Assembly (NCBI GenBank): GCA_005893305.1
Contig: VBOZ01000013.1
Span: 1-53,998, forward strand
Origin: Candidatus Eisenbacteria bacterium
GTDB lineage: Bacteria > Eisenbacteria > RBG-16-71-46 > SZUA-252
DNA length: 53,998 nt
Reading direction: 5' to 3'
This document shows positions 1 to 53,998 of this stretch, one piece after another; within the stretch, counting starts at the first letter, position 1, and every line of letters starts with the position of its first letter. Under the pieces are notes generated by a model, which worked only from the letters and a program-made list of their open reading frames with translations, had not been told where the DNA came from and searched no databases. Position numbers and translations under genes: made by a program.

Positions 1-274
1 CCGCCGGCGCAATCCCGACGATCCCCGTCCCGTTCACGTCGCGCACCACAACCTTGATGCGTGCGTTCGCGGCAAGGGCCGTCCCTGCATCGTTGTTCGG
101 ACACACACGGAACGACAACAGCGCCGTGGCGCCCTCTTGCGGCGTACCCACAGAGCCTCTCTGAGGTACGTAAAACGAATTCGCAACATCCGGGACGCCA
201 GCGTAGGCGGCCGGGACGATCCAAGCCAAAACTGCCGCGATCGCAATGCCCAGCTTGGCCACTTTCAACATCAT
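1..274 (-). CDS. secreted protein, N-terminal part (runs off the left edge)
   Basis: The first 91 residues of an exported protein are visible; the reading frame is still open at base 1. Two adjacent ATG codons (274 and 271) follow a strong AGGAGG ribosome site at about 280-285. The N-terminus is a Sec signal peptide: a short charged start, a hydrophobic run and a likely cleavage after AYA. The mature part begins VPDVANSFYVPQ and continues with a beta-sandwich-like segment containing CPNNDAGT and RIKVVVRDVNGTG. From memory, this type of N-terminus recurs in secreted proteins of Eisenbacteria-like genomes, but I cannot name a family. It has its own promoter (508-536) and is not part of the housekeeping operon upstream of the tRNA. 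Function unknown. Confidence 0.7.
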   Translation of the reverse strand, partial: MMLKVAKLGIAIAAVLAWIVPAAYAGVPDVANSFYVPQRGSVGTPQEGATALLSFRVCPNNDAGTALAANARIKVVVRDVNGTGIVGIAPA

Positions 275-507
275 GACACCTCCTAGGGTCTCAACGGCTG
301 CTAACAAGCTCACGGATGTAGAGGTTTTTTCGGGTCACGAACAAAGTAGTAGGAGTGATGCCGTGGCGGTTGAAAACACCTCCTTTCGAGCAATTCATTC
401 TTGGATCGTTGCGTTATGCTATATCGAAACATTTCAAGCACTTAGACGGTAACCAGCCCACGCGCCCCTTCCCTCGGGGCCATGAGATTCGTCCGAAATA
501 CCTGAAG
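275..507 (-). other. long untranslated leader of the partial secreted gene
   Basis: No gene is seen here. If the promoter at 508-536 is used, the message for the secreted protein carries about 225 nt before its start codon. The minus strand contains a second perfect ribosome-site-like sequence, AAAGGAGGTG, near 374-385, with no sensible start codon after it. It could take part in a structure or belong to an unrecognised very short peptide. Confidence 0.35.
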
Positions 508-536
508 ATAGTACCAATAATGGACCTCAAAGTCAA
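508..536 (-). promoter_or_regulatory. sigma-70-type promoter for the partial secreted gene
   Basis: On the minus strand TTGACT (536-531) and TACTAT (513-508) are separated by exactly 17 bases, close to the sigma-70 consensus. It lies just downstream of tRNA-Val and points at the secreted gene starting at 274. Confidence 0.6.
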
Positions 537-573
537 GGACTAGAACGCTGTAAGCGGTCGGACGGGGAAATTT

Positions 574-649
574 TGGTGGGCGAAACAGGGTTCGAACCTG
601 TGACCCCTTGCGTGTAAGGCAAGTGCTCTACCAGCTGAGCTATTCGCCC
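574..649 (-). tRNA. tRNA-Val (anticodon UAC)
   Basis: A complete 76-nt cloverleaf with encoded CCA. The acceptor GGGCGAA (649-643) pairs with TTCGCCC (584-578). The discriminator is A, followed by CCA at 576-574. The D arm contains AGCTCAGCTGGTAGAGC, the anticodon stem-loop is CTTGC-CTTACAC-GCAAG with anticodon TAC (616-614), and the T arm contains GGTTCGAACC. Its 5' end is only 2 nt from the stop codon of the preceding gene (652-888), so it is probably cut out of the 3' end of the housekeeping operon transcript. Confidence 0.97.
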
Positions 650-651
650 CC

Positions 652-888
652 TTATTTGGCCAGAATACCCCAGGGGATCAACACCAGATAGCCGGTCAAA
701 AGCAGGATCGGAGCGAGGGTGATGGAGCCTCGGGAGAGGGCCAGGTACCCGGTCAGGATGACCGCCGCCGCGACGGCCAAAATGACGTAATTCTTTCTCC
801 CAAATGCGATTTCGACCCCGGGCTGATCGCCCTGCTTCGGCCCGGGACCGCGCCGCGCTCTCCTGCGGGATTCAGCGACGTTCGCCAT
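652..888 (-). CDS. small two-helix membrane protein (DUF3098-like)
   Basis: A 78-residue protein with an Arg-rich cytosolic N-terminus (about residues 1-30) and two hydrophobic helices (about 33-50 and 57-76). The pattern FGRKNYVILAVAAAVILTGY followed by ITLAPILLLTGYLVLIPWGI resembles DUF3098 proteins of Bacteroidota and relatives, which have a FGxxNY helix and then an xTLAPIxxxxGY helix. The function of that family is unknown. The start ATG (888) lies inside the 3' end of larE (17-nt overlap), so translation is probably coupled. It is the last protein gene of the operon, and the tRNA follows after 2 nt. Confidence 0.7.
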   Translation of the reverse strand: MANVAESRRRARRGPGPKQGDQPGVEIAFGRKNYVILAVAAAVILTGYLALSRGSITLAPILLLTGYLVLIPWGILAK

Positions 889-1738
889 CGACCCTCTCCT
901 CCGCGAGAACTGCCGGCTGCGGATCCGGTCGGCGGTAGCCTCTCGGATCGATCTCCACGGTCATAAAGCCTAACCTATTCAAGGCAAATGATATATTGGA
1001 AAGGGTCGTTTCCCCCGAAATACGAGCGATATCCTCTTCCAGGACCTCGATCCTCGCGTGGGTTCCTTCGTGCCTGAGCCGGGCGACCCGGAGGCCGAGA
1101 GCCTCCCGGAGCCAGGCCTCACCCTGCTCCACCTGGCTCAGCTTCATCACGGTCACCGGAGAGCCGTGGGGGATCCGCGACGCCAAGCAGGCCGACTGCG
1201 GCTTATCCCAGACGCGGAGGCCGATGTCGCGAGCCAGGAGCCGGACTTCCAGCTTTCCGAGCCCCGCCTCGAGGAGCGGGGCGCGCACCCGGAAGCGACC
1301 GGCAGCCGCCATCCCGGGGCGAACGTCGCCGAGGTCGTCCGTGAGCGCTCCGTACGCGATCGTGGCCCACCCCTCCTCGGCGGCGACCGTCGTGAGCCGC
1401 TCGAAGAGCTCCGCCTTGCAGTGGAAGCACCGGTCGGGGCCGTTCGCGCGGTATTCCGTTCGCTCCATCTCCCGGGTCTCGATCACCCTGACGCCGATTC
1501 CCCGCGAGGCGGCGAGGGACAGCGCGGCGGTGAGCTCGGCGCCCGGGAGCGAGGGACTCTTGGCGATGACCCCCAACGCCCGTGGACCGAGCACCTGGCT
1601 GGCCTCGGCGAGCAGGTAGGCCGAATCGACCCCTCCCGAATAGGCGACGAGGGTCCGGCCCATCCCGGCCAGGATATCGGTAAGCCGCGAGCGCTTCGCG
1701 GAGAGAGCCGGCTCGATGCCCGGCGCCCGAAGCCTCAA
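872..1738 (-). CDS. larE: ATP-dependent sacrificial sulfur transferase LarE
   Basis: 288 residues, the usual LarE length. LarE makes the two thiocarboxylates of the nickel-pincer nucleotide cofactor of lactate racemase and related enzymes, using an ATP pyrophosphatase reaction. The PP-loop SGGVDS is at about residues 34-39. CFHCKAELF is at about 104-112. The motif KPQSACLASRIP carries Cys184, matching the sacrificial cysteine of characterised LarE, so this looks like the one-sulfur-per-protein type. The start is TTG at 1738, overlapping the mltG stop as TTGA. No larB, larC or racemase-type partner is present in this window, so the recipient enzyme must be encoded elsewhere, or this homologue serves another pathway. 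Confidence 0.88.
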   Translation of the reverse strand: MRLRAPGIEPALSAKRSRLTDILAGMGRTLVAYSGGVDSAYLLAEASQVLGPRALGVIAKSPSLPGAELTAALSLAASRGIGVRVIETREMERTEYRANGPDRCFHCKAELFERLTTVAAEEGWATIAYGALTDDLGDVRPGMAAAGRFRVRAPLLEAGLGKLEVRLLARDIGLRVWDKPQSACLASRIPHGSPVTVMKLSQVEQGEAWLREALGLRVARLRHEGTHARIEVLEEDIARISGETTLSNISFALNRLGFMTVEIDPRGYRRPDPQPAVLAEERVDGERR

Positions 1739-2832
1739 CGTGTGCTCGATCGCACGGCGGCCCGCTTGGGGCGCGCCGGCGGAATGTCCCGCGCGAACCC
1801 CGGGCCGATCGGGACCAGCGTCGACTCGCGACGCGCCTGCGCGCGCACCATCGCGATCGCCCGGAGATGCTCCTCCCAGCTCCGCGAGAAGATGTGGGTC
1901 CCGTCGCCCCGGGCGACGAAGTAGAGCTCGGTCGAGTCCGCCAGCGGGAAGAGGATGGCGTGGAACGCGCCGCGCCCGGCGCTGCAGATCGGACCGGGCG
2001 GGAGGCCGCGGTTTCGGTAGGTGTTGTAGGGCGATTTCACGTCGAGGTCCCTGTAGTAGATGCGCCCACGCCAGACGCCCATGGCATAGGACACCGTGGG
2101 GTCCGATTGGAGCATCATACCGCGCCGCATTCGATTGTAGAAGACGGCCGCGATCCTCGGACGCTCCGACGGCACCTGCGCCTCCGCCTCCACGATCGAG
2201 GCGAGCGTCACGATCTGGTGCAGCGTGAGTCCCATCTTCGCGCCCGGCAGGGCCATCTCCTCGCCGAGGACCTTGAGGCTCCGCTCCGCCATGACCCGGA
2301 GCACCTCCTGGGGGGTCAGGAGCGGATAGAAGGGGTAGGTCTCAGGGTAGAGGTAGCCCTCCATGCGGCTGGCGGGGATACCGAGGGATCGCACGAACGC
2401 GGAGTCCTCCGCGAGCGCGAGGAAGCGGACGGGGTCGATCTTGGCGCCGCGATACAGGATGTCCGCGACCTGCTCGACGCGGAGCCCCTCGGGAACGGTG
2501 ACCATGTCCTCGGCCGACATTCCCTTGGCGAGCTGGCGGAGGATCCGATAGGTGCTCGAGCCGACCGGGAGCGTGAACCGCCCGGCCTGGAGGTTTCGGT
2601 CATAGCCCAAAACCCTCGCGGCGAGGACGAAGAGGCGCGTGTTTCCGACGAGCCCTTCATGCTCGAGGATCGCCGCGATCGCGTCGATGCTCGCGCCCTT
2701 AGGGATGATCACCTCGCGCATCTCGAAATGCCGCGTCACGGTGGCCGGGAACATGATGATCCCCAGGAGCACCACGACGCCGACGATTCCTCCGAGGAGG
2801 AGGGTTCGCCGGATGCGGTGGCGGCGCCTCAC
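1735..2832 (-). CDS. mltG: endolytic murein transglycosylase MltG (YceG-like)
   Basis: 365 residues. MltG is an inner-membrane lytic transglycosylase that cuts nascent peptidoglycan strands and helps set glycan length. It has a basic N-terminus, one membrane helix (about residues 10-28), a LysM-like region, and the catalytic YceG domain with SIVEAEAQ carrying the catalytic glutamate. RIAAVFYNRM, LQSDPTVSYAMG and SPYNTYRNRGLPPGPICSAG are all typical of the family. The start is GTG (2832) overlapping the ruvX stop as GTGA. Its neighbours ruvX and larE overlap it on both sides. Confidence 0.95.
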   Translation of the reverse strand: MRRRHRIRRTLLLGGIVGVVVLLGIIMFPATVTRHFEMREVIIPKGASIDAIAAILEHEGLVGNTRLFVLAARVLGYDRNLQAGRFTLPVGSSTYRILRQLAKGMSAEDMVTVPEGLRVEQVADILYRGAKIDPVRFLALAEDSAFVRSLGIPASRMEGYLYPETYPFYPLLTPQEVLRVMAERSLKVLGEEMALPGAKMGLTLHQIVTLASIVEAEAQVPSERPRIAAVFYNRMRRGMMLQSDPTVSYAMGVWRGRIYYRDLDVKSPYNTYRNRGLPPGPICSAGRGAFHAILFPLADSTELYFVARGDGTHIFSRSWEEHLRAIAMVRAQARRESTLVPIGPGFARDIPPARPKRAAVRSSTR

Positions 2833-3278
2833 GGCCGCTCCTCGCCCCGTCGCGTGCGGGGCCGATCGAGCCAGCGCTGGAGGATCACGGCCGCGGCGGC
2901 GGCATGGACCGCGTCCCCGGACGCCGCGCGCCGCGCGCGCGCGCCACGGTCACCGCGTCCGCTCCGCTCCTCGGCCTCGCGGCTGCTCAGGCTCTCGTCG
3001 ATCAGGTGCACGGGCAGCCCCGATTCCTTCCTAAGAGCCTTGGCGAACCGCTCGACGCGGCGGACCTCGGGCCTCGACTCCTCCCCCTCCAGTCCGAGCG
3101 GAACGCCCACGACCACGGCCGCAGCCTCCACTTCGAGGGCGACCGCCGCGACCGCGGCGGGAGCGTCGCGAACCGTAGAGAGGCGCAGGGATCGGAGGGG
3201 CGTGGCGAGAGACCCGTCCGAATCGCTCAAGGCAAGCCCGAGCTGGCGGAGTCCGAAATCCACGCCTAGGACTCGCAT
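2829..3278 (-). CDS. ruvX: RuvX/YqgF-family RNase H-fold nuclease
   Basis: 149 residues, normal for the family. YqgF/RuvX acts in 16S rRNA 5'-end maturation and has been called a putative Holliday-junction resolvase. The start MRVLGVDFGLRQLGLALSD contains the first catalytic Asp of the RNase H fold. VVVGVPLGLEG and LIDESLSSREAEE follow in the expected order. The C-terminus (DAVHAAAAAVILQRWLD) keeps the last acidic site: D-x-x-A-A-x-x-x-L-Q is conserved in YqgF. It overlaps rluD by 13 nt upstream and mltG by GTGA downstream. Confidence 0.93.
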   Translation of the reverse strand: MRVLGVDFGLRQLGLALSDSDGSLATPLRSLRLSTVRDAPAAVAAVALEVEAAAVVVGVPLGLEGEESRPEVRRVERFAKALRKESGLPVHLIDESLSSREAEERSGRGDRGARARRAASGDAVHAAAAAVILQRWLDRPRTRRGEERP

Positions 3279-4267
3279 CGCAGCGCGTTCAGGATGGCCT
3301 CGAAATCGGTCGGCACGGAGCGGGTGAACTCGAGCGGCTCGCGCGTCACCGGATGCGCGAACCCGAGCGTTTCGGCGTGGAGGGCCTGATGGTCGATCTC
3401 CGAGAGGTGGAGCGCGGCTTGGGCGCGCCGCGCGGGCGGCAGGCTCACGAGAGGGCCGCGCCGGCCGCCGTACTCGGCATCGCCGAACACCGGATGGCCG
3501 AGGTGCGCTAAGTGCACGCGGATCTGGTGGGTCCGCCCCGTTTCGAGCGTGAGGAGAACCTCGGCGAGATAGCCGTAGTCTCGGACGACCCGGTATCGCG
3601 TGGCCGCGTGGCGTCCGCCGCGCGTGACGACCGCGATCTTCTTTCGGTCGCGCGCGCTCCGCGCCAGGGAGGCCTCGACCCTCCCCTCCCGCTCCCGCAT
3701 CCGACCCCAGACGAGGGCCCGGTACACGCGCTTCATTTCCCGGGCTCCGATCTGGCGCGCCAACTCCCGGTGCGCCTCGTCCGTCCGCGCGACGACGAGA
3801 AGCCCCGATGTCCCCTTGTCGAGGCGATGGACGATCCCGGCCCGCTCGGCGCCGTGCCCGTCCGGGAGGGAGCTGTACCGGTGGAGGAGCGCGTGCACGA
3901 GGGTGCCGGTCCGGTGGCCCACGGCCGGGTGGACGACCATGCCCGCCGGCTTGTCGATGACCGCGAGCGCGTCATCCTCGTAAACGACCTCGAGCGGGAT
4001 CGCCTCCGGTAAGAGCGCCTGGGGCGCGCGGCGCGGGCGGACGACCTCGATCCGGTCCCCCTCGCGGACGCGCCGGCTTGGCCGCGCGGGCGCGTCGTTC
4101 AGCCGCACGTGGCCGTCGTCGATCAGCTGGCGGACCGCCGAGCGGGAAAGCGATCGCTCCGCCTCGGCGAGGAAGCGGTCCAATCGCTCACCGGCCCGCG
4201 ATGCTGGAACCGTATGAATTTTCGGGATCGGGAGCGGGTCGCCCCGCTCGGGCGAGATTCCAGGCAA
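3266..4267 (-). CDS. rluD: RluA/RluD-family 23S rRNA pseudouridine synthase
   Basis: About 333 residues. An N-terminal S4 RNA-binding domain (GERLDRFLAE through IDDGHVRLNDAPARPSRRVREGDRIEV) is followed by the pseudouridine synthase domain with the catalytic HRLDKGTSGLLVVA (Asp in RLD) and a C-terminal RTHQIRVHLAHLGHPVFGDAEYGG. The S4 domain plus this subfamily motif favours RluD, which modifies helix 69 of 23S rRNA, but RluA-family members are hard to separate by sequence alone. The start is uncertain. The frame runs far into lspA without an ATG, and the best available start is TTG at 4267, giving about 80 nt overlap with lspA. Confidence 0.9.
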   Translation of the reverse strand: MPGISPERGDPLPIPKIHTVPASRAGERLDRFLAEAERSLSRSAVRQLIDDGHVRLNDAPARPSRRVREGDRIEVVRPRRAPQALLPEAIPLEVVYEDDALAVIDKPAGMVVHPAVGHRTGTLVHALLHRYSSLPDGHGAERAGIVHRLDKGTSGLLVVARTDEAHRELARQIGAREMKRVYRALVWGRMREREGRVEASLARSARDRKKIAVVTRGGRHAATRYRVVRDYGYLAEVLLTLETGRTHQIRVHLAHLGHPVFGDAEYGGRRGPLVSLPPARRAQAALHLSEIDHQALHAETLGFAHPVTREPLEFTRSVPTDFEAILNALRCES

Positions 4268-4697
4268 GAAAGAGTACCCCCAGCGTGACGGCGCTGTCGG
4301 CGACATTGAACACCGGCCACCGGACGGATCCGACGCCGATGTCGATGAAGTCGACGACCCACCCCAGGCGCGCGCGGTCCACCAGGTTGCCGATCGCGCC
4401 GCCGAGGATGCACCCGAGCAAGATCCGATTCGCAAGGCTCCGGTAGGTCTCACGAAGAAAGAGGTAGATGACGACCGCGATCGCCAGGACCGAGATCACG
4501 ATGAACGGGACGCGGCTGCCGGGAAAGAGCCCGAATGCCGCCCCCGTGTTGTGGACCAGCGTGAAGCGCGCGAAGTCGTCGAGCACCGGCACCGGCCGGC
4601 CCATCAAGAGCCGCGAGGACGCCAGCCACTTGGTGAGCTGGTCGAGCGCGATCACGGCGGCGGCGCACGCGGCGAAAACCCCGGCCCGAAGGGTCAT
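4188..4697 (-). CDS. lspA: signal peptidase II (prolipoprotein signal peptidase)
   Basis: 169 residues with four membrane helices. LspA cleaves lipoprotein signal peptides after lipid modification. The conserved N-terminal helix VIALDQLTKWLA, the box HNTGAAFGLF, and both catalytic-aspartate boxes are present: GNLVDRARLGWVVDFIDIG and FNVADSAVTLGV. ATG at 4697 overlaps the stop of the dksA-like gene (ATGA) and fits the family N-terminus; a longer upstream reading frame only repeats the dksA region. A real substrate lipoprotein is encoded at 27950-29035. Confidence 0.96.
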   Translation of the reverse strand: MTLRAGVFAACAAAVIALDQLTKWLASSRLLMGRPVPVLDDFARFTLVHNTGAAFGLFPGSRVPFIVISVLAIAVVIYLFLRETYRSLANRILLGCILGGAIGNLVDRARLGWVVDFIDIGVGSVRWPVFNVADSAVTLGVLFLAWNLARAGRPAPDPENSYGSSIAGR

Positions 4698-5083
4698 CCG
4701 CGGAACGAGTTCGAACCCTTTTCCTGCTTCTCCTGGCACGAGACGCAGAGACCGGCGAACGGGATCGCGTCGAGGCGTGCCTTGCCGATCTCCTTCCCGC
4801 ACTCCCCGCAGTCGCCATACTCGCTTCGGTAGAGACGCCGCAGCGCCTCATCGACGCTGTACAGGAGGCGCCCCTCGGCCGAAGCGAAGAGAAACGCCTT
4901 CTCACGCTCCATCGCGTCGGTGCCCATGTCGGCCATGTGGAACGAGTAGGCCGAGAGGTCTCCGCCGGCGTCCCGTTGGGTCTGGTTCATCGTCTTCTCC
5001 AAGTACCCCAATTGGCTCAGAAGCTTCCGCCGCTCGTCCAACAGTCGTTCTTCGAAATGTTTGAGATCCTTCTTGGTGAGCAA
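4694..5083 (-). CDS. TraR/DksA-family zinc-finger protein
   Basis: 129 residues. An N-terminal coiled coil (KKDLKHFEERLLDERRKLL onward) and a C-terminal four-cysteine zinc finger (CGEC, 17 residues, CVSC) define the DksA/TraR family, whose members bind the RNA polymerase secondary channel or act as small zinc proteins. The acidic coiled-coil tip of true DksA cannot be judged confidently. The start is TTG at 5083, 8 nt after a perfect GGAGG; longer in-frame starts lie inside ileS. It begins 4 nt after the ileS stop and overlaps lspA by ATGA. An ileS-dksA-like-lspA order is familiar in several phyla. Confidence 0.88.
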   Translation of the reverse strand: MLTKKDLKHFEERLLDERRKLLSQLGYLEKTMNQTQRDAGGDLSAYSFHMADMGTDAMEREKAFLFASAEGRLLYSVDEALRRLYRSEYGDCGECGKEIGKARLDAIPFAGLCVSCQEKQEKGSNSFRG

Positions 5084-5087
5084 CGTC

Positions 5088-8000
5088 TCATCCTCCTTTT
5101 CGAACGCGCTCGATGCCGACCCGGGCCCGCTCGCCGTCGAATGTCCATTCCTCGACGGCAACGTCCCCGGAAACACGCGGCACCAGCTCCTCCGCCAGCA
5201 CCTCTTCCCGAATGTATCCCTCGTACCGCTCGCAGGCCTTGGAGAGGCCGGGCGAGAGATCCCAGAAGAGCCGGATCCGGTCGGTCACGTCGAAATCGGC
5301 TCCCTTCCGAAGCGCTTGGATCCGGTGCGCGAACTCGCGGACCAGACCCTCCGTGCGCAGCTCCTCGTCCAGGGTCGTGTCGACCGCGACCGCGATCGTG
5401 CCCTCCCCCTGCGCGACCCACGGCGGCCGCGAAACCTCTTGGATGATCACGTCCTCGCTGACGATCCGGAATTGTTGCCCGGCCGCCTCGACTTCCCAGC
5501 CTCCGGCGGCGATCGCCCCGCGCAGCTCCTCCGCCGGCGCTTCCTGAATGCGGGACGCGATCTCCTTCATCGCCGGACCCACCTTCTTGCCCAGGATCGC
5601 GAAATTGGGTTTCACGCTCACGGAGAGGAGCGCCCCGCGGTCCGGAAGCAGGACGATCTCCTTCACGTTCAGCTCATCCTTGATCAGATCGGCCAGTGCC
5701 GTCAGATCCCGAGCCTCCCGTTCCTTGAGCCCGGCCACTGCGAGCCTCCGGAGGGGCTGCCGGACCCGGAGCGAGGAGGCGCTCCGCGCGGCGCGGGCCA
5801 TGTTCACGACCCGGAGCGCCAGCTCCATCGAGCGCTCGAGCCCCTCGTCGATCCTCGCGCGTTCGGCTTCCGGGTAGTCGCACCAATGGATGCTCTTGGG
5901 TTCTCCGGGGGACGCGGGGAGGACCAGGTGCTGGTGGAGCTCCTCGGAGAGGAACGGGATGTACGGGGCCAGGAGGCGCGAGACGGTGCGCAGGCACTCC
6001 CAGAGCGCGTCGTACGCGGCCCGCTTGTCGGCGGGATCGCCCGACTTCCAGAAGCGCCGGCGGGAGCGACGGACGTACCAGTTCGAAAGCTCCTCCAGCA
6101 CGAATTCCTGGATCAGCCGGGCCGCGCGCGTCAGATCGTAGTCGTCGAGCGAGCCGCGGCAGGCCGCCGTCAGCGTGTGGAGGCGCGAGAGAATCCAGCG
6201 GTCGAGCAGCGCGGGCGTCGAGGGCTCCTTCTTCGCCGGGTCGTAGCCGTCGATGTTCGCGTAGAGCGCGAAGAACTGCGCGACGTTTCGCAGCGTGCCG
6301 AGGAGCTTCTTCGTCACCTCGGTGACGCCCTCGGGGTCGAAGCGGGTCGGCATCCACGGAGGGCTCACGGAGATCAAGTAGAAGCGGAGGGCGTCGGCCC
6401 CGCGTTGGTCCAGGATGGCGTTCGGATCGACCGTGTTCCCGCGCGTCTTGCTCATCTTCTTGCCCTGCTTGTCGAGGATCAGCTCGATCGGGAGCACGTG
6501 CTTGTAGGGCGCGCGGCCCGAGACCGCCACCGCGATCGCCATCAGGGTGTAGAACCAGCCCCGCGTCTGGTCCATCCCCTCGGAGATGAAATCGGCCGGG
6601 AAGGAGCTCTCGAATTCCTTCTTGTGCTCGAAGGGGTAATGCCACTGCGCGTACGGCATCGAGCCGGAATCGAACCAGACGTCGATCACTTCCGGTACGC
6701 GCCGCTGCGACCCGCCGCACTTCTCGCAGGTGAAGACCACCTGGTCCACGAACGGCCGGTGCAGGTCGAGCGGATCGGGTACGCCGTTCCCCTGCCGGAG
6801 CTCGGCGATGCTCCCGACACAACGGTCCGCGCCGCACTTCTCGCAGCGCCAGAGGTTGAGGGGCGTTCCCCAGTAGCGGTTTCGCGAGAGGGCCCAATCG
6901 ACGTTGTTCTCGAGCCAGTTTCCGAATCGATTCGCGCCGATGTCCCCCGGATGCCACTCGACGGTTTTGTGCGCCGCGAGGAGCTGATCGCGGAAGCGCG
7001 TCGTCGCGATGTACCAGGTCTTCCACGCGTAGTAGAGAAGGGGCGTGTCGCAGCGCCAGCAGAACGGATAGCTGTGCGTCGTCATCTCCTCACGGTAGAG
7101 CGCGCCGTGGGTCTTGAGCCACTTCCGGATATCGGCCTCGGCGTCCTTCACGAACTTCCCGGCCCACGGCGTGACCTCGGCCGTGAACCTCCCCTGAGGG
7201 TCGACCATGTGGTGCTGCGGCAGGTCGAGGCGCTGCCCCAGGACGTAGTCGTCCTCGCCGTACATCACGGCGGTGTGGACGACCCCCGTCCCGTCCTCGG
7301 TCGTAACGAAGTCGGCGTCGGTGATGTAGTAGGCCTTCTTGCCGGTCACCTTCTGCAGATCGATGAAATCGAAGAGCGGTCGATAGCCCTTCCCGATCAG
7401 CTCCCGCCCCTTGAGCTCGCGCTCGACCACGTGCTCCCCTTCGAGCTGGCTCAGCCGGTCACGGGCGACGTAATAGCGCTCCTCCTTATCGCCCCTCGTC
7501 TGGCGGACCCGGACGTAATCGAGGTCCGCGCCGACCGCGAGCGCGACGTTCCCCGGGAGGGTCCAGGGGGTCGTCGTCCACGCGAGCACGAACGCGCCCG
7601 GCTCGTCGACGAGCTCGAACTTGACCGTGACGGAGGGCTCGGTCACGTCCTCGTAGCCCAGGCTCACCTCGTGGCTCGAGAGCGGCGTTCCGCAGCGCGG
7701 ACAGTACGGGACGATCTTGTGGCCCTGATAGAGTAGCCCCTTGTCCCAGATCTGCTTGAGAAGCCACCAGACGCTCTCGATGTACTCGTTCGCGAAGGTG
7801 ACGTACGGATGATCCATGTCGAGCCAGAATCCGATCCGCTCGGTGTTGCGCCGCCACTCGTTCTCGTACTTGAGGACGCTCGTGCGGCACCGCGCGTTGA
7901 ACTCGGCGATCCCGAACTTCTCGATCTGGTCCTTGCCGCTGATCTTGAGCTCCCGCTCCACCTCGATCTCGACCGGGAGGCCGTGCGTGTCCCATCCGCC

Positions 8001-8264
8001 TTTGCGGGGGACGTAGTGGCCGCGCATCGCCTTGTAGCGGCAGACGACGTCCTTGACGGTCCGGGAGATGACGTGGTGGACGCCGGGGAGGCCGTTCGCG
8101 GTCGGGGGCCCTTCGTAGAAGATGAACGGCGGAGACCCCTCGCGGCGCTTCAGCCCCTCCTCGAAGGCGCGGATCTCCTTCCATAGCTCGAGGACGGTTC
8201 CCTCCGAGGCGGGAAAATCGAGCTTCGTCGAGAAGGGAAGGAACCGGCCGGTCTTCGCGATCAT
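5088..8264 (-). CDS. ileS: isoleucyl-tRNA synthetase, long (type 2-like) form
   Basis: 1058 residues, a class Ia synthetase charging tRNA-Ile. The HIGH-equivalent is GVHH (residues 61-64) inside GPPTANGLPGVHHVISRT. The KMSKS loop reads KMSKTRGN. The zinc-type motifs YCPRCGTPLSSHEV and PFCWRCDTPLLYY, two further CxxC pairs (CEKCGADRC, CEKCGG), and a long C-terminal extension fit the eukaryote-like IleRS group more than the E. coli-type enzyme. Some members of that group resist mupirocin, but this cannot be read from sequence alone. ATG at 8264 overlaps the nucleoside phosphorylase stop (ATGA). Confidence 0.96.
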   Translation of the reverse strand: MIAKTGRFLPFSTKLDFPASEGTVLELWKEIRAFEEGLKRREGSPPFIFYEGPPTANGLPGVHHVISRTVKDVVCRYKAMRGHYVPRKGGWDTHGLPVEIEVERELKISGKDQIEKFGIAEFNARCRTSVLKYENEWRRNTERIGFWLDMDHPYVTFANEYIESVWWLLKQIWDKGLLYQGHKIVPYCPRCGTPLSSHEVSLGYEDVTEPSVTVKFELVDEPGAFVLAWTTTPWTLPGNVALAVGADLDYVRVRQTRGDKEERYYVARDRLSQLEGEHVVERELKGRELIGKGYRPLFDFIDLQKVTGKKAYYITDADFVTTEDGTGVVHTAVMYGEDDYVLGQRLDLPQHHMVDPQGRFTAEVTPWAGKFVKDAEADIRKWLKTHGALYREEMTTHSYPFCWRCDTPLLYYAWKTWYIATTRFRDQLLAAHKTVEWHPGDIGANRFGNWLENNVDWALSRNRYWGTPLNLWRCEKCGADRCVGSIAELRQGNGVPDPLDLHRPFVDQVVFTCEKCGGSQRRVPEVIDVWFDSGSMPYAQWHYPFEHKKEFESSFPADFISEGMDQTRGWFYTLMAIAVAVSGRAPYKHVLPIELILDKQGKKMSKTRGNTVDPNAILDQRGADALRFYLISVSPPWMPTRFDPEGVTEVTKKLLGTLRNVAQFFALYANIDGYDPAKKEPSTPALLDRWILSRLHTLTAACRGSLDDYDLTRAARLIQEFVLEELSNWYVRRSRRRFWKSGDPADKRAAYDALWECLRTVSRLLAPYIPFLSEELHQHLVLPASPGEPKSIHWCDYPEAERARIDEGLERSMELALRVVNMARAARSASSLRVRQPLRRLAVAGLKEREARDLTALADLIKDELNVKEIVLLPDRGALLSVSVKPNFAILGKKVGPAMKEIASRIQEAPAEELRGAIAAGGWEVEAAGQQFRIVSEDVIIQEVSRPPWVAQGEGTIAVAVDTTLDEELRTEGLVREFAHRIQALRKGADFDVTDRIRLFWDLSPGLSKACERYEGYIREEVLAEELVPRVSGDVAVEEWTFDGERARVGIERVRKGG

Positions 8265-9148
8265 GCGCGGGGGTCCGGCGCGGGAAGCTGGCCGATGAGC
8301 TTGGTGACGAGGCGCGTGAGGACCGGCTCCGCCTTCGCGGCGTTGGCCAGAATTCTCGGGATGTCGACCGCCTCGAGGGCGTCCGGGAGACAGAGATCGG
8401 TCACCACGGCGAAGGCGACAAGGCGCAGTCCGCCGTGGACGGCCACGATCGCTTCCGGTATCAGGGACATGCTCACGAGGTCGGCGCCCGCCCACCTGAG
8501 GAAGCGGTACTCGGCGCGGGTCTCGAGATTCGGCCCGGCCACGCCGGCGAGGACGCCCTCGCGCAGCCGGATCCGCTCCGCCAGCGCCACGTCGCGGGCC
8601 AGCGCGATGAGGGAGCGGTCGTACGGCTCCGACATGTCCGGGAACCGGGGTCCGAGCGAATCTTCATTCGGTCCGATGAGCGGGTTGTCGCCCATCAGAT
8701 TGATATGGTCGACGACGACCGCGATGTCGCCGGCTTCGTAGAGAGGGTTCATCCCTCCCGCCGCGTTCGTCACGATCAGGGTGTGGATGCCGAGCGCCTT
8801 GAGAACGCGGACCGGAAACGTCACCTGGCGCATGCTGTAGCCTTCGTAGTAGTGCACGCGGCCGCTCATGATGGCCGCGGCCCTCCCGCCGAGGCTGCCT
8901 ATGACCAGGTTCCCGGCGTGGCTCTCGACGGACGTGCGCGGGAAGTGCGGGATCAGATCGTAGGGGATGACGGTCGGCTTCTTCGTGGCCGATGCGAACT
9001 CGCCCAGTCCCGTGCCCAGGATGATTCCGACCTCGGGCTTGACCGATGTGCGGCCCGCGATGAACGCCCTCGCCTCCTCGATCGTGCGGAGGAGATCCGA
9101 TGACGAGGCCGTGCCGTCTTTCACGCCTGCGCTTCCAACCTTTGCCAC
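8261..9148 (-). CDS. punA: purine nucleoside phosphorylase (PNP-I, trimeric type)
   Basis: 295 residues. It splits purine nucleosides with phosphate to a base and ribose-1-phosphate in the cytosol. Family motifs are visible: GIILGTGLGEFA, a phosphate site HYYEGYSMRQVTFPVRVLKALG, TNAAGGMNPLYEAGDIAVVVDHINLMGDNPLIGPN, and GPNLETRAEYRFLRWAGADLVSMSLIPEAIVAVHGGLRL. It is of the mammalian/Bacillus PunA type rather than the hexameric DeoD type. The start is GTG at 9148, 5 nt after a GGAGG-rich ribosome site; the frame overlaps the DUF167 gene by 28 nt. Confidence 0.94.
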   Translation of the reverse strand: MAKVGSAGVKDGTASSSDLLRTIEEARAFIAGRTSVKPEVGIILGTGLGEFASATKKPTVIPYDLIPHFPRTSVESHAGNLVIGSLGGRAAAIMSGRVHYYEGYSMRQVTFPVRVLKALGIHTLIVTNAAGGMNPLYEAGDIAVVVDHINLMGDNPLIGPNEDSLGPRFPDMSEPYDRSLIALARDVALAERIRLREGVLAGVAGPNLETRAEYRFLRWAGADLVSMSLIPEAIVAVHGGLRLVAFAVVTDLCLPDALEAVDIPRILANAAKAEPVLTRLVTKLIGQLPAPDPRA

Positions 9149-9387
9149 AGATCCTCCTCCCTGATTCCGTCCGCCTCGATCCATTTTCGGCGCGACGCGG
9201 CGCCGCCCACGATGCGGAGGGCCCCGGCCCTGAGGCCGAGCCGATCGCGAAGTAGCGCGAGCGTCGCCTCATTCGCGGCCCCGCGGTCCGGCGGGGCGGT
9301 CACCCGCACCCGGACGATTCCCTCCGCCCGCGACCCCGCGACCTGGTCCGCGCGTGCTCGAGGCGTGACGTGGACCTGAAATCTCAA
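9121..9387 (-). CDS. DUF167/YggU-family protein
   Basis: An 88-residue small alpha/beta protein of the conserved YggU (DUF167) family; its function is unknown. The pattern VHVTPRARADQVAG, VRVTAPPDRGAANEATLALL, then RIVGGAASRRKWIEADG matches the family along its full length. The best start is TTG at 9387. It lies between yggS (31-nt gap) and the nucleoside phosphorylase. A yggS-yggU pairing is common in bacteria, usually with yggT, which is absent here. Confidence 0.9.
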   Translation of the reverse strand: MRFQVHVTPRARADQVAGSRAEGIVRVRVTAPPDRGAANEATLALLRDRLGLRAGALRIVGGAASRRKWIEADGIREEDLWQRLEAQA

Positions 9388-9418
9388 GCCCGGCGCCCGT
9401 GTGCGCGCCGCGCCGCGC

Positions 9419-10108
9419 TCATGTGGGCCGCGTGCCCAGAAGCGCCGTCCCGATCCGCACGATCGTGGCGCCTTCCTCGATGGCGATCTCGAAATCGTCC
9501 GACATCCCCATCGAGAGCCCGGCCCCCTCTTCCAGGAGTCCCGCTCGCACGGCGCTCTCGCGCAGCTTCGCGAGGGCGCGGAACGCGGCCCTGGCTCCTT
9601 CGGCTCCGCCCGTGAGCGGCCCGATCGTCATGAGCCCCGCCGCGCGGAGGGGCGGGAGCTCCTTGAGCCGGCTCAACAGAGCGAGCGCGGCCGAGGGCGC
9701 GACCCCGAATTTCTCCACGTCGCCCGAGGTATTCACCTCGACGTAACAGGACGGCGATCTTCCCGCCGCGAGAGCGCGGCGCGCCAGATCCTCGGCCAGC
9801 GACGTCGAGTCCACCGAGTGGATCTCGTCGAAGATCTGGACCGCCCGCTTGACCTTGTTGCTTTGAAGATGCCCCACCAGGTGCCAGCGGATGCCCTCAC
9901 CGACTTCGGCGAGCTTCCCCTCCGCCTCCTGGATGCGGCTCTCTCCGAATTCCCGGAGGCCGAGCGCTTTCGCTTCGCGAATCGTCGCGGTCGGAACGCC
10001 CTTGGTGACGGCGAGAAGCCGTACGGATTGGGGAGACCGGCCCATCCGCTCGGCTGCGCGCGCGATCCGATCTCGAACCAGGTCCAGCCGGTCTGAAAGT
10101 GAGTTCAC
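9419..10108 (-). CDS. yggS: pyridoxal-phosphate homeostasis protein YggS/PLPBP
   Basis: 229 residues, full length. This cytosolic PLP-binding protein of the alanine-racemase-like fold keeps free PLP and amino-acid pools balanced, with no known catalysis. The PLP-lysine motif LLAVTKG, FGESRIQEAEGK, WHLVGHLQSNKVK, and the phosphate-binding end SMGMSDDFEIAIEEGATIVRIGTALLG are all intact. The start is GTG at 10108. It is the first gene of the operon, about 34 nt from the transcription start predicted by the promoter at 10149-10178. Confidence 0.95.
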   Translation of the reverse strand: MNSLSDRLDLVRDRIARAAERMGRSPQSVRLLAVTKGVPTATIREAKALGLREFGESRIQEAEGKLAEVGEGIRWHLVGHLQSNKVKRAVQIFDEIHSVDSTSLAEDLARRALAAGRSPSCYVEVNTSGDVEKFGVAPSAALALLSRLKELPPLRAAGLMTIGPLTGGAEGARAAFRALAKLRESAVRAGLLEEGAGLSMGMSDDFEIAIEEGATIVRIGTALLGTRPT

Positions 10109-10148
10109 GCTTGGCGTTCGGGAGCTAGGAAAAAATTAAGAGCCGGAC

Positions 10149-10178
10149 AGTATAGGCCCCGCGCGCGCCGTGGAACAA
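10149..10178 (-). promoter_or_regulatory. sigma-70-type promoter of the yggS-ileS-larE operon
   Basis: On the minus strand TTGTTC (10178-10173), an 18-nt GC-rich spacer and TATACT (10154-10149) precede yggS. The predicted start of transcription near 10142 leaves a short AT-rich leader. It is the only good promoter seen before the eleven tightly packed genes down to 652. Confidence 0.6.
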
Positions 10179-10212
10179 GCGGTTTTGGCCGCTCGCGGGC
10201 GTACGGGAGGGG

Positions 10213-10413
10213 TCAGGGCCGAGAGTCGCGGTATGGATCGTCGGTCAGGACGAGCGTCCCGTCGCAACCTTTCTTCCGGCATGGGATGGGCTCCGTGAAT
10301 TCGGCCGGGGAGGCCTCGGAGCGGGATGCCAGCAGGTGAACCAACGCCTGCACCTGCTGCGGCGTATACATGTAGCCGCAGACTTTGCAGCGATACCAAT
10401 GCTTCAGGTCCAT
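10213..10413 (-). CDS. small rubredoxin-like/zinc-ribbon protein
   Basis: 66 residues starting MDLKHWYRCKVCGYMY. The first knuckle CKVC and a later C-RKKG-C pair give four cysteines, and the aromatic-rich first knuckle resembles rubredoxin, but the second knuckle is not a standard CPxCG. It could bind zinc or iron. The ATG at 10413 is preceded by GGGAGAG; the longer reading frame upstream adds a low-complexity tail that looks untranslated. It is divergent from the gene at 10594. Function unknown. Confidence 0.65.
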   Translation of the reverse strand: MDLKHWYRCKVCGYMYTPQQVQALVHLLASRSEASPAEFTEPIPCRKKGCDGTLVLTDDPYRDSRP

Positions 10414-10593
10414 GGGGCTCTCCCATTGTGTCGAGGAGAGCTCCCCCAGGCGGGAGTTATGGAGAGGCAGATTGTTCGGTGACTCTACGTCTCGACGCGG
10501 GCGAACGCGCCGGCCCCCGGACGGGAGCAACTAGAAGGTAGGACGCACGAACGCGGGATGCAAGGGGGAATTTGCCGTGATACGCTCCCCCAC

Positions 10594-10947
10594 ATGGCTA
10601 AGACACTTCTGCAGTTTGCGCTCGTTGTCGGCACGTTCCTGATCCTGGCCCGCGTCGTTCCCGGCTTCGAGGTGCGCGACTGGGGTGCGGCGGTCATCGC
10701 GGCCCTCCTGTTCGGGTTCGTGAATGCGACCCTGGGGCTCATTCTCCGGATCCTGACGTTCCCTTTGATCCTCCTTACCCTGGGCCTCTTCTCCTTTGTG
10801 GTGAACGCTCTGATGCTCAAGTTCGTCGCGATCTTGGTGCCGGGCTTCACCATCATCGGCTTCTGGCCCGCGCTCCTCGCGGCGCTGGTCCTCTCCGCGG
10901 TCAATATGCTCTTCAAGGCCGCGACCGCGGAGCGCGAGGAGCCGTAG
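10594..10947 (+). CDS. four-helix membrane protein of the phage-holin IV (YvlD-like) family
   Basis: 117 residues with four hydrophobic segments. The pattern FLILARVVPGFEVRDWGAAVIAALLFGFVNATLGLILRILTFPLILLTLGLFSFVVNALML is typical of the holin superfamily IV/YvlD family of chromosomal membrane proteins, where lysis activity is not expected. The ATG at 10594 gives the family length; an earlier in-frame ATG (10558) would only add a short polar extension. The next gene begins 40 nt downstream. Confidence 0.85.
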   Translation: MAKTLLQFALVVGTFLILARVVPGFEVRDWGAAVIAALLFGFVNATLGLILRILTFPLILLTLGLFSFVVNALMLKFVAILVPGFTIIGFWPALLAALVLSAVNMLFKAATAEREEP

Positions 10948-10987
10948 CCGGCCCGTCGCCCGCTCCTCCGCGCAGAACGATCGCTCC

Positions 10988-12202
10988 ATGCTCTCGAGCC
11001 GGGTCCCGCGCGACTACACGCCGAACCCGCTCGCGGTCCTTCTGCAAGAAAAGCGCGCGGCCGGGCGACCGATCCTCGACCTCACCGTGACCAACCCGAC
11101 GTCGGTCGGGCTCCCGACCTTGAGCGTGCGGGCGCTCGCGGCGATCGCCGATCCGGAGGGCGCGAGGTACGAGCCGGATCCCCGCGGACGGCGCGAAGCC
11201 CGCGAGGCGATCGCCGCCTACTACGCCGCGCGGGGCACGCCCGCCGGCGGGATCGATCCGGCCAGGATCTTCCTCACCGCGAGCACCAGCGAAGCCTACG
11301 CGCATCTCTTTCGACTCCTCTGCGATCCCGAGGACGAGGTCCTCGTGCCGAGACCGAGCTATCCCCTCCTCGCTCCGCTCGCGCGGCTCGAGGGAACGCA
11401 CCTACGGCAATACCGCCTTGCGTACGACGGGCGATGGGCGCTCGACCTCGACTCGCTCGAGGCGGCGATCGGACCCAAAACGCGGGCGGTCGTCCTGATC
11501 GAGCCGAACAACCCGACCGGGTCGTGCCTCTCGCCCACGGAACGGGCGGCCGTGGAGTCAATCTGCGCCGAGCGGGGTATCACGATCATCTCGGATGAGG
11601 TGTTCGGGGATTTTCCCTGGCCCCCACGCCCGGAAGTCCTTCCAAGCTGGAGCGATGAGCGGCGCGTGGCGACCTTCGTCTTGGGCGGAATTTCGAAGCT
11701 CTGCGGGCTTCCGCAGATGAAGCTCGGCTGGATCGCCGCGTCCGGTCCGGAGGGGGCCATGCGGGATGCCCTCAGTGGGCTCGAGTGGATCGCCGACCTC
11801 TTTCTGTCGGTAGGGACCCCGGTGCAAGTCGCGCTGCCGAGACTCCTCGAGGAACGCGCGGGATTCCAGTCGGCGGTCCGGGAACGGATCGACGCGAACC
11901 TCACGATCCTTCGAGGACCCGCGGGGAAGCGCGGCGCGCGATCGCCCGCCGAGGACGATGATCCGCCGTTCTTACTCCTCGAAGGAGAGGGCGGGTGGAG
12001 CGCGGTGCTTCGCTTCATGCGGCCCGCGGCCGCCGCGGGGTCGGAGAGCGTCGCCGAGTGGGCGCTCCGGAGCCGGGACGTGCTGCTCCATCCCGGTCAC
12101 TTTTACGATCTGCCTGGAGAGGACGACGTGGTCGTAAGCCTCCTCACCCCGCCGGCCCAGATGGCAGAAGCGGCGCTCCGGATTCGAGATGGCTGGAGGT
12201 AG
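10988..12202 (+). CDS. PLP-dependent aminotransferase, class I/II
   Basis: 404 residues, fold-type I aminotransferase. Substrate-region motif LTVTNPTSVGLP, the NNPTGSCLSP box, ISDEVFGDFPW with the PLP-ring Asp, and GGISKLCGLPQMKLGW with the Schiff-base Lys are present. The arginine that binds the substrate carboxylate is expected near the C-terminus (MRPAAA region) but is not clear. Its closest likely relatives are aspartate/alanine-type aminotransferases. The substrate cannot be named. Confidence 0.88.
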   Translation: MLSSRVPRDYTPNPLAVLLQEKRAAGRPILDLTVTNPTSVGLPTLSVRALAAIADPEGARYEPDPRGRREAREAIAAYYAARGTPAGGIDPARIFLTASTSEAYAHLFRLLCDPEDEVLVPRPSYPLLAPLARLEGTHLRQYRLAYDGRWALDLDSLEAAIGPKTRAVVLIEPNNPTGSCLSPTERAAVESICAERGITIISDEVFGDFPWPPRPEVLPSWSDERRVATFVLGGISKLCGLPQMKLGWIAASGPEGAMRDALSGLEWIADLFLSVGTPVQVALPRLLEERAGFQSAVRERIDANLTILRGPAGKRGARSPAEDDDPPFLLLEGEGGWSAVLRFMRPAAAAGSESVAEWALRSRDVLLHPGHFYDLPGEDDVVVSLLTPPAQMAEAALRIRDGWR

Positions 12203-12281
12203 ACCCAGGCGGTAGAATCGACAGGAATCATTCCGGTTCCTTCTCGGGGACCGGACCCATCGACCCCGTGGAGACCACCCG

Positions 12282-13163
12282 ATGCGCATCGCCCGCAGTG
12301 CCTTCATCTTCTGCTGTTCGTTGCTCTTGACGTCGACGATGGCGTCGCCCGTTTTGGCGGGCCCAGCTCCGGCGAGCCCCGCGCCGAAATCGAGCCCCGC
12401 ACCGAAGTCGAACCCTGCTCCGATGTCGAAGCGACCCGCTCTCAACGACAATCCCCAGATCCGGCGAAACGACATCGACTCAACCATAGCCTGGACCCAG
12501 GCAGCGAAGGAATCGCAGGACCAGGTGAGGAGGGTGCTTGTCAAGGTGCTCCAGGGAACGCCGAAGCCCACCACGCCCTACGAGCTTTCGGCGGACGAGG
12601 CGGTCTCGGACGACGTCGGCGCCAAGGCCGGCATGGTCAAAGGCACCCAGCGCTGGGTGCCGATCGCGGCTCGGGCCGATCGGGAGTACCAGGTGGTCGG
12701 AGACGAAACGGACGAATCGTCGGTCGAAACGTCGGACGAAGTCGTCTCCAGGGTTTTCGAGATTCAGGTCGCGCTGAACGGCACACTCGGGCTCACGACG
12801 GGTCTCGCCACCAAGAGCGACAAGCCCCACATCGTCGAGCTCCAGGGCGCGATGGGCGTGGAGCAGTCCGCGATCCCCGTCGTGGATTCCACCAAGATCG
12901 ATTCCGGCGATACCGGCCGCGCTCCCGAGCAGCCGATGACGCTCCTCCGGATCTACGTCGTCGATCCAGATCTCGAGACCCAGGTCCGCAAGCTTCACAA
13001 GGAGACGGGTGCCTTCCCGGGATTCGGTCCCACGCAGGTGCTCGCGGATCATCCCGACGAGCTCCGCGCGATCGTCATCTCGTATTACGGTCCGAAGAAC
13101 GACGTGGAAGCGCTCGCGCGAAAGATCGACGTGGCGGCGCTCCGGAGGCTCTTGCCGAGCTGA
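12282..13163 (+). CDS. secreted protein with Ala/Pro-rich linker, unrecognised
   Basis: 293 residues. A Sec signal peptide (residues 1 to about 26, ending VLAG) is followed by a short low-complexity tether with the repeating unit SPAPKSxPAP, then a mixed alpha/beta region from about residue 50 that matches no family I know. The C-terminal 80 residues (RIYVVDPDLETQVRKLHKETGAFPGFGPTQVL onward) look globular. There are only two cysteines, both in the signal peptide. It precedes a DUF1326 gene on the same strand, with a 209-nt gap that holds no other gene. Function unknown. Confidence 0.65.
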   Translation: MRIARSAFIFCCSLLLTSTMASPVLAGPAPASPAPKSSPAPKSNPAPMSKRPALNDNPQIRRNDIDSTIAWTQAAKESQDQVRRVLVKVLQGTPKPTTPYELSADEAVSDDVGAKAGMVKGTQRWVPIAARADREYQVVGDETDESSVETSDEVVSRVFEIQVALNGTLGLTTGLATKSDKPHIVELQGAMGVEQSAIPVVDSTKIDSGDTGRAPEQPMTLLRIYVVDPDLETQVRKLHKETGAFPGFGPTQVLADHPDELRAIVISYYGPKNDVEALARKIDVAALRRLLPS

Positions 13164-13372
13164 GGACTCGGGGGCGTACACCAGCTGTATCGCGTTGCAT
13201 TGCTTCGGGTTCGGCCGGAGACGTCAACGCCCCCTTCACGGGCGGGAGAAAAAGTAGTACAAACGTCGCGTGGCCGGGACGCGCACGCCGGCCTGATTTC
13301 TATTCGTAGCCGTCTCCGGGCTCGCCGCGGCGGCCCACGCCGGATCTCACCACTTCATTCAAGGGGGTCAGA

Positions 13373-14107
13373 ATGAAATTTCGCTCGATCATTATCGGCA
13401 TTGGATTCCTGAGCGTATGTACCTGGGCCGCTCTGGCCGCCGACGCCAAGAAGCCAAGCGACGACTGGTCGATGAACGCGACGATCATCGAGGCGTGCTC
13501 CTGCCCGATGTTCTGTCAGTGCTACTTCGACACGAAGCCGGCGGCCCACGGAATGGCGATGGAAGGCCACGAAGCCGAGCACTACTGCAAATTCAACAAC
13601 GCGTTCCAGGTGAACAAGGGCAACTACGGCGCGACGAAGCTCGACGGAGCGAAATTCTGGATCGGCGGAGACCTGGGCGGCGACTTCTCGACTGGCGAGA
13701 TGAACTGGGCCGTCCTCCATTTCGATCCGTCCGTGACCAAGGAGCAGCGCGACGGGATCGCGGAGATCGTGGGCCACGTCTATCCCGTGAAGTGGAAGGC
13801 CTTCGCCGTCGGCGCGGATGCTCCGATGGACTGGAGCTACACGAAGGACTCCGCCACCGCCAAGCTGGACGGCGGGAAGATGGGCGAAGTGATCCTCCAT
13901 CGGAACCAGGGCATGACCTCCGAGCCGATCGTCATCCAGAACCTCAAGTACTGGGGTGCGCCGCGGAACACCGGCTTCAAGCTCATGCAGAACGAGGTGG
14001 AAGCCTACCGGACGGGCGACAAGCCGTTCGAGTACAAGGGGACGAACGGCTTCATGATCACATTCGACATCAACGCGAAGGATATGGCCGCGAAGCCGAA
14101 GGGCTGA
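13373..14107 (+). CDS. DUF1326-domain exported protein
   Basis: 244 residues. A cleavable signal peptide (about 1-22) is followed by DUF1326, recognised by EACSCPMFCQCYF near its start and by the FxxGxDxGxFSTGEMNWAVLHFD-like central pattern. Three Cys in CSCPMFCQC suggest a metal or redox site, but the family function is unknown. The ATG is preceded by AAGGGGGTC. A DinB-family gene follows 26 nt later, so the two are probably cotranscribed. Confidence 0.85.
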   Translation: MKFRSIIIGIGFLSVCTWAALAADAKKPSDDWSMNATIIEACSCPMFCQCYFDTKPAAHGMAMEGHEAEHYCKFNNAFQVNKGNYGATKLDGAKFWIGGDLGGDFSTGEMNWAVLHFDPSVTKEQRDGIAEIVGHVYPVKWKAFAVGADAPMDWSYTKDSATAKLDGGKMGEVILHRNQGMTSEPIVIQNLKYWGAPRNTGFKLMQNEVEAYRTGDKPFEYKGTNGFMITFDINAKDMAAKPKG

Positions 14108-14133
14108 GCGTCGAGCCGGAAAGGGCACTCACG

Positions 14134-14655
14134 ATGAACAAGGCGGCACTGGACGCATACTGGGATCACTTCCGGACGATCAACGGGATCACGATGCGCG
14201 CGATCGCCGCGTTCCCGAAGGACAAGATCGACAGCCGGCCCTGCAAGGACATGCGGACGCCGAAGGAGCTGATCTCGCACATGTACAATTCCATGCGCGC
14301 CATCGCGGACGGAGCGGCCAAGGGAGAGATCGAGCTCTCGGAGGAGCTGGACGCGAAGGCGGCGGCGAAGCTGAAGACCCACGACGACCTGACCCAATTC
14401 GCCACCGACTCCTGGAAGGCGGCGGACAAGTCGATCCAATCGCTGAGCGACGCGCAGATCTCGGGGCTCGTGAAAACCCCCTGGGGCGTTTCCTTCCCCG
14501 GCTTCGTCTGCGCGAACATCATCAACGATGAGCATCTCCACCACCGGGGCCAGCTCTACGCCTATCTGCGCCAGGTGGGCGTGGCTCCGCCCATGATGTG
14601 GGATTTCGAGAACAACGCCCCGGAGTTCCAGCCGAAGCAGGCCCAAAAGGTCTGA
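14134..14655 (+). CDS. DinB-family metal-binding protein
   Basis: 173 residues, four-helix DinB fold. The metal-ligand histidines fit SHMYNSM (first His), and DEHLHHRGQLYAYLRQVG (second and third His) near the C-terminus, the classical DinB/YfiT pattern. Such proteins include thiol transferases that use bacillithiol or mycothiol, and many have no known role. It ends with QKV, as does the other DinB protein in the window (48896-49399). Confidence 0.85.
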   Translation: MNKAALDAYWDHFRTINGITMRAIAAFPKDKIDSRPCKDMRTPKELISHMYNSMRAIADGAAKGEIELSEELDAKAAAKLKTHDDLTQFATDSWKAADKSIQSLSDAQISGLVKTPWGVSFPGFVCANIINDEHLHHRGQLYAYLRQVGVAPPMMWDFENNAPEFQPKQAQKV

Positions 14656-14668
14656 GCCGGCCGCGGGC

Positions 14669-15910
14669 GTGACGACAGGGCCCGATCAGGGCCTGAATCA
14701 AGCGATGGGGCGGGGACCCAAGGTGCCCGCCCCATTCGCGTTCCTCTGGGCGGCACAATTCCTCTCGCAATTCGGCGATTCGCTCTTCCAGATCGCGTTC
14801 GTCTGGCTGATTCTCGACATGACCGGGTCGAAGTCGACGACCGGCCTGGCCGCCACGATCTCCTACCTCCCCGCCCTTCTCTTCGGCCTGGCCGCCGGAC
14901 TCCTCGTCGACCGATGGAACCGTCGGCTGGTCATGGCCGGAGCCGACGCGGGCCGCGCGCTCCTCCTGGCGCTGGGCGGCATCCTCCTATGGCGGGGGAC
15001 TCTCACGCCCGCGGCCCTCACCGCGATCGCGTTCGGGATGGCGACGTCGGCGGTCCTCTTCAACCCGGCGCGCGACTCCCTGTTGCCGGAGATCGTGCCG
15101 ACCGCCGCGCTCACCAGGGCGAATGCCTGGGTTCAGTCGTCGCAGCAGGCGGCGTTTCTCTTCGGGCCCCTCGCCGCCGGGGTGCTGATCCAGCGGGCCG
15201 GCGTCAAGTCCACGTTCCCGGCGGGGATGCTGCTCTTCGCGGGCTCCTTTCTCTTCCTGCTCGCGATCAAGCGAGTGGGTCGGGCTCACCGCGCGGGGCG
15301 CGAGTCGCTCGCGATCGGCGAGGACTTCCGCCGCGGGCTCCGGGCGATCGCCTCGGATGGGACGCTCGTGCTTCTCTTGGCCCTGACGGCGCTCGACAAC
15401 ATGTTCATCATGGGGCCCGCGATCCTCGGCAACGTGGTCATCGTGCGCGACACACTTCACGGGAGCGCGTCCGATTACGCCCTGGTCGAGGCGATCTACG
15501 GCGCGGGGATGATCACTGGGAGCGTCCTCGTCGCCAGGATCGGGAGCCGGGTCCCGAGCGGGTGGCTCGTCCTGATCGGGGTGACGCTCGACGGCATCAC
15601 CTACGTCCCATTGCTCTGGTGTCGCACGCTGCCCTTTCTTCTGATCGTCTCCCTGTTCCACTCGATGGTGATCCCGTCGATCACGGTCCCGCGCGCCACG
15701 ATCTTGCAACGGATCGTCCCGCCCGCTCTGGTCGGCCGGGTCTTCGCCCTCCAGAACGTCGTCGTGGTGGGCGTGACGGCGCTCTCCTTCGGCGTGGCCG
15801 GGCTGCTTCTCGAGATCCTGAGCGCGCCGGCGCTCTTCGCCATCGGCGGCGCGCTGGGCGCGGCGACGGGATTGGTCGGCGCACTTTCTCCCCGGCTCCG
15901 CCGCCTCTAA
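14669..15910 (+). CDS. MFS transporter
   Basis: 413 residues with about 12 membrane helices. The Major Facilitator signature between helices 2 and 3, GLLVDRWNRRLVMAGADAGRA, is clear. The start WAAQFLSQFGDSLFQIAFVWLILDMTGS matches the MFS_3/EntS-like exporter group. The start is GTG (14669) or ATG (14705); both fit. It is 13 nt after the DinB gene, so it may share a transcript with it. The substrate is unknown. Confidence 0.87.
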   Translation: MTTGPDQGLNQAMGRGPKVPAPFAFLWAAQFLSQFGDSLFQIAFVWLILDMTGSKSTTGLAATISYLPALLFGLAAGLLVDRWNRRLVMAGADAGRALLLALGGILLWRGTLTPAALTAIAFGMATSAVLFNPARDSLLPEIVPTAALTRANAWVQSSQQAAFLFGPLAAGVLIQRAGVKSTFPAGMLLFAGSFLFLLAIKRVGRAHRAGRESLAIGEDFRRGLRAIASDGTLVLLLALTALDNMFIMGPAILGNVVIVRDTLHGSASDYALVEAIYGAGMITGSVLVARIGSRVPSGWLVLIGVTLDGITYVPLLWCRTLPFLLIVSLFHSMVIPSITVPRATILQRIVPPALVGRVFALQNVVVVGVTALSFGVAGLLLEILSAPALFAIGGALGAATGLVGALSPRLRRL

Positions 15911-15919
15911 GCTCCGCCG

Positions 15920-15949
15920 TTGACCGCGGGGTCCTCCCGCGCCTATTCT
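15920..15949 (+). promoter_or_regulatory. sigma-70-type promoter of the sigma-54 activator gene
   Basis: TTGACC (15920-15925), 18 nt, TATTCT (15944-15949), 38 nt before the ATG of the activator. The match is close to consensus. It suggests the activator itself is not under sigma-54 control. Confidence 0.6.
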
Positions 15950-15987
15950 TCTGCGTTCATTCCGCGAACTTCACCGGGAGGGATTTC

Positions 15988-17901
<1,914 letters not shown>

Positions 17902-17937
17902 CCGGCCGGCTAGCGGCGGCGCACCCCGCGAAGCGCG

Positions 17938-19002
17938 TCAGGTGTTTCGCACGTAATACTCGTACGCGACGGGGTCGTAGACGAGATCGAGCGTCGGCAC
18001 GAGCCGCACCTCCCCACCTCCGAACTTCCGCTTGAAGACGCTGATATCCGCCCAGGGGTGGTCGGGCTCCGCCTCCGGCGCGACGCCCCAGAAATCGTAC
18101 GACTCGTATCCCAGCGCCTTGGCCCGCCGCATGATCTCGAAGTGGAGCAGATAGGGGGCCATGAGGTTGCGGTGCGTCGCGAGCGATCCGCCGAAGAAGT
18201 AGGTCGCGCGCGGGCCGAAATAGACGACCAATGCCGCGGCGATGCGCTCTCCTCGATGCTCCGCAAAGAAGATCCCGCCGCGCTGCCGGTCGGTGAGCAG
18301 CTCGATCAGGCGCTCAAAGTAATCGTGGGGTTTCGCCCGGAGGCCTTGGCGGTCGGCCATGGCGTCGTAAATGCTCAGAAAATCCGCGAGGCCGTCCCAT
18401 GAGGTGTCCTCCACCACGCTGACGCCGTGGCGTCGCGCGACGCCGATGTTGTATCTCCCCTTCGGCTTCATCTGGGCCAGGATCGCCGCTTCCGGCGGGC
18501 GGAGGTCCACGCAGAGCGTATTTCGCGGCTCCATGTAGCGGTCCTGGAACGATCGGACTTGCTTGAAGCCCTTCATGAATTTCGGGAGGCGCTCCCAGCG
18601 GGGCTCGATCCGAAGGTGGCTCACGGGCAGCTCCTCCTGCTGGCGGCGCTGGTCGATCTCAGCGAGGGTGGCGCCCAGGACCTCCTCCGCGGCCCATTCG
18701 TCGCCGGGCAGCACCGGTCCCTCGGGGATGTAGTAGAAGCACTGCCCGGCCGGATACCGATAGGACATCACCAAGGCGCCGCCGACGATGAATCCGCGGT
18801 TCTTCAGCATGACGCCGAAGTGCCCATAGCCCGCGTCGACCCGGAAATCGGCCCACCACGAGGACTGCATGAACCCGGTCTCCGCGTTCGACTCGAGGAA
18901 CCTGTCCCATGCCAGCCATCGATCATCGGCCGCAGGCGGCTCCGGCGGCATCGACGGGGCCAGCGGGGCGGTGGAGGCGGATGTGAGCGGGGGGATCGAC
19001 AT
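17938..19002 (-). CDS. FemAB-family aminoacyltransferase (lipid II:glycine glycyltransferase-like)
   Basis: 354 residues with the double GNAT fold of FemABX proteins, which use aminoacyl-tRNA to attach amino acids to peptidoglycan precursors. Visible features are FMQSSWWADFRVDAGYG, NTLCVDLRPPEAAILAQMKPKGRYNIGVARRHGVSVVEDT (the hinge between the two halves), and YLLHFEIMRRAKALGYESYDFWG with a C-terminal VFKRKFGGGEVRLVP. Other FemAB-like proteins act on peptides or exopolysaccharide systems. The ATG overlaps the stop of the upstream gene (TGATG), placing it as the last gene of the peptide/export locus; a peptide substrate is therefore worth considering. No ABC or lipid II gene is near. Confidence 0.85.
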   Translation of the reverse strand: MSIPPLTSASTAPLAPSMPPEPPAADDRWLAWDRFLESNAETGFMQSSWWADFRVDAGYGHFGVMLKNRGFIVGGALVMSYRYPAGQCFYYIPEGPVLPGDEWAAEEVLGATLAEIDQRRQQEELPVSHLRIEPRWERLPKFMKGFKQVRSFQDRYMEPRNTLCVDLRPPEAAILAQMKPKGRYNIGVARRHGVSVVEDTSWDGLADFLSIYDAMADRQGLRAKPHDYFERLIELLTDRQRGGIFFAEHRGERIAAALVVYFGPRATYFFGGSLATHRNLMAPYLLHFEIMRRAKALGYESYDFWGVAPEAEPDHPWADISVFKRKFGGGEVRLVPTLDLVYDPVAYEYYVRNT

Positions 19003-20051
19003 CAGAGGGCCGGCAGCTCGGTCTCTTCGACACTGAATTCGACCGTCACCTGGTGGAGGCGGGGCTGAACCTCCATGAATTTGCAGAGGGCCGGGTTGAA
19101 ATAGTCCCGCAACATCGGGGGACGCGGATGCTTCAGAAAGTGATCCGGATGCCGCTCCAGCTCCGGGGAGCCCACCAGGTCCAGCTCCTCGCGATTTTTC
19201 ACGTGCTGGATGATGCAGGGCACGTGCCGGAACCCGCGCTTGTAGAGCATGTAGGCGCGATGGCTGCCGTTTCGGAGGATCAGGCGCTTCTCCGCGTAGA
19301 TCGCGTTCAGGAAGTTGGAGCCGAATCCCACCGCGATGCCGACGACCCCAACGAAATTGCCGGGGGGCGGATAGTCGGGGATGTCGCGCGGCTTGAGCGG
19401 CATGATGCCGAGGAAGCGAAGGTCATTCGATGGAGAGACGAAGACGTACTTGTCCCGCGGCGCTCGAGACCACTTGACCGGCGGATTGACGCGCTTGCGC
19501 GGGAGGCAGAGCTCGAAGATCTGCTCGTTGCTCGGGTCGGAGGGAAGGTCCCGTTGCAGCCGGTCGGCATGGGAGATGTCGATGTGCTTCTGATAGACGA
19601 CGACCCGGTCCAGGTCCACCATGGCGACCTCGGTCGGCACGGTGTTGAATCCGTGGCGAATGAGGGGCTCGCGAAACAGGTTGGCCAGGAGCGGCGAGTA
19701 TTCGGGACCGAGCTGGACGATCCGCGCGTTGTCCGCGGCGCCGGCCTCGCTCTTCTGCATCCCTCCCACAACGTCGTTGGCGGCGTTCCATTCGTCGATC
19801 AGATCCGATTCCCGCTGCGGCTCGGCGGCGTTGTGCCGAACGTGCCGCAGAAACTGCTTCAGGGTGGGCCGACCGATCAGGTAAAGCGCCCGGTTTTCGC
19901 TCGGGAACGCGGCGGGCTCGGATTCCACCGGGGATGTCGCGTGCTCCCCGACCCCCCTGGGCGGCGCCAGGGCGCCCGCCTCACGGGGCATGCCGTTCGA
20001 GGCGGCCTTCACCATCCGCCTGTTTGACTTCGCCCTTACCACCACGACCAT
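19002..20051 (-). CDS. unrecognised protein with a ParB-like RNGSHRAYML motif
   Basis: About 349 residues from ATG 20051. That ATG lies 1 nt after GGAGG, so the GTG two codons later (20045, spacing 7) may be the true start. No signal peptide or membrane segment is seen. The N-terminal 50 residues are low-complexity. The motif RLILRNGSHRAYMLYKRGF (about residues 256-274) followed by VPCIIQ resembles the Gxx-HR box of ParB/sulfiredoxin-fold enzymes, where the Arg contacts nucleotide, but no other ParB motif is evident. The gene overlaps the M50/HlyD fusion upstream by about 16 nt and the FemAB gene downstream by 1 nt, so it belongs to the same translationally coupled group. Confidence 0.7.
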   Translation of the reverse strand: MVVVVRAKSNRRMVKAASNGMPREAGALAPPRGVGEHATSPVESEPAAFPSENRALYLIGRPTLKQFLRHVRHNAAEPQRESDLIDEWNAANDVVGGMQKSEAGAADNARIVQLGPEYSPLLANLFREPLIRHGFNTVPTEVAMVDLDRVVVYQKHIDISHADRLQRDLPSDPSNEQIFELCLPRKRVNPPVKWSRAPRDKYVFVSPSNDLRFLGIMPLKPRDIPDYPPPGNFVGVVGIAVGFGSNFLNAIYAEKRLILRNGSHRAYMLYKRGFRHVPCIIQHVKNREELDLVGSPELERHPDHFLKHPRPPMLRDYFNPALCKFMEVQPRLHQVTVEFSVEETELPAL

Positions 20052-22525
20052 ACCTCCACGTTGAGAGTACGGGCCAGCTGCCGCGTCAGCAGGTCGATGA
20101 CGCTCCGTTTGCCGCACAGGACCTTGGCCTGTCCGGTCATGCCGGGCCGAAGGAACAGCGAACGATTGTCGATGAGGCTCGTGACGATGAAGACCTTGTC
20201 CCCGCCCGAATGGGTGACGGGAAGCGGTGAGGCGGCCTCCGTCACGGGAGTCGCGTCCGCCGCCACGGAGATCGACTTCACCCGGCCGTAAAACGTCGTG
20301 TTCGGATCGGCACGGGTTCTGAGCTCCACCCGCTGGCCGGCGCGGACTTCGCCGATCGATTTCTCGGGAACACGGATCTGCGCCGCCACGGTCTCGTAGT
20401 CGTAGACCTTGGCGATCAGGCCGCCGGTCGAGATGAGCTGCCGCTTCATGGCCTTGAGGTCGCGGGACGGGGTCGCGACGATGCCCGCTACGGGGCTCAC
20501 GACCTTCAGCTTCGCGTATTGCTGGGATAGGTCGCTCTGCTGGGACTCGAGGCGCTCCAGCCGCGCTCGGGCCGCCTCGATCTCGTCGGGCCGCGTCCCC
20601 ACCAGCAGGACATTGAGACGGCGCTGTGCCTCGAGCCTTTCACCCTCGGCCTTGGTGACGGCCGCCCTCGCGTCATCAAGCTGGGTTCGCGGCACCGCGC
20701 CGAGCTGGAATAGCTGGCCGTCTCGGGCCAATTGCGTGGCGGCATAATCGGCCGCGGCCTCGGTCTTGGCCAGCGTGGCCCGCGCGACCTGGATCTCGGC
20801 GTTCGTCGGACCATTCACGAGGCCTTGAACGATCGCGTGGAGCTCCCGAACCTGCGCCTCCGTCGCGTGAAGGTTGGTTTCAAGGTCCACGCTCGACAGC
20901 CTCGCGATCGGATCGCCCGCACGCACGCGATCTCCCTCGTCCACGTAGATCTCCTCCACGATCCCCGTGACCGCCGCCCGAATGTCGGCGTTCTCCTGCG
21001 GGAGCACGCTCACCGGACCGGACGCCCGAAGCTCCATCCGCCCGAGTAGAAGCACGAGGAGAAGCGCGGCCGCCCCCAGGATCAGGAGACGGCGCCTCGG
21101 CGTGCTGGACAAGGCTCCTTTGGAAGAACGATGGGCTCCCCCGTGTCCGTTCGATTCGACGCGAGCGGGGATCGGGGCGCTCTTCGGTTCGACGCGAGCG
21201 GGGATCGGAGCGCTCTTCGGTTCGACGCGAGCGGGGATCGGAGCGCTCTTCGATTCGACGCGAGCGGGGATCGCGGCGCCCGCGGAGCTCGGGGCGTCGT
21301 CGGGCGGCGAGGAGCCGGGGATATCGTCGTCCGTGTGAGCCGCCCCCGTCCCCATGAGCCGGCGAATCCGTCGACGGAACTTCGCGCCGGCGAGCACTCC
21401 GAACATGCCGAGCGCGAGCGGCTGACCGTTGTCGATCAGGAACCCCCCCGTCTTCAATGCCACGAACACCAGGAGCGTCATTGAGTAAACGGTCGCGACC
21501 ATTCCGTAGATCAGGTACACGCGGCGCTCGTGGGGTGAGGCGGACGACACAGGGGGCTCGCTCCACCCGACAAGCCGCTTGACCAGATCACCGATATGGC
21601 GGAATGACTTCTTCCTGAGGTTGGGGATGTCGAGGAAGTCGCTCAGCAAATAGTACCCGTCGAGCTTGATCAGCGGATTGAAGTTGAGGAGGGTCTTCAC
21701 CCCCGAGACGGCCATGACGATGACCGCCAAGGCGTTGATCCAGGCGTCCCCCGCCGTGACGCGCCAGACCAAGACGGCCAGCGCCCACAGGAACAACTCG
21801 AAGTAGGGACCCGCGAACCCGACCCAGAGACGCTTGGAGCGCTCGGGAAAGAGCCAGGCGTCGCTGACGTTGCAATAGAAGGCGGGCTGGAAGTAGACGA
21901 ACATGAACCCGATCTCGTGGACCTCCCCTCCGAAGTGCCGGCAAGCCATCCCATGCGCGAACTCATGCAACGACACCATGACCAACATGACCACGATGAG
22001 CGGACCAAGGGACGAGAGCTGATAGAGCCGCGCGAGATCCTGAACAAACCCGTTCCAATCCGAAGCCAGGGTGACGATGCCCGCGCAAATGACTGCCGCC
22101 GACAGCATCACGAACCCCCGCGTGAAGAAGAGCCGCGTCCGCGGCAGAAGCCAATTCATGATTCGCGTGGGATCGTAGAGCGGAAGCCGCGTAAGGAGCG
22201 CGTTGCCGTGGAATTTTCCCAGGACAAACGCGGGGCGAGGACGCGACGCCTTTTCGCCCTCCAGGAGGCCGCTGCGGTTGAGCCCACCCAGGAAGTGGGT
22301 GAGCGTCTCCTGGGACAATTCCGCGCCGAAATGGGACTCGGCGAGACTTCGGACCTCGTCGAGGGATCTCGTGCCGTCGAGTTGCCCCAGAATGAATTGC
22401 TCGACCTCGCCGAACCGAAAAAACTGACCGCCGACCGGATCCTTGACGACGACAAAGAGACCGGAATGCGTCCGATGCTGGCTAACGATCAGGTCGCTCC
22501 GGAATTTCGGAAGAGTGGAATTCAT
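20036..22525 (-). CDS. PqqD-like / M50 site-2 protease / HlyD adaptor fusion, first copy
   Basis: 829 residues from ATG 22525 (TTG at 22540 is an alternative). Residues 10-90 form a PqqD-like winged helix (VVKDPVGGQFFRFGEVEQFILGQLDGTRSLDEVRSL), a fold that binds leader peptides in RiPP systems. Residues 125-385 are a multi-helix M50 zinc protease with HEFAH (187-191) and the third-ligand motif NFNPLIKLDGYYLLSD (281-296, D289). A repeat linker (four copies of PIPARVExKSA, 419-459) precedes a membrane helix (479-496) and a HlyD-type periplasmic adaptor (about 500-820) with its lipoyl half-motif GIVEEIYVDEGDRVRAGDPIARL and coiled-coil hairpin. The fused layout suggests that peptide recognition, cleavage and export occur in one chain. 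Confidence 0.88.
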   Translation of the reverse strand: MNSTLPKFRSDLIVSQHRTHSGLFVVVKDPVGGQFFRFGEVEQFILGQLDGTRSLDEVRSLAESHFGAELSQETLTHFLGGLNRSGLLEGEKASRPRPAFVLGKFHGNALLTRLPLYDPTRIMNWLLPRTRLFFTRGFVMLSAAVICAGIVTLASDWNGFVQDLARLYQLSSLGPLIVVMLVMVSLHEFAHGMACRHFGGEVHEIGFMFVYFQPAFYCNVSDAWLFPERSKRLWVGFAGPYFELFLWALAVLVWRVTAGDAWINALAVIVMAVSGVKTLLNFNPLIKLDGYYLLSDFLDIPNLRKKSFRHIGDLVKRLVGWSEPPVSSASPHERRVYLIYGMVATVYSMTLLVFVALKTGGFLIDNGQPLALGMFGVLAGAKFRRRIRRLMGTGAAHTDDDIPGSSPPDDAPSSAGAAIPARVESKSAPIPARVEPKSAPIPARVEPKSAPIPARVESNGHGGAHRSSKGALSSTPRRRLLILGAAALLLVLLLGRMELRASGPVSVLPQENADIRAAVTGIVEEIYVDEGDRVRAGDPIARLSSVDLETNLHATEAQVRELHAIVQGLVNGPTNAEIQVARATLAKTEAAADYAATQLARDGQLFQLGAVPRTQLDDARAAVTKAEGERLEAQRRLNVLLVGTRPDEIEAARARLERLESQQSDLSQQYAKLKVVSPVAGIVATPSRDLKAMKRQLISTGGLIAKVYDYETVAAQIRVPEKSIGEVRAGQRVELRTRADPNTTFYGRVKSISVAADATPVTEAASPLPVTHSGGDKVFIVTSLIDNRSLFLRPGMTGQAKVLCGKRSVIDLLTRQLARTLNVEVWSWW
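21155..21280 (-). repeat. four tandem 33-bp repeats encoding the Pro-Ala-Arg-Val linker
   Basis: The core TTCGACGCGAGCGGGGATCG begins at 21155, 21188, 21221 and 21254, an exact 33-bp period. On the coding (minus) strand it encodes PIPARVExKSA. The repeat keeps the reading frame, so it is a protein linker between the protease and adaptor parts, and its high identity suggests recent slippage. Confidence 0.9.
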
Positions 22526-22540
22526 AGCGCTGTTGGCCAA

Positions 22541-22751
22541 CCGACCGGTACCTCAGTCAGAGGGTATTTCTGCCCCGCCGCTTCCGGTGCGGGATTGAGC
22601 TGGGGTTTCACTTGGCACGCGCGGTGCTCCGAGGTCGGGGGGATTGGCCCCGCCTGAAACGCCACCGCTTAGCGCTACATGGACCCGGCACTCATCCCGC
22701 ACCTTTCGCGCGGGGGTTATCCATGCATGGTAAGTAGTTGCATTCTCACTT
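22541..22751 (-). other. gap between the repeat-protein gene and the first M50 fusion
   Basis: No gene or convincing terminator was found. A CCATGCATGG palindrome lies at 22721-22730 and a short GC stem lies near 22697-22715. A sigma-54-like match lies on the other strand at 22613-22628. Confidence 0.4.
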
Positions 22752-23291
22752 CTAGCCGCAGTCGTCGCCCTTAGAGCCTCCGCCCTTCGAGCCACCACCG
22801 CCGGAGCCTCCGTTCGAGCCTCCGCTCTTCGAGCCGTGGCCGCCGGACCCTCCGTTCGAGCCGCCGTTCGAGGCATGGCCGCCGGACCCTCCGTTCGAGC
22901 CACCGCCCTTCGAGCCGCCGCCGGAGCCGCCGCAGTCACCCTTCGAGCCGCCGCCCTTCGAGCCGCCACCTTCGGCGCTCTTCGAGCCGTGGCCACGGGA
23001 GCCTTCGTTGGAGCCTCCGCCCTTCGAGCCTCCGCCCTTCGAGCCGCCACCTTCGGCGCTCTTCGAGCCGTGGCCATGGGAGCCTTCGTTGGAGCCTCCG
23101 CCCTTCGAGCCTCCGCCCTTGGAGCCTTCGTGCCCCTTCGAGCCTCCGCCATTCGAGCCGTGCCCCTTGGAGCCTTCGTGCCCCTTGGAGCCACCGCCCT
23201 TCGAGCCGCCCGAGCCGCTGCTGTGGACTGTTATGCCGCACGGCGCAATACGCTGCTCGAGCACTTCCATCTCGAGATACAGGTGTCTCAT
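22752..23291 (-). CDS. LEQRIAP-motif Gly/Ser/Lys repeat protein, candidate exported substrate
   Basis: 179 residues. The ATG at 23291 sits 6 nt from a very strong AGGAGGTGA ribosome site. The N-terminus MRHLYLEMEV-LEQRIAP-CG has no hydrophobic stretch and no Sec or Tat signal. LEQRIAP (residues 11-17) fits the LExRxxP-type pattern of the LEPR-XLL N-terminal motif of long repetitive proteins in Planctomycetes and relatives. From residue 24 on, the chain is almost only Gly, Ser, Lys, His, Asn and Glu in repeating GGGSKGGGSK and EGSxGHGSKSAEGGGSK units, ending GDDCG. It has three Cys (18, about 118 and 178) and many His, which could bind metal. No enzymatic domain is seen. Its place between two PqqD/M50/HlyD fusions suggests it is their substrate. 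Confidence 0.75.
   Translation of the reverse strand: MRHLYLEMEVLEQRIAPCGITVHSSGSGGSKGGGSKGHEGSKGHGSNGGGSKGHEGSKGGGSKGGGSNEGSHGHGSKSAEGGGSKGGGSKGGGSNEGSRGHGSKSAEGGGSKGGGSKGDCGGSGGGSKGGGSNGGSGGHASNGGSNGGSGGHGSKSGGSNGGSGGGGSKGGGSKGDDCG
22960..23121 (-). repeat. 81-bp tandem duplication inside the repeat-protein gene
   Basis: Two copies of an 81-bp unit (22960-23040 and 23041-23121) are almost identical, differing visibly at one base (CACGGG/CATGGG, giving Arg or His). It encodes 27 residues and is in frame, so it lengthens the repeat part of the protein. Confidence 0.85.
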
Positions 23292-23350
23292 CGATTGTCA
23301 CCTCCTCTCCAAGATCTGGCTTCCAGGCGGGGTAACCCTCGGGGCTGGCA

Positions 23351-23384
23351 ACACAAAAACCAGGAGATGCGCGCTCTCCTGGTT
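23351..23384 (-). terminator. intrinsic-terminator-like hairpin in the LEQRIAP leader
   Basis: On the minus strand AACCAGGAGA (23384-23375 region) and TCTCCTGGTT form a perfect 10-bp stem with a 7-nt loop, directly followed by TTTTTG. It lies 60 nt before the ATG of the LEQRIAP gene and after a good upstream candidate promoter, so it would stop transcription before the gene unless it is bypassed. A shorter hairpin CCTGTG/CACAGG lies just upstream (near 23400-23418), and GGCAAC/GTTGCC can extend the terminator stem. Confidence 0.7.
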
Positions 23385-23430
23385 GCCGACCGCCCCGCGC
23401 CTGTGCAACTCCCACAGGTTGCAAGATGAA

Positions 23431-23459
23431 ATGTTAAGCGTGTAGGCGGGGACCCACAA
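23431..23459 (-). promoter_or_regulatory. possible sigma-70 promoter for the LEQRIAP leader
   Basis: On the minus strand TTGTGG (23459-23454), 17 nt and TAACAT (23436-23431). The spacing is ideal but both hexamers are only partial matches. The leader to the ATG at 23291 would be about 133 nt and would contain both hairpins. Confidence 0.4.
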
Positions 23460-23526
23460 TTGAGGGGAATACGGATCCGGCGCTGCGGAAATTACGTATG
23501 CAGAACGTACATATTAGATGAAATGA

Positions 23527-23563
23527 ATCGGGGCGGGCCGGCCCTGCCGGAACCCGCCCCGAT
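23527..23563. terminator. strong hairpin after the 42-residue peptide gene
   Basis: ATCGGGGCGGG (23527-23537) and CCCGCCCCGAT (23553-23563) form an 11-bp stem, extended by CCGG/CCGG around a 5-nt loop. On the minus strand a moderately T-rich TTCATTTCATCT follows, which fits a terminator after the peptide gene ending at 23596. Confidence 0.55.
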
Positions 23564-23595
23564 CCGCGGATCGAAGCTTATCGGTGTCTCGAGCC

Positions 23596-23724
23596 TTACT
23601 CGCCCGAGGGCGGCACGTACAGCTGGCGGCGGGCCATACCGCGCGGGGTGGTCGAGGCAACCTTGCGTGCACCCTTCTTAGCGGACGTCTTCTTCGACTT
23701 GGCCTGGATCTTCTTGGCAGCCAT
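23596..23724 (-). CDS. 42-residue Lys/Ala-rich basic peptide
   Basis: ATG at 23724 with a strong AGGAGG ribosome site 6 nt before it, stop TAA at 23598-23596. The sequence begins MAAKKIQAKSKKTSAKKGAR and ends RRQLYVPPSGE. The first half is rich in Lys/Ala, reminiscent of histone-H1-like tails or basic RiPP leader-type sequences; the end is uncharged and contains PPSGE. No Cys. It is too short for most gene callers. It lies between the GAF/HlyD and LEQRIAP genes, has a sigma-54 promoter match at 23790-23803 upstream and a hairpin downstream, so it looks like a separately regulated gene. Function unknown; it may be a nucleic-acid-binding peptide or a peptide substrate of the export proteins. 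Confidence 0.65.
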   Translation of the reverse strand: MAAKKIQAKSKKTSAKKGARKVASTTPRGMARRQLYVPPSGE

Positions 23725-23789
23725 GGCATCCTCCTGGTTTCTCTTCGGCCGGCGTCACCATGACGACCGGCTCACGGCATATCGCTATG

Positions 23790-23803
23790 GCAACCGGCGT
23801 GCC
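23790..23803 (-). promoter_or_regulatory. sigma-54 (-24/-12) promoter match before the 42-residue peptide gene
   Basis: Minus strand GGCACGCCGGTTGC, with GG and GC separated by exactly 10 bases; consensus TGGCACG-N4-TTGC(A/T), here CGGCACG-CCGG-TTGCC. It points at the 42-residue peptide gene, with its -12 GC 66 nt before the ATG. The only recognised sigma-54 activator of the window is encoded at 15988-17901. Confidence 0.55.
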
Positions 23804-23928
23804 GATCGCTGATTCCCGGGCAAGTATCGCGGAAGCGCTTGCGCCGCAATCGCGGGGAAGGTTCGGGCTAGCGGGGTGCCGCGCTGCGGCGGGTCTATAG
23901 GATTTGGAATTTCCGCATTCATGTCGAA

Positions 23929-25899
23929 TCAAATCCAGAATTTCATCCTGATCGCGCGGCCGAGAGGCCGAAGCAGGTTCCACAAGAGCGGGCTCGAGCC
24001 CGCCTCGAGCTTGGCTCGACCCGTCATCCCGGCAAGCAGGGCGAGATCCGCATTCGCGCACTCCACCGTGACGCGGAAGGAGGCCGGCTTTCCGGGTAGG
24101 TCCACGGCCTCGGGCGCCACGGCCAGAATCCTGCCTCGGAATTGAAGATTGGGAAACGAGAGGACCTTTATCCTCGCCCGCTTGCCCACCTGGACCTTCC
24201 CGACGTCTTCCTCCGAGATCTGCACTTCCACATGCGCCGGGTCGAGCCGGGCGACCTCGCAGAGAACGTCCCCTCGCTCGAGGTGCTCGCCGACCTTCTC
24301 CTCGATCCGGGGTGTCAGGATGGAGCCGGTCACGGGAGCGGTGAGGCGTTGATCCTGCTCCTCGGAGCGCGCGTAGGCCATCCAGCCGGCCAGGTTCTGG
24401 GCCTCGAGCGACCAGCGCTGGGCCTCGGCGGGGTCGCGCCGCTGCGAGGCCTCCGCCGCCCGGCGCTGCGCGATCTTGAGGTCCGCCTCCGCCGCGGCCA
24501 GACGGGCGCTCGATTCTGTGTTCCGGAGGCTGGCGACGGCCGAGCCCGCCACGAGCCGTTCCCCTCCCTTGGCGTAGATCCGCTCCACGATGCCGGGGGC
24601 GAGGGCCGTGACCGGTAGGATTTCCGAGGGCCTAACGACGGCCGGCCCGACGGCGTTCTGGGGGAGCGGGACCGCGGCAACGAACAGGGCGGCCGCGGCG
24701 ATCCCTCCCAACAGGAGCGCGCGGGCCCGGGGATTCATTGCGTGGAGCCGCCGGCGCTGGGAAGCGAACGGCGCCAGGAATCCCACCATCGGCAGCCGGC
24801 GGTAGAGATCGGCGTTCCGGATCGCCACCGAGACCGATCCGCTCAGGATTCCGAGGAACTCCTCGGCGTCGGCGTCCCCGAATCCGGCCGGGTTCCGGGA
24901 CTCGAGAACCAGGTAGCCGAGAACCCCCTCCTCGTCCTGGAGCGGCAGGGCCAGGATCGACTGCATCTCCCCCGACTCGAAGTAGCGCGCGAACACGTCC
25001 CGGTCCGGTATCGCCAGGCCCTCCTCGGCCACGTGCTCGGCGGAGACGTGGAGCCGGCCGCGGCGGCGGAGGACTACGCCGAGGACATCGGCGATCCCGA
25101 GGACCTCCGCCTCGTTGGCCTCCACGGTCACCTTGTCACTGACCGCCCGGACCTTGAGCGCGCCCCCCTCGAGGAGCGCGACGAGCGCGCGGTCGCGCTC
25201 CACCACCGCCTCCGTGGTGTTCGCGACCGTCGCAAGCACTCGATTCAAGTCGAGGGTCGCGGTGATCTCGCCCGTGAACTTCGCGAGCGCGCGCAGCATC
25301 TCGATCTGGCGCGCGTTCTCCCGCTCGAGAACGTGCCTGCTCACCGCGATCGCGGAGGCCGAGCCGACGTACTCGACGAAGCGGAGATCGTCCCTCGAGA
25401 AGTCGCGCCCGTCAAAACGCCGGCAGAGCGCCAGGATCCCGACGACCGAGTCCCGCGCGCGAAGGGGCGCGTAGATCTCGAAGTAGGGGTTCCGCGCCTC
25501 GCCTTGGAGCCCCTGTTCGTCGCACCAGGTCACGAATTCCTCGTCCTTGAGGATCCCGGCCTGATCGACGGAGCCCGCCGACGCGCCCGCGACGCCTGCC
25601 GCGGCCTGCTCGACAAGGCTCTCTTCGAGGCCGGCCCTCAGATCATCGGGCGTGCCGTACAGGCAGAGGAGCCGGTACCCGCCTCCGGGTTCGGCGAGGA
25701 AGAGGGCACCCTCGCGCGATCCGACCGCGCCGGCCGCGACCGGAAGAAGGGCCGCGGCCATCCGCTCGAGGTCTTCGCTGCTCCCGAGGGCGGTGGCGAC
25801 TTCCTGGAGCGCGAGCGCGCGGGTGGTGATGGTCGTGAAGATCGTGCCGGTCGACGGGGTGTCGTCGATGAACGGTTTGCCTCTCTCGTGAATGGGCAT
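23929..25899 (-). CDS. double-GAF / HlyD-adaptor fusion protein
   Basis: 656 residues from ATG 25899, 2 nt after the stop of the second M50 fusion. Two GAF-type domains are predicted (about 30-190 and 210-365), then a single membrane helix (about 393-411, LLLGGIAAAALFVAAVPLP) and a HlyD/membrane-fusion adaptor (about 420-650) with GIVERIYAKGGERLVAGSAVASL, a short coiled-coil hairpin, TAPVTGSILTP and a beta-barrel end (EVQISEEDVGKVQVGKRARIKVLSFP). The GAF part would lie in the cytosol and the adaptor in the periplasm, so a sensor is linked to an export adaptor in one chain. I know of no well-characterised protein with this arrangement. Confidence 0.85.
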   Translation of the reverse strand: MPIHERGKPFIDDTPSTGTIFTTITTRALALQEVATALGSSEDLERMAAALLPVAAGAVGSREGALFLAEPGGGYRLLCLYGTPDDLRAGLEESLVEQAAAGVAGASAGSVDQAGILKDEEFVTWCDEQGLQGEARNPYFEIYAPLRARDSVVGILALCRRFDGRDFSRDDLRFVEYVGSASAIAVSRHVLERENARQIEMLRALAKFTGEITATLDLNRVLATVANTTEAVVERDRALVALLEGGALKVRAVSDKVTVEANEAEVLGIADVLGVVLRRRGRLHVSAEHVAEEGLAIPDRDVFARYFESGEMQSILALPLQDEEGVLGYLVLESRNPAGFGDADAEEFLGILSGSVSVAIRNADLYRRLPMVGFLAPFASQRRRLHAMNPRARALLLGGIAAAALFVAAVPLPQNAVGPAVVRPSEILPVTALAPGIVERIYAKGGERLVAGSAVASLRNTESSARLAAAEADLKIAQRRAAEASQRRDPAEAQRWSLEAQNLAGWMAYARSEEQDQRLTAPVTGSILTPRIEEKVGEHLERGDVLCEVARLDPAHVEVQISEEDVGKVQVGKRARIKVLSFPNLQFRGRILAVAPEAVDLPGKPASFRVTVECANADLALLAGMTGRAKLEAGSSPLLWNLLRPLGRAIRMKFWI

Positions 25900-25901
25900 C
25901 G

Positions 25902-27953
25902 TTAGAGCCAGAAATCCGTGCGCACGAAGTGGGACCAGGCGCGGCCCATGCGCTGGTAGAGGTTCCATCGGCCGACCTCGATGCGCGCGATTCCGCTTTC
26001 ACCGAATCGCACGCCCTCGGGCTCGCGGTCCAACCGGCCCCAGACCTTGAATCGTGCCTTGGTGCCTGGGGACTCCGGCGGCAGCGAGAACACGCGCTCC
26101 ACGCGCCCCGAGAGGCTCCGGCCGGGCTCGCTCCGGAGACGGAGCGTGAAGCGCTGCCCCGGCTCGATCTCACCGAGATCGAACTCTCGCAGATCGCATT
26201 CGACCTCGGACCCAGCGTCGCGCGCCAGCACGAGGAGCGTGTCCCCGGCTTCGAGGCGGGCGCCGAGGAGATCGGTCGGTCGCGGCGTGACCACGACGCC
26301 GCCTTCCCGGGCCGCCAGCGCGAGCCGCTCGCGGCTGGTCCGGAGGCCGGCTTCGTCGGCGATGGCGGCGCCCCGCTCCAGGGACGCGTCCTGATAGAGC
26401 GCCGGATTGGAACCCTCGATCGATCGGGCGAGATCGATCGAGCTCTTGTCCGAGCGCGACCTCGCCCCCTGCCATGCCGCGCGAAGGCTGTCGTTCTCGA
26501 GGATCGCCACGACGCGCCCCGGAAAGACGCGATCGCCTTCCCGGACCAGGACCGCGGCGACTCGCCCGGGCTCCTCGGCGCGGACCACCTCGCGTTCCGC
26601 CGCGACGTAGCGGGCGTGGGCGGCCACGTAGCCGGGCAGCCGGACGAATTGGGCCGCGACGCCGAGAACGAGAACGGCCACGGCCCAGGTCAGCGTCTTC
26701 CGGGTCGGGTTCCGCACGGCCTTTGCCGCCTGCGCCAGAGCGTCCCCGGCCGGCTTCCGCACGAACATCCCCAGCATGCAGGCGAAGACGATGAAGCCGG
26801 TCTCCGACCAGGCGCTGACCAACGCGCCTTTGAGCCATTGGAAGAAGCAGAAGATAATGAGGTAGGAATGAACCAGCGTCGCGAGGCCATACGTGAAGTA
26901 CGCGCGCCGCCGGCGTATCCCGAGAACCTGCTCCCCCGGATTCGCCCGCCGAAACGGCCGCCGAATCAGATCCCGCACGTATCGCATCGACTTTTCCCGG
27001 AGCTCGGCGATCTGGAGGATGTCGCTCAGCACAAAATAGCCGTCGTACTTGAGAAGCGGATTCAGGTTCCAGAAGACGCCGAAAAGGAGCCCCATCATCA
27101 TGACGCGATAGGAGAGGTCGTTGATCCCCAGCCCCGGCGGCGTGATTTGCCAGAGCAGGGCCGCGGCGACCGTGATGAACGACTCGAAGTAGATCCCCCC
27201 CATCGCCACCCAGATGCGATGCCATCGGTTTTCAAAGAGCATCGAATGCGACACGTCGCAGAAGAAGCAGGGGCCGAAGTACAGAACCATGAACCCCAGT
27301 CGATGGACTTCACCCCCGAAGTGCTTGCAGGCATAGGCGTGGCCGAACTCGTGCACAGCGCCCACGACCGTGAGGATCACGACGATGAACAGGATCCCCT
27401 GGGCGGCGCTGCCCCCTCCGGTGAATCCGAGGAGGTAGTTCGGGTCGAAGCTCACCCGGTCCCGGTTCACGATGACGAGCCACAGGCACCAGAGGAGCCC
27501 CAATGTGACCGCGTAGACCGGTACGGGACGGAAGAGCCAGCGCACACTGTGAATCGTGCGGTTGAGGAACGCGTCCGGATCCCAGATCCCGAACTCCCAG
27601 CGGAGCATGTTCCGGAAGATTTGGGCGACGCGAGGGCGACGCGCCCGGGCCCGCTCGATCAGGAGGAGATTTTTGCTGTAGGGATCCTCGAGAAGGCCGA
27701 TCGCGTTCAGGTCCTGGACCGCTTCCTCGACGACGGGGAGCGAGAAGTCGTTGTACGGCATCGCCTCCTGGCAAAGGCGCGCGACGTCGGCGAGCGTGCG
27801 GTCCCGATCGAGGTGGATCGCGACGAGATAGGTGTACGGGTCGATTCGAAAATACTTGTCCCGCTCGGAATCGCAGACCGTGTAGGCGACGTCATCGCCC
27901 TCGGCTACCTTCCGGATGACGAGCCCATCCCGAAGCTTGGGGTTGCGGTTCAC
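25902..27953 (-). CDS. PqqD-like / M50 site-2 protease / HlyD adaptor fusion, second copy
   Basis: 683 residues. GTG at 27953 overlaps the adaptor stop upstream as GTGA; a longer upstream frame is a shadow. Residues 8-88 form a PqqD-like winged helix (VAYTVCDSERDKYFRIDPYTYLVAIHLDRDRTLADVARL). Residues 140-400 form the M50 protease with HEFGH (201-205) and NLNPLLKYDGYFVLSD (296-311). A membrane helix (about 420-438) leads into a HlyD-type adaptor (about 440-665), less complete than in the first copy: there is a lipoyl half-motif GRVAAVLVREGDRVFPGRVVAIL and a barrel segment, but a shorter hairpin. It lacks the repeat linker of the first copy. The two proteases share only the layout and motifs, so they are old paralogues and may process different substrates. 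Confidence 0.88.
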   Translation of the reverse strand: MNRNPKLRDGLVIRKVAEGDDVAYTVCDSERDKYFRIDPYTYLVAIHLDRDRTLADVARLCQEAMPYNDFSLPVVEEAVQDLNAIGLLEDPYSKNLLLIERARARRPRVAQIFRNMLRWEFGIWDPDAFLNRTIHSVRWLFRPVPVYAVTLGLLWCLWLVIVNRDRVSFDPNYLLGFTGGGSAAQGILFIVVILTVVGAVHEFGHAYACKHFGGEVHRLGFMVLYFGPCFFCDVSHSMLFENRWHRIWVAMGGIYFESFITVAAALLWQITPPGLGINDLSYRVMMMGLLFGVFWNLNPLLKYDGYFVLSDILQIAELREKSMRYVRDLIRRPFRRANPGEQVLGIRRRRAYFTYGLATLVHSYLIIFCFFQWLKGALVSAWSETGFIVFACMLGMFVRKPAGDALAQAAKAVRNPTRKTLTWAVAVLVLGVAAQFVRLPGYVAAHARYVAAEREVVRAEEPGRVAAVLVREGDRVFPGRVVAILENDSLRAAWQGARSRSDKSSIDLARSIEGSNPALYQDASLERGAAIADEAGLRTSRERLALAAREGGVVVTPRPTDLLGARLEAGDTLLVLARDAGSEVECDLREFDLGEIEPGQRFTLRLRSEPGRSLSGRVERVFSLPPESPGTKARFKVWGRLDREPEGVRFGESGIARIEVGRWNLYQRMGRAWSHFVRTDFWL

Positions 27954-29035
27954 CGTGAGTCGACGATCTCCACGACGGAGCCGTCGCGGAGCGGCCGGTC
28001 GGTGCCGACGACGACGTTGCCGTGGCCGCCCAGGCCCGATTCGATTTGGATCGCGTCTCCGTGCGAGGGCCCGAGCCGGACCACGCAACGGTGGACGCGA
28101 TCGGAGTCGCAGCGCCACACCCACGTGGAGCCGCCTTCCGCCTCCACGATCGTCGTGCCCGGGACGGTGCAACTCTCGTCTCCGGGTTGCACCGGCAGAA
28201 CGAATCGGGCCTCCGCGCCGGCCTCGGGGCTGGCCGACCGGCTGCGAAACGTGGCGACCACCTTGAAGGTTCCGCTCGCCGGATCGGTGAGCGGATCCAC
28301 CCGGCTCACCGTCGCCTCGATCGGCGCCCCGCCTCGCGCCGGCTCCAGGCGAACGCGTGTCCCTGGCCGCACCGCTCCGCGGAATGCCGACGGCAGATAG
28401 GCCGAGGCGCGAAGACGATATGGATCGGTCACGCGGAGGAGCGGCTGTCCCACGACCACGCGGTGGAGCGGCTGGACGCGGATCATCCATGCGAGCCCCG
28501 CGATCGGGGCGCGCACCGCGCAACGGGAGAGGGCGACCTGGGAGAGGCCGAGCGCCGCCTCGGCGCGGTCGAGCTGGAGCCTGGCCTGCTCGACCTCGCG
28601 CGCGGCCACGTGGCCCTGTTGGTCCAGCGCCTGCGCCCGGTTGAGCTGCGAGAGCGCCCAGGCTCTCTCCGCCTCGTCGCGCTGAAGGGCGAGACGCTCG
28701 TCCCTGTCGTCGATAATGAGAAGCGTGTCTCCCTCCTCGACGCGCTGTCCCTCCACGACGCGGATCTCGAAGATGTCGCCGTCGGTCTCCGCGACCAGCT
28801 CCGCCTCCCGCTCGGCCTCCAGGTAGGTGGCGAACGAGGTTCCACCCTCGGAGGTCGGAAGCGCGGCGGCAACGCGGACCCGCGGCACGGAGCTCTGACG
28901 GGTGGCCGCGTCGGTCCGCGACGCCGGTTCGGGCGAGGGACCGGAACAGCCGGCCCCGAGCAAGCCGACCGTGAGCGGCAGGATCATCAGCGGGGCGAAG
29001 CGGCGGAAGGCATCCCCAAGCCGCCGGGCGATCAT
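27950..29035 (-). CDS. membrane-fusion lipoprotein, HlyD/RND adaptor type
   Basis: 361 residues from ATG 29035, overlapping the kinase stop (ATGA). A lipoprotein signal ends LLGAGC-SG with Cys30 as the lipid-modified residue. The body is a periplasmic adaptor: barrel-sandwich ELVAETDGDIFEIRVVEGQRVEEGDTLLIIDD, an alpha-hairpin (about 130-185), APIAGLAWMIRVQPLHRVVVGQPLLRV, and a membrane-proximal domain. This is the type that joins RND pumps or MacB/ABC exporters to TolC channels. No pump gene is seen next to it. Confidence 0.88.
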   Translation of the reverse strand: MIARRLGDAFRRFAPLMILPLTVGLLGAGCSGPSPEPASRTDAATRQSSVPRVRVAAALPTSEGGTSFATYLEAEREAELVAETDGDIFEIRVVEGQRVEEGDTLLIIDDRDERLALQRDEAERAWALSQLNRAQALDQQGHVAAREVEQARLQLDRAEAALGLSQVALSRCAVRAPIAGLAWMIRVQPLHRVVVGQPLLRVTDPYRLRASAYLPSAFRGAVRPGTRVRLEPARGGAPIEATVSRVDPLTDPASGTFKVVATFRSRSASPEAGAEARFVLPVQPGDESCTVPGTTIVEAEGGSTWVWRCDSDRVHRCVVRLGPSHGDAIQIESGLGGHGNVVVGTDRPLRDGSVVEIVDSR

Positions 29036-32000
29036 GTCGCCGCCTGCATGGGGGCCGCGTCGCGCGCCCGGCTCGGGTCCACTTCGCACGATCCCACGCC
29101 CAGGGGGATCAGGTACGCAAGCGCCTCCTCCCGACGTCCCAGGCGCATCAGGGTATCGAGCAGGTTCCCGATCGCGCCCTTCCATTCCGGATGGTGAACG
29201 AAGGATCGGCGATCCTCCTCACTCAACGTCTCGATGATCTCCTTCATCTGATCGGCCGCGCGGATGAACTCGGTCGCGGCCCCACCCACGTCGCCGCTGT
29301 CCCAGAGGATCTCGCCGAGGAGTCCGTGGATGCGCGCGGCCAGCGGCGTGAATCCCCCATCCTCCGCGCGCGGCGATATCTCTCGGAGCGCGTGCGCTGC
29401 GTCCAGCGGATCCCCCTCCCGCCATGTCGCCCGCGCCTCGTCGTAGGCCGCGAGCAGCTCGAAGCGGAGCATGCGCGACCACCGGGCGACGTCGCGGGCC
29501 TGGTGGGCAAGCTGCCTCGCTGGACCGTACTCCTCGGCGGCGAACGACACCTCCGCGCTGGCGAGAAGAGAGCGGACGAGATTCTCGGCGTTCCCGGTCG
29601 GCTCCGCGAGGCCGATGGCGCGGTCCGCGGCCGCTCGGGCAGCAGCGAGGTCCCCCCGCTCGGCCATGAGAAGAGCCCACAGGGCCTGGATCACGGACTT
29701 CTCGGCGCCCGCATCGAGCGCCTCCGCGATATCCCACGCTAACGTCAAATTCTCCTCGGACCGGGCGAGCTGGTCGAGACTCAGGTAGAGCTCGGCGAGG
29801 TTGATGTGCACGACAAGGACGTGGTCCTTCGAAGCCATCGAGGCCGAGACCTCGAGCGCGTCCTGATAGTGGCGGTAGGCGCTTGCGTAATGTCCCCGCT
29901 CGAAGTGGAGAAGTCCCAGATTATTCAGACAACGGCATAGATCTTCATTGTTTCCGAGCTCTCGGCATAGGGAGAGCGAAGCCTCCCAGTGGCGCTGAGC
30001 TCCGCCGTGGTCGCCGCGGGCATAATGGAGGTTCCCCAGGTGGCGAAGCGTGACGGCCTCCCCCCGGCGGTCGCCCGTCTTTCGGAAGAGCCCCAACGCC
30101 TCGTCCAGGTGTGGCTCCGCGTCCGACAGCTCCCCGAGCCGGTAGTGCGTGATTCCGATGTTCTTGTGGGTTTGCGCGAGCTCCGCGGGATCCCTGGCCT
30201 CCTCGCGGATCGAGAGGGCCGCGCGGTGGCACGCTAGCGAGTCTTCCAGCTCCCCATGCTGATAGTGAATGCCCGCGAGGTTGTTGAGCGCGGAGGCCTT
30301 GAGACGCGGATTGCCGGTTCGCTCGGCGAGCCGAATCGCCTCGTCGATGTACCGCTTGGATCGGTCCAGGTCCCCGCGGAAAAAGTGGAGCTTTCCCAGC
30401 TCCCGACACGTGAGGGCGAGCGCTGCCGGGTCCTCCTGGCCGCGCACGCCCGTCTCGATCGACTCGTACTCCGCGATCGCGCGATCGTACGACTTCCGGG
30501 ACTCCATCGATCGGCCGAGAAGGTACTGGACGCGCCCGACCACTTTGGCTAGCTCGGCCTCGCGCCGGGGCTTCCCTCCGGCGCGGTCGAGCTGCAGAGC
30601 CATTTCGTAGCTTGCGAGCGCATCGTTGTAATGCCCGCTCGCGTACTCCTCGTTTCCCCGGCGCTCGCGGATATCGGCGAGGAATCGAACCTGCTCGGCC
30701 GGCGGTTGCGCCGCATAGAGCTCGTGCAGAATGCGCTCGGCCTGCTCCAGGTAGTGGATCGCATCGGTGTGGGCGAAAAGCCGGGACGCCGCGCCGGCCG
30801 CCCTCGTCAAATAAGGGATCGCCTCGTCGCGAAGGCCGGCCGCGAGGAGGTTGTGGGCGATGATCCCGGCGTACTCCTCCGTGTCGCCGAAGCTCTCCTT
30901 CAGGAAATGCCCCACGACGGTGTGGTATTCGATTCGAAGCTCGGGCGGGATGCTCGCGTAGAGGATCTCGCGAATCTTGGAATGGTCGAAGTGATACTGC
31001 GGCCCCGCCGCATGGATGAGGTGATGCACCTGCTCCAGGAACTGGAGCGCCTTGAGGAGCGCCATTCGCTCGATGCGAAGGCCGCGCAAGATGGTGCCCG
31101 AGTGGAAGACGTCGCCCTCCACCGCCCCCAGCTCGAGGATCTCGCGCTCCCGCGGACCAAGCCTTCCCAGCCGGCGCATCACGACGTCGAAGACCTTCTC
31201 GGGAATCGAGATCTTATCGACCGTCGTGTGGAGCACCCACCGCGACTCCCGCTCCTCGAGGACCCGCTCGCTCGTGAGAAGCTTCAAGATCTCGACCAGG
31301 AAGAAGGGATTCCCCTCCGTCTCCCGGTACAGAAGCGAGGGAAAATCGTCGCCCCACGTGTGTACCGGGTAGAGGCGGTCGAGAATCTCCCTCACGTCGT
31401 CCCGCCGAAGCCGCGGGAGCTCGATCCGCTCGAACCGCTCCTCGCGGCTCAGGAGCTGGAGCAGCCCCGGGAGTGGGTGCGCCTTCTCGCCGGGCTCCGT
31501 CACGATCTCTTCCGGTCGGTAGGTCCCGACGAGAAGGAGGCGGCGGCGCGGCACCCGCCGCGCGAGAAAATGAAACAGCCGAAGCGAGGCTTCGTCGGCC
31601 CACTGGAGGTCTTCGATGACGAGGACCAGCGGCCGCTCGTCGGCGATGAAGGCGACCAACTGATCGAGCACCTCCCATAGTTCCTCCTCGCTGGTCGGAC
31701 CGTTCGACGCGAACGCGAAGCGGAGAAACCGATTCAGGACCGGCAGCGATCCCCCGAGCCGGGGCGTGCGGTCGAAGAGAAACGTCTGGAGCGCGGCCGC
31801 CGATGTGACCCCGCGCAGCGCGAAATAATGGCGAAACGCCTCGGCGAACGGGAAGTAAGAGCTCGTGGTCCCGCCGAAGAGACAGGCCGAGACGATGACG
31901 CGCGCCCCTTCCCGGCGGCAGATGTGCTGAATCTCCTCGAGAAGACGCGTCTTTCCGACCCCCGCCTCGCCGGCCACGCAGACGGCCGCGCCTTCGCCCG

Positions 32001-32967
32001 ATCGAGCCTCGCGCAGACACGCGCGGATCCGGTCCAACATGGGGCCGCGGCCGACCAGCGGAGCGAGAAATCGCTCGCGCCGCACGTCGTAGACGTCCTG
32101 GTTCGCGATCAGATCGACTTCCTCGTGAATCCCGGCGCGGCGCCGGCGGTCGTGCTCGCGGAACCGGGTGAGGTCGTCCGCCATTTCCTCGGCGCTTTGA
32201 TAGCGGGAGGAGACGCTCTTCATCATCGCCTTGAAGACGATGTGCTCCAGCTCCGCGGGCACCTCGGGCGCAAGCTCCCGGATGGTGATGGGATCCTCGT
32301 GGAGGATCGCGTGGGCCACCGCGACTTCCTGGTCGCCGCTGAAGGGGAGCCGGGCGGTCAAGAGCTCGTACATCATGATGCCGAGCGAGTAGAGGTCCGT
32401 CCGGCCGTCGAGGTCCTCGCCGACGACCTGCTGCGGGGACATGTAGGCGACGGTCCCGAGGATCGAGCCCTCCCGCGTGATCGTGCTTCCTCCCACGATC
32501 TTCGCGAGGCCGAAATCGAGCACCTTGATCCGGCCGTCGGGCGTGCGCCGGACGTTCTGCGACTTCATGTCGCGATGGACAATTCCCTTTCCGTGCGCCT
32601 CGCGGAGAGCGGCGAGGATCTCGACCGCGACACCGAGGACCTCGACCCATTGGAGCGGCCCGTCGGTGAGGAGCTCCCGCAGCGAGACGCCGGGGACATA
32701 CTCCATCGCAAGGAAGAGGTCCTCCCCCTCGGTCCCGACCTCGTAGAGCACGGCGGCGTTGGGGTGACCCAATGTGGCGGCGGCGCGCCCCTCGTTCAGA
32801 AAGCGCTTGCGCGCTTCGGGGTCGCGGGCCAGCTCGGGGTTGAGGAACTTGAGGGCGACGCGGCGGCGGAGGACCAGATCCTCGGCGAGATAGACGACGC
32901 CCATCCCGCCCTGTCCGAGCGTGGACTCGATCTGATAGTGCGAGATCCGGGAGGGGTCCGTGGACAT
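29032..32967 (-). CDS. Ser/Thr protein kinase with AAA ATPase and TPR repeats
   Basis: 1311 residues. The Hanks-type kinase (about 10-270) has the glycine loop LGQGGMG, VALK (Lys40), HRDMKSQN (131-138) and DFG (151-153), so it looks active. An AAA_16-type ATPase follows with Walker A GEAGVGKT (333-340) and a Walker B-like VLVIEDLQWAD. Then comes a long helical region, and about 12 TPR-like units fill residues 770-1265 (for example ALSLCRELGNNEDLCRCLNNLGLLHFERGHYASA). There is no membrane helix. This architecture is common in regulators of myxobacteria and relatives. It is the first gene of the peptide/export locus, and its stop overlaps the adaptor gene, so it probably controls that locus. 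Confidence 0.93.
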   Translation of the reverse strand: MSTDPSRISHYQIESTLGQGGMGVVYLAEDLVLRRRVALKFLNPELARDPEARKRFLNEGRAAATLGHPNAAVLYEVGTEGEDLFLAMEYVPGVSLRELLTDGPLQWVEVLGVAVEILAALREAHGKGIVHRDMKSQNVRRTPDGRIKVLDFGLAKIVGGSTITREGSILGTVAYMSPQQVVGEDLDGRTDLYSLGIMMYELLTARLPFSGDQEVAVAHAILHEDPITIRELAPEVPAELEHIVFKAMMKSVSSRYQSAEEMADDLTRFREHDRRRRAGIHEEVDLIANQDVYDVRRERFLAPLVGRGPMLDRIRACLREARSGEGAAVCVAGEAGVGKTRLLEEIQHICRREGARVIVSACLFGGTTSSYFPFAEAFRHYFALRGVTSAAALQTFLFDRTPRLGGSLPVLNRFLRFAFASNGPTSEEELWEVLDQLVAFIADERPLVLVIEDLQWADEASLRLFHFLARRVPRRRLLLVGTYRPEEIVTEPGEKAHPLPGLLQLLSREERFERIELPRLRRDDVREILDRLYPVHTWGDDFPSLLYRETEGNPFFLVEILKLLTSERVLEERESRWVLHTTVDKISIPEKVFDVVMRRLGRLGPREREILELGAVEGDVFHSGTILRGLRIERMALLKALQFLEQVHHLIHAAGPQYHFDHSKIREILYASIPPELRIEYHTVVGHFLKESFGDTEEYAGIIAHNLLAAGLRDEAIPYLTRAAGAASRLFAHTDAIHYLEQAERILHELYAAQPPAEQVRFLADIRERRGNEEYASGHYNDALASYEMALQLDRAGGKPRREAELAKVVGRVQYLLGRSMESRKSYDRAIAEYESIETGVRGQEDPAALALTCRELGKLHFFRGDLDRSKRYIDEAIRLAERTGNPRLKASALNNLAGIHYQHGELEDSLACHRAALSIREEARDPAELAQTHKNIGITHYRLGELSDAEPHLDEALGLFRKTGDRRGEAVTLRHLGNLHYARGDHGGAQRHWEASLSLCRELGNNEDLCRCLNNLGLLHFERGHYASAYRHYQDALEVSASMASKDHVLVVHINLAELYLSLDQLARSEENLTLAWDIAEALDAGAEKSVIQALWALLMAERGDLAAARAAADRAIGLAEPTGNAENLVRSLLASAEVSFAAEEYGPARQLAHQARDVARWSRMLRFELLAAYDEARATWREGDPLDAAHALREISPRAEDGGFTPLAARIHGLLGEILWDSGDVGGAATEFIRAADQMKEIIETLSEEDRRSFVHHPEWKGAIGNLLDTLMRLGRREEALAYLIPLGVGSCEVDPSRARDAAPMQAAT

Positions 32968-33066
32968 CTGGCTTCAACCTCGGAGGGTGAAGATACCCGC
33001 GAAGCGAACACGACCTCAGTCCGCGACTATACGCCTTTCGCGCGGCGACTCCCAGGCGCATTCCTA

Positions 33067-33095
33067 TTGAATTGCCCCTACTCTTGTGCTATTTT
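33067..33095 (+). promoter_or_regulatory. sigma-70-type promoter for the PD40 gene
   Basis: TTGAAT (33067-33072), 17 nt, TATTTT (33090-33095), 28 nt before the ATG at 33124. It lies in the 156-nt divergent gap shared with the kinase gene. Confidence 0.55.
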
Positions 33096-33123
33096 AGCGG
33101 CTCTCTTTTTGGGGGAGCTCGCC

Positions 33124-34956
33124 ATGCGTTCTGCGCTCGCTTTCGCCACCCTCGGCATCATCGCAGCAACCGCACTTAGTCCCTGTGACGCGCACGCCGG
33201 TTTCCGTGCCGCGTTCGATCCGCTCACGGTCGACAGCAAGATCTGGAATCGCTACGAATCTCCCGCGCTGCGCCCGCTCCCCGAGGCGGGGGGCATCGAG
33301 CGCTATTTCGCCTTCACGACCCGGAGCCAAGTCGTGGGCCGCGAGGCATGCCGGCAGATCTGGCTCCACCGGAATGTCTTTAGGGCCGGGAGCACGCTCG
33401 GAGATGTCGCGTTAGCCCGGCAACCTCTCCTCATCGACCCCACGGCTCACATTTCCTACCTGGACCCGGCGTGGAGCCCGGACGGCCGCTTCCTCGCCTA
33501 CGTGCAGACGGATGCGATCGGATCGAGCATGGCGATCTATGTCCAGGAGTTCACGCTTTCGGACGACATCTACGAGGCCGTGACCCCGATTGGGAATCCC
33601 ATTCTCGTGGTGCCCGACATCCCGAACGCGACGTCGCGTCACCCCGACTGGAGCCCCGACGGTCGATCGCTTACGTTCGACTCGACGATGTCGGGCATGA
33701 GCTACGACATCTACACCGTGACCGTCTTCCCCTCGGTCGGATCGCCGGTCCGCCGGACATTCGACGACACGACCACGGAACAGAATCCCGCGTGGAGCCC
33801 CGATGGGAACCGGATCGCCTACCAGACCGAGATTTTCGGTCCCGCCGTGATCGCGATCCTCGATCTGACGACGCCCTCGCCGCATCGTTGGACCTTGGCG
33901 GAGCGCGTTCCCACGCCCATTTACCACGCCGGTCCGTCCTGGTCGGGCGACGGCCTCTCGATCTACTACCACGCGCCCAAGAGTGAAGATGTGCAGCAGG
34001 TTTCCGACATCTGGAAGCTCGACCTTTTCAGCCAGGCCAAGTGCGACATATCGATCGACCTGGCATCCGACTCGGAGGTGGACGTCTCTCATTACCTGCA
34101 CTCCTCCCCGGACGGGATCGCCTTCAACTATTTCCTGTTCGCGTCGATGGCCGGGTCGTCCTCATTCCTGGGGCCGAATATCTGGCGCGGTGAGTTCATC
34201 TATAACTGTTTCCCGCCGCTGTCGATGGGCGTGAAGGTGAAGCCGAACCCTCTGAAGATCGGAGGGTCCGGGACCACGGTCGTTACGACGACCCTCACGT
34301 TCCCGCCCGAGACGATCGCCGCGGGGTACCAGTGCTCCTCAACCGACGGTCCCCTCGAAGGCGTGAGGATGCGGGCCACGATCCTCGCAAGCCCGACGCT
34401 CACGATCCTCCCCGCCCCGGTTTCCGGCGGATCGATTCTTCCGCTCACCGATGCCGGAGGCATCGTCCCGTTGTTTGTCGACAAGGTCCAGGGAGGATCC
34501 CCCCAGATCGATGTGTCGTGGAGTCGGGCTGAGGTCGAATCGGTCCTCACGATAAAGGGCCTCTTTGGGGATAACATTCCGGTCCGGATCGACGCCTACT
34601 CCAACCTTGTCGGCCGTACCTTCCGCGGCATCGCGTACATCCGGGTCACCCCGCCCGCGACCACCGCGCCGGCCGCGGCTGTCATGCTCCAGCAGAACTC
34701 GCCGAATCCGTTCAATCCTTCCACGATGATCCGGTTCGTCACCCGGGTGGACGGAAACGTCGCCGTGCGGATCTTCAACGTGCGCGGCGAGCTGGTTCGC
34801 GCGTTCGCGGAGCAGCGGCTTGCCCCGGGGAGCCACGCGATAGGCTGGGACGGCCGGAACGACCGCGGCCAGGATGTTTCGTCCGGCATTTACTACGCGG
34901 AGGCTTCCATCCCTTCGGGGTGGCGCGATCGAATCAGGATGACGTTGCTGCGATAG
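33124..34956 (+). CDS. secreted PD40/WD40-like beta-propeller with C-terminal FlgD-like sorting module
   Basis: 610 residues with a Sec signal peptide (about 1-25, ending AHA). At least three PD40-type blades appear: LDPAWSPDGRFLAYVQ, HPDWSPDGRSLTFDS and NPAWSPDGNRIAYQ, the TolB-like propeller repeat. The C-terminal 85 residues begin LQQNSPNPFNPSTMIRF and end YYAEASIPSGWRDRIRMTLLR, matching the FlgD-like/type IX-like C-terminal domain of FCB bacteria, which targets proteins outside the outer membrane in some of them. Start ATG 33124 (ribosome site GGGGGAG); a frame running further upstream into the kinase antisense strand is not used. Function unknown. Confidence 0.85.
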   Translation: MRSALAFATLGIIAATALSPCDAHAGFRAAFDPLTVDSKIWNRYESPALRPLPEAGGIERYFAFTTRSQVVGREACRQIWLHRNVFRAGSTLGDVALARQPLLIDPTAHISYLDPAWSPDGRFLAYVQTDAIGSSMAIYVQEFTLSDDIYEAVTPIGNPILVVPDIPNATSRHPDWSPDGRSLTFDSTMSGMSYDIYTVTVFPSVGSPVRRTFDDTTTEQNPAWSPDGNRIAYQTEIFGPAVIAILDLTTPSPHRWTLAERVPTPIYHAGPSWSGDGLSIYYHAPKSEDVQQVSDIWKLDLFSQAKCDISIDLASDSEVDVSHYLHSSPDGIAFNYFLFASMAGSSSFLGPNIWRGEFIYNCFPPLSMGVKVKPNPLKIGGSGTTVVTTTLTFPPETIAAGYQCSSTDGPLEGVRMRATILASPTLTILPAPVSGGSILPLTDAGGIVPLFVDKVQGGSPQIDVSWSRAEVESVLTIKGLFGDNIPVRIDAYSNLVGRTFRGIAYIRVTPPATTAPAAAVMLQQNSPNPFNPSTMIRFVTRVDGNVAVRIFNVRGELVRAFAEQRLAPGSHAIGWDGRNDRGQDVSSGIYYAEASIPSGWRDRIRMTLLR

Positions 34957-34970
34957 TCGGGGATCTCCGC

Positions 34971-34993
34971 CCGCCGCCGGACGCCGGCGGCGG
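34971..34993. terminator. possible bidirectional terminator hairpin
   Basis: A perfect 10-bp inverted repeat CCGCCGCCGG-ACG-CCGGCGGCGG lies in the short gap between two convergent genes. It lacks a clear T run on either side, so a terminator role is probable but not certain. Confidence 0.45.
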
Positions 34994-35005
34994 CATCCGC
35001 TTCGC

Positions 35006-38000
35006 TCACCGCACGATCATCAGCTTCTTCGCCGAGAACTCGCCGCTCGGGTACGTGATTCGATAGAAGTAAACCCCGCTCGCCACCCGCGCCCCGTCGT
35101 CGGTCTTCCCATTCCAGCGGACGACGTGAATCCCCGCCGTCTCCACGCGGTCAACGAGGGTCCTCACGGTTCGGCCCATGATATCGAAGACGCGGATCTC
35201 GACCCGGCCCCGGATCGCGATGCTGTAGGGGATCACCGTTTCGGGATTGAACGGATTGGGCCGGTTCTGGAGGAGCGCGTTGACATGGGGCGGCGTCTCC
35301 GCAGCCGGCTCCTCCACGGCGGTCGCGAGCGCGCCCGCCTGGATCGGGTAGAGCGGGCCATACGTGCTCGTCTGGAATCCGACAGTCTGACCCGCCCAAT
35401 CCGCCTGCATGGACGGAATTCCCGGTGCGGTCGCGGGGCTCGGACACGGCCAACACCTGCCGGTATCGGAGGCTGCCAGGGTGCGAGCCCCGCGGCAGCT
35501 CGTGAGGAACTTGTAGAGCATTCTCATGCGGTTCTCGACGCCTGACCGCGCGTAGTTCTGGGTGGTCGGGGCAACCGCGGGGTCGCGAATGAACTGGAAC
35601 GAGAAGCCATAGCCCAAGGCCTTGCTTCGATCCTTGTCGGCAACGCTGTCGAGCTCGCGCGACCGTGCGATGCCCACCACCTGCGCGTTGGGGTAGAAGG
35701 CCACGCTCTGCGCTGTCGAGTCTGCGACTTTCGAGAGCGCGTCGAACCTGTTCGCACCCGGGCAGCCACCGTCTAGTGGATAGGTAAACGTGCCCGGAGC
35801 CGCGAGACCCGGTCCCGCGCCCGGCGCCGAGAAGCGGTCGTCGATCGCCGGGTACGGCGTGGTGCCGGTACCCGACCACGCGTTCGCGCAAGAGCTCACG
35901 CCGAAGACGTTTTGGGCGAGGCTCAACTGCAGCGTGTTGTCGACCGTGGTCGAGTTGATCAGGTTGTTGAACATATCGTCGCCGCTCACGAAGAAGCAGC
36001 GGTCGCCCTGATCGGGACCCGTATCACGACGCCACCACTGCTCGGCCAATGTAGCGTCCTGCTCGTCGAAAGCCGTCACAGTCTTATGGTGGCCGGACTG
36101 AATCATGATCCTGTACCACTTGGCCAGCGAGTCGGCGATCGGGTACTCGAGGTAGTTCGGGAAGAAGTTCGAAAGTTGGCCGGGTCGCTTGTCGGGTAGC
36201 TCGTGTCCCCCGATGTTCGACGCCAGGTCGTATCCCTGCAGCATGCGGTAGCGGTCCGCGCGTACACCCAACCCTCGAAGGGCTTGCGTTACCGGGTCGT
36301 ACCCGTAGCTCCAGGTCGTGTAGGTGCCGTCGAGATTGAGGAGGGGTGTGTCGGTTCGGTTCTCCAGGAGCGAGCCCGCGGGTCCCGCGGCATAAACACT
36401 CGGGAGCACCCGGAACTCGATGATGTCCGGAGCCCTGAGTCCGCCTACGCCAGGCAGAATCGGAAGATCTTCGACTTCGCGGGCGAGGTTATCCGAGGAG
36501 AACGTGTATGACGTGCCCCCATTGATGTCGACGCCCTTGAAGTAGTACTGCATCCGCGTGCCGCGCGGGAGGAACCGGAGGCTGGCGTAGGTCGTGTTCC
36601 CGTTGATGGAGAAGCCACCCGGGAGCGACGCGCCGGCCCGGAGCTTGTCATCCGGCGGCCAGTTGATCGCGTACTCGGAGCCGAGAATCGTGGTGTCCGT
36701 GGGCGCGACGCTCACGTTCGCGTAGATCTGGCAGGAGTCGAACGCGCTCCACGTCTTCGTGGCCGGATCGAACAACCGATAGATCATGCGCGGGAAATCA
36801 AACGCGGCGTTATAGGAGCCGTTGTGGCGCGCCTGATAGTCCTCGCCAGCGGCGATGGTCAGATCGAGCCCGTCCTTCCAGTTGATGCCCATGCCGTTCT
36901 TGCGGAGACCGGTGACAACGGCGACCGTGATCGAATCGCCGAGCTGAGCATTCCAGTTATCGTGGACCGCGATGTTATGCAGCGTTCCGCCCGTCGGATC
37001 GAGGTCCGACCCGCGGTTGCCCGGCCAGCAAGGCGTGGTCTGGCAATTCGCTCCCCTGATCGTTCCGTCTACGAACATCGACTGTGCAATAGCGCCCGGG
37101 AAGATCCCGAAGATCGGAGCCGGGACGCCCGAGGTGACCTGGATGCGGAAGTTGTCGTAGAGGAGCGCGTTCGCTTGGCTGCTCGAGCAGTTTGCTCGGT
37201 CGGCCGCGAACGACGGGATGCACTCGAGGTTGTAGCGAACCTGGAACGAGTCCGCCTGCACCGCTTCGGCCAACTCGTCTCCGTCGTCGATCCATCCTTG
37301 GAACGCGCCCTCATTGACGGCGTTGTACGCCGCGGTGTTTCGCCAACCCGACCAGCTCCCGAACTTGTGGATCCGGTACTCGGCGTACTGCACGTAGCCG
37401 GCGAACCGTGGGAGGTCGAGGTATTCGGTCCACTGCGCGAAGATGGAAGCCGTTCCGGACGGGACCGGGAACGTGCAGCTCACGATCGAGTTGAACTGCC
37501 CGTTGATCGCCAGGTTCGTGTTCGGATCGCCGCCCTCGAAGAAGAGGTCGGACGACGACTGCTTTTGAGGTGCGCAGAAGTCCGACGTCACGTTCTCCGT
37601 GCCGGGAGCCAGCTGCCAGAGCTCGCCGATTCCGGCCGCGACGCGGCAGGATAGGAACGGGGCGGTTCCATACGTGCCCCTGACGATTGCACCGCCGAAC
37701 GGATCGCTGCCGCCGGCAGGAGCCTGGTCGGTATAGATCGCTCCGTTGTCGCTGGTCGCCACGTCGTCGATGATCTCGCCATGACTGTCCGGCCAAAGGC
37801 CGTCCTCGGAAGAGAATCGACTGTCCGCCGTGAACACGACATATAGGACCCGGTGAATCGACGGAATGTTGGTGACCGTGTAGGAGACCGAATTCGGTAG
37901 TCCCGAAGCGGCGCCCACGACGATCTGAAGGTCGCTACCGCTGTTCGACGCGACGTTCTGCGCCGTCTTGATGCTGCCCGTCCAGCTCACGAGCTGCTCC

Positions 38001-38725
38001 GAGTTTCCGTCCGGGCCACCAAACCGCGTTCCGACCATCGGGATGATGTCGTTATAGAGCGCCCGGTTGTTCTGGAGCGGATCAAGATTGTTTCCGCCGC
38101 TGGTGCCGCCCCCGATGATCGTGAAGTAGTCGTAGTTCTGCTCGGTGCTCAGATTGCCCAAGAAGGTGAAGTTGTAGCTGGCGCTGTGTGCCCCGGTGTC
38201 GAGGTACAGAATCTGAAACGAGTGATTCGGATAGCCAACCTGGACCGCGAAGTTGGTATCGAACTTTCCGCACCAGAGGCTGTTCGAGCCGTCGAGGATC
38301 GAAGGCCGCTGGGAAGCCGGCACGGACACGTTCACCACGTGCCAGAGAATCTCACCCAACGACTGGTCCGCGCGGGTGTAGGCGATGGTGTTGTTGTTGC
38401 CGGCGATGTCCGGCTGATTGTCCGTATACCCCGAAGAGTTCGTGAATCCCGGCGTCGGCTGGAGGCTGTCCGCGACCGGGCTCGACTTCGCCGACCACGT
38501 CCCCAGCGCACGCTGAACGCAGGCGCCGGGATAGAGGAAATACGAAGTCGTGGCGGCGGTCTGACGTAGGAGCGTGCCGGACCAGTACGGACGAACGACG
38601 GTGTACGTCGGCTGGGGACTGTAACTGCCGCCGTTTCCCGTGGGAGGGCGTGCTTCCGTCGTCGAGGGGAGCAGCAGAACACCGACCAGAAGAAGCGTGG
38701 AAATGGAGCGCTGGGAATGACGCAA
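35006..38725 (-). CDS. large secreted protein with C-terminal FlgD-like sorting module
   Basis: 1239 residues with a signal peptide (about 1-25, MRHSQRSISTLLLVGVLLLPS). Nearly the whole body is beta-rich with many Asn/Thr/Gly and no family I can name. Phrases such as TNFAVQVGYPNHSFQILYLDTG and VSCTFPVPSGTASIFAQWTEYL look like beta-sandwich or jelly-roll units. The end LLQNRPNPFNPETVIPYSI through FDIMGRTVRTLVDRVETAGIHVVRWNGKTDDGARVASGVYFYRI is the same C-terminal module as at 33124-34956. The start is TTG at 38725, after GGGGG, with a consensus-grade promoter upstream (38770-38798). No protease, sugar or adhesion domain could be identified. Confidence 0.8.
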   Translation of the reverse strand: MRHSQRSISTLLLVGVLLLPSTTEARPPTGNGGSYSPQPTYTVVRPYWSGTLLRQTAATTSYFLYPGACVQRALGTWSAKSSPVADSLQPTPGFTNSSGYTDNQPDIAGNNNTIAYTRADQSLGEILWHVVNVSVPASQRPSILDGSNSLWCGKFDTNFAVQVGYPNHSFQILYLDTGAHSASYNFTFLGNLSTEQNYDYFTIIGGGTSGGNNLDPLQNNRALYNDIIPMVGTRFGGPDGNSEQLVSWTGSIKTAQNVASNSGSDLQIVVGAASGLPNSVSYTVTNIPSIHRVLYVVFTADSRFSSEDGLWPDSHGEIIDDVATSDNGAIYTDQAPAGGSDPFGGAIVRGTYGTAPFLSCRVAAGIGELWQLAPGTENVTSDFCAPQKQSSSDLFFEGGDPNTNLAINGQFNSIVSCTFPVPSGTASIFAQWTEYLDLPRFAGYVQYAEYRIHKFGSWSGWRNTAAYNAVNEGAFQGWIDDGDELAEAVQADSFQVRYNLECIPSFAADRANCSSSQANALLYDNFRIQVTSGVPAPIFGIFPGAIAQSMFVDGTIRGANCQTTPCWPGNRGSDLDPTGGTLHNIAVHDNWNAQLGDSITVAVVTGLRKNGMGINWKDGLDLTIAAGEDYQARHNGSYNAAFDFPRMIYRLFDPATKTWSAFDSCQIYANVSVAPTDTTILGSEYAINWPPDDKLRAGASLPGGFSINGNTTYASLRFLPRGTRMQYYFKGVDINGGTSYTFSSDNLAREVEDLPILPGVGGLRAPDIIEFRVLPSVYAAGPAGSLLENRTDTPLLNLDGTYTTWSYGYDPVTQALRGLGVRADRYRMLQGYDLASNIGGHELPDKRPGQLSNFFPNYLEYPIADSLAKWYRIMIQSGHHKTVTAFDEQDATLAEQWWRRDTGPDQGDRCFFVSGDDMFNNLINSTTVDNTLQLSLAQNVFGVSSCANAWSGTGTTPYPAIDDRFSAPGAGPGLAAPGTFTYPLDGGCPGANRFDALSKVADSTAQSVAFYPNAQVVGIARSRELDSVADKDRSKALGYGFSFQFIRDPAVAPTTQNYARSGVENRMRMLYKFLTSCRGARTLAASDTGRCWPCPSPATAPGIPSMQADWAGQTVGFQTSTYGPLYPIQAGALATAVEEPAAETPPHVNALLQNRPNPFNPETVIPYSIAIRGRVEIRVFDIMGRTVRTLVDRVETAGIHVVRWNGKTDDGARVASGVYFYRITYPSGEFSAKKLMIVR

Positions 38726-38769
38726 TGTACCCCCACTTCGACGCGCCCCACGAACTGAAGAACGGCGGG

Positions 38770-38798
38770 ATACTATCAGGGACTCGTCATTCTGTCAA
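38770..38798 (-). promoter_or_regulatory. strong sigma-70-type promoter of the 1239-residue protein
   Basis: Minus strand TTGACA (38798-38793), 17 nt, TAGTAT (38775-38770). The -35 is a perfect consensus. The predicted transcription start is near 38763, about 38 nt before the TTG start codon. Confidence 0.75.
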
Positions 38799-38862
38799 TG
38801 TGTTCCGGCGGATGGTAGTGCCTCCGCGGCACTACACGACGGAGTGGTGACGCGCGGGGGCC

Positions 38863-41800
38863 CTACGACGATCGAGGTTCGCCCATGGCGAGCGAGATCG
38901 CGCGCTCGAAGGTGGTAGCGCGCCCGGTCTCGAACGCCGATTCAGCCGCGGCGCTCCCCAACCTCCGCTTCGTCTCGGCCAGGCATCGCTCCATGCCTGC
39001 TCGATCCGGTGGTGTCGGCGGTGCTCCCAACGCATCACGGAGCGCGGCGGCAGCGCCAGCAAGGACGAGCGCGCGCTCGTCCTCTCCTTCCGCCGAGGCA
39101 AGCGCCGCGGAATACTCCAAGCACTCGGCGACGGCCACACGATCTCCAAGCTCTCGAAAGATCGGGATGCTCTCATCAAGAAGCGCGTGCGACTTCGAGT
39201 AGTCCCTTTGCCCGATGGCCACCCGCGCGAGCTCGTGAAGCGTGTACGCAACGCCCCACCGGTCTCCGAGTCGCCTGTGGATGGCAAGCGCTTCCTCGTG
39301 GTACCGCTGCGCGCCAGGGTGATCCTCGTGGTCGAGGGCCACGCATCCCAGCGCGTTCAGGCCCAGCGCTTCCCAACCCTCGTTCCCGAGCTCGCGGTTG
39401 ATCGCGAGCGATTGCGCATAGAGGGACTTCGCCGCCTCATAATCCTGAAGCGCCTGGGAGACGACGCCCAGGTTGTGGAGCGCGATGGCCATTCCCCGCT
39501 TGTCGCCTGCCGCGCGCCGGATGGCAAGACACTCCTCGTACGACTCGCGCGCGTCGGCATGCCTGCCCTGATCGATGGCGACCGTTCCCAGCTCGAGCAG
39601 GATCGCCGCCGTGACGTCCGTCTCTTCGGTCGGCCTGCTTACCGTGAGCCCCTCCGCAAGCAAAGCCCGCGCCCGTTCGTATTCGCTCTGGCTACGCGCG
39701 AGGGCGCCGGCACCCAACAGGGCCTTTGCGCGCGCGATGGCGAGCCCCGGCCCGGTCGCGTCCAAGGAGAGCGCTGCCTCCAACCGCCGCCGCCCCTCAC
39801 CGAGGTGGCCGTGGATCCGCCAGAATCGCCAGAGGGCGCCGGCCAACTGGAGCGCCCCTTCCGGCCGGGCCGAACGAATCGTCCATTCGCCTGCCAGACG
39901 CAGGTTGTCGTGCTCCTGCTCCAGTCGCTCGAGCCACGCCGATTGGTCGCCGCCGCTCAGCTCGGGCTCGGCTTCCTCGGCGAGTCCCAGATAGAAGCGG
40001 ACGTGCTGATCCAGTCTTTCGGGCCTGCTGCCGGCCTTCTCCAGCCTCTCCCTTCCATAGGCGCGCAGGGTCTCGAGGAGTCGGTACCGAGCCGCCCCAC
40101 CGACACCCACCTCCGGCAACACGAGCGACTTGTCGACCAGATGGGTGAGCAGGTCGAGGACTTCTTCTTCCCCGATGCCATTGCCGGAACAGACCGATTC
40201 CACGGCCTCGAGCGTGGCGCCTCCGGCAAAGACGCTCATGCGGTCGAAGAGGACCCGCTCGTTGTCGCTCAGAAGCTCGTAGCTCCAGTCGACCGTGGCC
40301 CGCAGCGTCTGCTGGTGCGGGAGCGCGCCGGGGCTTCCCGACGTGAGAAGGCGGAATCGATCCTCGAGGCGGCTCAGAATCTGTCCGACCGGCATGACCT
40401 TGACTCGCGCCGCGGCCAGCTCGATCGCGAGCGGGATGCCGTCGAGCCGCGCGCAGATCTGCGCCACCGTCTCCGCATTCTTCTCGGTCAGTGAGAACGC
40501 CGGCGCCACCGCAGCGGCCCGCTCTACAAAAAGGCGAACCGATTCGAATTGTCCGATCTCCCGGCGGGCCAGCGGGACGGGTCCCTTGAGATCCGGCACG
40601 TGAAGAGGCGGCACCCGCCAGAGGGCCTCGCCGGGAACGCCGAGCGCCTCGCGACTCGTGGCGAGGATGCGCACCGCGGGACAGCCCGCGATCAGCTCGG
40701 CCGCAAGCCGGCCGCTGGCCGAGGTCAGGTGCTCGCAGTTGTCCAGGAGAAGAAGGAGCGTGCGGGATCCGATCGACTCCTTGAGCGTGTCCATCAGCTC
40801 ACGGCCCGGCTCCTCGCGAACCTCGAGCACCGCTGCCGCACGCTGCGGCACGAGCACGGGGTCCGAGAGCGGTGCCAGCTCCACGAGCCAGACCCCATCC
40901 GGGTACGATTCGAGCAAGTTCCGAGCGACCTGGAACGAGAGGCGCGACTTGCCGCAGCCGCCCGCGCCGGCGAGCGTGACCAGGCGAGCCGTGCCGAGGA
41001 GGCGGCCCACCTCCTCCATCTCATCGCGCCGGCCGACGAAGCTGGTCAAGAGCGACGGCAGGTTGTTGGGCACGCGTGACTGCGGAGCGAAAGGCGCCGC
41101 GCCTGCGATCTCGTCCGCCTCCGGCCCCCCTCGCTCCAGACCCAAACCGCGGAGCGCCGCGGCAAAATCCGCCGCGCTTGCGTAGCGGCGCGCCTTGTCC
41201 TTCGCCATCGCCCGGAGGAGGACTTGGTCCAGCTCGCGCGGGAGACCGGGCCGCGCGCGCGAGGGGGCCGGTGGCTCGACGAGCGCGATCTCGTGAAGGA
41301 CGGAGAGCATCGAGGGTCCCTCGAACGGTAGCCGGCCCGTCGCCGCTTCGTAGAGCACGACGCCGAGCGAGAAGAGATCGGTGCGCGGGTCGAGGGGCTC
41401 CCCGCGCGTCTGCTCGGGCGACATGTACGCGGCCGTGCCGACGATGGCGCCGGTCGCGGTAAGGCTCACGGCATCCGCGTCCGCGCGCGCTCCGGGCAGG
41501 CGCTTGGCGAGACCGAAATCGACGACCTTCGCCTGGCCATCGGAGGTGAGAAGGATGTTCGTGGACTTGACGTCGCGGTGGATCAGGCCGACCCGGTGCG
41601 CGGCGTCCAGCGCGTCGGCGACCTGGGAACCGATGGCGATCAGCTCCGGAAGACCGAGAGGGCTCCGGTGCAGGCGCTCGCGGAGGGTCTCGCCCTCGAC
41701 GTACTCCATGACGAGGAACGGCGCGGGATCCGAGTCCTCGATCGCGTACATCGTGACGATGTTGGGATGGTTGAGGGCGGATGCGAGCTTCGCCTCGCGC

Positions 41801-41967
41801 ACCAGGCGTTCCACAGCCATGCGGTCGCCGGCCGCCCAGGGGGGCAGCATCTTGATCGCGACCGGGCGCTCCAGCTTCAGATCCTCGGCGCGGTAGACCT
41901 CGCCCATCCCACCGGCCCCGATCTTCTCGACGATTCGGTAGTGGCCGAGGCTCGCGCCGGCTTCCAT
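38863..41967 (-). CDS. Ser/Thr protein kinase with NB-ARC-type ATPase and TPR repeats
   Basis: 1034 residues from ATG 41967 (GTG at 41976 is an alternative). The kinase domain (about 10-270) has IGAGGMG, VAIK (Lys39), HRDVKSTN (130-137) and DFG (150-152). The second part is a STAND/NB-ARC-like ATPase with Walker A GAGGCGKS (334-341) and TLLLLLDNCEH, followed by GIPLAIELAAARV (GLPL-type motif). TPR-like repeats fill about residues 700-1000. It is of the AfsR/LuxR-like STAND class joined to a kinase. It differs from the kinase at 29032-32967, whose ATPase is AAA_16-like, so the two are distinct regulators. It is preceded by the permease gene (41-nt gap). The target is unknown. Confidence 0.92.
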   Translation of the reverse strand: MEAGASLGHYRIVEKIGAGGMGEVYRAEDLKLERPVAIKMLPPWAAGDRMAVERLVREAKLASALNHPNIVTMYAIEDSDPAPFLVMEYVEGETLRERLHRSPLGLPELIAIGSQVADALDAAHRVGLIHRDVKSTNILLTSDGQAKVVDFGLAKRLPGARADADAVSLTATGAIVGTAAYMSPEQTRGEPLDPRTDLFSLGVVLYEAATGRLPFEGPSMLSVLHEIALVEPPAPSRARPGLPRELDQVLLRAMAKDKARRYASAADFAAALRGLGLERGGPEADEIAGAAPFAPQSRVPNNLPSLLTSFVGRRDEMEEVGRLLGTARLVTLAGAGGCGKSRLSFQVARNLLESYPDGVWLVELAPLSDPVLVPQRAAAVLEVREEPGRELMDTLKESIGSRTLLLLLDNCEHLTSASGRLAAELIAGCPAVRILATSREALGVPGEALWRVPPLHVPDLKGPVPLARREIGQFESVRLFVERAAAVAPAFSLTEKNAETVAQICARLDGIPLAIELAAARVKVMPVGQILSRLEDRFRLLTSGSPGALPHQQTLRATVDWSYELLSDNERVLFDRMSVFAGGATLEAVESVCSGNGIGEEEVLDLLTHLVDKSLVLPEVGVGGAARYRLLETLRAYGRERLEKAGSRPERLDQHVRFYLGLAEEAEPELSGGDQSAWLERLEQEHDNLRLAGEWTIRSARPEGALQLAGALWRFWRIHGHLGEGRRRLEAALSLDATGPGLAIARAKALLGAGALARSQSEYERARALLAEGLTVSRPTEETDVTAAILLELGTVAIDQGRHADARESYEECLAIRRAAGDKRGMAIALHNLGVVSQALQDYEAAKSLYAQSLAINRELGNEGWEALGLNALGCVALDHEDHPGAQRYHEEALAIHRRLGDRWGVAYTLHELARVAIGQRDYSKSHALLDESIPIFRELGDRVAVAECLEYSAALASAEGEDERALVLAGAAAALRDALGAPPTPPDRAGMERCLAETKRRLGSAAAESAFETGRATTFERAISLAMGEPRSS

Positions 41968-42008
41968 CTGCTCCACGATGCCGTTCCCCCTGGAGGTGGG
42001 GCCGGGGT

Positions 42009-43442
42009 CTATCTCCCGGAGGCCCCCCGCCCCTTCCATACATGATAGATCGGAAAGCCGAGGGCCGCGACCAGCACGCCGGCCATGGCGCGCCACTGGC
42101 TGGCCGCGAGATCGCTGACGATGATGGTGATCGTGACGAGGATAAAGATGATCGGCGTGAGGGGAAAGATCGGGGTCCGATAGGAGCGCGAGCCCGCCGG
42201 GGCCTCGGCGTCGGGATCGGGGGCCGCCTCGACGGCGGCGGGAGTACCCCTCGCCGCCCGGCCCCGCTGGATGAAGATCGCGGCGATCGTGAGGCCGTAG
42301 AAGAGCCAGGAGGTCGTGACGAACCAACCGGAGACGTCCTCGAACCCGCGAGAGGCGGCGGCGAGCCAGATGCACGCGAGCGCGCACTGGAGCCAGAGAG
42401 CGAAGTCCGGAGTTCCACGGCGCGGGTGGACGTGCGCGGCCCGTGACCAGAAGAGCCCGTCGGCAGCCATCGCCAGGGTCACGCGCGGGCCGGTGAGGAT
42501 CGAGGCGCTGATGGTTCCGAATGTGGACACCGCGACGAGAACCGCGAGGGCGCGGCCGCCCCACTCCCCGAGGACCCGGCGCACCGTCTCGCTTCCCACC
42601 GCTTCGTAGGCCGCGACCTCGCTCGGCGAGAGCACCGCGAAGTAGGCGAGATTCGTCACGACGTACACCGCGATCACGATCGCGGTCCCGCCCAGGATCG
42701 CGATCGGGAGATTTCGCCTCGGATTCACGATCTCTCCCGCGACATAGGTCGAGTCGGTCCAGCCGTCATACGCGAACAGGATCGGGATCATCGCCGCGAC
42801 GAACGCGATCAGAAGCGGATGCGTCGAGAGCGGCACGGCCGAGGTCGCCGCGCCGGTAGGGCCCGAGTGCCGAAGACCAAAGGCGGCGCCGCAGAGCGCG
42901 AGAATCCCCGCGACCTTGAGCGTCGTGAGAATCGTCTGCGTATTCGCGCCCTCGCGGACGCCGAGCCAGTTCACGAACGTGAGGACGCCGATGGCGGCGA
43001 GCCCGACCGGGAATTGGGCGGCCGCGGGCCATCCGACCGCCTGACAGGCGTAGATTGCGAAGACGCTCGTGATCGAGGCGATCACGGTGGGCTTGATCAC
43101 CGCGAGGGAGGCCCATCCGAAGACGAAGGCCAGCCGGCGGCCGAACCCCTCTCGGATGAAAACGTAGAGGCCGCCCGTGCGGGGGTGCTGGACCGCCAGC
43201 TCGGCGAGAACCAGCGAGCCCGCCATTGAGAGGAGTCCGCCCACCACCCAGGCGGCCAACATCAGCGCTTCGGTGTGGAGCTCCCTGGCGACCGAATGGG
43301 GGGACCGGAAGATACCGGAGCCGATGATGCTCCCGACCGTGACCGCGGTCGCGGCGTAGAGGCCGATTTGCCGTCGGAGGAGAGGTCGGGGGCGTTGGTC
43401 GATCGGTGTGATCTTCGGCTGGCCGCCTGGGCTGGCGCTCAC
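42009..43442 (-). CDS. APC-family amino-acid permease
   Basis: 477 residues with about 12 membrane helices. The family start GLYAATAVTVGSIIGSGIFRSPHSVA contains the helix-1 break GSGIF of APC transporters, followed by GLLSMAGSLVLAELAVQHPRTGGLYVFIREGFG. It probably exchanges or imports amino acids; the substrate is not readable. GTG at 43442 overlaps the metallophosphoesterase stop (GTGA), so the two are translationally coupled. Confidence 0.9.
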   Translation of the reverse strand: MSASPGGQPKITPIDQRPRPLLRRQIGLYAATAVTVGSIIGSGIFRSPHSVARELHTEALMLAAWVVGGLLSMAGSLVLAELAVQHPRTGGLYVFIREGFGRRLAFVFGWASLAVIKPTVIASITSVFAIYACQAVGWPAAAQFPVGLAAIGVLTFVNWLGVREGANTQTILTTLKVAGILALCGAAFGLRHSGPTGAATSAVPLSTHPLLIAFVAAMIPILFAYDGWTDSTYVAGEIVNPRRNLPIAILGGTAIVIAVYVVTNLAYFAVLSPSEVAAYEAVGSETVRRVLGEWGGRALAVLVAVSTFGTISASILTGPRVTLAMAADGLFWSRAAHVHPRRGTPDFALWLQCALACIWLAAASRGFEDVSGWFVTTSWLFYGLTIAAIFIQRGRAARGTPAAVEAAPDPDAEAPAGSRSYRTPIFPLTPIIFILVTITIIVSDLAASQWRAMAGVLVAALGFPIYHVWKGRGASGR

Positions 43443-45178
43443 CGGACGCGGAGAATCTTCGTCCAGACGGATCGGTGCTCAGATTGGATTCGCGCGAAGT
43501 ATTGCCCCGCGGGTACCGGGCGGCCGGTTCGGTCCGTCCCGTCCCATGGCACCGTGTGCGGGCCCGGCCCGAGCGCGGCCTGCAGCTTGAACGCGCGAAC
43601 GATCCGCCCCGCGACATCGTAGATCGACACCCGCACGTCCGACGTCCGGTCGAGCGTGTAGCCGATCTCGGCGGATCCGTCGGACGGATTGGGCCGCGTG
43701 CGCATCGCGGCGAAGCGATAGGGGCCGCCGCGGATTCCCGAGACGAGTCCCATCCGCTCCTCGTGACCTTGCGCGTCGATCGCCCCGAGCGCGTAGTAGT
43801 ACCGGCGTCCCGGCTCGGCGGTCTCGTCGGTGTAGCTGTACTCCGGGCCGCCGCTCAAGGGCGACGTGGTGAGGCGAGTCGAGATATCGGCAAGAGTGGA
43901 TCCGCGGTATACGTGGAAGCCCGCCGCATCCGATTCGGCGGAGACGCGCCACTCCAGATGCACTCCCTCCGGCCGGGAGTCCGCGAAGAACTCCACGATC
44001 GCGACCGCCGTGGGGCTGTCTTTCGTGAGGGTCATGGCATCGATCACGGAGCCGTCGCGCGCGATCGCCTGGACGCCCAGCGTATTTGCGGTCACGTCGA
44101 CCGCGGTCACGTGGAAGGCGCTGAGCGAGTAGGCCTCGTAGACCGGCGAGCCGGCGAGCGCATAGAGTGCGCGGCCGCCGCCCCCGGTAACGATGTAGAT
44201 CGTTCCCTTTGGATTCTGGTAGTCCGGCTCCTGGACCTGGTCGACCGGCGCGCCCGCGGCGATCGGGTAGGTGCGCGTGTAGTAGTGGTTGTGGCCTTGA
44301 AGCACGAGGTCGACTCCATATTTATCGAAGATCGGGCCGAGCGCCGCGGCGATCGTGGCGTCGTCCCCGTGCGCGCCGAGGTTCGAGTACATCGGAACGT
44401 GGAAGAACACGATCTTCCATTGCTTGTTCGTCGCGGCAAGGTCGGAGGAGAGCCAAGCGAGCATCGCCGAATTGGGGGCGACGTTCTCGAGGGTCACCTC
44501 GATCGACGCGAAATGCGCGTTCGAGTAGTCGAACGAGTAGTAGCGCTCGGTGCCGGAGTTCGCCGTGGGAAAGTAGAAGGCATCGAGGTACGGCTGCCCG
44601 TTCGCCGTCACGACGTCGTGGTTCCCGAGGCAGGAGTAGAACGGAATTCTCGCGATCGTCTTCCGGTAGATGTCGAAATATTGCGGCGTGAAGTTCGCGG
44701 CTTCGCCGCCCTCGTAGATGATGTCGCCGGTGAGGATGCCCAGATCGGCGTTCAGGGAGTCGATTCGAGCCGCGAGCTGGATCTGCTCAGGCGTCGCGCG
44801 GCCGATATCGCCGAACGCGACGAAGCGGAACGGCTCGTTCGTCGCCGGCGCCGTTCGAAAGGAGTCGGAGCCGTCGGTGAGCGTGTCGGTCCCGGTGATG
44901 ATCCGGTAGTAGTACTTCGAGGAGGGCGTGAGGCCGCTCAGGCCGACCGCGTGGCGGGTCGCGGTCCCCGCGTGGGCGGTCTCGCTTCCGAGGGCCGGCG
45001 TCAAACCGTAGAGAACCTTGCCGGTCGTGTTGGCGTCCGTTTGCCACGCGATCGTGATCGACGTCGGCGTCTGGAGCCAGACGGACGGATAGCGGAGGAG
45101 ATTGACGGCGGTCGCGGGACGCGCCGCAGCGAGTGAGAGGGCGATCCCCACAATCGCCGCGATGTGCCGCACCTTCAT
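43439..45178 (-). CDS. secreted metallophosphoesterase (purple-acid-phosphatase type) with FlgD-like C-terminus
   Basis: 579 residues with a signal peptide (1 to about 24). An N-terminal fibronectin-III-like domain (about 30-110) is followed by the metallophosphatase core: FVAFGDIG, TGDIIYEGG, CLGNHDVV, VFFHVPMYS and LQGHNHYYTRTYP give the dimetal ligands of purple acid phosphatases. A second beta-domain (about 400-480) and the C-terminal module MRTRPNPSDGSAEIGYTL through GRPVPAGQYFARI follow. It likely acts on phosphate esters outside the cell. Its ATG lies 30 nt after the mature tmRNA end with no good terminator between, so it may depend on tmRNA-derived read-through. Confidence 0.9.
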   Translation of the reverse strand: MKVRHIAAIVGIALSLAAARPATAVNLLRYPSVWLQTPTSITIAWQTDANTTGKVLYGLTPALGSETAHAGTATRHAVGLSGLTPSSKYYYRIITGTDTLTDGSDSFRTAPATNEPFRFVAFGDIGRATPEQIQLAARIDSLNADLGILTGDIIYEGGEAANFTPQYFDIYRKTIARIPFYSCLGNHDVVTANGQPYLDAFYFPTANSGTERYYSFDYSNAHFASIEVTLENVAPNSAMLAWLSSDLAATNKQWKIVFFHVPMYSNLGAHGDDATIAAALGPIFDKYGVDLVLQGHNHYYTRTYPIAAGAPVDQVQEPDYQNPKGTIYIVTGGGGRALYALAGSPVYEAYSLSAFHVTAVDVTANTLGVQAIARDGSVIDAMTLTKDSPTAVAIVEFFADSRPEGVHLEWRVSAESDAAGFHVYRGSTLADISTRLTTSPLSGGPEYSYTDETAEPGRRYYYALGAIDAQGHEERMGLVSGIRGGPYRFAAMRTRPNPSDGSAEIGYTLDRTSDVRVSIYDVAGRIVRAFKLQAALGPGPHTVPWDGTDRTGRPVPAGQYFARIQSEHRSVWTKILRVR

Positions 45179-45208
45179 CCTATAGGGCCCCTCATCCGAA
45201 GGGTAAAT

Positions 45209-45555
45209 TGGTGGAGGCGGAGGGAATTGAACCCTCGTCCGAAAGCAGATCCGGAAGAAGCACTACGCGCGTAGTCCGTTATCCACCTTCGCGATCCCGG
45301 ACGCCAACGGACTAGGTCACGGAATCGCTAGCTCGATGTGTTCTCGTCCTCCCGACTCGTGCGGATCGTGAGAACCAGCCTACCTTGATGACGCCCGATC
45401 CAGCCTCGGCAGGCTCAGACCGGTCGGACGTGGCAGCTAAGCCGCCAGAGCCAATTCAGAATTGGCTGTTGTGTTTTGCCCGTGGTTTTACGAGGCCTAC
45501 GGGCACCTCGGCGCGCGCTTCTAAGTTCACTGCTCCGTCGAATCCTTTCGCCCCC
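45209..45555 (-). ncRNA. ssrA: tmRNA (SsrA)
   Basis: 347 nt. The tRNA-like part pairs 5' GGGGGCG (45555-45549) with CGCCTCC (45219-45213, one G-T pair), and ends in A then CCA (45211-45209). The 3' T arm AGGGTTCAATTCCCT is visible. The 5' D-like region GGATTCGACGGAGCAGTGAACTTAGAAGC is the usual tmRNA start. The tag reading frame ends NTTANSELALAA then TAG (stop 45439-45437), with GGG CAA before it, so the tag is probably GQNTTANSELALAA; the exact resume codon is not certain. The tag part contains a perfect 9-bp inverted repeat (45449-45467). Confidence 0.93.
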
Positions 45556-45710
45556 ATCCGTGCTACTGATGATGGATCGGCTATTACGGTTCAGAGTTTA
45601 GCACCGCCTCACCCGATTTGTCCCAAGCCTTGATCCTGGAAAGCTCTAACCCGCACAATCGGCGCATGATCGGGCGATTGCTCTCCCACTATCGAATCAC
45701 CGAGGTACGA

Positions 45711-47759
45711 TCAACGTATTGGCGTCGCAGGAGTAGGCTCGGTACTCCACGTGTACCGATAAATCCAGAGGCTTGCGTCGGGGACCGACGTCACAAGCTC
45801 CGCGGTCGCGAGAAACGCGGGGTCGGTGAACTCCTGCGGAAACACGACGTACCGTATCCCGAGTCGACGCAGGAGGTCGCTGCTTGGGGTGATGTGGATG
45901 ATGTACCAGTCCCCTTGGTGGAGCGAGAAGGATACGTCCGGACCCTGATCGGGCTCGAGCTCGATATGGGCGTAGCGGTTGTAGATCGACGCGCCGGACG
46001 ACTTGGGATCGATCACGCGCAAGTCATCGAGCGGTGGCACGAATTTCGTCCCGTTGAACACCTGGCCGCCCGCCGCCTTGATCAGGTCGGCGACGACGTG
46101 GGGACCGTAGACCGCCCATCGGGCATCCGGCTCCCTGCGGATCAAGGGTGAAACCTGTTTGAATAGCTTCGTGTCGATGATCGGTCCGAGACCGACGGCG
46201 ACCGGGTTCACCAAGCCGTAGCTCCAGATGCTTGGTATGAGAACGCACGCCGCGAACGCGAGCCGCTTGCGTGCCAGCAACAGATAGCCCGCGGCCGCGG
46301 AGAGGAGCGTGACCCAGGCGACCTGGTTCCCGACGGCGAAGGATCCGGTCGCGCGGTTGAACATGAGGGAGTACACGAGAACTACCGCGAGCAGCGCGGC
46401 GGCGATGATGGTCTTCGGCGCAAAGCCGCGTGGGAGGATCACGCGTGCTTTCGCGAGGAAAACGCAGCAAAGCAGAATGCTGGCGAGCCCGAGGCCCAGG
46501 AGGGAACGCGTGCCCTGCGACTTCCCAAACGCGGACGCCAGGGCCAGGAAGCGCGGCCAGCCGAGGACCATCCAGCTGAAAACGACGACGATGTAGGCGA
46601 TCAGGCTCCACTCGAGGGCGCTCGCCCGTGAATTCCGCCGCCACTGCCAAAGAAGCACCGCCGCCGGTATCGGGAACAGAAGTACGAAGTTGCTCGCCTC
46701 GCACACGTTGAACCACTGCGGCGGAACGTGATCCTCCGACATGAAGAAACCGTACAGGCCGCTGAAGATCTGGGCAAAGGCAACTTCGCCGCCCGTTGAG
46801 TTCCGCGCTCCGGGATAGACCGTGCCGAGCACGAGCTCGATGGCGTGTCTGGCGTCGCGATAGTACAAAGCGAGCAGGACGGCCGCCGCCAACAGGGCCA
46901 GCACCGCGGATCCGGTCCGAAATATCATGCCGCCCCTTGTGCGGATCGCCCCGAGGTGCGGACCGACCGAGCCCACCAAAACCGCGATGCCGAGATAAAA
47001 AAGCGGCACCTGAAAGGGCGGGTACAACGACAACACGGCATCAAGAAGGAAGAGCGTGAAGACCAGGGCCGAGACGGCGATGGCCCATCTGCTGGGCGAG
47101 AGCGCGAGGTAGTGCCCCGCGACGAGCGCCAGGGCGGCGGAACCCACCATCTCGGGAAGCATGGCAGGCGTGGAGTACCACCACTGCATGAAGCCCGAAA
47201 AGAACACCCAGGCCGCGCCGAGGAGGGATACCCCGAAATCGCTCCCGGTCACGAGCATCAGCAGCAGGAAGATGCCTCCCACAAGAAGGAAGGCCTTCAT
47301 GTTCCAATAGAAGGCGAACGCACGCTCCAGGTCGAGGACGAAGAACCCCCAATATTGGGGCCGAACCAGAGTCGACCAGTGCCGGACCGGCAGATTCATG
47401 ATCAATGGCGCGCGCCCGGGGCCCCAGCGGGAGCTCTCCGCGGAGAAAGCGGGACGCGACTCCGCCTGACTCACCATCGCGGGTGTCATGACGGCCCATT
47501 CGTCGATCCGGATGAGCTTTGGCTTTCCGAGGAGAACGCCGGCATTGGGGCCCCGATCGGGGAAGGATCGGTCCCACATTCCGACAGAAGATCCGTGAAT
47601 CTTGAAGGCCGTGGCGAGGACGAGGAGGAGAACCAGCGCGCAAAGGAAGAGGAGCACGTTCCGATCGAAGCGGATGAGGTGCGGTTCATCGGGGTCGCGC
47701 TTCGGGGTGGCCGGATCGGGCTGCGGCTTCCGCTTAGGGCGCACCGTCTTACCGCTCAC
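45711..47759 (-). CDS. large polytopic membrane protein, YfhO/GT-C-like
   Basis: 682 residues from GTG 47759, which overlaps the GT2 stop as GTGA. A basic N-terminus precedes about 12 membrane helices, and a soluble C-terminal domain of about 130 residues ends LRRLGIRYVVFPQEFTDPAFLATAELVTSV...LWIYR, which resembles the end of YfhO-family proteins. Those are membrane enzymes or transporters of sugar-lipid metabolism (for example lipoteichoic acid glycosylation). A GT-C glycosyltransferase function is plausible because a GT2 polyprenol-sugar synthase gene precedes it. No catalytic Asp motif of GT-C was certain. Confidence 0.7.
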   Translation of the reverse strand: MSGKTVRPKRKPQPDPATPKRDPDEPHLIRFDRNVLLFLCALVLLLVLATAFKIHGSSVGMWDRSFPDRGPNAGVLLGKPKLIRIDEWAVMTPAMVSQAESRPAFSAESSRWGPGRAPLIMNLPVRHWSTLVRPQYWGFFVLDLERAFAFYWNMKAFLLVGGIFLLLMLVTGSDFGVSLLGAAWVFFSGFMQWWYSTPAMLPEMVGSAALALVAGHYLALSPSRWAIAVSALVFTLFLLDAVLSLYPPFQVPLFYLGIAVLVGSVGPHLGAIRTRGGMIFRTGSAVLALLAAAVLLALYYRDARHAIELVLGTVYPGARNSTGGEVAFAQIFSGLYGFFMSEDHVPPQWFNVCEASNFVLLFPIPAAVLLWQWRRNSRASALEWSLIAYIVVVFSWMVLGWPRFLALASAFGKSQGTRSLLGLGLASILLCCVFLAKARVILPRGFAPKTIIAAALLAVVLVYSLMFNRATGSFAVGNQVAWVTLLSAAAGYLLLARKRLAFAACVLIPSIWSYGLVNPVAVGLGPIIDTKLFKQVSPLIRREPDARWAVYGPHVVADLIKAAGGQVFNGTKFVPPLDDLRVIDPKSSGASIYNRYAHIELEPDQGPDVSFSLHQGDWYIIHITPSSDLLRRLGIRYVVFPQEFTDPAFLATAELVTSVPDASLWIYRYTWSTEPTPATPIR

Positions 47760-48691
47760 CGGGGCGACTCCTGGATCTCGATCAGAATCGCCTGAAGCGC
47801 CAGCTGAAATCCTAGAATGAAGGGCAGAATACTCAGCATCACCGTCCCGGTGGTCGCGACGTGGCCGGACGAGACGGACTTGATCCACGTGAACGCCCCG
47901 AATCCCGTGCCCCACGCAAGCAGCAGCGAACCCAGGATCCAAAACACCGCGACGGGCGAGAACTCCCGGAGCACGTGGCGCTGGTAGATTCGGTACCAGA
48001 AGCCCTTCAATAGATAGAGTGGGAACGTTACGAGGACCTGACCGACTCGCATGGAAGACCGTTCATCCTCGTAACGAGCCGGCACCGGTACGTCCTTCAC
48101 TCTCGCCCGGAATACGTTCAGGTGGATCAGCATGTCGCTCTCGAAGAAGTATCGTCGGGCGATCCGGTCCAGCGGCAGCCTTCGCAGCATTGCCGAGTCG
48201 ATCGCGATGTAGCCGTTGACGGGATCGAATACATGCCAGTATCCGGAAGCGAGTTTTGTCAGGAAGGTCAGCCCGAAGCTGCCGGCGAGGCGGATCGTCG
48301 GCATGTCGGGCAGCCTGCTTTCCCAAAGGAACCGGTTGCCCTTCGCGTACGCGTATCCATCGACCACAATCGGATCCAGCAGGGCGGGAAGCAATCCGGG
48401 GTCCATCTGGCCGTCGCTATCCATCTTCACGACGACGTTCGCTCCCCCCTCCATGGCCAGCTTGAACCCGGTCACGATGGCTCCACCCACGCCCTGGTTC
48501 ACCGCGTGCTGCACCAGCTTTAGCCGCGGCTCGCCCAGCCCCCGAACGAGATCGGCCGTTCCGTCCGTACCCGCGTCCTCCACCACGATGATCGAGTCGA
48601 CGAACTCGGGGATCCCCTGGATGACGCCGACAATGTGCGTCGCCACGTTGAACGCCGGCATCACGACCGCAACCCGCCGCTCTCGATACAT
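47756..48691 (-). CDS. GT2 glycosyltransferase, polyprenol-phosphate sugar synthase type
   Basis: 311 residues. The GT-A start VAVVMPAFNVATHIVGVIQGIPEFVDSIIVVEDAGTDGT is typical of GT2, with NQGVGGAIVTGFKLAMEGGANVVVKMDSDGQMDP carrying the DxD metal site. C-terminal hydrophobic helices (about 245-265 and 280-305) are as in membrane-bound dolichol/polyprenol-phosphate mannose or glucose synthases. It likely supplies the lipid-linked sugar used by the membrane protein encoded next. Confidence 0.88.
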   Translation of the reverse strand: MYRERRVAVVMPAFNVATHIVGVIQGIPEFVDSIIVVEDAGTDGTADLVRGLGEPRLKLVQHAVNQGVGGAIVTGFKLAMEGGANVVVKMDSDGQMDPGLLPALLDPIVVDGYAYAKGNRFLWESRLPDMPTIRLAGSFGLTFLTKLASGYWHVFDPVNGYIAIDSAMLRRLPLDRIARRYFFESDMLIHLNVFRARVKDVPVPARYEDERSSMRVGQVLVTFPLYLLKGFWYRIYQRHVLREFSPVAVFWILGSLLLAWGTGFGAFTWIKSVSSGHVATTGTVMLSILPFILGFQLALQAILIEIQESPR

Positions 48692-48774
48692 CGCCGCGCC
48701 CCGAAACGTTGTGATTGATCAGCGTGAATGCCGGCCCCGAGACTAATGTATACCCGCAGGATCAGATTCGCGTC

Positions 48775-48795
48775 AGTATATGCTCGGAGTATATG
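48775..48795. repeat. direct repeat AGTATATG in the divergent control region
   Basis: AGTATATG occurs at 48775-48782 and 48788-48795, 13 bp apart, near the middle of the 204-nt gap between the divergent GT2 and DinB genes. It could be an operator; TATATG may also be part of a promoter. Nothing else stands out in this gap. Confidence 0.4.
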
Positions 48796-48895
48796 GAGCA
48801 TGAGGGCCGCTCACCCGAGGCTGGAGCGGGGAGAGGGCCGAAGCAAGGATACGGAAGCGCGTTTGAACGCAGATCGATCGATAGGAGAGCCGACA

Positions 48896-49399
48896 ATGAA
48901 GACGCAGGAAGCGATAGCGCAGCACTTCGGACTCATGTATCAGACCGCCGCGGCGAACCTCGACGGGCTGACCCAGGAACAATCGCTGATGCATCCCTCG
49001 CCGGGCGGTAATTGCGCCAACTGGATCCTGGGGCACCTCACGAACGTCCAGAACGGCGTCATGGGTCTCATCGGCGAAAAGCCGGTCTGGGAGAGCGGCC
49101 AGCTCACTCGGGCAGGCTTCGACCCGATTTCCGGAGCGGCCAACGCCATCGAGTGGAACACCATGAGAGAACGGTTCCTGGGGTCCAAGGATCGTTGCCT
49201 GGCGGCAATCTCAGGGCTATCCGACAGGGCCCTGGCCGAGTCGGTTCCCCACCCGTTCGGCGGCACCACAAGCCGCGCGGAGCTGCTGCACCTTCTCGCC
49301 TTCCACCAGACCTACCACGTCGGGCAGCTCGCCCTATCGCGGCGAATCGCCGGGCTGGAGGGCGCGGTCAAGGGGCCGGGTCAGGTGCAGAAGGTCTGA
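48896..49399 (+). CDS. DinB-family metal-binding protein, second copy
   Basis: 167 residues from ATG 48896, which follows an AGGAG ribosome site; an upstream in-frame start would add an unlikely Arg-rich tail. The histidine ligands GHLTNVQNG and HLLAFHQTYHVGQLALSRR near the end match the DinB fold. It shares only the fold and the final QKV with the protein at 14134-14655. The end overlaps the convergent histidine kinase by 32 nt. Confidence 0.82.
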   Translation: MKTQEAIAQHFGLMYQTAAANLDGLTQEQSLMHPSPGGNCANWILGHLTNVQNGVMGLIGEKPVWESGQLTRAGFDPISGAANAIEWNTMRERFLGSKDRCLAAISGLSDRALAESVPHPFGGTTSRAELLHLLAFHQTYHVGQLALSRRIAGLEGAVKGPGQVQKV

Positions 49400-50117
49400 G
49401 CGGGCTGACCGGTTTCACTTCGGCCCTGGAGGAGTTCCGATCCGGAATCTCGAGATGGACGGTCTCGCCCGTGCCGTGCTCGTCGCCCCACATCCTGCCT
49501 CCGTGGGCGGTCATGATCCCTCGGCACAGGGCGATCTTCAGCCGGGAGCTTCGAGCCTTGCTCCCCGGACCGCCTGAATCCTGGGTTTCCACGGGCGCGG
49601 AGCCCTGCCCCGCTCGACGCGTCACCGAAAGAAGCAAACCGGAGCCCGACCGGGCGAGAGCGACGGTGACGGTGCCGCCCGGGCTGGACAACGTGGCCGC
49701 GTTCGTAACCACCGACCGCAACACCTGCATGAGCGCCTCCCGGTCGATCCAGCCGCGCGCAGCCTCGCAGGAGGCAACTTCAAGCCCGACGCCGAGCGAC
49801 TGAACGTGCGGGCGCAATTCATCCACGACCGCACGAACCACGGTCTCGACCGGCTGAGAGGCGAACCGGAAGACGCGCTTCCCCGCCTCGAGATCCGCGA
49901 GGTCGACGGCATCGCTTAACAGGTCGAGGAGGCGCCTGCCGCTCTCCTCGATCAATTTGTAATAGTGCGCCGCTTTTTCCGGCGTGAGCGAGGCCGCTCT
50001 CTGTTCTCCCAGCTGCGCAAAGCTGAGGATCGCGTGGAGCGGAGTCCGCATCTCGTGGGACATGATTGCGAGGAGCTCGCTCGTCGCGCGCGACGCCGAT
50101 TTGTCCCTATCGCTCAC
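49368..50117 (-). CDS. short histidine kinase with a degenerate ATPase domain
   Basis: 249 residues from GTG 50117, no membrane helix or sensor. The dimerisation domain has the H-box IMSHEMRTPLHAILSF with the phospho-accepting His. In the HATPase part the N box is VVTNAATLSSPGG (Asn kept), but the G1 box, expected as DxGxGI, reads SVTRRAGQGSAP and has lost its Asp. The G2-like AHGGRMW survives. It may be a phosphotransfer partner or a pseudo-kinase for the full kinase upstream, with which it is cotranscribed (20-nt gap). No response regulator is present in the window. Confidence 0.75.
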   Translation of the reverse strand: MSDRDKSASRATSELLAIMSHEMRTPLHAILSFAQLGEQRAASLTPEKAAHYYKLIEESGRRLLDLLSDAVDLADLEAGKRVFRFASQPVETVVRAVVDELRPHVQSLGVGLEVASCEAARGWIDREALMQVLRSVVTNAATLSSPGGTVTVALARSGSGLLLSVTRRAGQGSAPVETQDSGGPGSKARSSRLKIALCRGIMTAHGGRMWGDEHGTGETVHLEIPDRNSSRAEVKPVSPLRPSAPDPAP

Positions 50118-50137
50118 TCGGATGGCTCCCTCGCCGC

Positions 50138-52015
50138 CTAGGCGGCCCGCTCGGCCCCGGGGGTCGGATCCACGGGACCCGATTTCTCGGCGGGGTCGGC
50201 TTCCGCGGCCGGGTGGGACCCCGCGACTCGGAAACTAAGGATGAATCTCGTCCCAGCGCCTTCCTCGCTCTCCACTCGGATCGCTCCCCCATGGGCGCGC
50301 ATGATTCCAAACGTCACCGCGAGGCCGAGACCCGTCCCCTTGCCCGGAGCCTTGGTCGTGAAGAACGGCTCGAAGATGCGTGCCTGGACGGCCCGAGGGA
50401 TGCCGGGTCCGTCGTCCTGGACGTAGAGCTCAATGAACCCGTCGTCCCGCAGCGCCGCCTTGATCTCGACGATGCCGTGGCCGCGGGGCTCCATGGCCTG
50501 CTCCGCGTTGAGTATGAGGTTCATCAGCACCTGCTGAATCTGGTTGGCGCTGCCGTGGATGAGCGGCAGGTCCTTTGGAACAGCGGTTTCAAAGGCGATC
50601 TTGTGGAGGCTCAGCTCGTGATGGAGGATCGCCTTGGTGTCCGCGACGACCTCCTCGAGCGCGATCGGCTCGGGCGTCAGATTCTCCTGCCTCGCGAACT
50701 TCAGCAAACTGTCAATGATCGCGCGGCACCGCTTCGTTTCCTTCTCGAGGATCGCGAACGTCTCGCGGAGCGGATTGTCCTCGGCAAGGGACCGCACCGT
50801 GAGCTGGATCATGCCTTGAATCCCCGCGAGGGGGTTCTTGACCTCGTGGGCGATCCCGGCACCGAGTTGGCCGAAGGCCGCCATCTTCTCGGATTGGATC
50901 AACTGCGCCTGAGCGTCCCTCAGAGCCAGGTCTCGCGTGTGGAGCTCCGATGCCATCTGATTGAACGAGCCGGCCAGCTGCCCCATCTCGTCGCGGCTGG
51001 GAACAGCGACCTGGACGTCGAAGTCGCCGTGTCCGATCGATTGCGCGGCGTGCGTCAATTGACTGAGGGAGCGCGTCATCTGGGTCGCCCAGATGAGGCT
51101 GACGATTGCCGCCGCGACCAGGAGCCCGAGGGCGAGGAAGATGAGGTTCGTGAGCAGTTTCCGGAGCGCAAAGTAGGCTGCCGACTTTGGGATCTCGGCG
51201 CCGGCTCGAAGCCCGCCGATCCCGACGCTAGCAATCCCCGTAATCATCCGCTTCCCGTCGCGTTCGGTTTCCTTGACCATCGCGATGCTCCCGGGGCCAA
51301 GCGGGGGGAGCCAATCGAGCCGCTCCTGGGAGGCCGTCCGCCGCGAATCGACGTGGCTCACGATGCGTCCATCCACATCGACGAGAAATACATCGAACGC
51401 GCTCGAGCTGCGTCCCAGGGAAATCGATCGGTTCAGATCAACCGTGCCGACCACGACGAGCGGTGGGCGGCCGGAAGCCCGAGGAATGCGGACCGCGATC
51501 GTCGAAACAGGAAGTGAGCTTGAAATGGCGGCATTGCGAACGTAGAGCGACCCGGCCCGGATCGAATCGAACGGGATGGGATATCTCGCGATCGCCGCCA
51601 GGAAGGATGCTCGGCTCACCCCGGCCGCGCGCGTGGTGACGCTGTCCAGGAGCATCGCCATGGCCTTGCGACCCTCGAAGATCCGCAAGGCCACGAGGCC
51701 AGGAGTCCTCGCAAATAGGGCTCTCAAGGCCTCGTCACGGCGCTCGCTGAGAATATTCGAAGCGTCCATGACGCGACCCGCCGTGACGAGTTGGTCCCGG
51801 TAGGCCGTCAGGCGCAGATCTGCCTCCTCCGCCGCGTGGACCGAGACGAGGGAGACGAGATCCTCGACGTATGCGACCTTGTCCGCGTGGAACATGCGCG
51901 CCATGGTGTACGTGATGAGACTCACCACCGTCGTCACGACGAGGAGCACGCTGAGGAGAATCTTGAACCGGAATGTCACCCGGATCTTCGACGGCATGTC
52001 GGATGCCCCGCGCAT
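50138..52015 (-). CDS. membrane sensor histidine kinase with HAMP domain
   Basis: 625 residues from ATG 52015, overlapping the FecR-like stop (TAATG). A first membrane helix (about 15-35) and a second (about 295-320) flank a large periplasmic sensing domain with a Cache-like look (VFLVDVDGRIVSHVDSRR). A HAMP segment (about 320-370) leads into HisKA GAGIAHEVKNPLAGIQGM with the active His and an intact HATPase (NLILNAEQAM, DDGPGIP, FFTTKAPGKGTGLGLAV). This is the NtrB-like class. Its target response regulator is not in the window. Confidence 0.9.
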   Translation of the reverse strand: MRGASDMPSKIRVTFRFKILLSVLLVVTTVVSLITYTMARMFHADKVAYVEDLVSLVSVHAAEEADLRLTAYRDQLVTAGRVMDASNILSERRDEALRALFARTPGLVALRIFEGRKAMAMLLDSVTTRAAGVSRASFLAAIARYPIPFDSIRAGSLYVRNAAISSSLPVSTIAVRIPRASGRPPLVVVGTVDLNRSISLGRSSSAFDVFLVDVDGRIVSHVDSRRTASQERLDWLPPLGPGSIAMVKETERDGKRMITGIASVGIGGLRAGAEIPKSAAYFALRKLLTNLIFLALGLLVAAAIVSLIWATQMTRSLSQLTHAAQSIGHGDFDVQVAVPSRDEMGQLAGSFNQMASELHTRDLALRDAQAQLIQSEKMAAFGQLGAGIAHEVKNPLAGIQGMIQLTVRSLAEDNPLRETFAILEKETKRCRAIIDSLLKFARQENLTPEPIALEEVVADTKAILHHELSLHKIAFETAVPKDLPLIHGSANQIQQVLMNLILNAEQAMEPRGHGIVEIKAALRDDGFIELYVQDDGPGIPRAVQARIFEPFFTTKAPGKGTGLGLAVTFGIMRAHGGAIRVESEEGAGTRFILSFRVAGSHPAAEADPAEKSGPVDPTPGAERAA

Positions 52016-53325
52016 TAGAACTTCGCCCGTAACACTTGGCTCCAATAGGAGCTGTGCCCCGCCGGATCCACGGCTTCGACGAGGAGCAGATTGGCACCGG
52101 CTTTCAGACGAACCTCGACCTGGAAGGAGCCGTCCAGGTTCACCTGGAGCCGCTGGCCCATGACGTAGACGCGGGCTCGCGGGTCAGTGCGCCCGCGGAC
52201 CGTAAACCTGGAGCCTTCGACCTCAGTCGGAGGCGGATCGATTTGAAGCGGCAGGAGCTCTCCCTCGAGTGTGACCGTCAGCCTCCGAGCCGCGGACGGC
52301 AAGCCCTCGATCTCATCCTGAATCGCCGCGACGCTCCACCGGTAGGAGCCGACGGCAAGCCGCCCCCAGGTGAGCGATGGAGCCGTCACCATCTCGTCGA
52401 GCGCGAGGTCGCGGAACGCCGGGCCCTTCTCGACGCGCACGCGATATCCATCGGCATTCTCGACCGGGCTCCAACGGAACGTGACGCGCGGAGGGAGGTC
52501 GAGATATGGAAACGAGGATCCGTCCGCGGGCTCCAGCACGGCCGGAGCGATCGGGATGGGACGCGGTTCCTGAATTCGCCCGCCGGAGTCCACGCGACTG
52601 AACTGGCTGGGACCGACATGGATTTTGCGTCCGTTTGCCGCCAGCTCCAGGCTTCCGCCGAGCACGGCTACGGACGTGGAGCGGTCGCGACCGACCTTAA
52701 TTCTGACGTCGGCGGTCCCGCCCGGCTCAGCCCTCAAGATGGCACGTCCCGCGGGGATCTCCACCTCGATCGGCGCATCGTAGGATCCCCCGATCCGGGC
52801 CGTGAGATCACCCTGCAGCAGGGACAGCCCCCGCGGCGACTCGATCGGATCCGCGCCTAGGTGGAGACCGGTGACGACGACCAAGGCGTTCTCTTCGACC
52901 TGCACGGCGACTTTGGGTCCGTACTCGATGGCCGCCGCCCCGTCCGGACCGGTTTGGACCGCATCCCGATCGTAAAGCTCCACCCCGGACGCGGCCGGAC
53001 TCCATCCGATCTGGCCCGCCGAACGACGCTTCACGTCCCGGCGTTTTACCGTGAGCTTCGCGACTGGGGAGGAGGAGGCCTCGATAGGATCGAGCAGGTC
53101 CGGTTCCAACAATCTGCCCGAAGGCCCGGCCAAACGGACGCCGGCCATGAGGGTGCGCATGTCGTCTCCGGGGGGGAACACGACGCTGAGCACGGCCAAG
53201 AAGCCTGAGAAGCATGCGAGCGTCATCGCAATCGCCAAGAACACCTCGAGCAGGAGCTTCCACATGCCCGGAAGCAATGAGCCGCCATCGGGCTTGGTCG
53301 GCCGCGGGACGGAATCCCACGCCAT
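52015..53325 (-). CDS. FecR-like membrane protein with Ig-like C-terminus
   Basis: 436 residues. One N-terminal membrane helix (about 20-50) leads to a FecR-type domain (GVELYDRDAVQTGPDGAAAIEYG and VAVLGGSLELAANGRKIHVGPSQFSRV), then two Ig/fibronectin-like units, the last ending TVRGRTDPRARVYVMGQRLQVNLDGSFQVEVRLKAGANLLLVEAVDPAGHSS. FecR domains in such proteins are thought to sense or relay cell-surface signals. ATG at 53325 follows the upstream stop after one base. It lies between a presumed outer-membrane protein and two histidine kinases. Confidence 0.75.
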   Translation of the reverse strand: MAWDSVPRPTKPDGGSLLPGMWKLLLEVFLAIAMTLACFSGFLAVLSVVFPPGDDMRTLMAGVRLAGPSGRLLEPDLLDPIEASSSPVAKLTVKRRDVKRRSAGQIGWSPAASGVELYDRDAVQTGPDGAAAIEYGPKVAVQVEENALVVVTGLHLGADPIESPRGLSLLQGDLTARIGGSYDAPIEVEIPAGRAILRAEPGGTADVRIKVGRDRSTSVAVLGGSLELAANGRKIHVGPSQFSRVDSGGRIQEPRPIPIAPAVLEPADGSSFPYLDLPPRVTFRWSPVENADGYRVRVEKGPAFRDLALDEMVTAPSLTWGRLAVGSYRWSVAAIQDEIEGLPSAARRLTVTLEGELLPLQIDPPPTEVEGSRFTVRGRTDPRARVYVMGQRLQVNLDGSFQVEVRLKAGANLLLVEAVDPAGHSSYWSQVLRAKF

Positions 53326-53326
53326 G

Positions 53327-53998
53327 TCAGTAGCGACTCTGGGCACGAAGGAACCATCCATGTGAGCTCTCCGGGCCCGTCTCGAGCGGGTCGCCGGAGA
53401 AGGTCGTAAAGTTGTAGCCGACGCCGAGGCGGAAGTTCAGCGACGGGTCCCAGGAAAGCTCGTTCAGCCACCCCGCGCGCCGGTCTCCCACCTCGCGCTG
53501 CGACAAAGCGCGGTACTCGACTCCGTAGCGGAACGGCTTTCGAACCGTGTACTCGAGACGCTGGGCCCAGAGCACGCTATGGGTCTCGCCGGTGCCCACG
53601 CCTTGCGACTCGCCCCGGATCCGTGCGGCGGCCTTCCCGACCCAGTCGATCCCAGGCACGATTCGCACGGTGGTCTCGAGCGCGGTCACCCCGAGGGTGG
53701 TCTCGGAGAGCGTCGTATCCCCCGGCGCCGAGAACCGCCGGTCCCGGAGGAGGGTCCAACGGGCGAATCCCTCCACGCGATCCGAGTGCGGCGGCCGGAA
53801 CGCGACGCCGAGGGTCCGCTCTTCATACCGCGCGGGAGTGCTGTTCGCCACGCGATCCCGGGTGAAGCTGAGGCGATAGTTTCCCCGCGCCGAGATTCCC
53901 GCGACGAGGTTCCATTCAAGCCCGGTCGACGTGAGCACCTGGCGCTCGCGGCCGCCGGCCCCGTCGATGCGATATTCGCCGCGTGTCGTGGCGACGAC
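53327..53998 (-). CDS. outer-membrane beta-barrel-like protein, C-terminal part (runs off the right edge)
   Basis: About 223 C-terminal residues are visible; the frame is open to the last base. Amphipathic alternating strands (ISARGNYRLSFTRDRV, TLGVAFRPPHSDRVEGFARWTLLRD, LNFRLGVGYNFTTFSGDP) and the aromatic end FLRAQSRY suggest the strands of an outer-membrane barrel. The family cannot be named from this fragment. It precedes the FecR-like gene after only a 1-nt gap and therefore probably belongs to the same signalling operon. Confidence 0.6.
   Translation of the reverse strand, partial: VVATTRGEYRIDGAGGRERQVLTSTGLEWNLVAGISARGNYRLSFTRDRVANSTPARYEERTLGVAFRPPHSDRVEGFARWTLLRDRRFSAPGDTTLSETTLGVTALETTVRIVPGIDWVGKAAARIRGESQGVGTGETHSVLWAQRLEYTVRKPFRYGVEYRALSQREVGDRRAGWLNELSWDPSLNFRLGVGYNFTTFSGDPLETGPESSHGWFLRAQSRY

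Follow-up and report, generated by a model that had tools for sequence, protein, structure and literature searches.

A tagged Gly/Ser/Lys-repeat precursor gene adjoining an RRE-M50-HlyD fusion gene in Candidatus Eisenbacteria

The window (i.e., the whole stretch of DNA analysed here, 53,998 nucleotides of contig VBOZ01000013.1 from Candidatus Eisenbacteria, an uncultured soil bacterium) carries a small gene for a Gly/Ser/Lys-repeat protein beside a gene for a three-part fusion protein, followed by two further genes and preceded by a second, related set (Table 1). The small protein bears the motif LEQRIAP at residues 11–17, its core is 47% Gly, 22% Ser and 10% Lys, and no hydrophobic Sec-like N-terminal segment was seen by eye. 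The earlier note had described this reading frame, its motif position, the lack of a signal peptide, a low-complexity core with His and three Cys, and a very strong ribosome site, and all of this proved accurate for the minus-strand gene. Evidence for the terminator-like hairpin upstream is weak: two such sites were detected where 1.6 are expected by chance. The RNA of the ~0.2-kb gap between the precursor and fusion genes (22530..22760, minus strand) has a stable fold (z -3.2).

Table 1. Coordinates of the features discussed, in positions of the window.
Feature	Position	Strand	Basis
Precursor gene, 179 aa, leader plus Gly/Ser/Lys-repeat core, stop codon included	22752..23291	-	ORF; leader kept in relatives
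Leader, residues 1-17, MRHLYLEMEVLEQRIAP	23241..23291	-	alignment of 83 peptides; purifying selection
Core, 162 residues, 16 GSK and 6 GSN-type units, 3 Cys, 9 His	22755..23240	-	no Pfam/NCBIfam match
Shine-Dalgarno GGAGGTGA, 8-base match, 6 nt before ATG	23298..23305	-	sequence
Terminator-like hairpin, 10 pairs, T-rich tail, between Lys-rich small gene and precursor gene	23358..23384	-	weak
RRE-M50-HlyD fusion, 834 aa (likelier start ATG 22525)	20036..22540	-	profiles, predicted fold, conserved motifs
Predicted PqqD-like RiPP recognition element (RRE), N-terminal	22226..22516	-	profile matches, predicted fold, PqqD-family models
M50 active-site stretch, HEFAHG to NPLIKLDGYY	21650..21967	-	kept in nearly all homologues
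371-aa protein, no named family, possible ParB/sulfiredoxin-like fold, adjoins fusion gene	19002..20117	-	13 loci, weak fold match, no Pfam
FemX/FemAB-type aminoacyl transferase	17938..19002	-	FemX E 2e-21, full length
Second M50-HlyD gene	28523..25902		
GAF-domain protein fused to HlyD adaptor	25968..23929	-	kept beside second M50-HlyD gene in G001, G035, G037
Lys-rich ORF, 42 aa, MAAKKIQAKSKKTSAKKGARKVASTTPRGMARRQLYVPPSGE	23724..23596	-	good ribosome site; directly downstream of GAF-HlyD gene

Several frames are open on both strands here, as happens in GC-rich repeats, and the ORF might on that ground be a spurious frame. The coding frame is nonetheless identified, because codon changes in the leader among relatives are mostly synonymous (six synonymous and none nonsynonymous between loci L013 and L014; six and three between the window and L013); overlapping ORFs on the opposite strand and in other frames are without comparable support. 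With a perfect ribosome site and a conserved gene order besides, the chance of a spurious frame is negligible: the ORF at 23291..22752 is a real gene, its frame beyond chance. Leader homology stops at about residue 17–19, short of residue 23, to which the earlier note had extended it. The rest of that proposal—a substrate made of leader and core, without a Sec signal—held up well, as the leader is kept far beyond the window, the cores vary and the RRE-M50-HlyD gene adjoins. The core might, as the earlier note also suggested, bind metal; Cys are missing in many of the relatives. The precursor peptide had no match in Pfam, NCBIfam or PADLOC, a tblastn search of plasmids found nothing, and its own genome (a 2.7-Mb draft) holds no further LEQRIAP copies; a looser form of the motif was no more frequent than its reversed control.

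We scanned all GTDB species genomes with a degenerate DNA pattern for the tag L-x-[hydrophobic, LIV]-E-x-L-E-x-R-I-A-P and obtained at least 119 stretches, against about eight matches expected by chance at uniform base composition (more in GC-rich genomes). At least 93 of the matches are short ORFs (<200 aa) with the tag near the start, drawn from several phyla. Among the matches listed, about 90 sit at the N-terminus of a short ORF that has a good ribosome site; they come from Verrucomicrobia, Acidobacteria, Rokubacteria, Gemmatimonadetes, Zixibacteria, Planctomycetes, Proteobacteria MAGs and other groups. Since the search pattern itself set the motif columns, their invariance in the 83-peptide alignment is no independent evidence, and the case for a family rests instead on linkage and synonymous substitution. 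Cores of the tagged peptides are unrelated to each other, often with several copies per locus. Some core types, such as GYEGQPGNQGN and GNPGNNNPPLNNTNNPGNEGTGG, recur across phyla among the matches listed, where the shortest cores are 7 residues long and many span 7–30; tagged peptides of Zixibacteria measure 24–30 aa in all. Closer to the window, genomes G003 and G007 (the latter of the same family as the window) have MRHLNLELEKLEQRIAPGG peptides ahead of the homologous fusion gene, their GSK or GSN cores differing in length from the window's, and one locus in G037 encodes four peptides that share the tag but have entirely different cores. By its conserved leader and variable core, the window peptide is a RiPP-like precursor, and its tag is a widespread N-terminal element that lies outside all Pfam and NCBIfam models searched and for which a testable partner and mechanism can now be proposed.

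Some peptides depart from this layout. In Gemmatimonadetes, peptides of ~50 aa (IELTPEQKxxxRxATGKDAEAVELSVEELEERIAPxxxx) carry the tag near the C-terminus with 4–11 residues after it (L042, L048, L064, L103, L123, L125, L126, L139), several of them beside GAF-HlyD genes like that of the window; with the tag placed in this way, tag and product are not necessarily leader and core in every case. An Aminicenantes MAG encodes four identical tandem 31-aa peptides, MAKKSTKKVVKLNVERLEKRIAPTRAAIAMG (L180, 8315..7840, minus strand). Two sets of profile matches were rejected: those of six relatives to the His-Xaa-Ser repeat models HxsA3/HxsA4 reach at most 30 bits against cut-offs of 55–65 and cover the low-complexity core only (the window protein has no match to these models), and collagen matches of relatives reflect core composition only.

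The tag is physically linked to the fusion gene, at a distance of 0.1–0.5 kb. Among the matches listed, an M50 homologue lies within 3 kb of 61 of 93 short N-terminal-tag ORFs (46 of 72 loci, many of which end <1 kb from the peptide), of none of 13 long tagged ORFs, and of 4 of 41 other matches, all four being tagged peptides with weak ribosome sites. The pairing also holds at the level of genomes. When tag and M50 part were searched separately in the 188 genomes of one class (that of G055), the tag occurred in three genomes and a fusion homologue at E<1e-100 in the same three (next best 3.5e-55), adjacent each time; full coincidence has a chance of ~9e-7, G055 being a chosen case. Within the window's own phylum, a strong homologue and adjacent strict tag peptides coincide in 4 of 47 genomes (G000, G003, G007, G037). 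The precursor family, its physical linkage and its genome-level pairing with the fusion gene are thus shown by computation. A further pattern match, LESLEPRVAP, was noted in G034 of the same phylum, and a search for small LEPR/LExR-type ORFs near more distant M50-HlyD homologues gave none that convinced.

What the fusion protein contains bears on how the tag might be read. The three best PDB profile matches of its N-terminal 97 residues are TfuB1 (E 0.017), PqqD (0.029) and TbiB1 (0.1), all of them RiPP recognition elements, and PqqD-family NCBIfam models match many fusion members weakly. The predicted structure of this domain (pLDDT 83) retrieves as its six best matches TbiB1/TfuB1 structures solved with leader peptides (best E 1.8e-3, probability 1.0), followed by 5why and SkfB, RRE-bearing RiPP maturases. 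By profile and predicted fold, then, the N-terminus is assigned as an RRE, which places a putative leader-recognition domain in a protein linked to the precursor; this assignment and that of the M50 part are likewise shown by computation. The M50 part has conserved HExxH and NPLxKxDG and, with these catalytic motifs and its linkage to precursors, is a putative leader protease. The C-terminal half matches HlyD, EmrA and MacA adaptors and ends, in most homologues, in RVEFWSWW. It is unusual for an RRE, a membrane protease and an export adaptor to be joined in a single polypeptide.

The best-supported reading, to which we give a probability of about 0.7, is that the window gene encodes a leader-bearing precursor that is recognised, cut and exported by its RRE-M50-HlyD partner. 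Residues 1–17 would form the leader, read by the N-terminal RRE of the neighbouring protein; the M50 domain would make its cut at the inner membrane, shortly behind RIAP; and the HlyD domain would pass the Gly/Ser/Lys core outward via a TolC-like channel. Binding of the leader, the cut and its position, export, modification of side chains and a biological role as an extracellular or surface peptide are inferred. An energised inner-membrane transporter usually accompanies HlyD adaptors, and no such transporter is conserved across the tag loci, which counts against this reading. M50 proteases do mature known RiPPs (EpeP, TglG, TmoG), EpeP being credited with cleavage as well as export (PMC10885120); a literature search on the LEERIAP tag, LEPR-XLL, RRE-M50-HlyD and FemAB in RiPPs returned nothing relevant beyond such proteases. 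An alternative is that the gene encodes a signalling or antimicrobial peptide akin to epipeptides or daptides, with its maturation enzymes elsewhere in the genome. The M50 part does score on the daptide protease model NF041824 (E 1.8e-67) and the epipeptide protease model YydH/LiaK NF058609 (E 2e-10), and multi-copy short precursors are typical of such systems; yet both scores fall below the curated cut-offs (228 against 300 and 40.6 against 225 bits), no radical SAM enzyme, aminotransferase or methyltransferase recurs near the loci, and hydrophilic low-complexity cores do not look membrane-active, which makes a peptide of this kind very unlikely.

At loci of the window's type, a processed core might also be modified. 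The FemX-type neighbour scores 120.8 bits against Pfam FemAB (gathering cut-off 24), which makes it a family member, and its full-length alignment to FemX, a protein whose structure is known, has E 2e-21. FemX is a UDP-MurNAc-pentapeptide lysine alanyltransferase and acts on a Lys side chain. The FemX-type gene is found at six loci in three phyla, and every core there has at least four [GSTA]K units, whereas among ~28 loci that have intact flanks and no FemX-type gene just one is Lys-rich (Fisher p ~5e-6, a value that overstates independence as loci are related within phyla); its association with Lys-rich cores is shown by computation. A homologue of the 371-aa neighbour follows the fusion gene at 13 loci; compared with 24 negative loci with adequate flanks, the cores there contain more Ser, Lys and Cys and less Asn and Pro (S+T content, p 0.0002). 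The structure predicted for this neighbour is of low confidence (pLDDT 65) and resembles mostly ParB, sulfiredoxin and SbnI, all weakly (E above 0.03), so a nucleotide-dependent role is only a suggestion. Co-occurrence with the two genes suggests that Lys and Ser of GSK-type repeats are modified: the FemX-type enzyme would add amino acids from aminoacyl-tRNA to the repeat Lys side chains before export, and the ParB/Srx-like protein would act on Ser/Thr. A modified core, as the earlier note had envisaged, is accordingly plausible for the window peptide, given that the FemX-type gene occurs only with Lys-repeat cores, and the transfer of amino acids from tRNA to the Lys side chains of a repeat would possibly be new RiPP chemistry.

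A second system of the same kind may lie in the window. The Lys-rich small ORF that directly follows the GAF-HlyD gene appears to represent another family of precursors, one for the second M50-HlyD gene. Relatives of this ORF were seen in G001 (two tandem copies), G037:C12 (two) and G035, with the Lys-rich start and the position kept and differing C-termini.

No maturation enzyme common to all tag loci was found, and because most loci, those with K-poor cores, are without a recurrent modifying enzyme, the core may simply be secreted unmodified. A rival reading builds on this lack and makes the tag an uncleaved or incidentally cleaved targeting signal for plain secretion of structural low-complexity proteins (adhesive or matrix) without post-translational modification, an idea also in keeping with the collagen-like or Gly-rich cores of some relatives and with the tag's place, among the matches listed, at the start of giant repeat ORFs of 500–1800 aa in Planctomycetes whose genomes also have an RRE-M50-HlyD gene. 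An M50-HlyD homologue was found in all six giant-tag genomes searched first and in four further long-ORF genomes, and was absent from 9 of 10 control genomes with chance-like tag matches; the rate for comparison, some homologue at E 1e-30 in 35 of 188 genomes, is that of G055's class and not a Planctomycetes base rate. One planctomycete class tested for giant proteins held a single positive genome, too few for a statistic. Against plain secretion stand the intact protease active site kept throughout, the many cores of 7–30 residues (in Zixibacteria the whole peptides measure 24–30 aa), too short for structural proteins, and the specificity of the FemX association for Lys repeats; we consider it improbable beside recognition, cleavage and export of a precursor. 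One planctomycete, G094, has nine LExR[IV]AP-type matches, and 74 other genomes searched of its class have none.

The giant proteins recall the LEPR-XLL motif, which the earlier note saw mirrored in the precursor's N-terminus. LEPR-XLL denotes an N-terminal motif on a very long repetitive protein; the window protein is repetitive and has its motif at the N-terminus, but is 179 aa long. The profile search that had been suggested went against membership: model NF012209 (cut-off 17 bits) gave no match up to E 10 to the window protein or its first 28 aa, nor, across the own genome, to the precursor leader (C13:23242; best elsewhere 12.7 bits). Because the model misses the window protein yet scores above cut-off in G055, G099, G103 and G104, the resemblance is a lead and not membership; what survives is a similar motif architecture and the presence of LEPR proteins in genomes with the same kind of exporter, the LEPR protein of G055 (FTLEAMEPRIMLSAD) lying ~5 kb from an M50-HlyD gene. 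The LExRIAP and LEPR-XLL tags may both serve one Sec-independent pathway. A wider proposal, which we hold tentatively and think somewhat unlikely to be right in full, is that they are two forms of one Sec-independent N-terminal signal and that recognition, cleavage and help with the export of short peptides and giant repetitive proteins alike all fall to a single RRE-M50-HlyD polypeptide, with the FemX-type enzyme of the GSK subtype charging repeat Lys side chains from aminoacyl-tRNA to yield branched peptides. It would offer a way to explain the LEPR-XLL motif of giant planctomycete proteins, long a puzzle.

Set beside known systems, the locus shares a part with each. Like LEPR-XLL proteins, the precursor is repetitive, has no Sec signal and bears an N-terminal motif built on one plan with theirs ([LF]x[LIV]Ex[LM]ExRI..); it differs in having RIAP-G/S where they have RxLLS and in being short where they are giant. 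Like epipeptide (EpeX/YydF) and daptide loci, it pairs a short ribosomal precursor with a membrane M50 protease of a related kind, thought to cut and help export (PMC10885120, for EpeP); here, however, the protease carries an RRE at its N-terminal end and a HlyD domain at its C-terminal end, no epimerase or daptide enzymes are nearby, and the precursors differ. In lasso peptide B1/B2 systems (TfuB1, TbiB1), an RRE binds a short leader and directs a protease, and the window's predicted fold matches the leader-bound structures, but its protease is a membrane metalloprotease of the M50 family where theirs is a transglutaminase-like cysteine protease, and there is no cyclase. The transferase, finally, resembles FemX along its full length, yet it adjoins a Lys-repeat precursor and not cell-wall genes.
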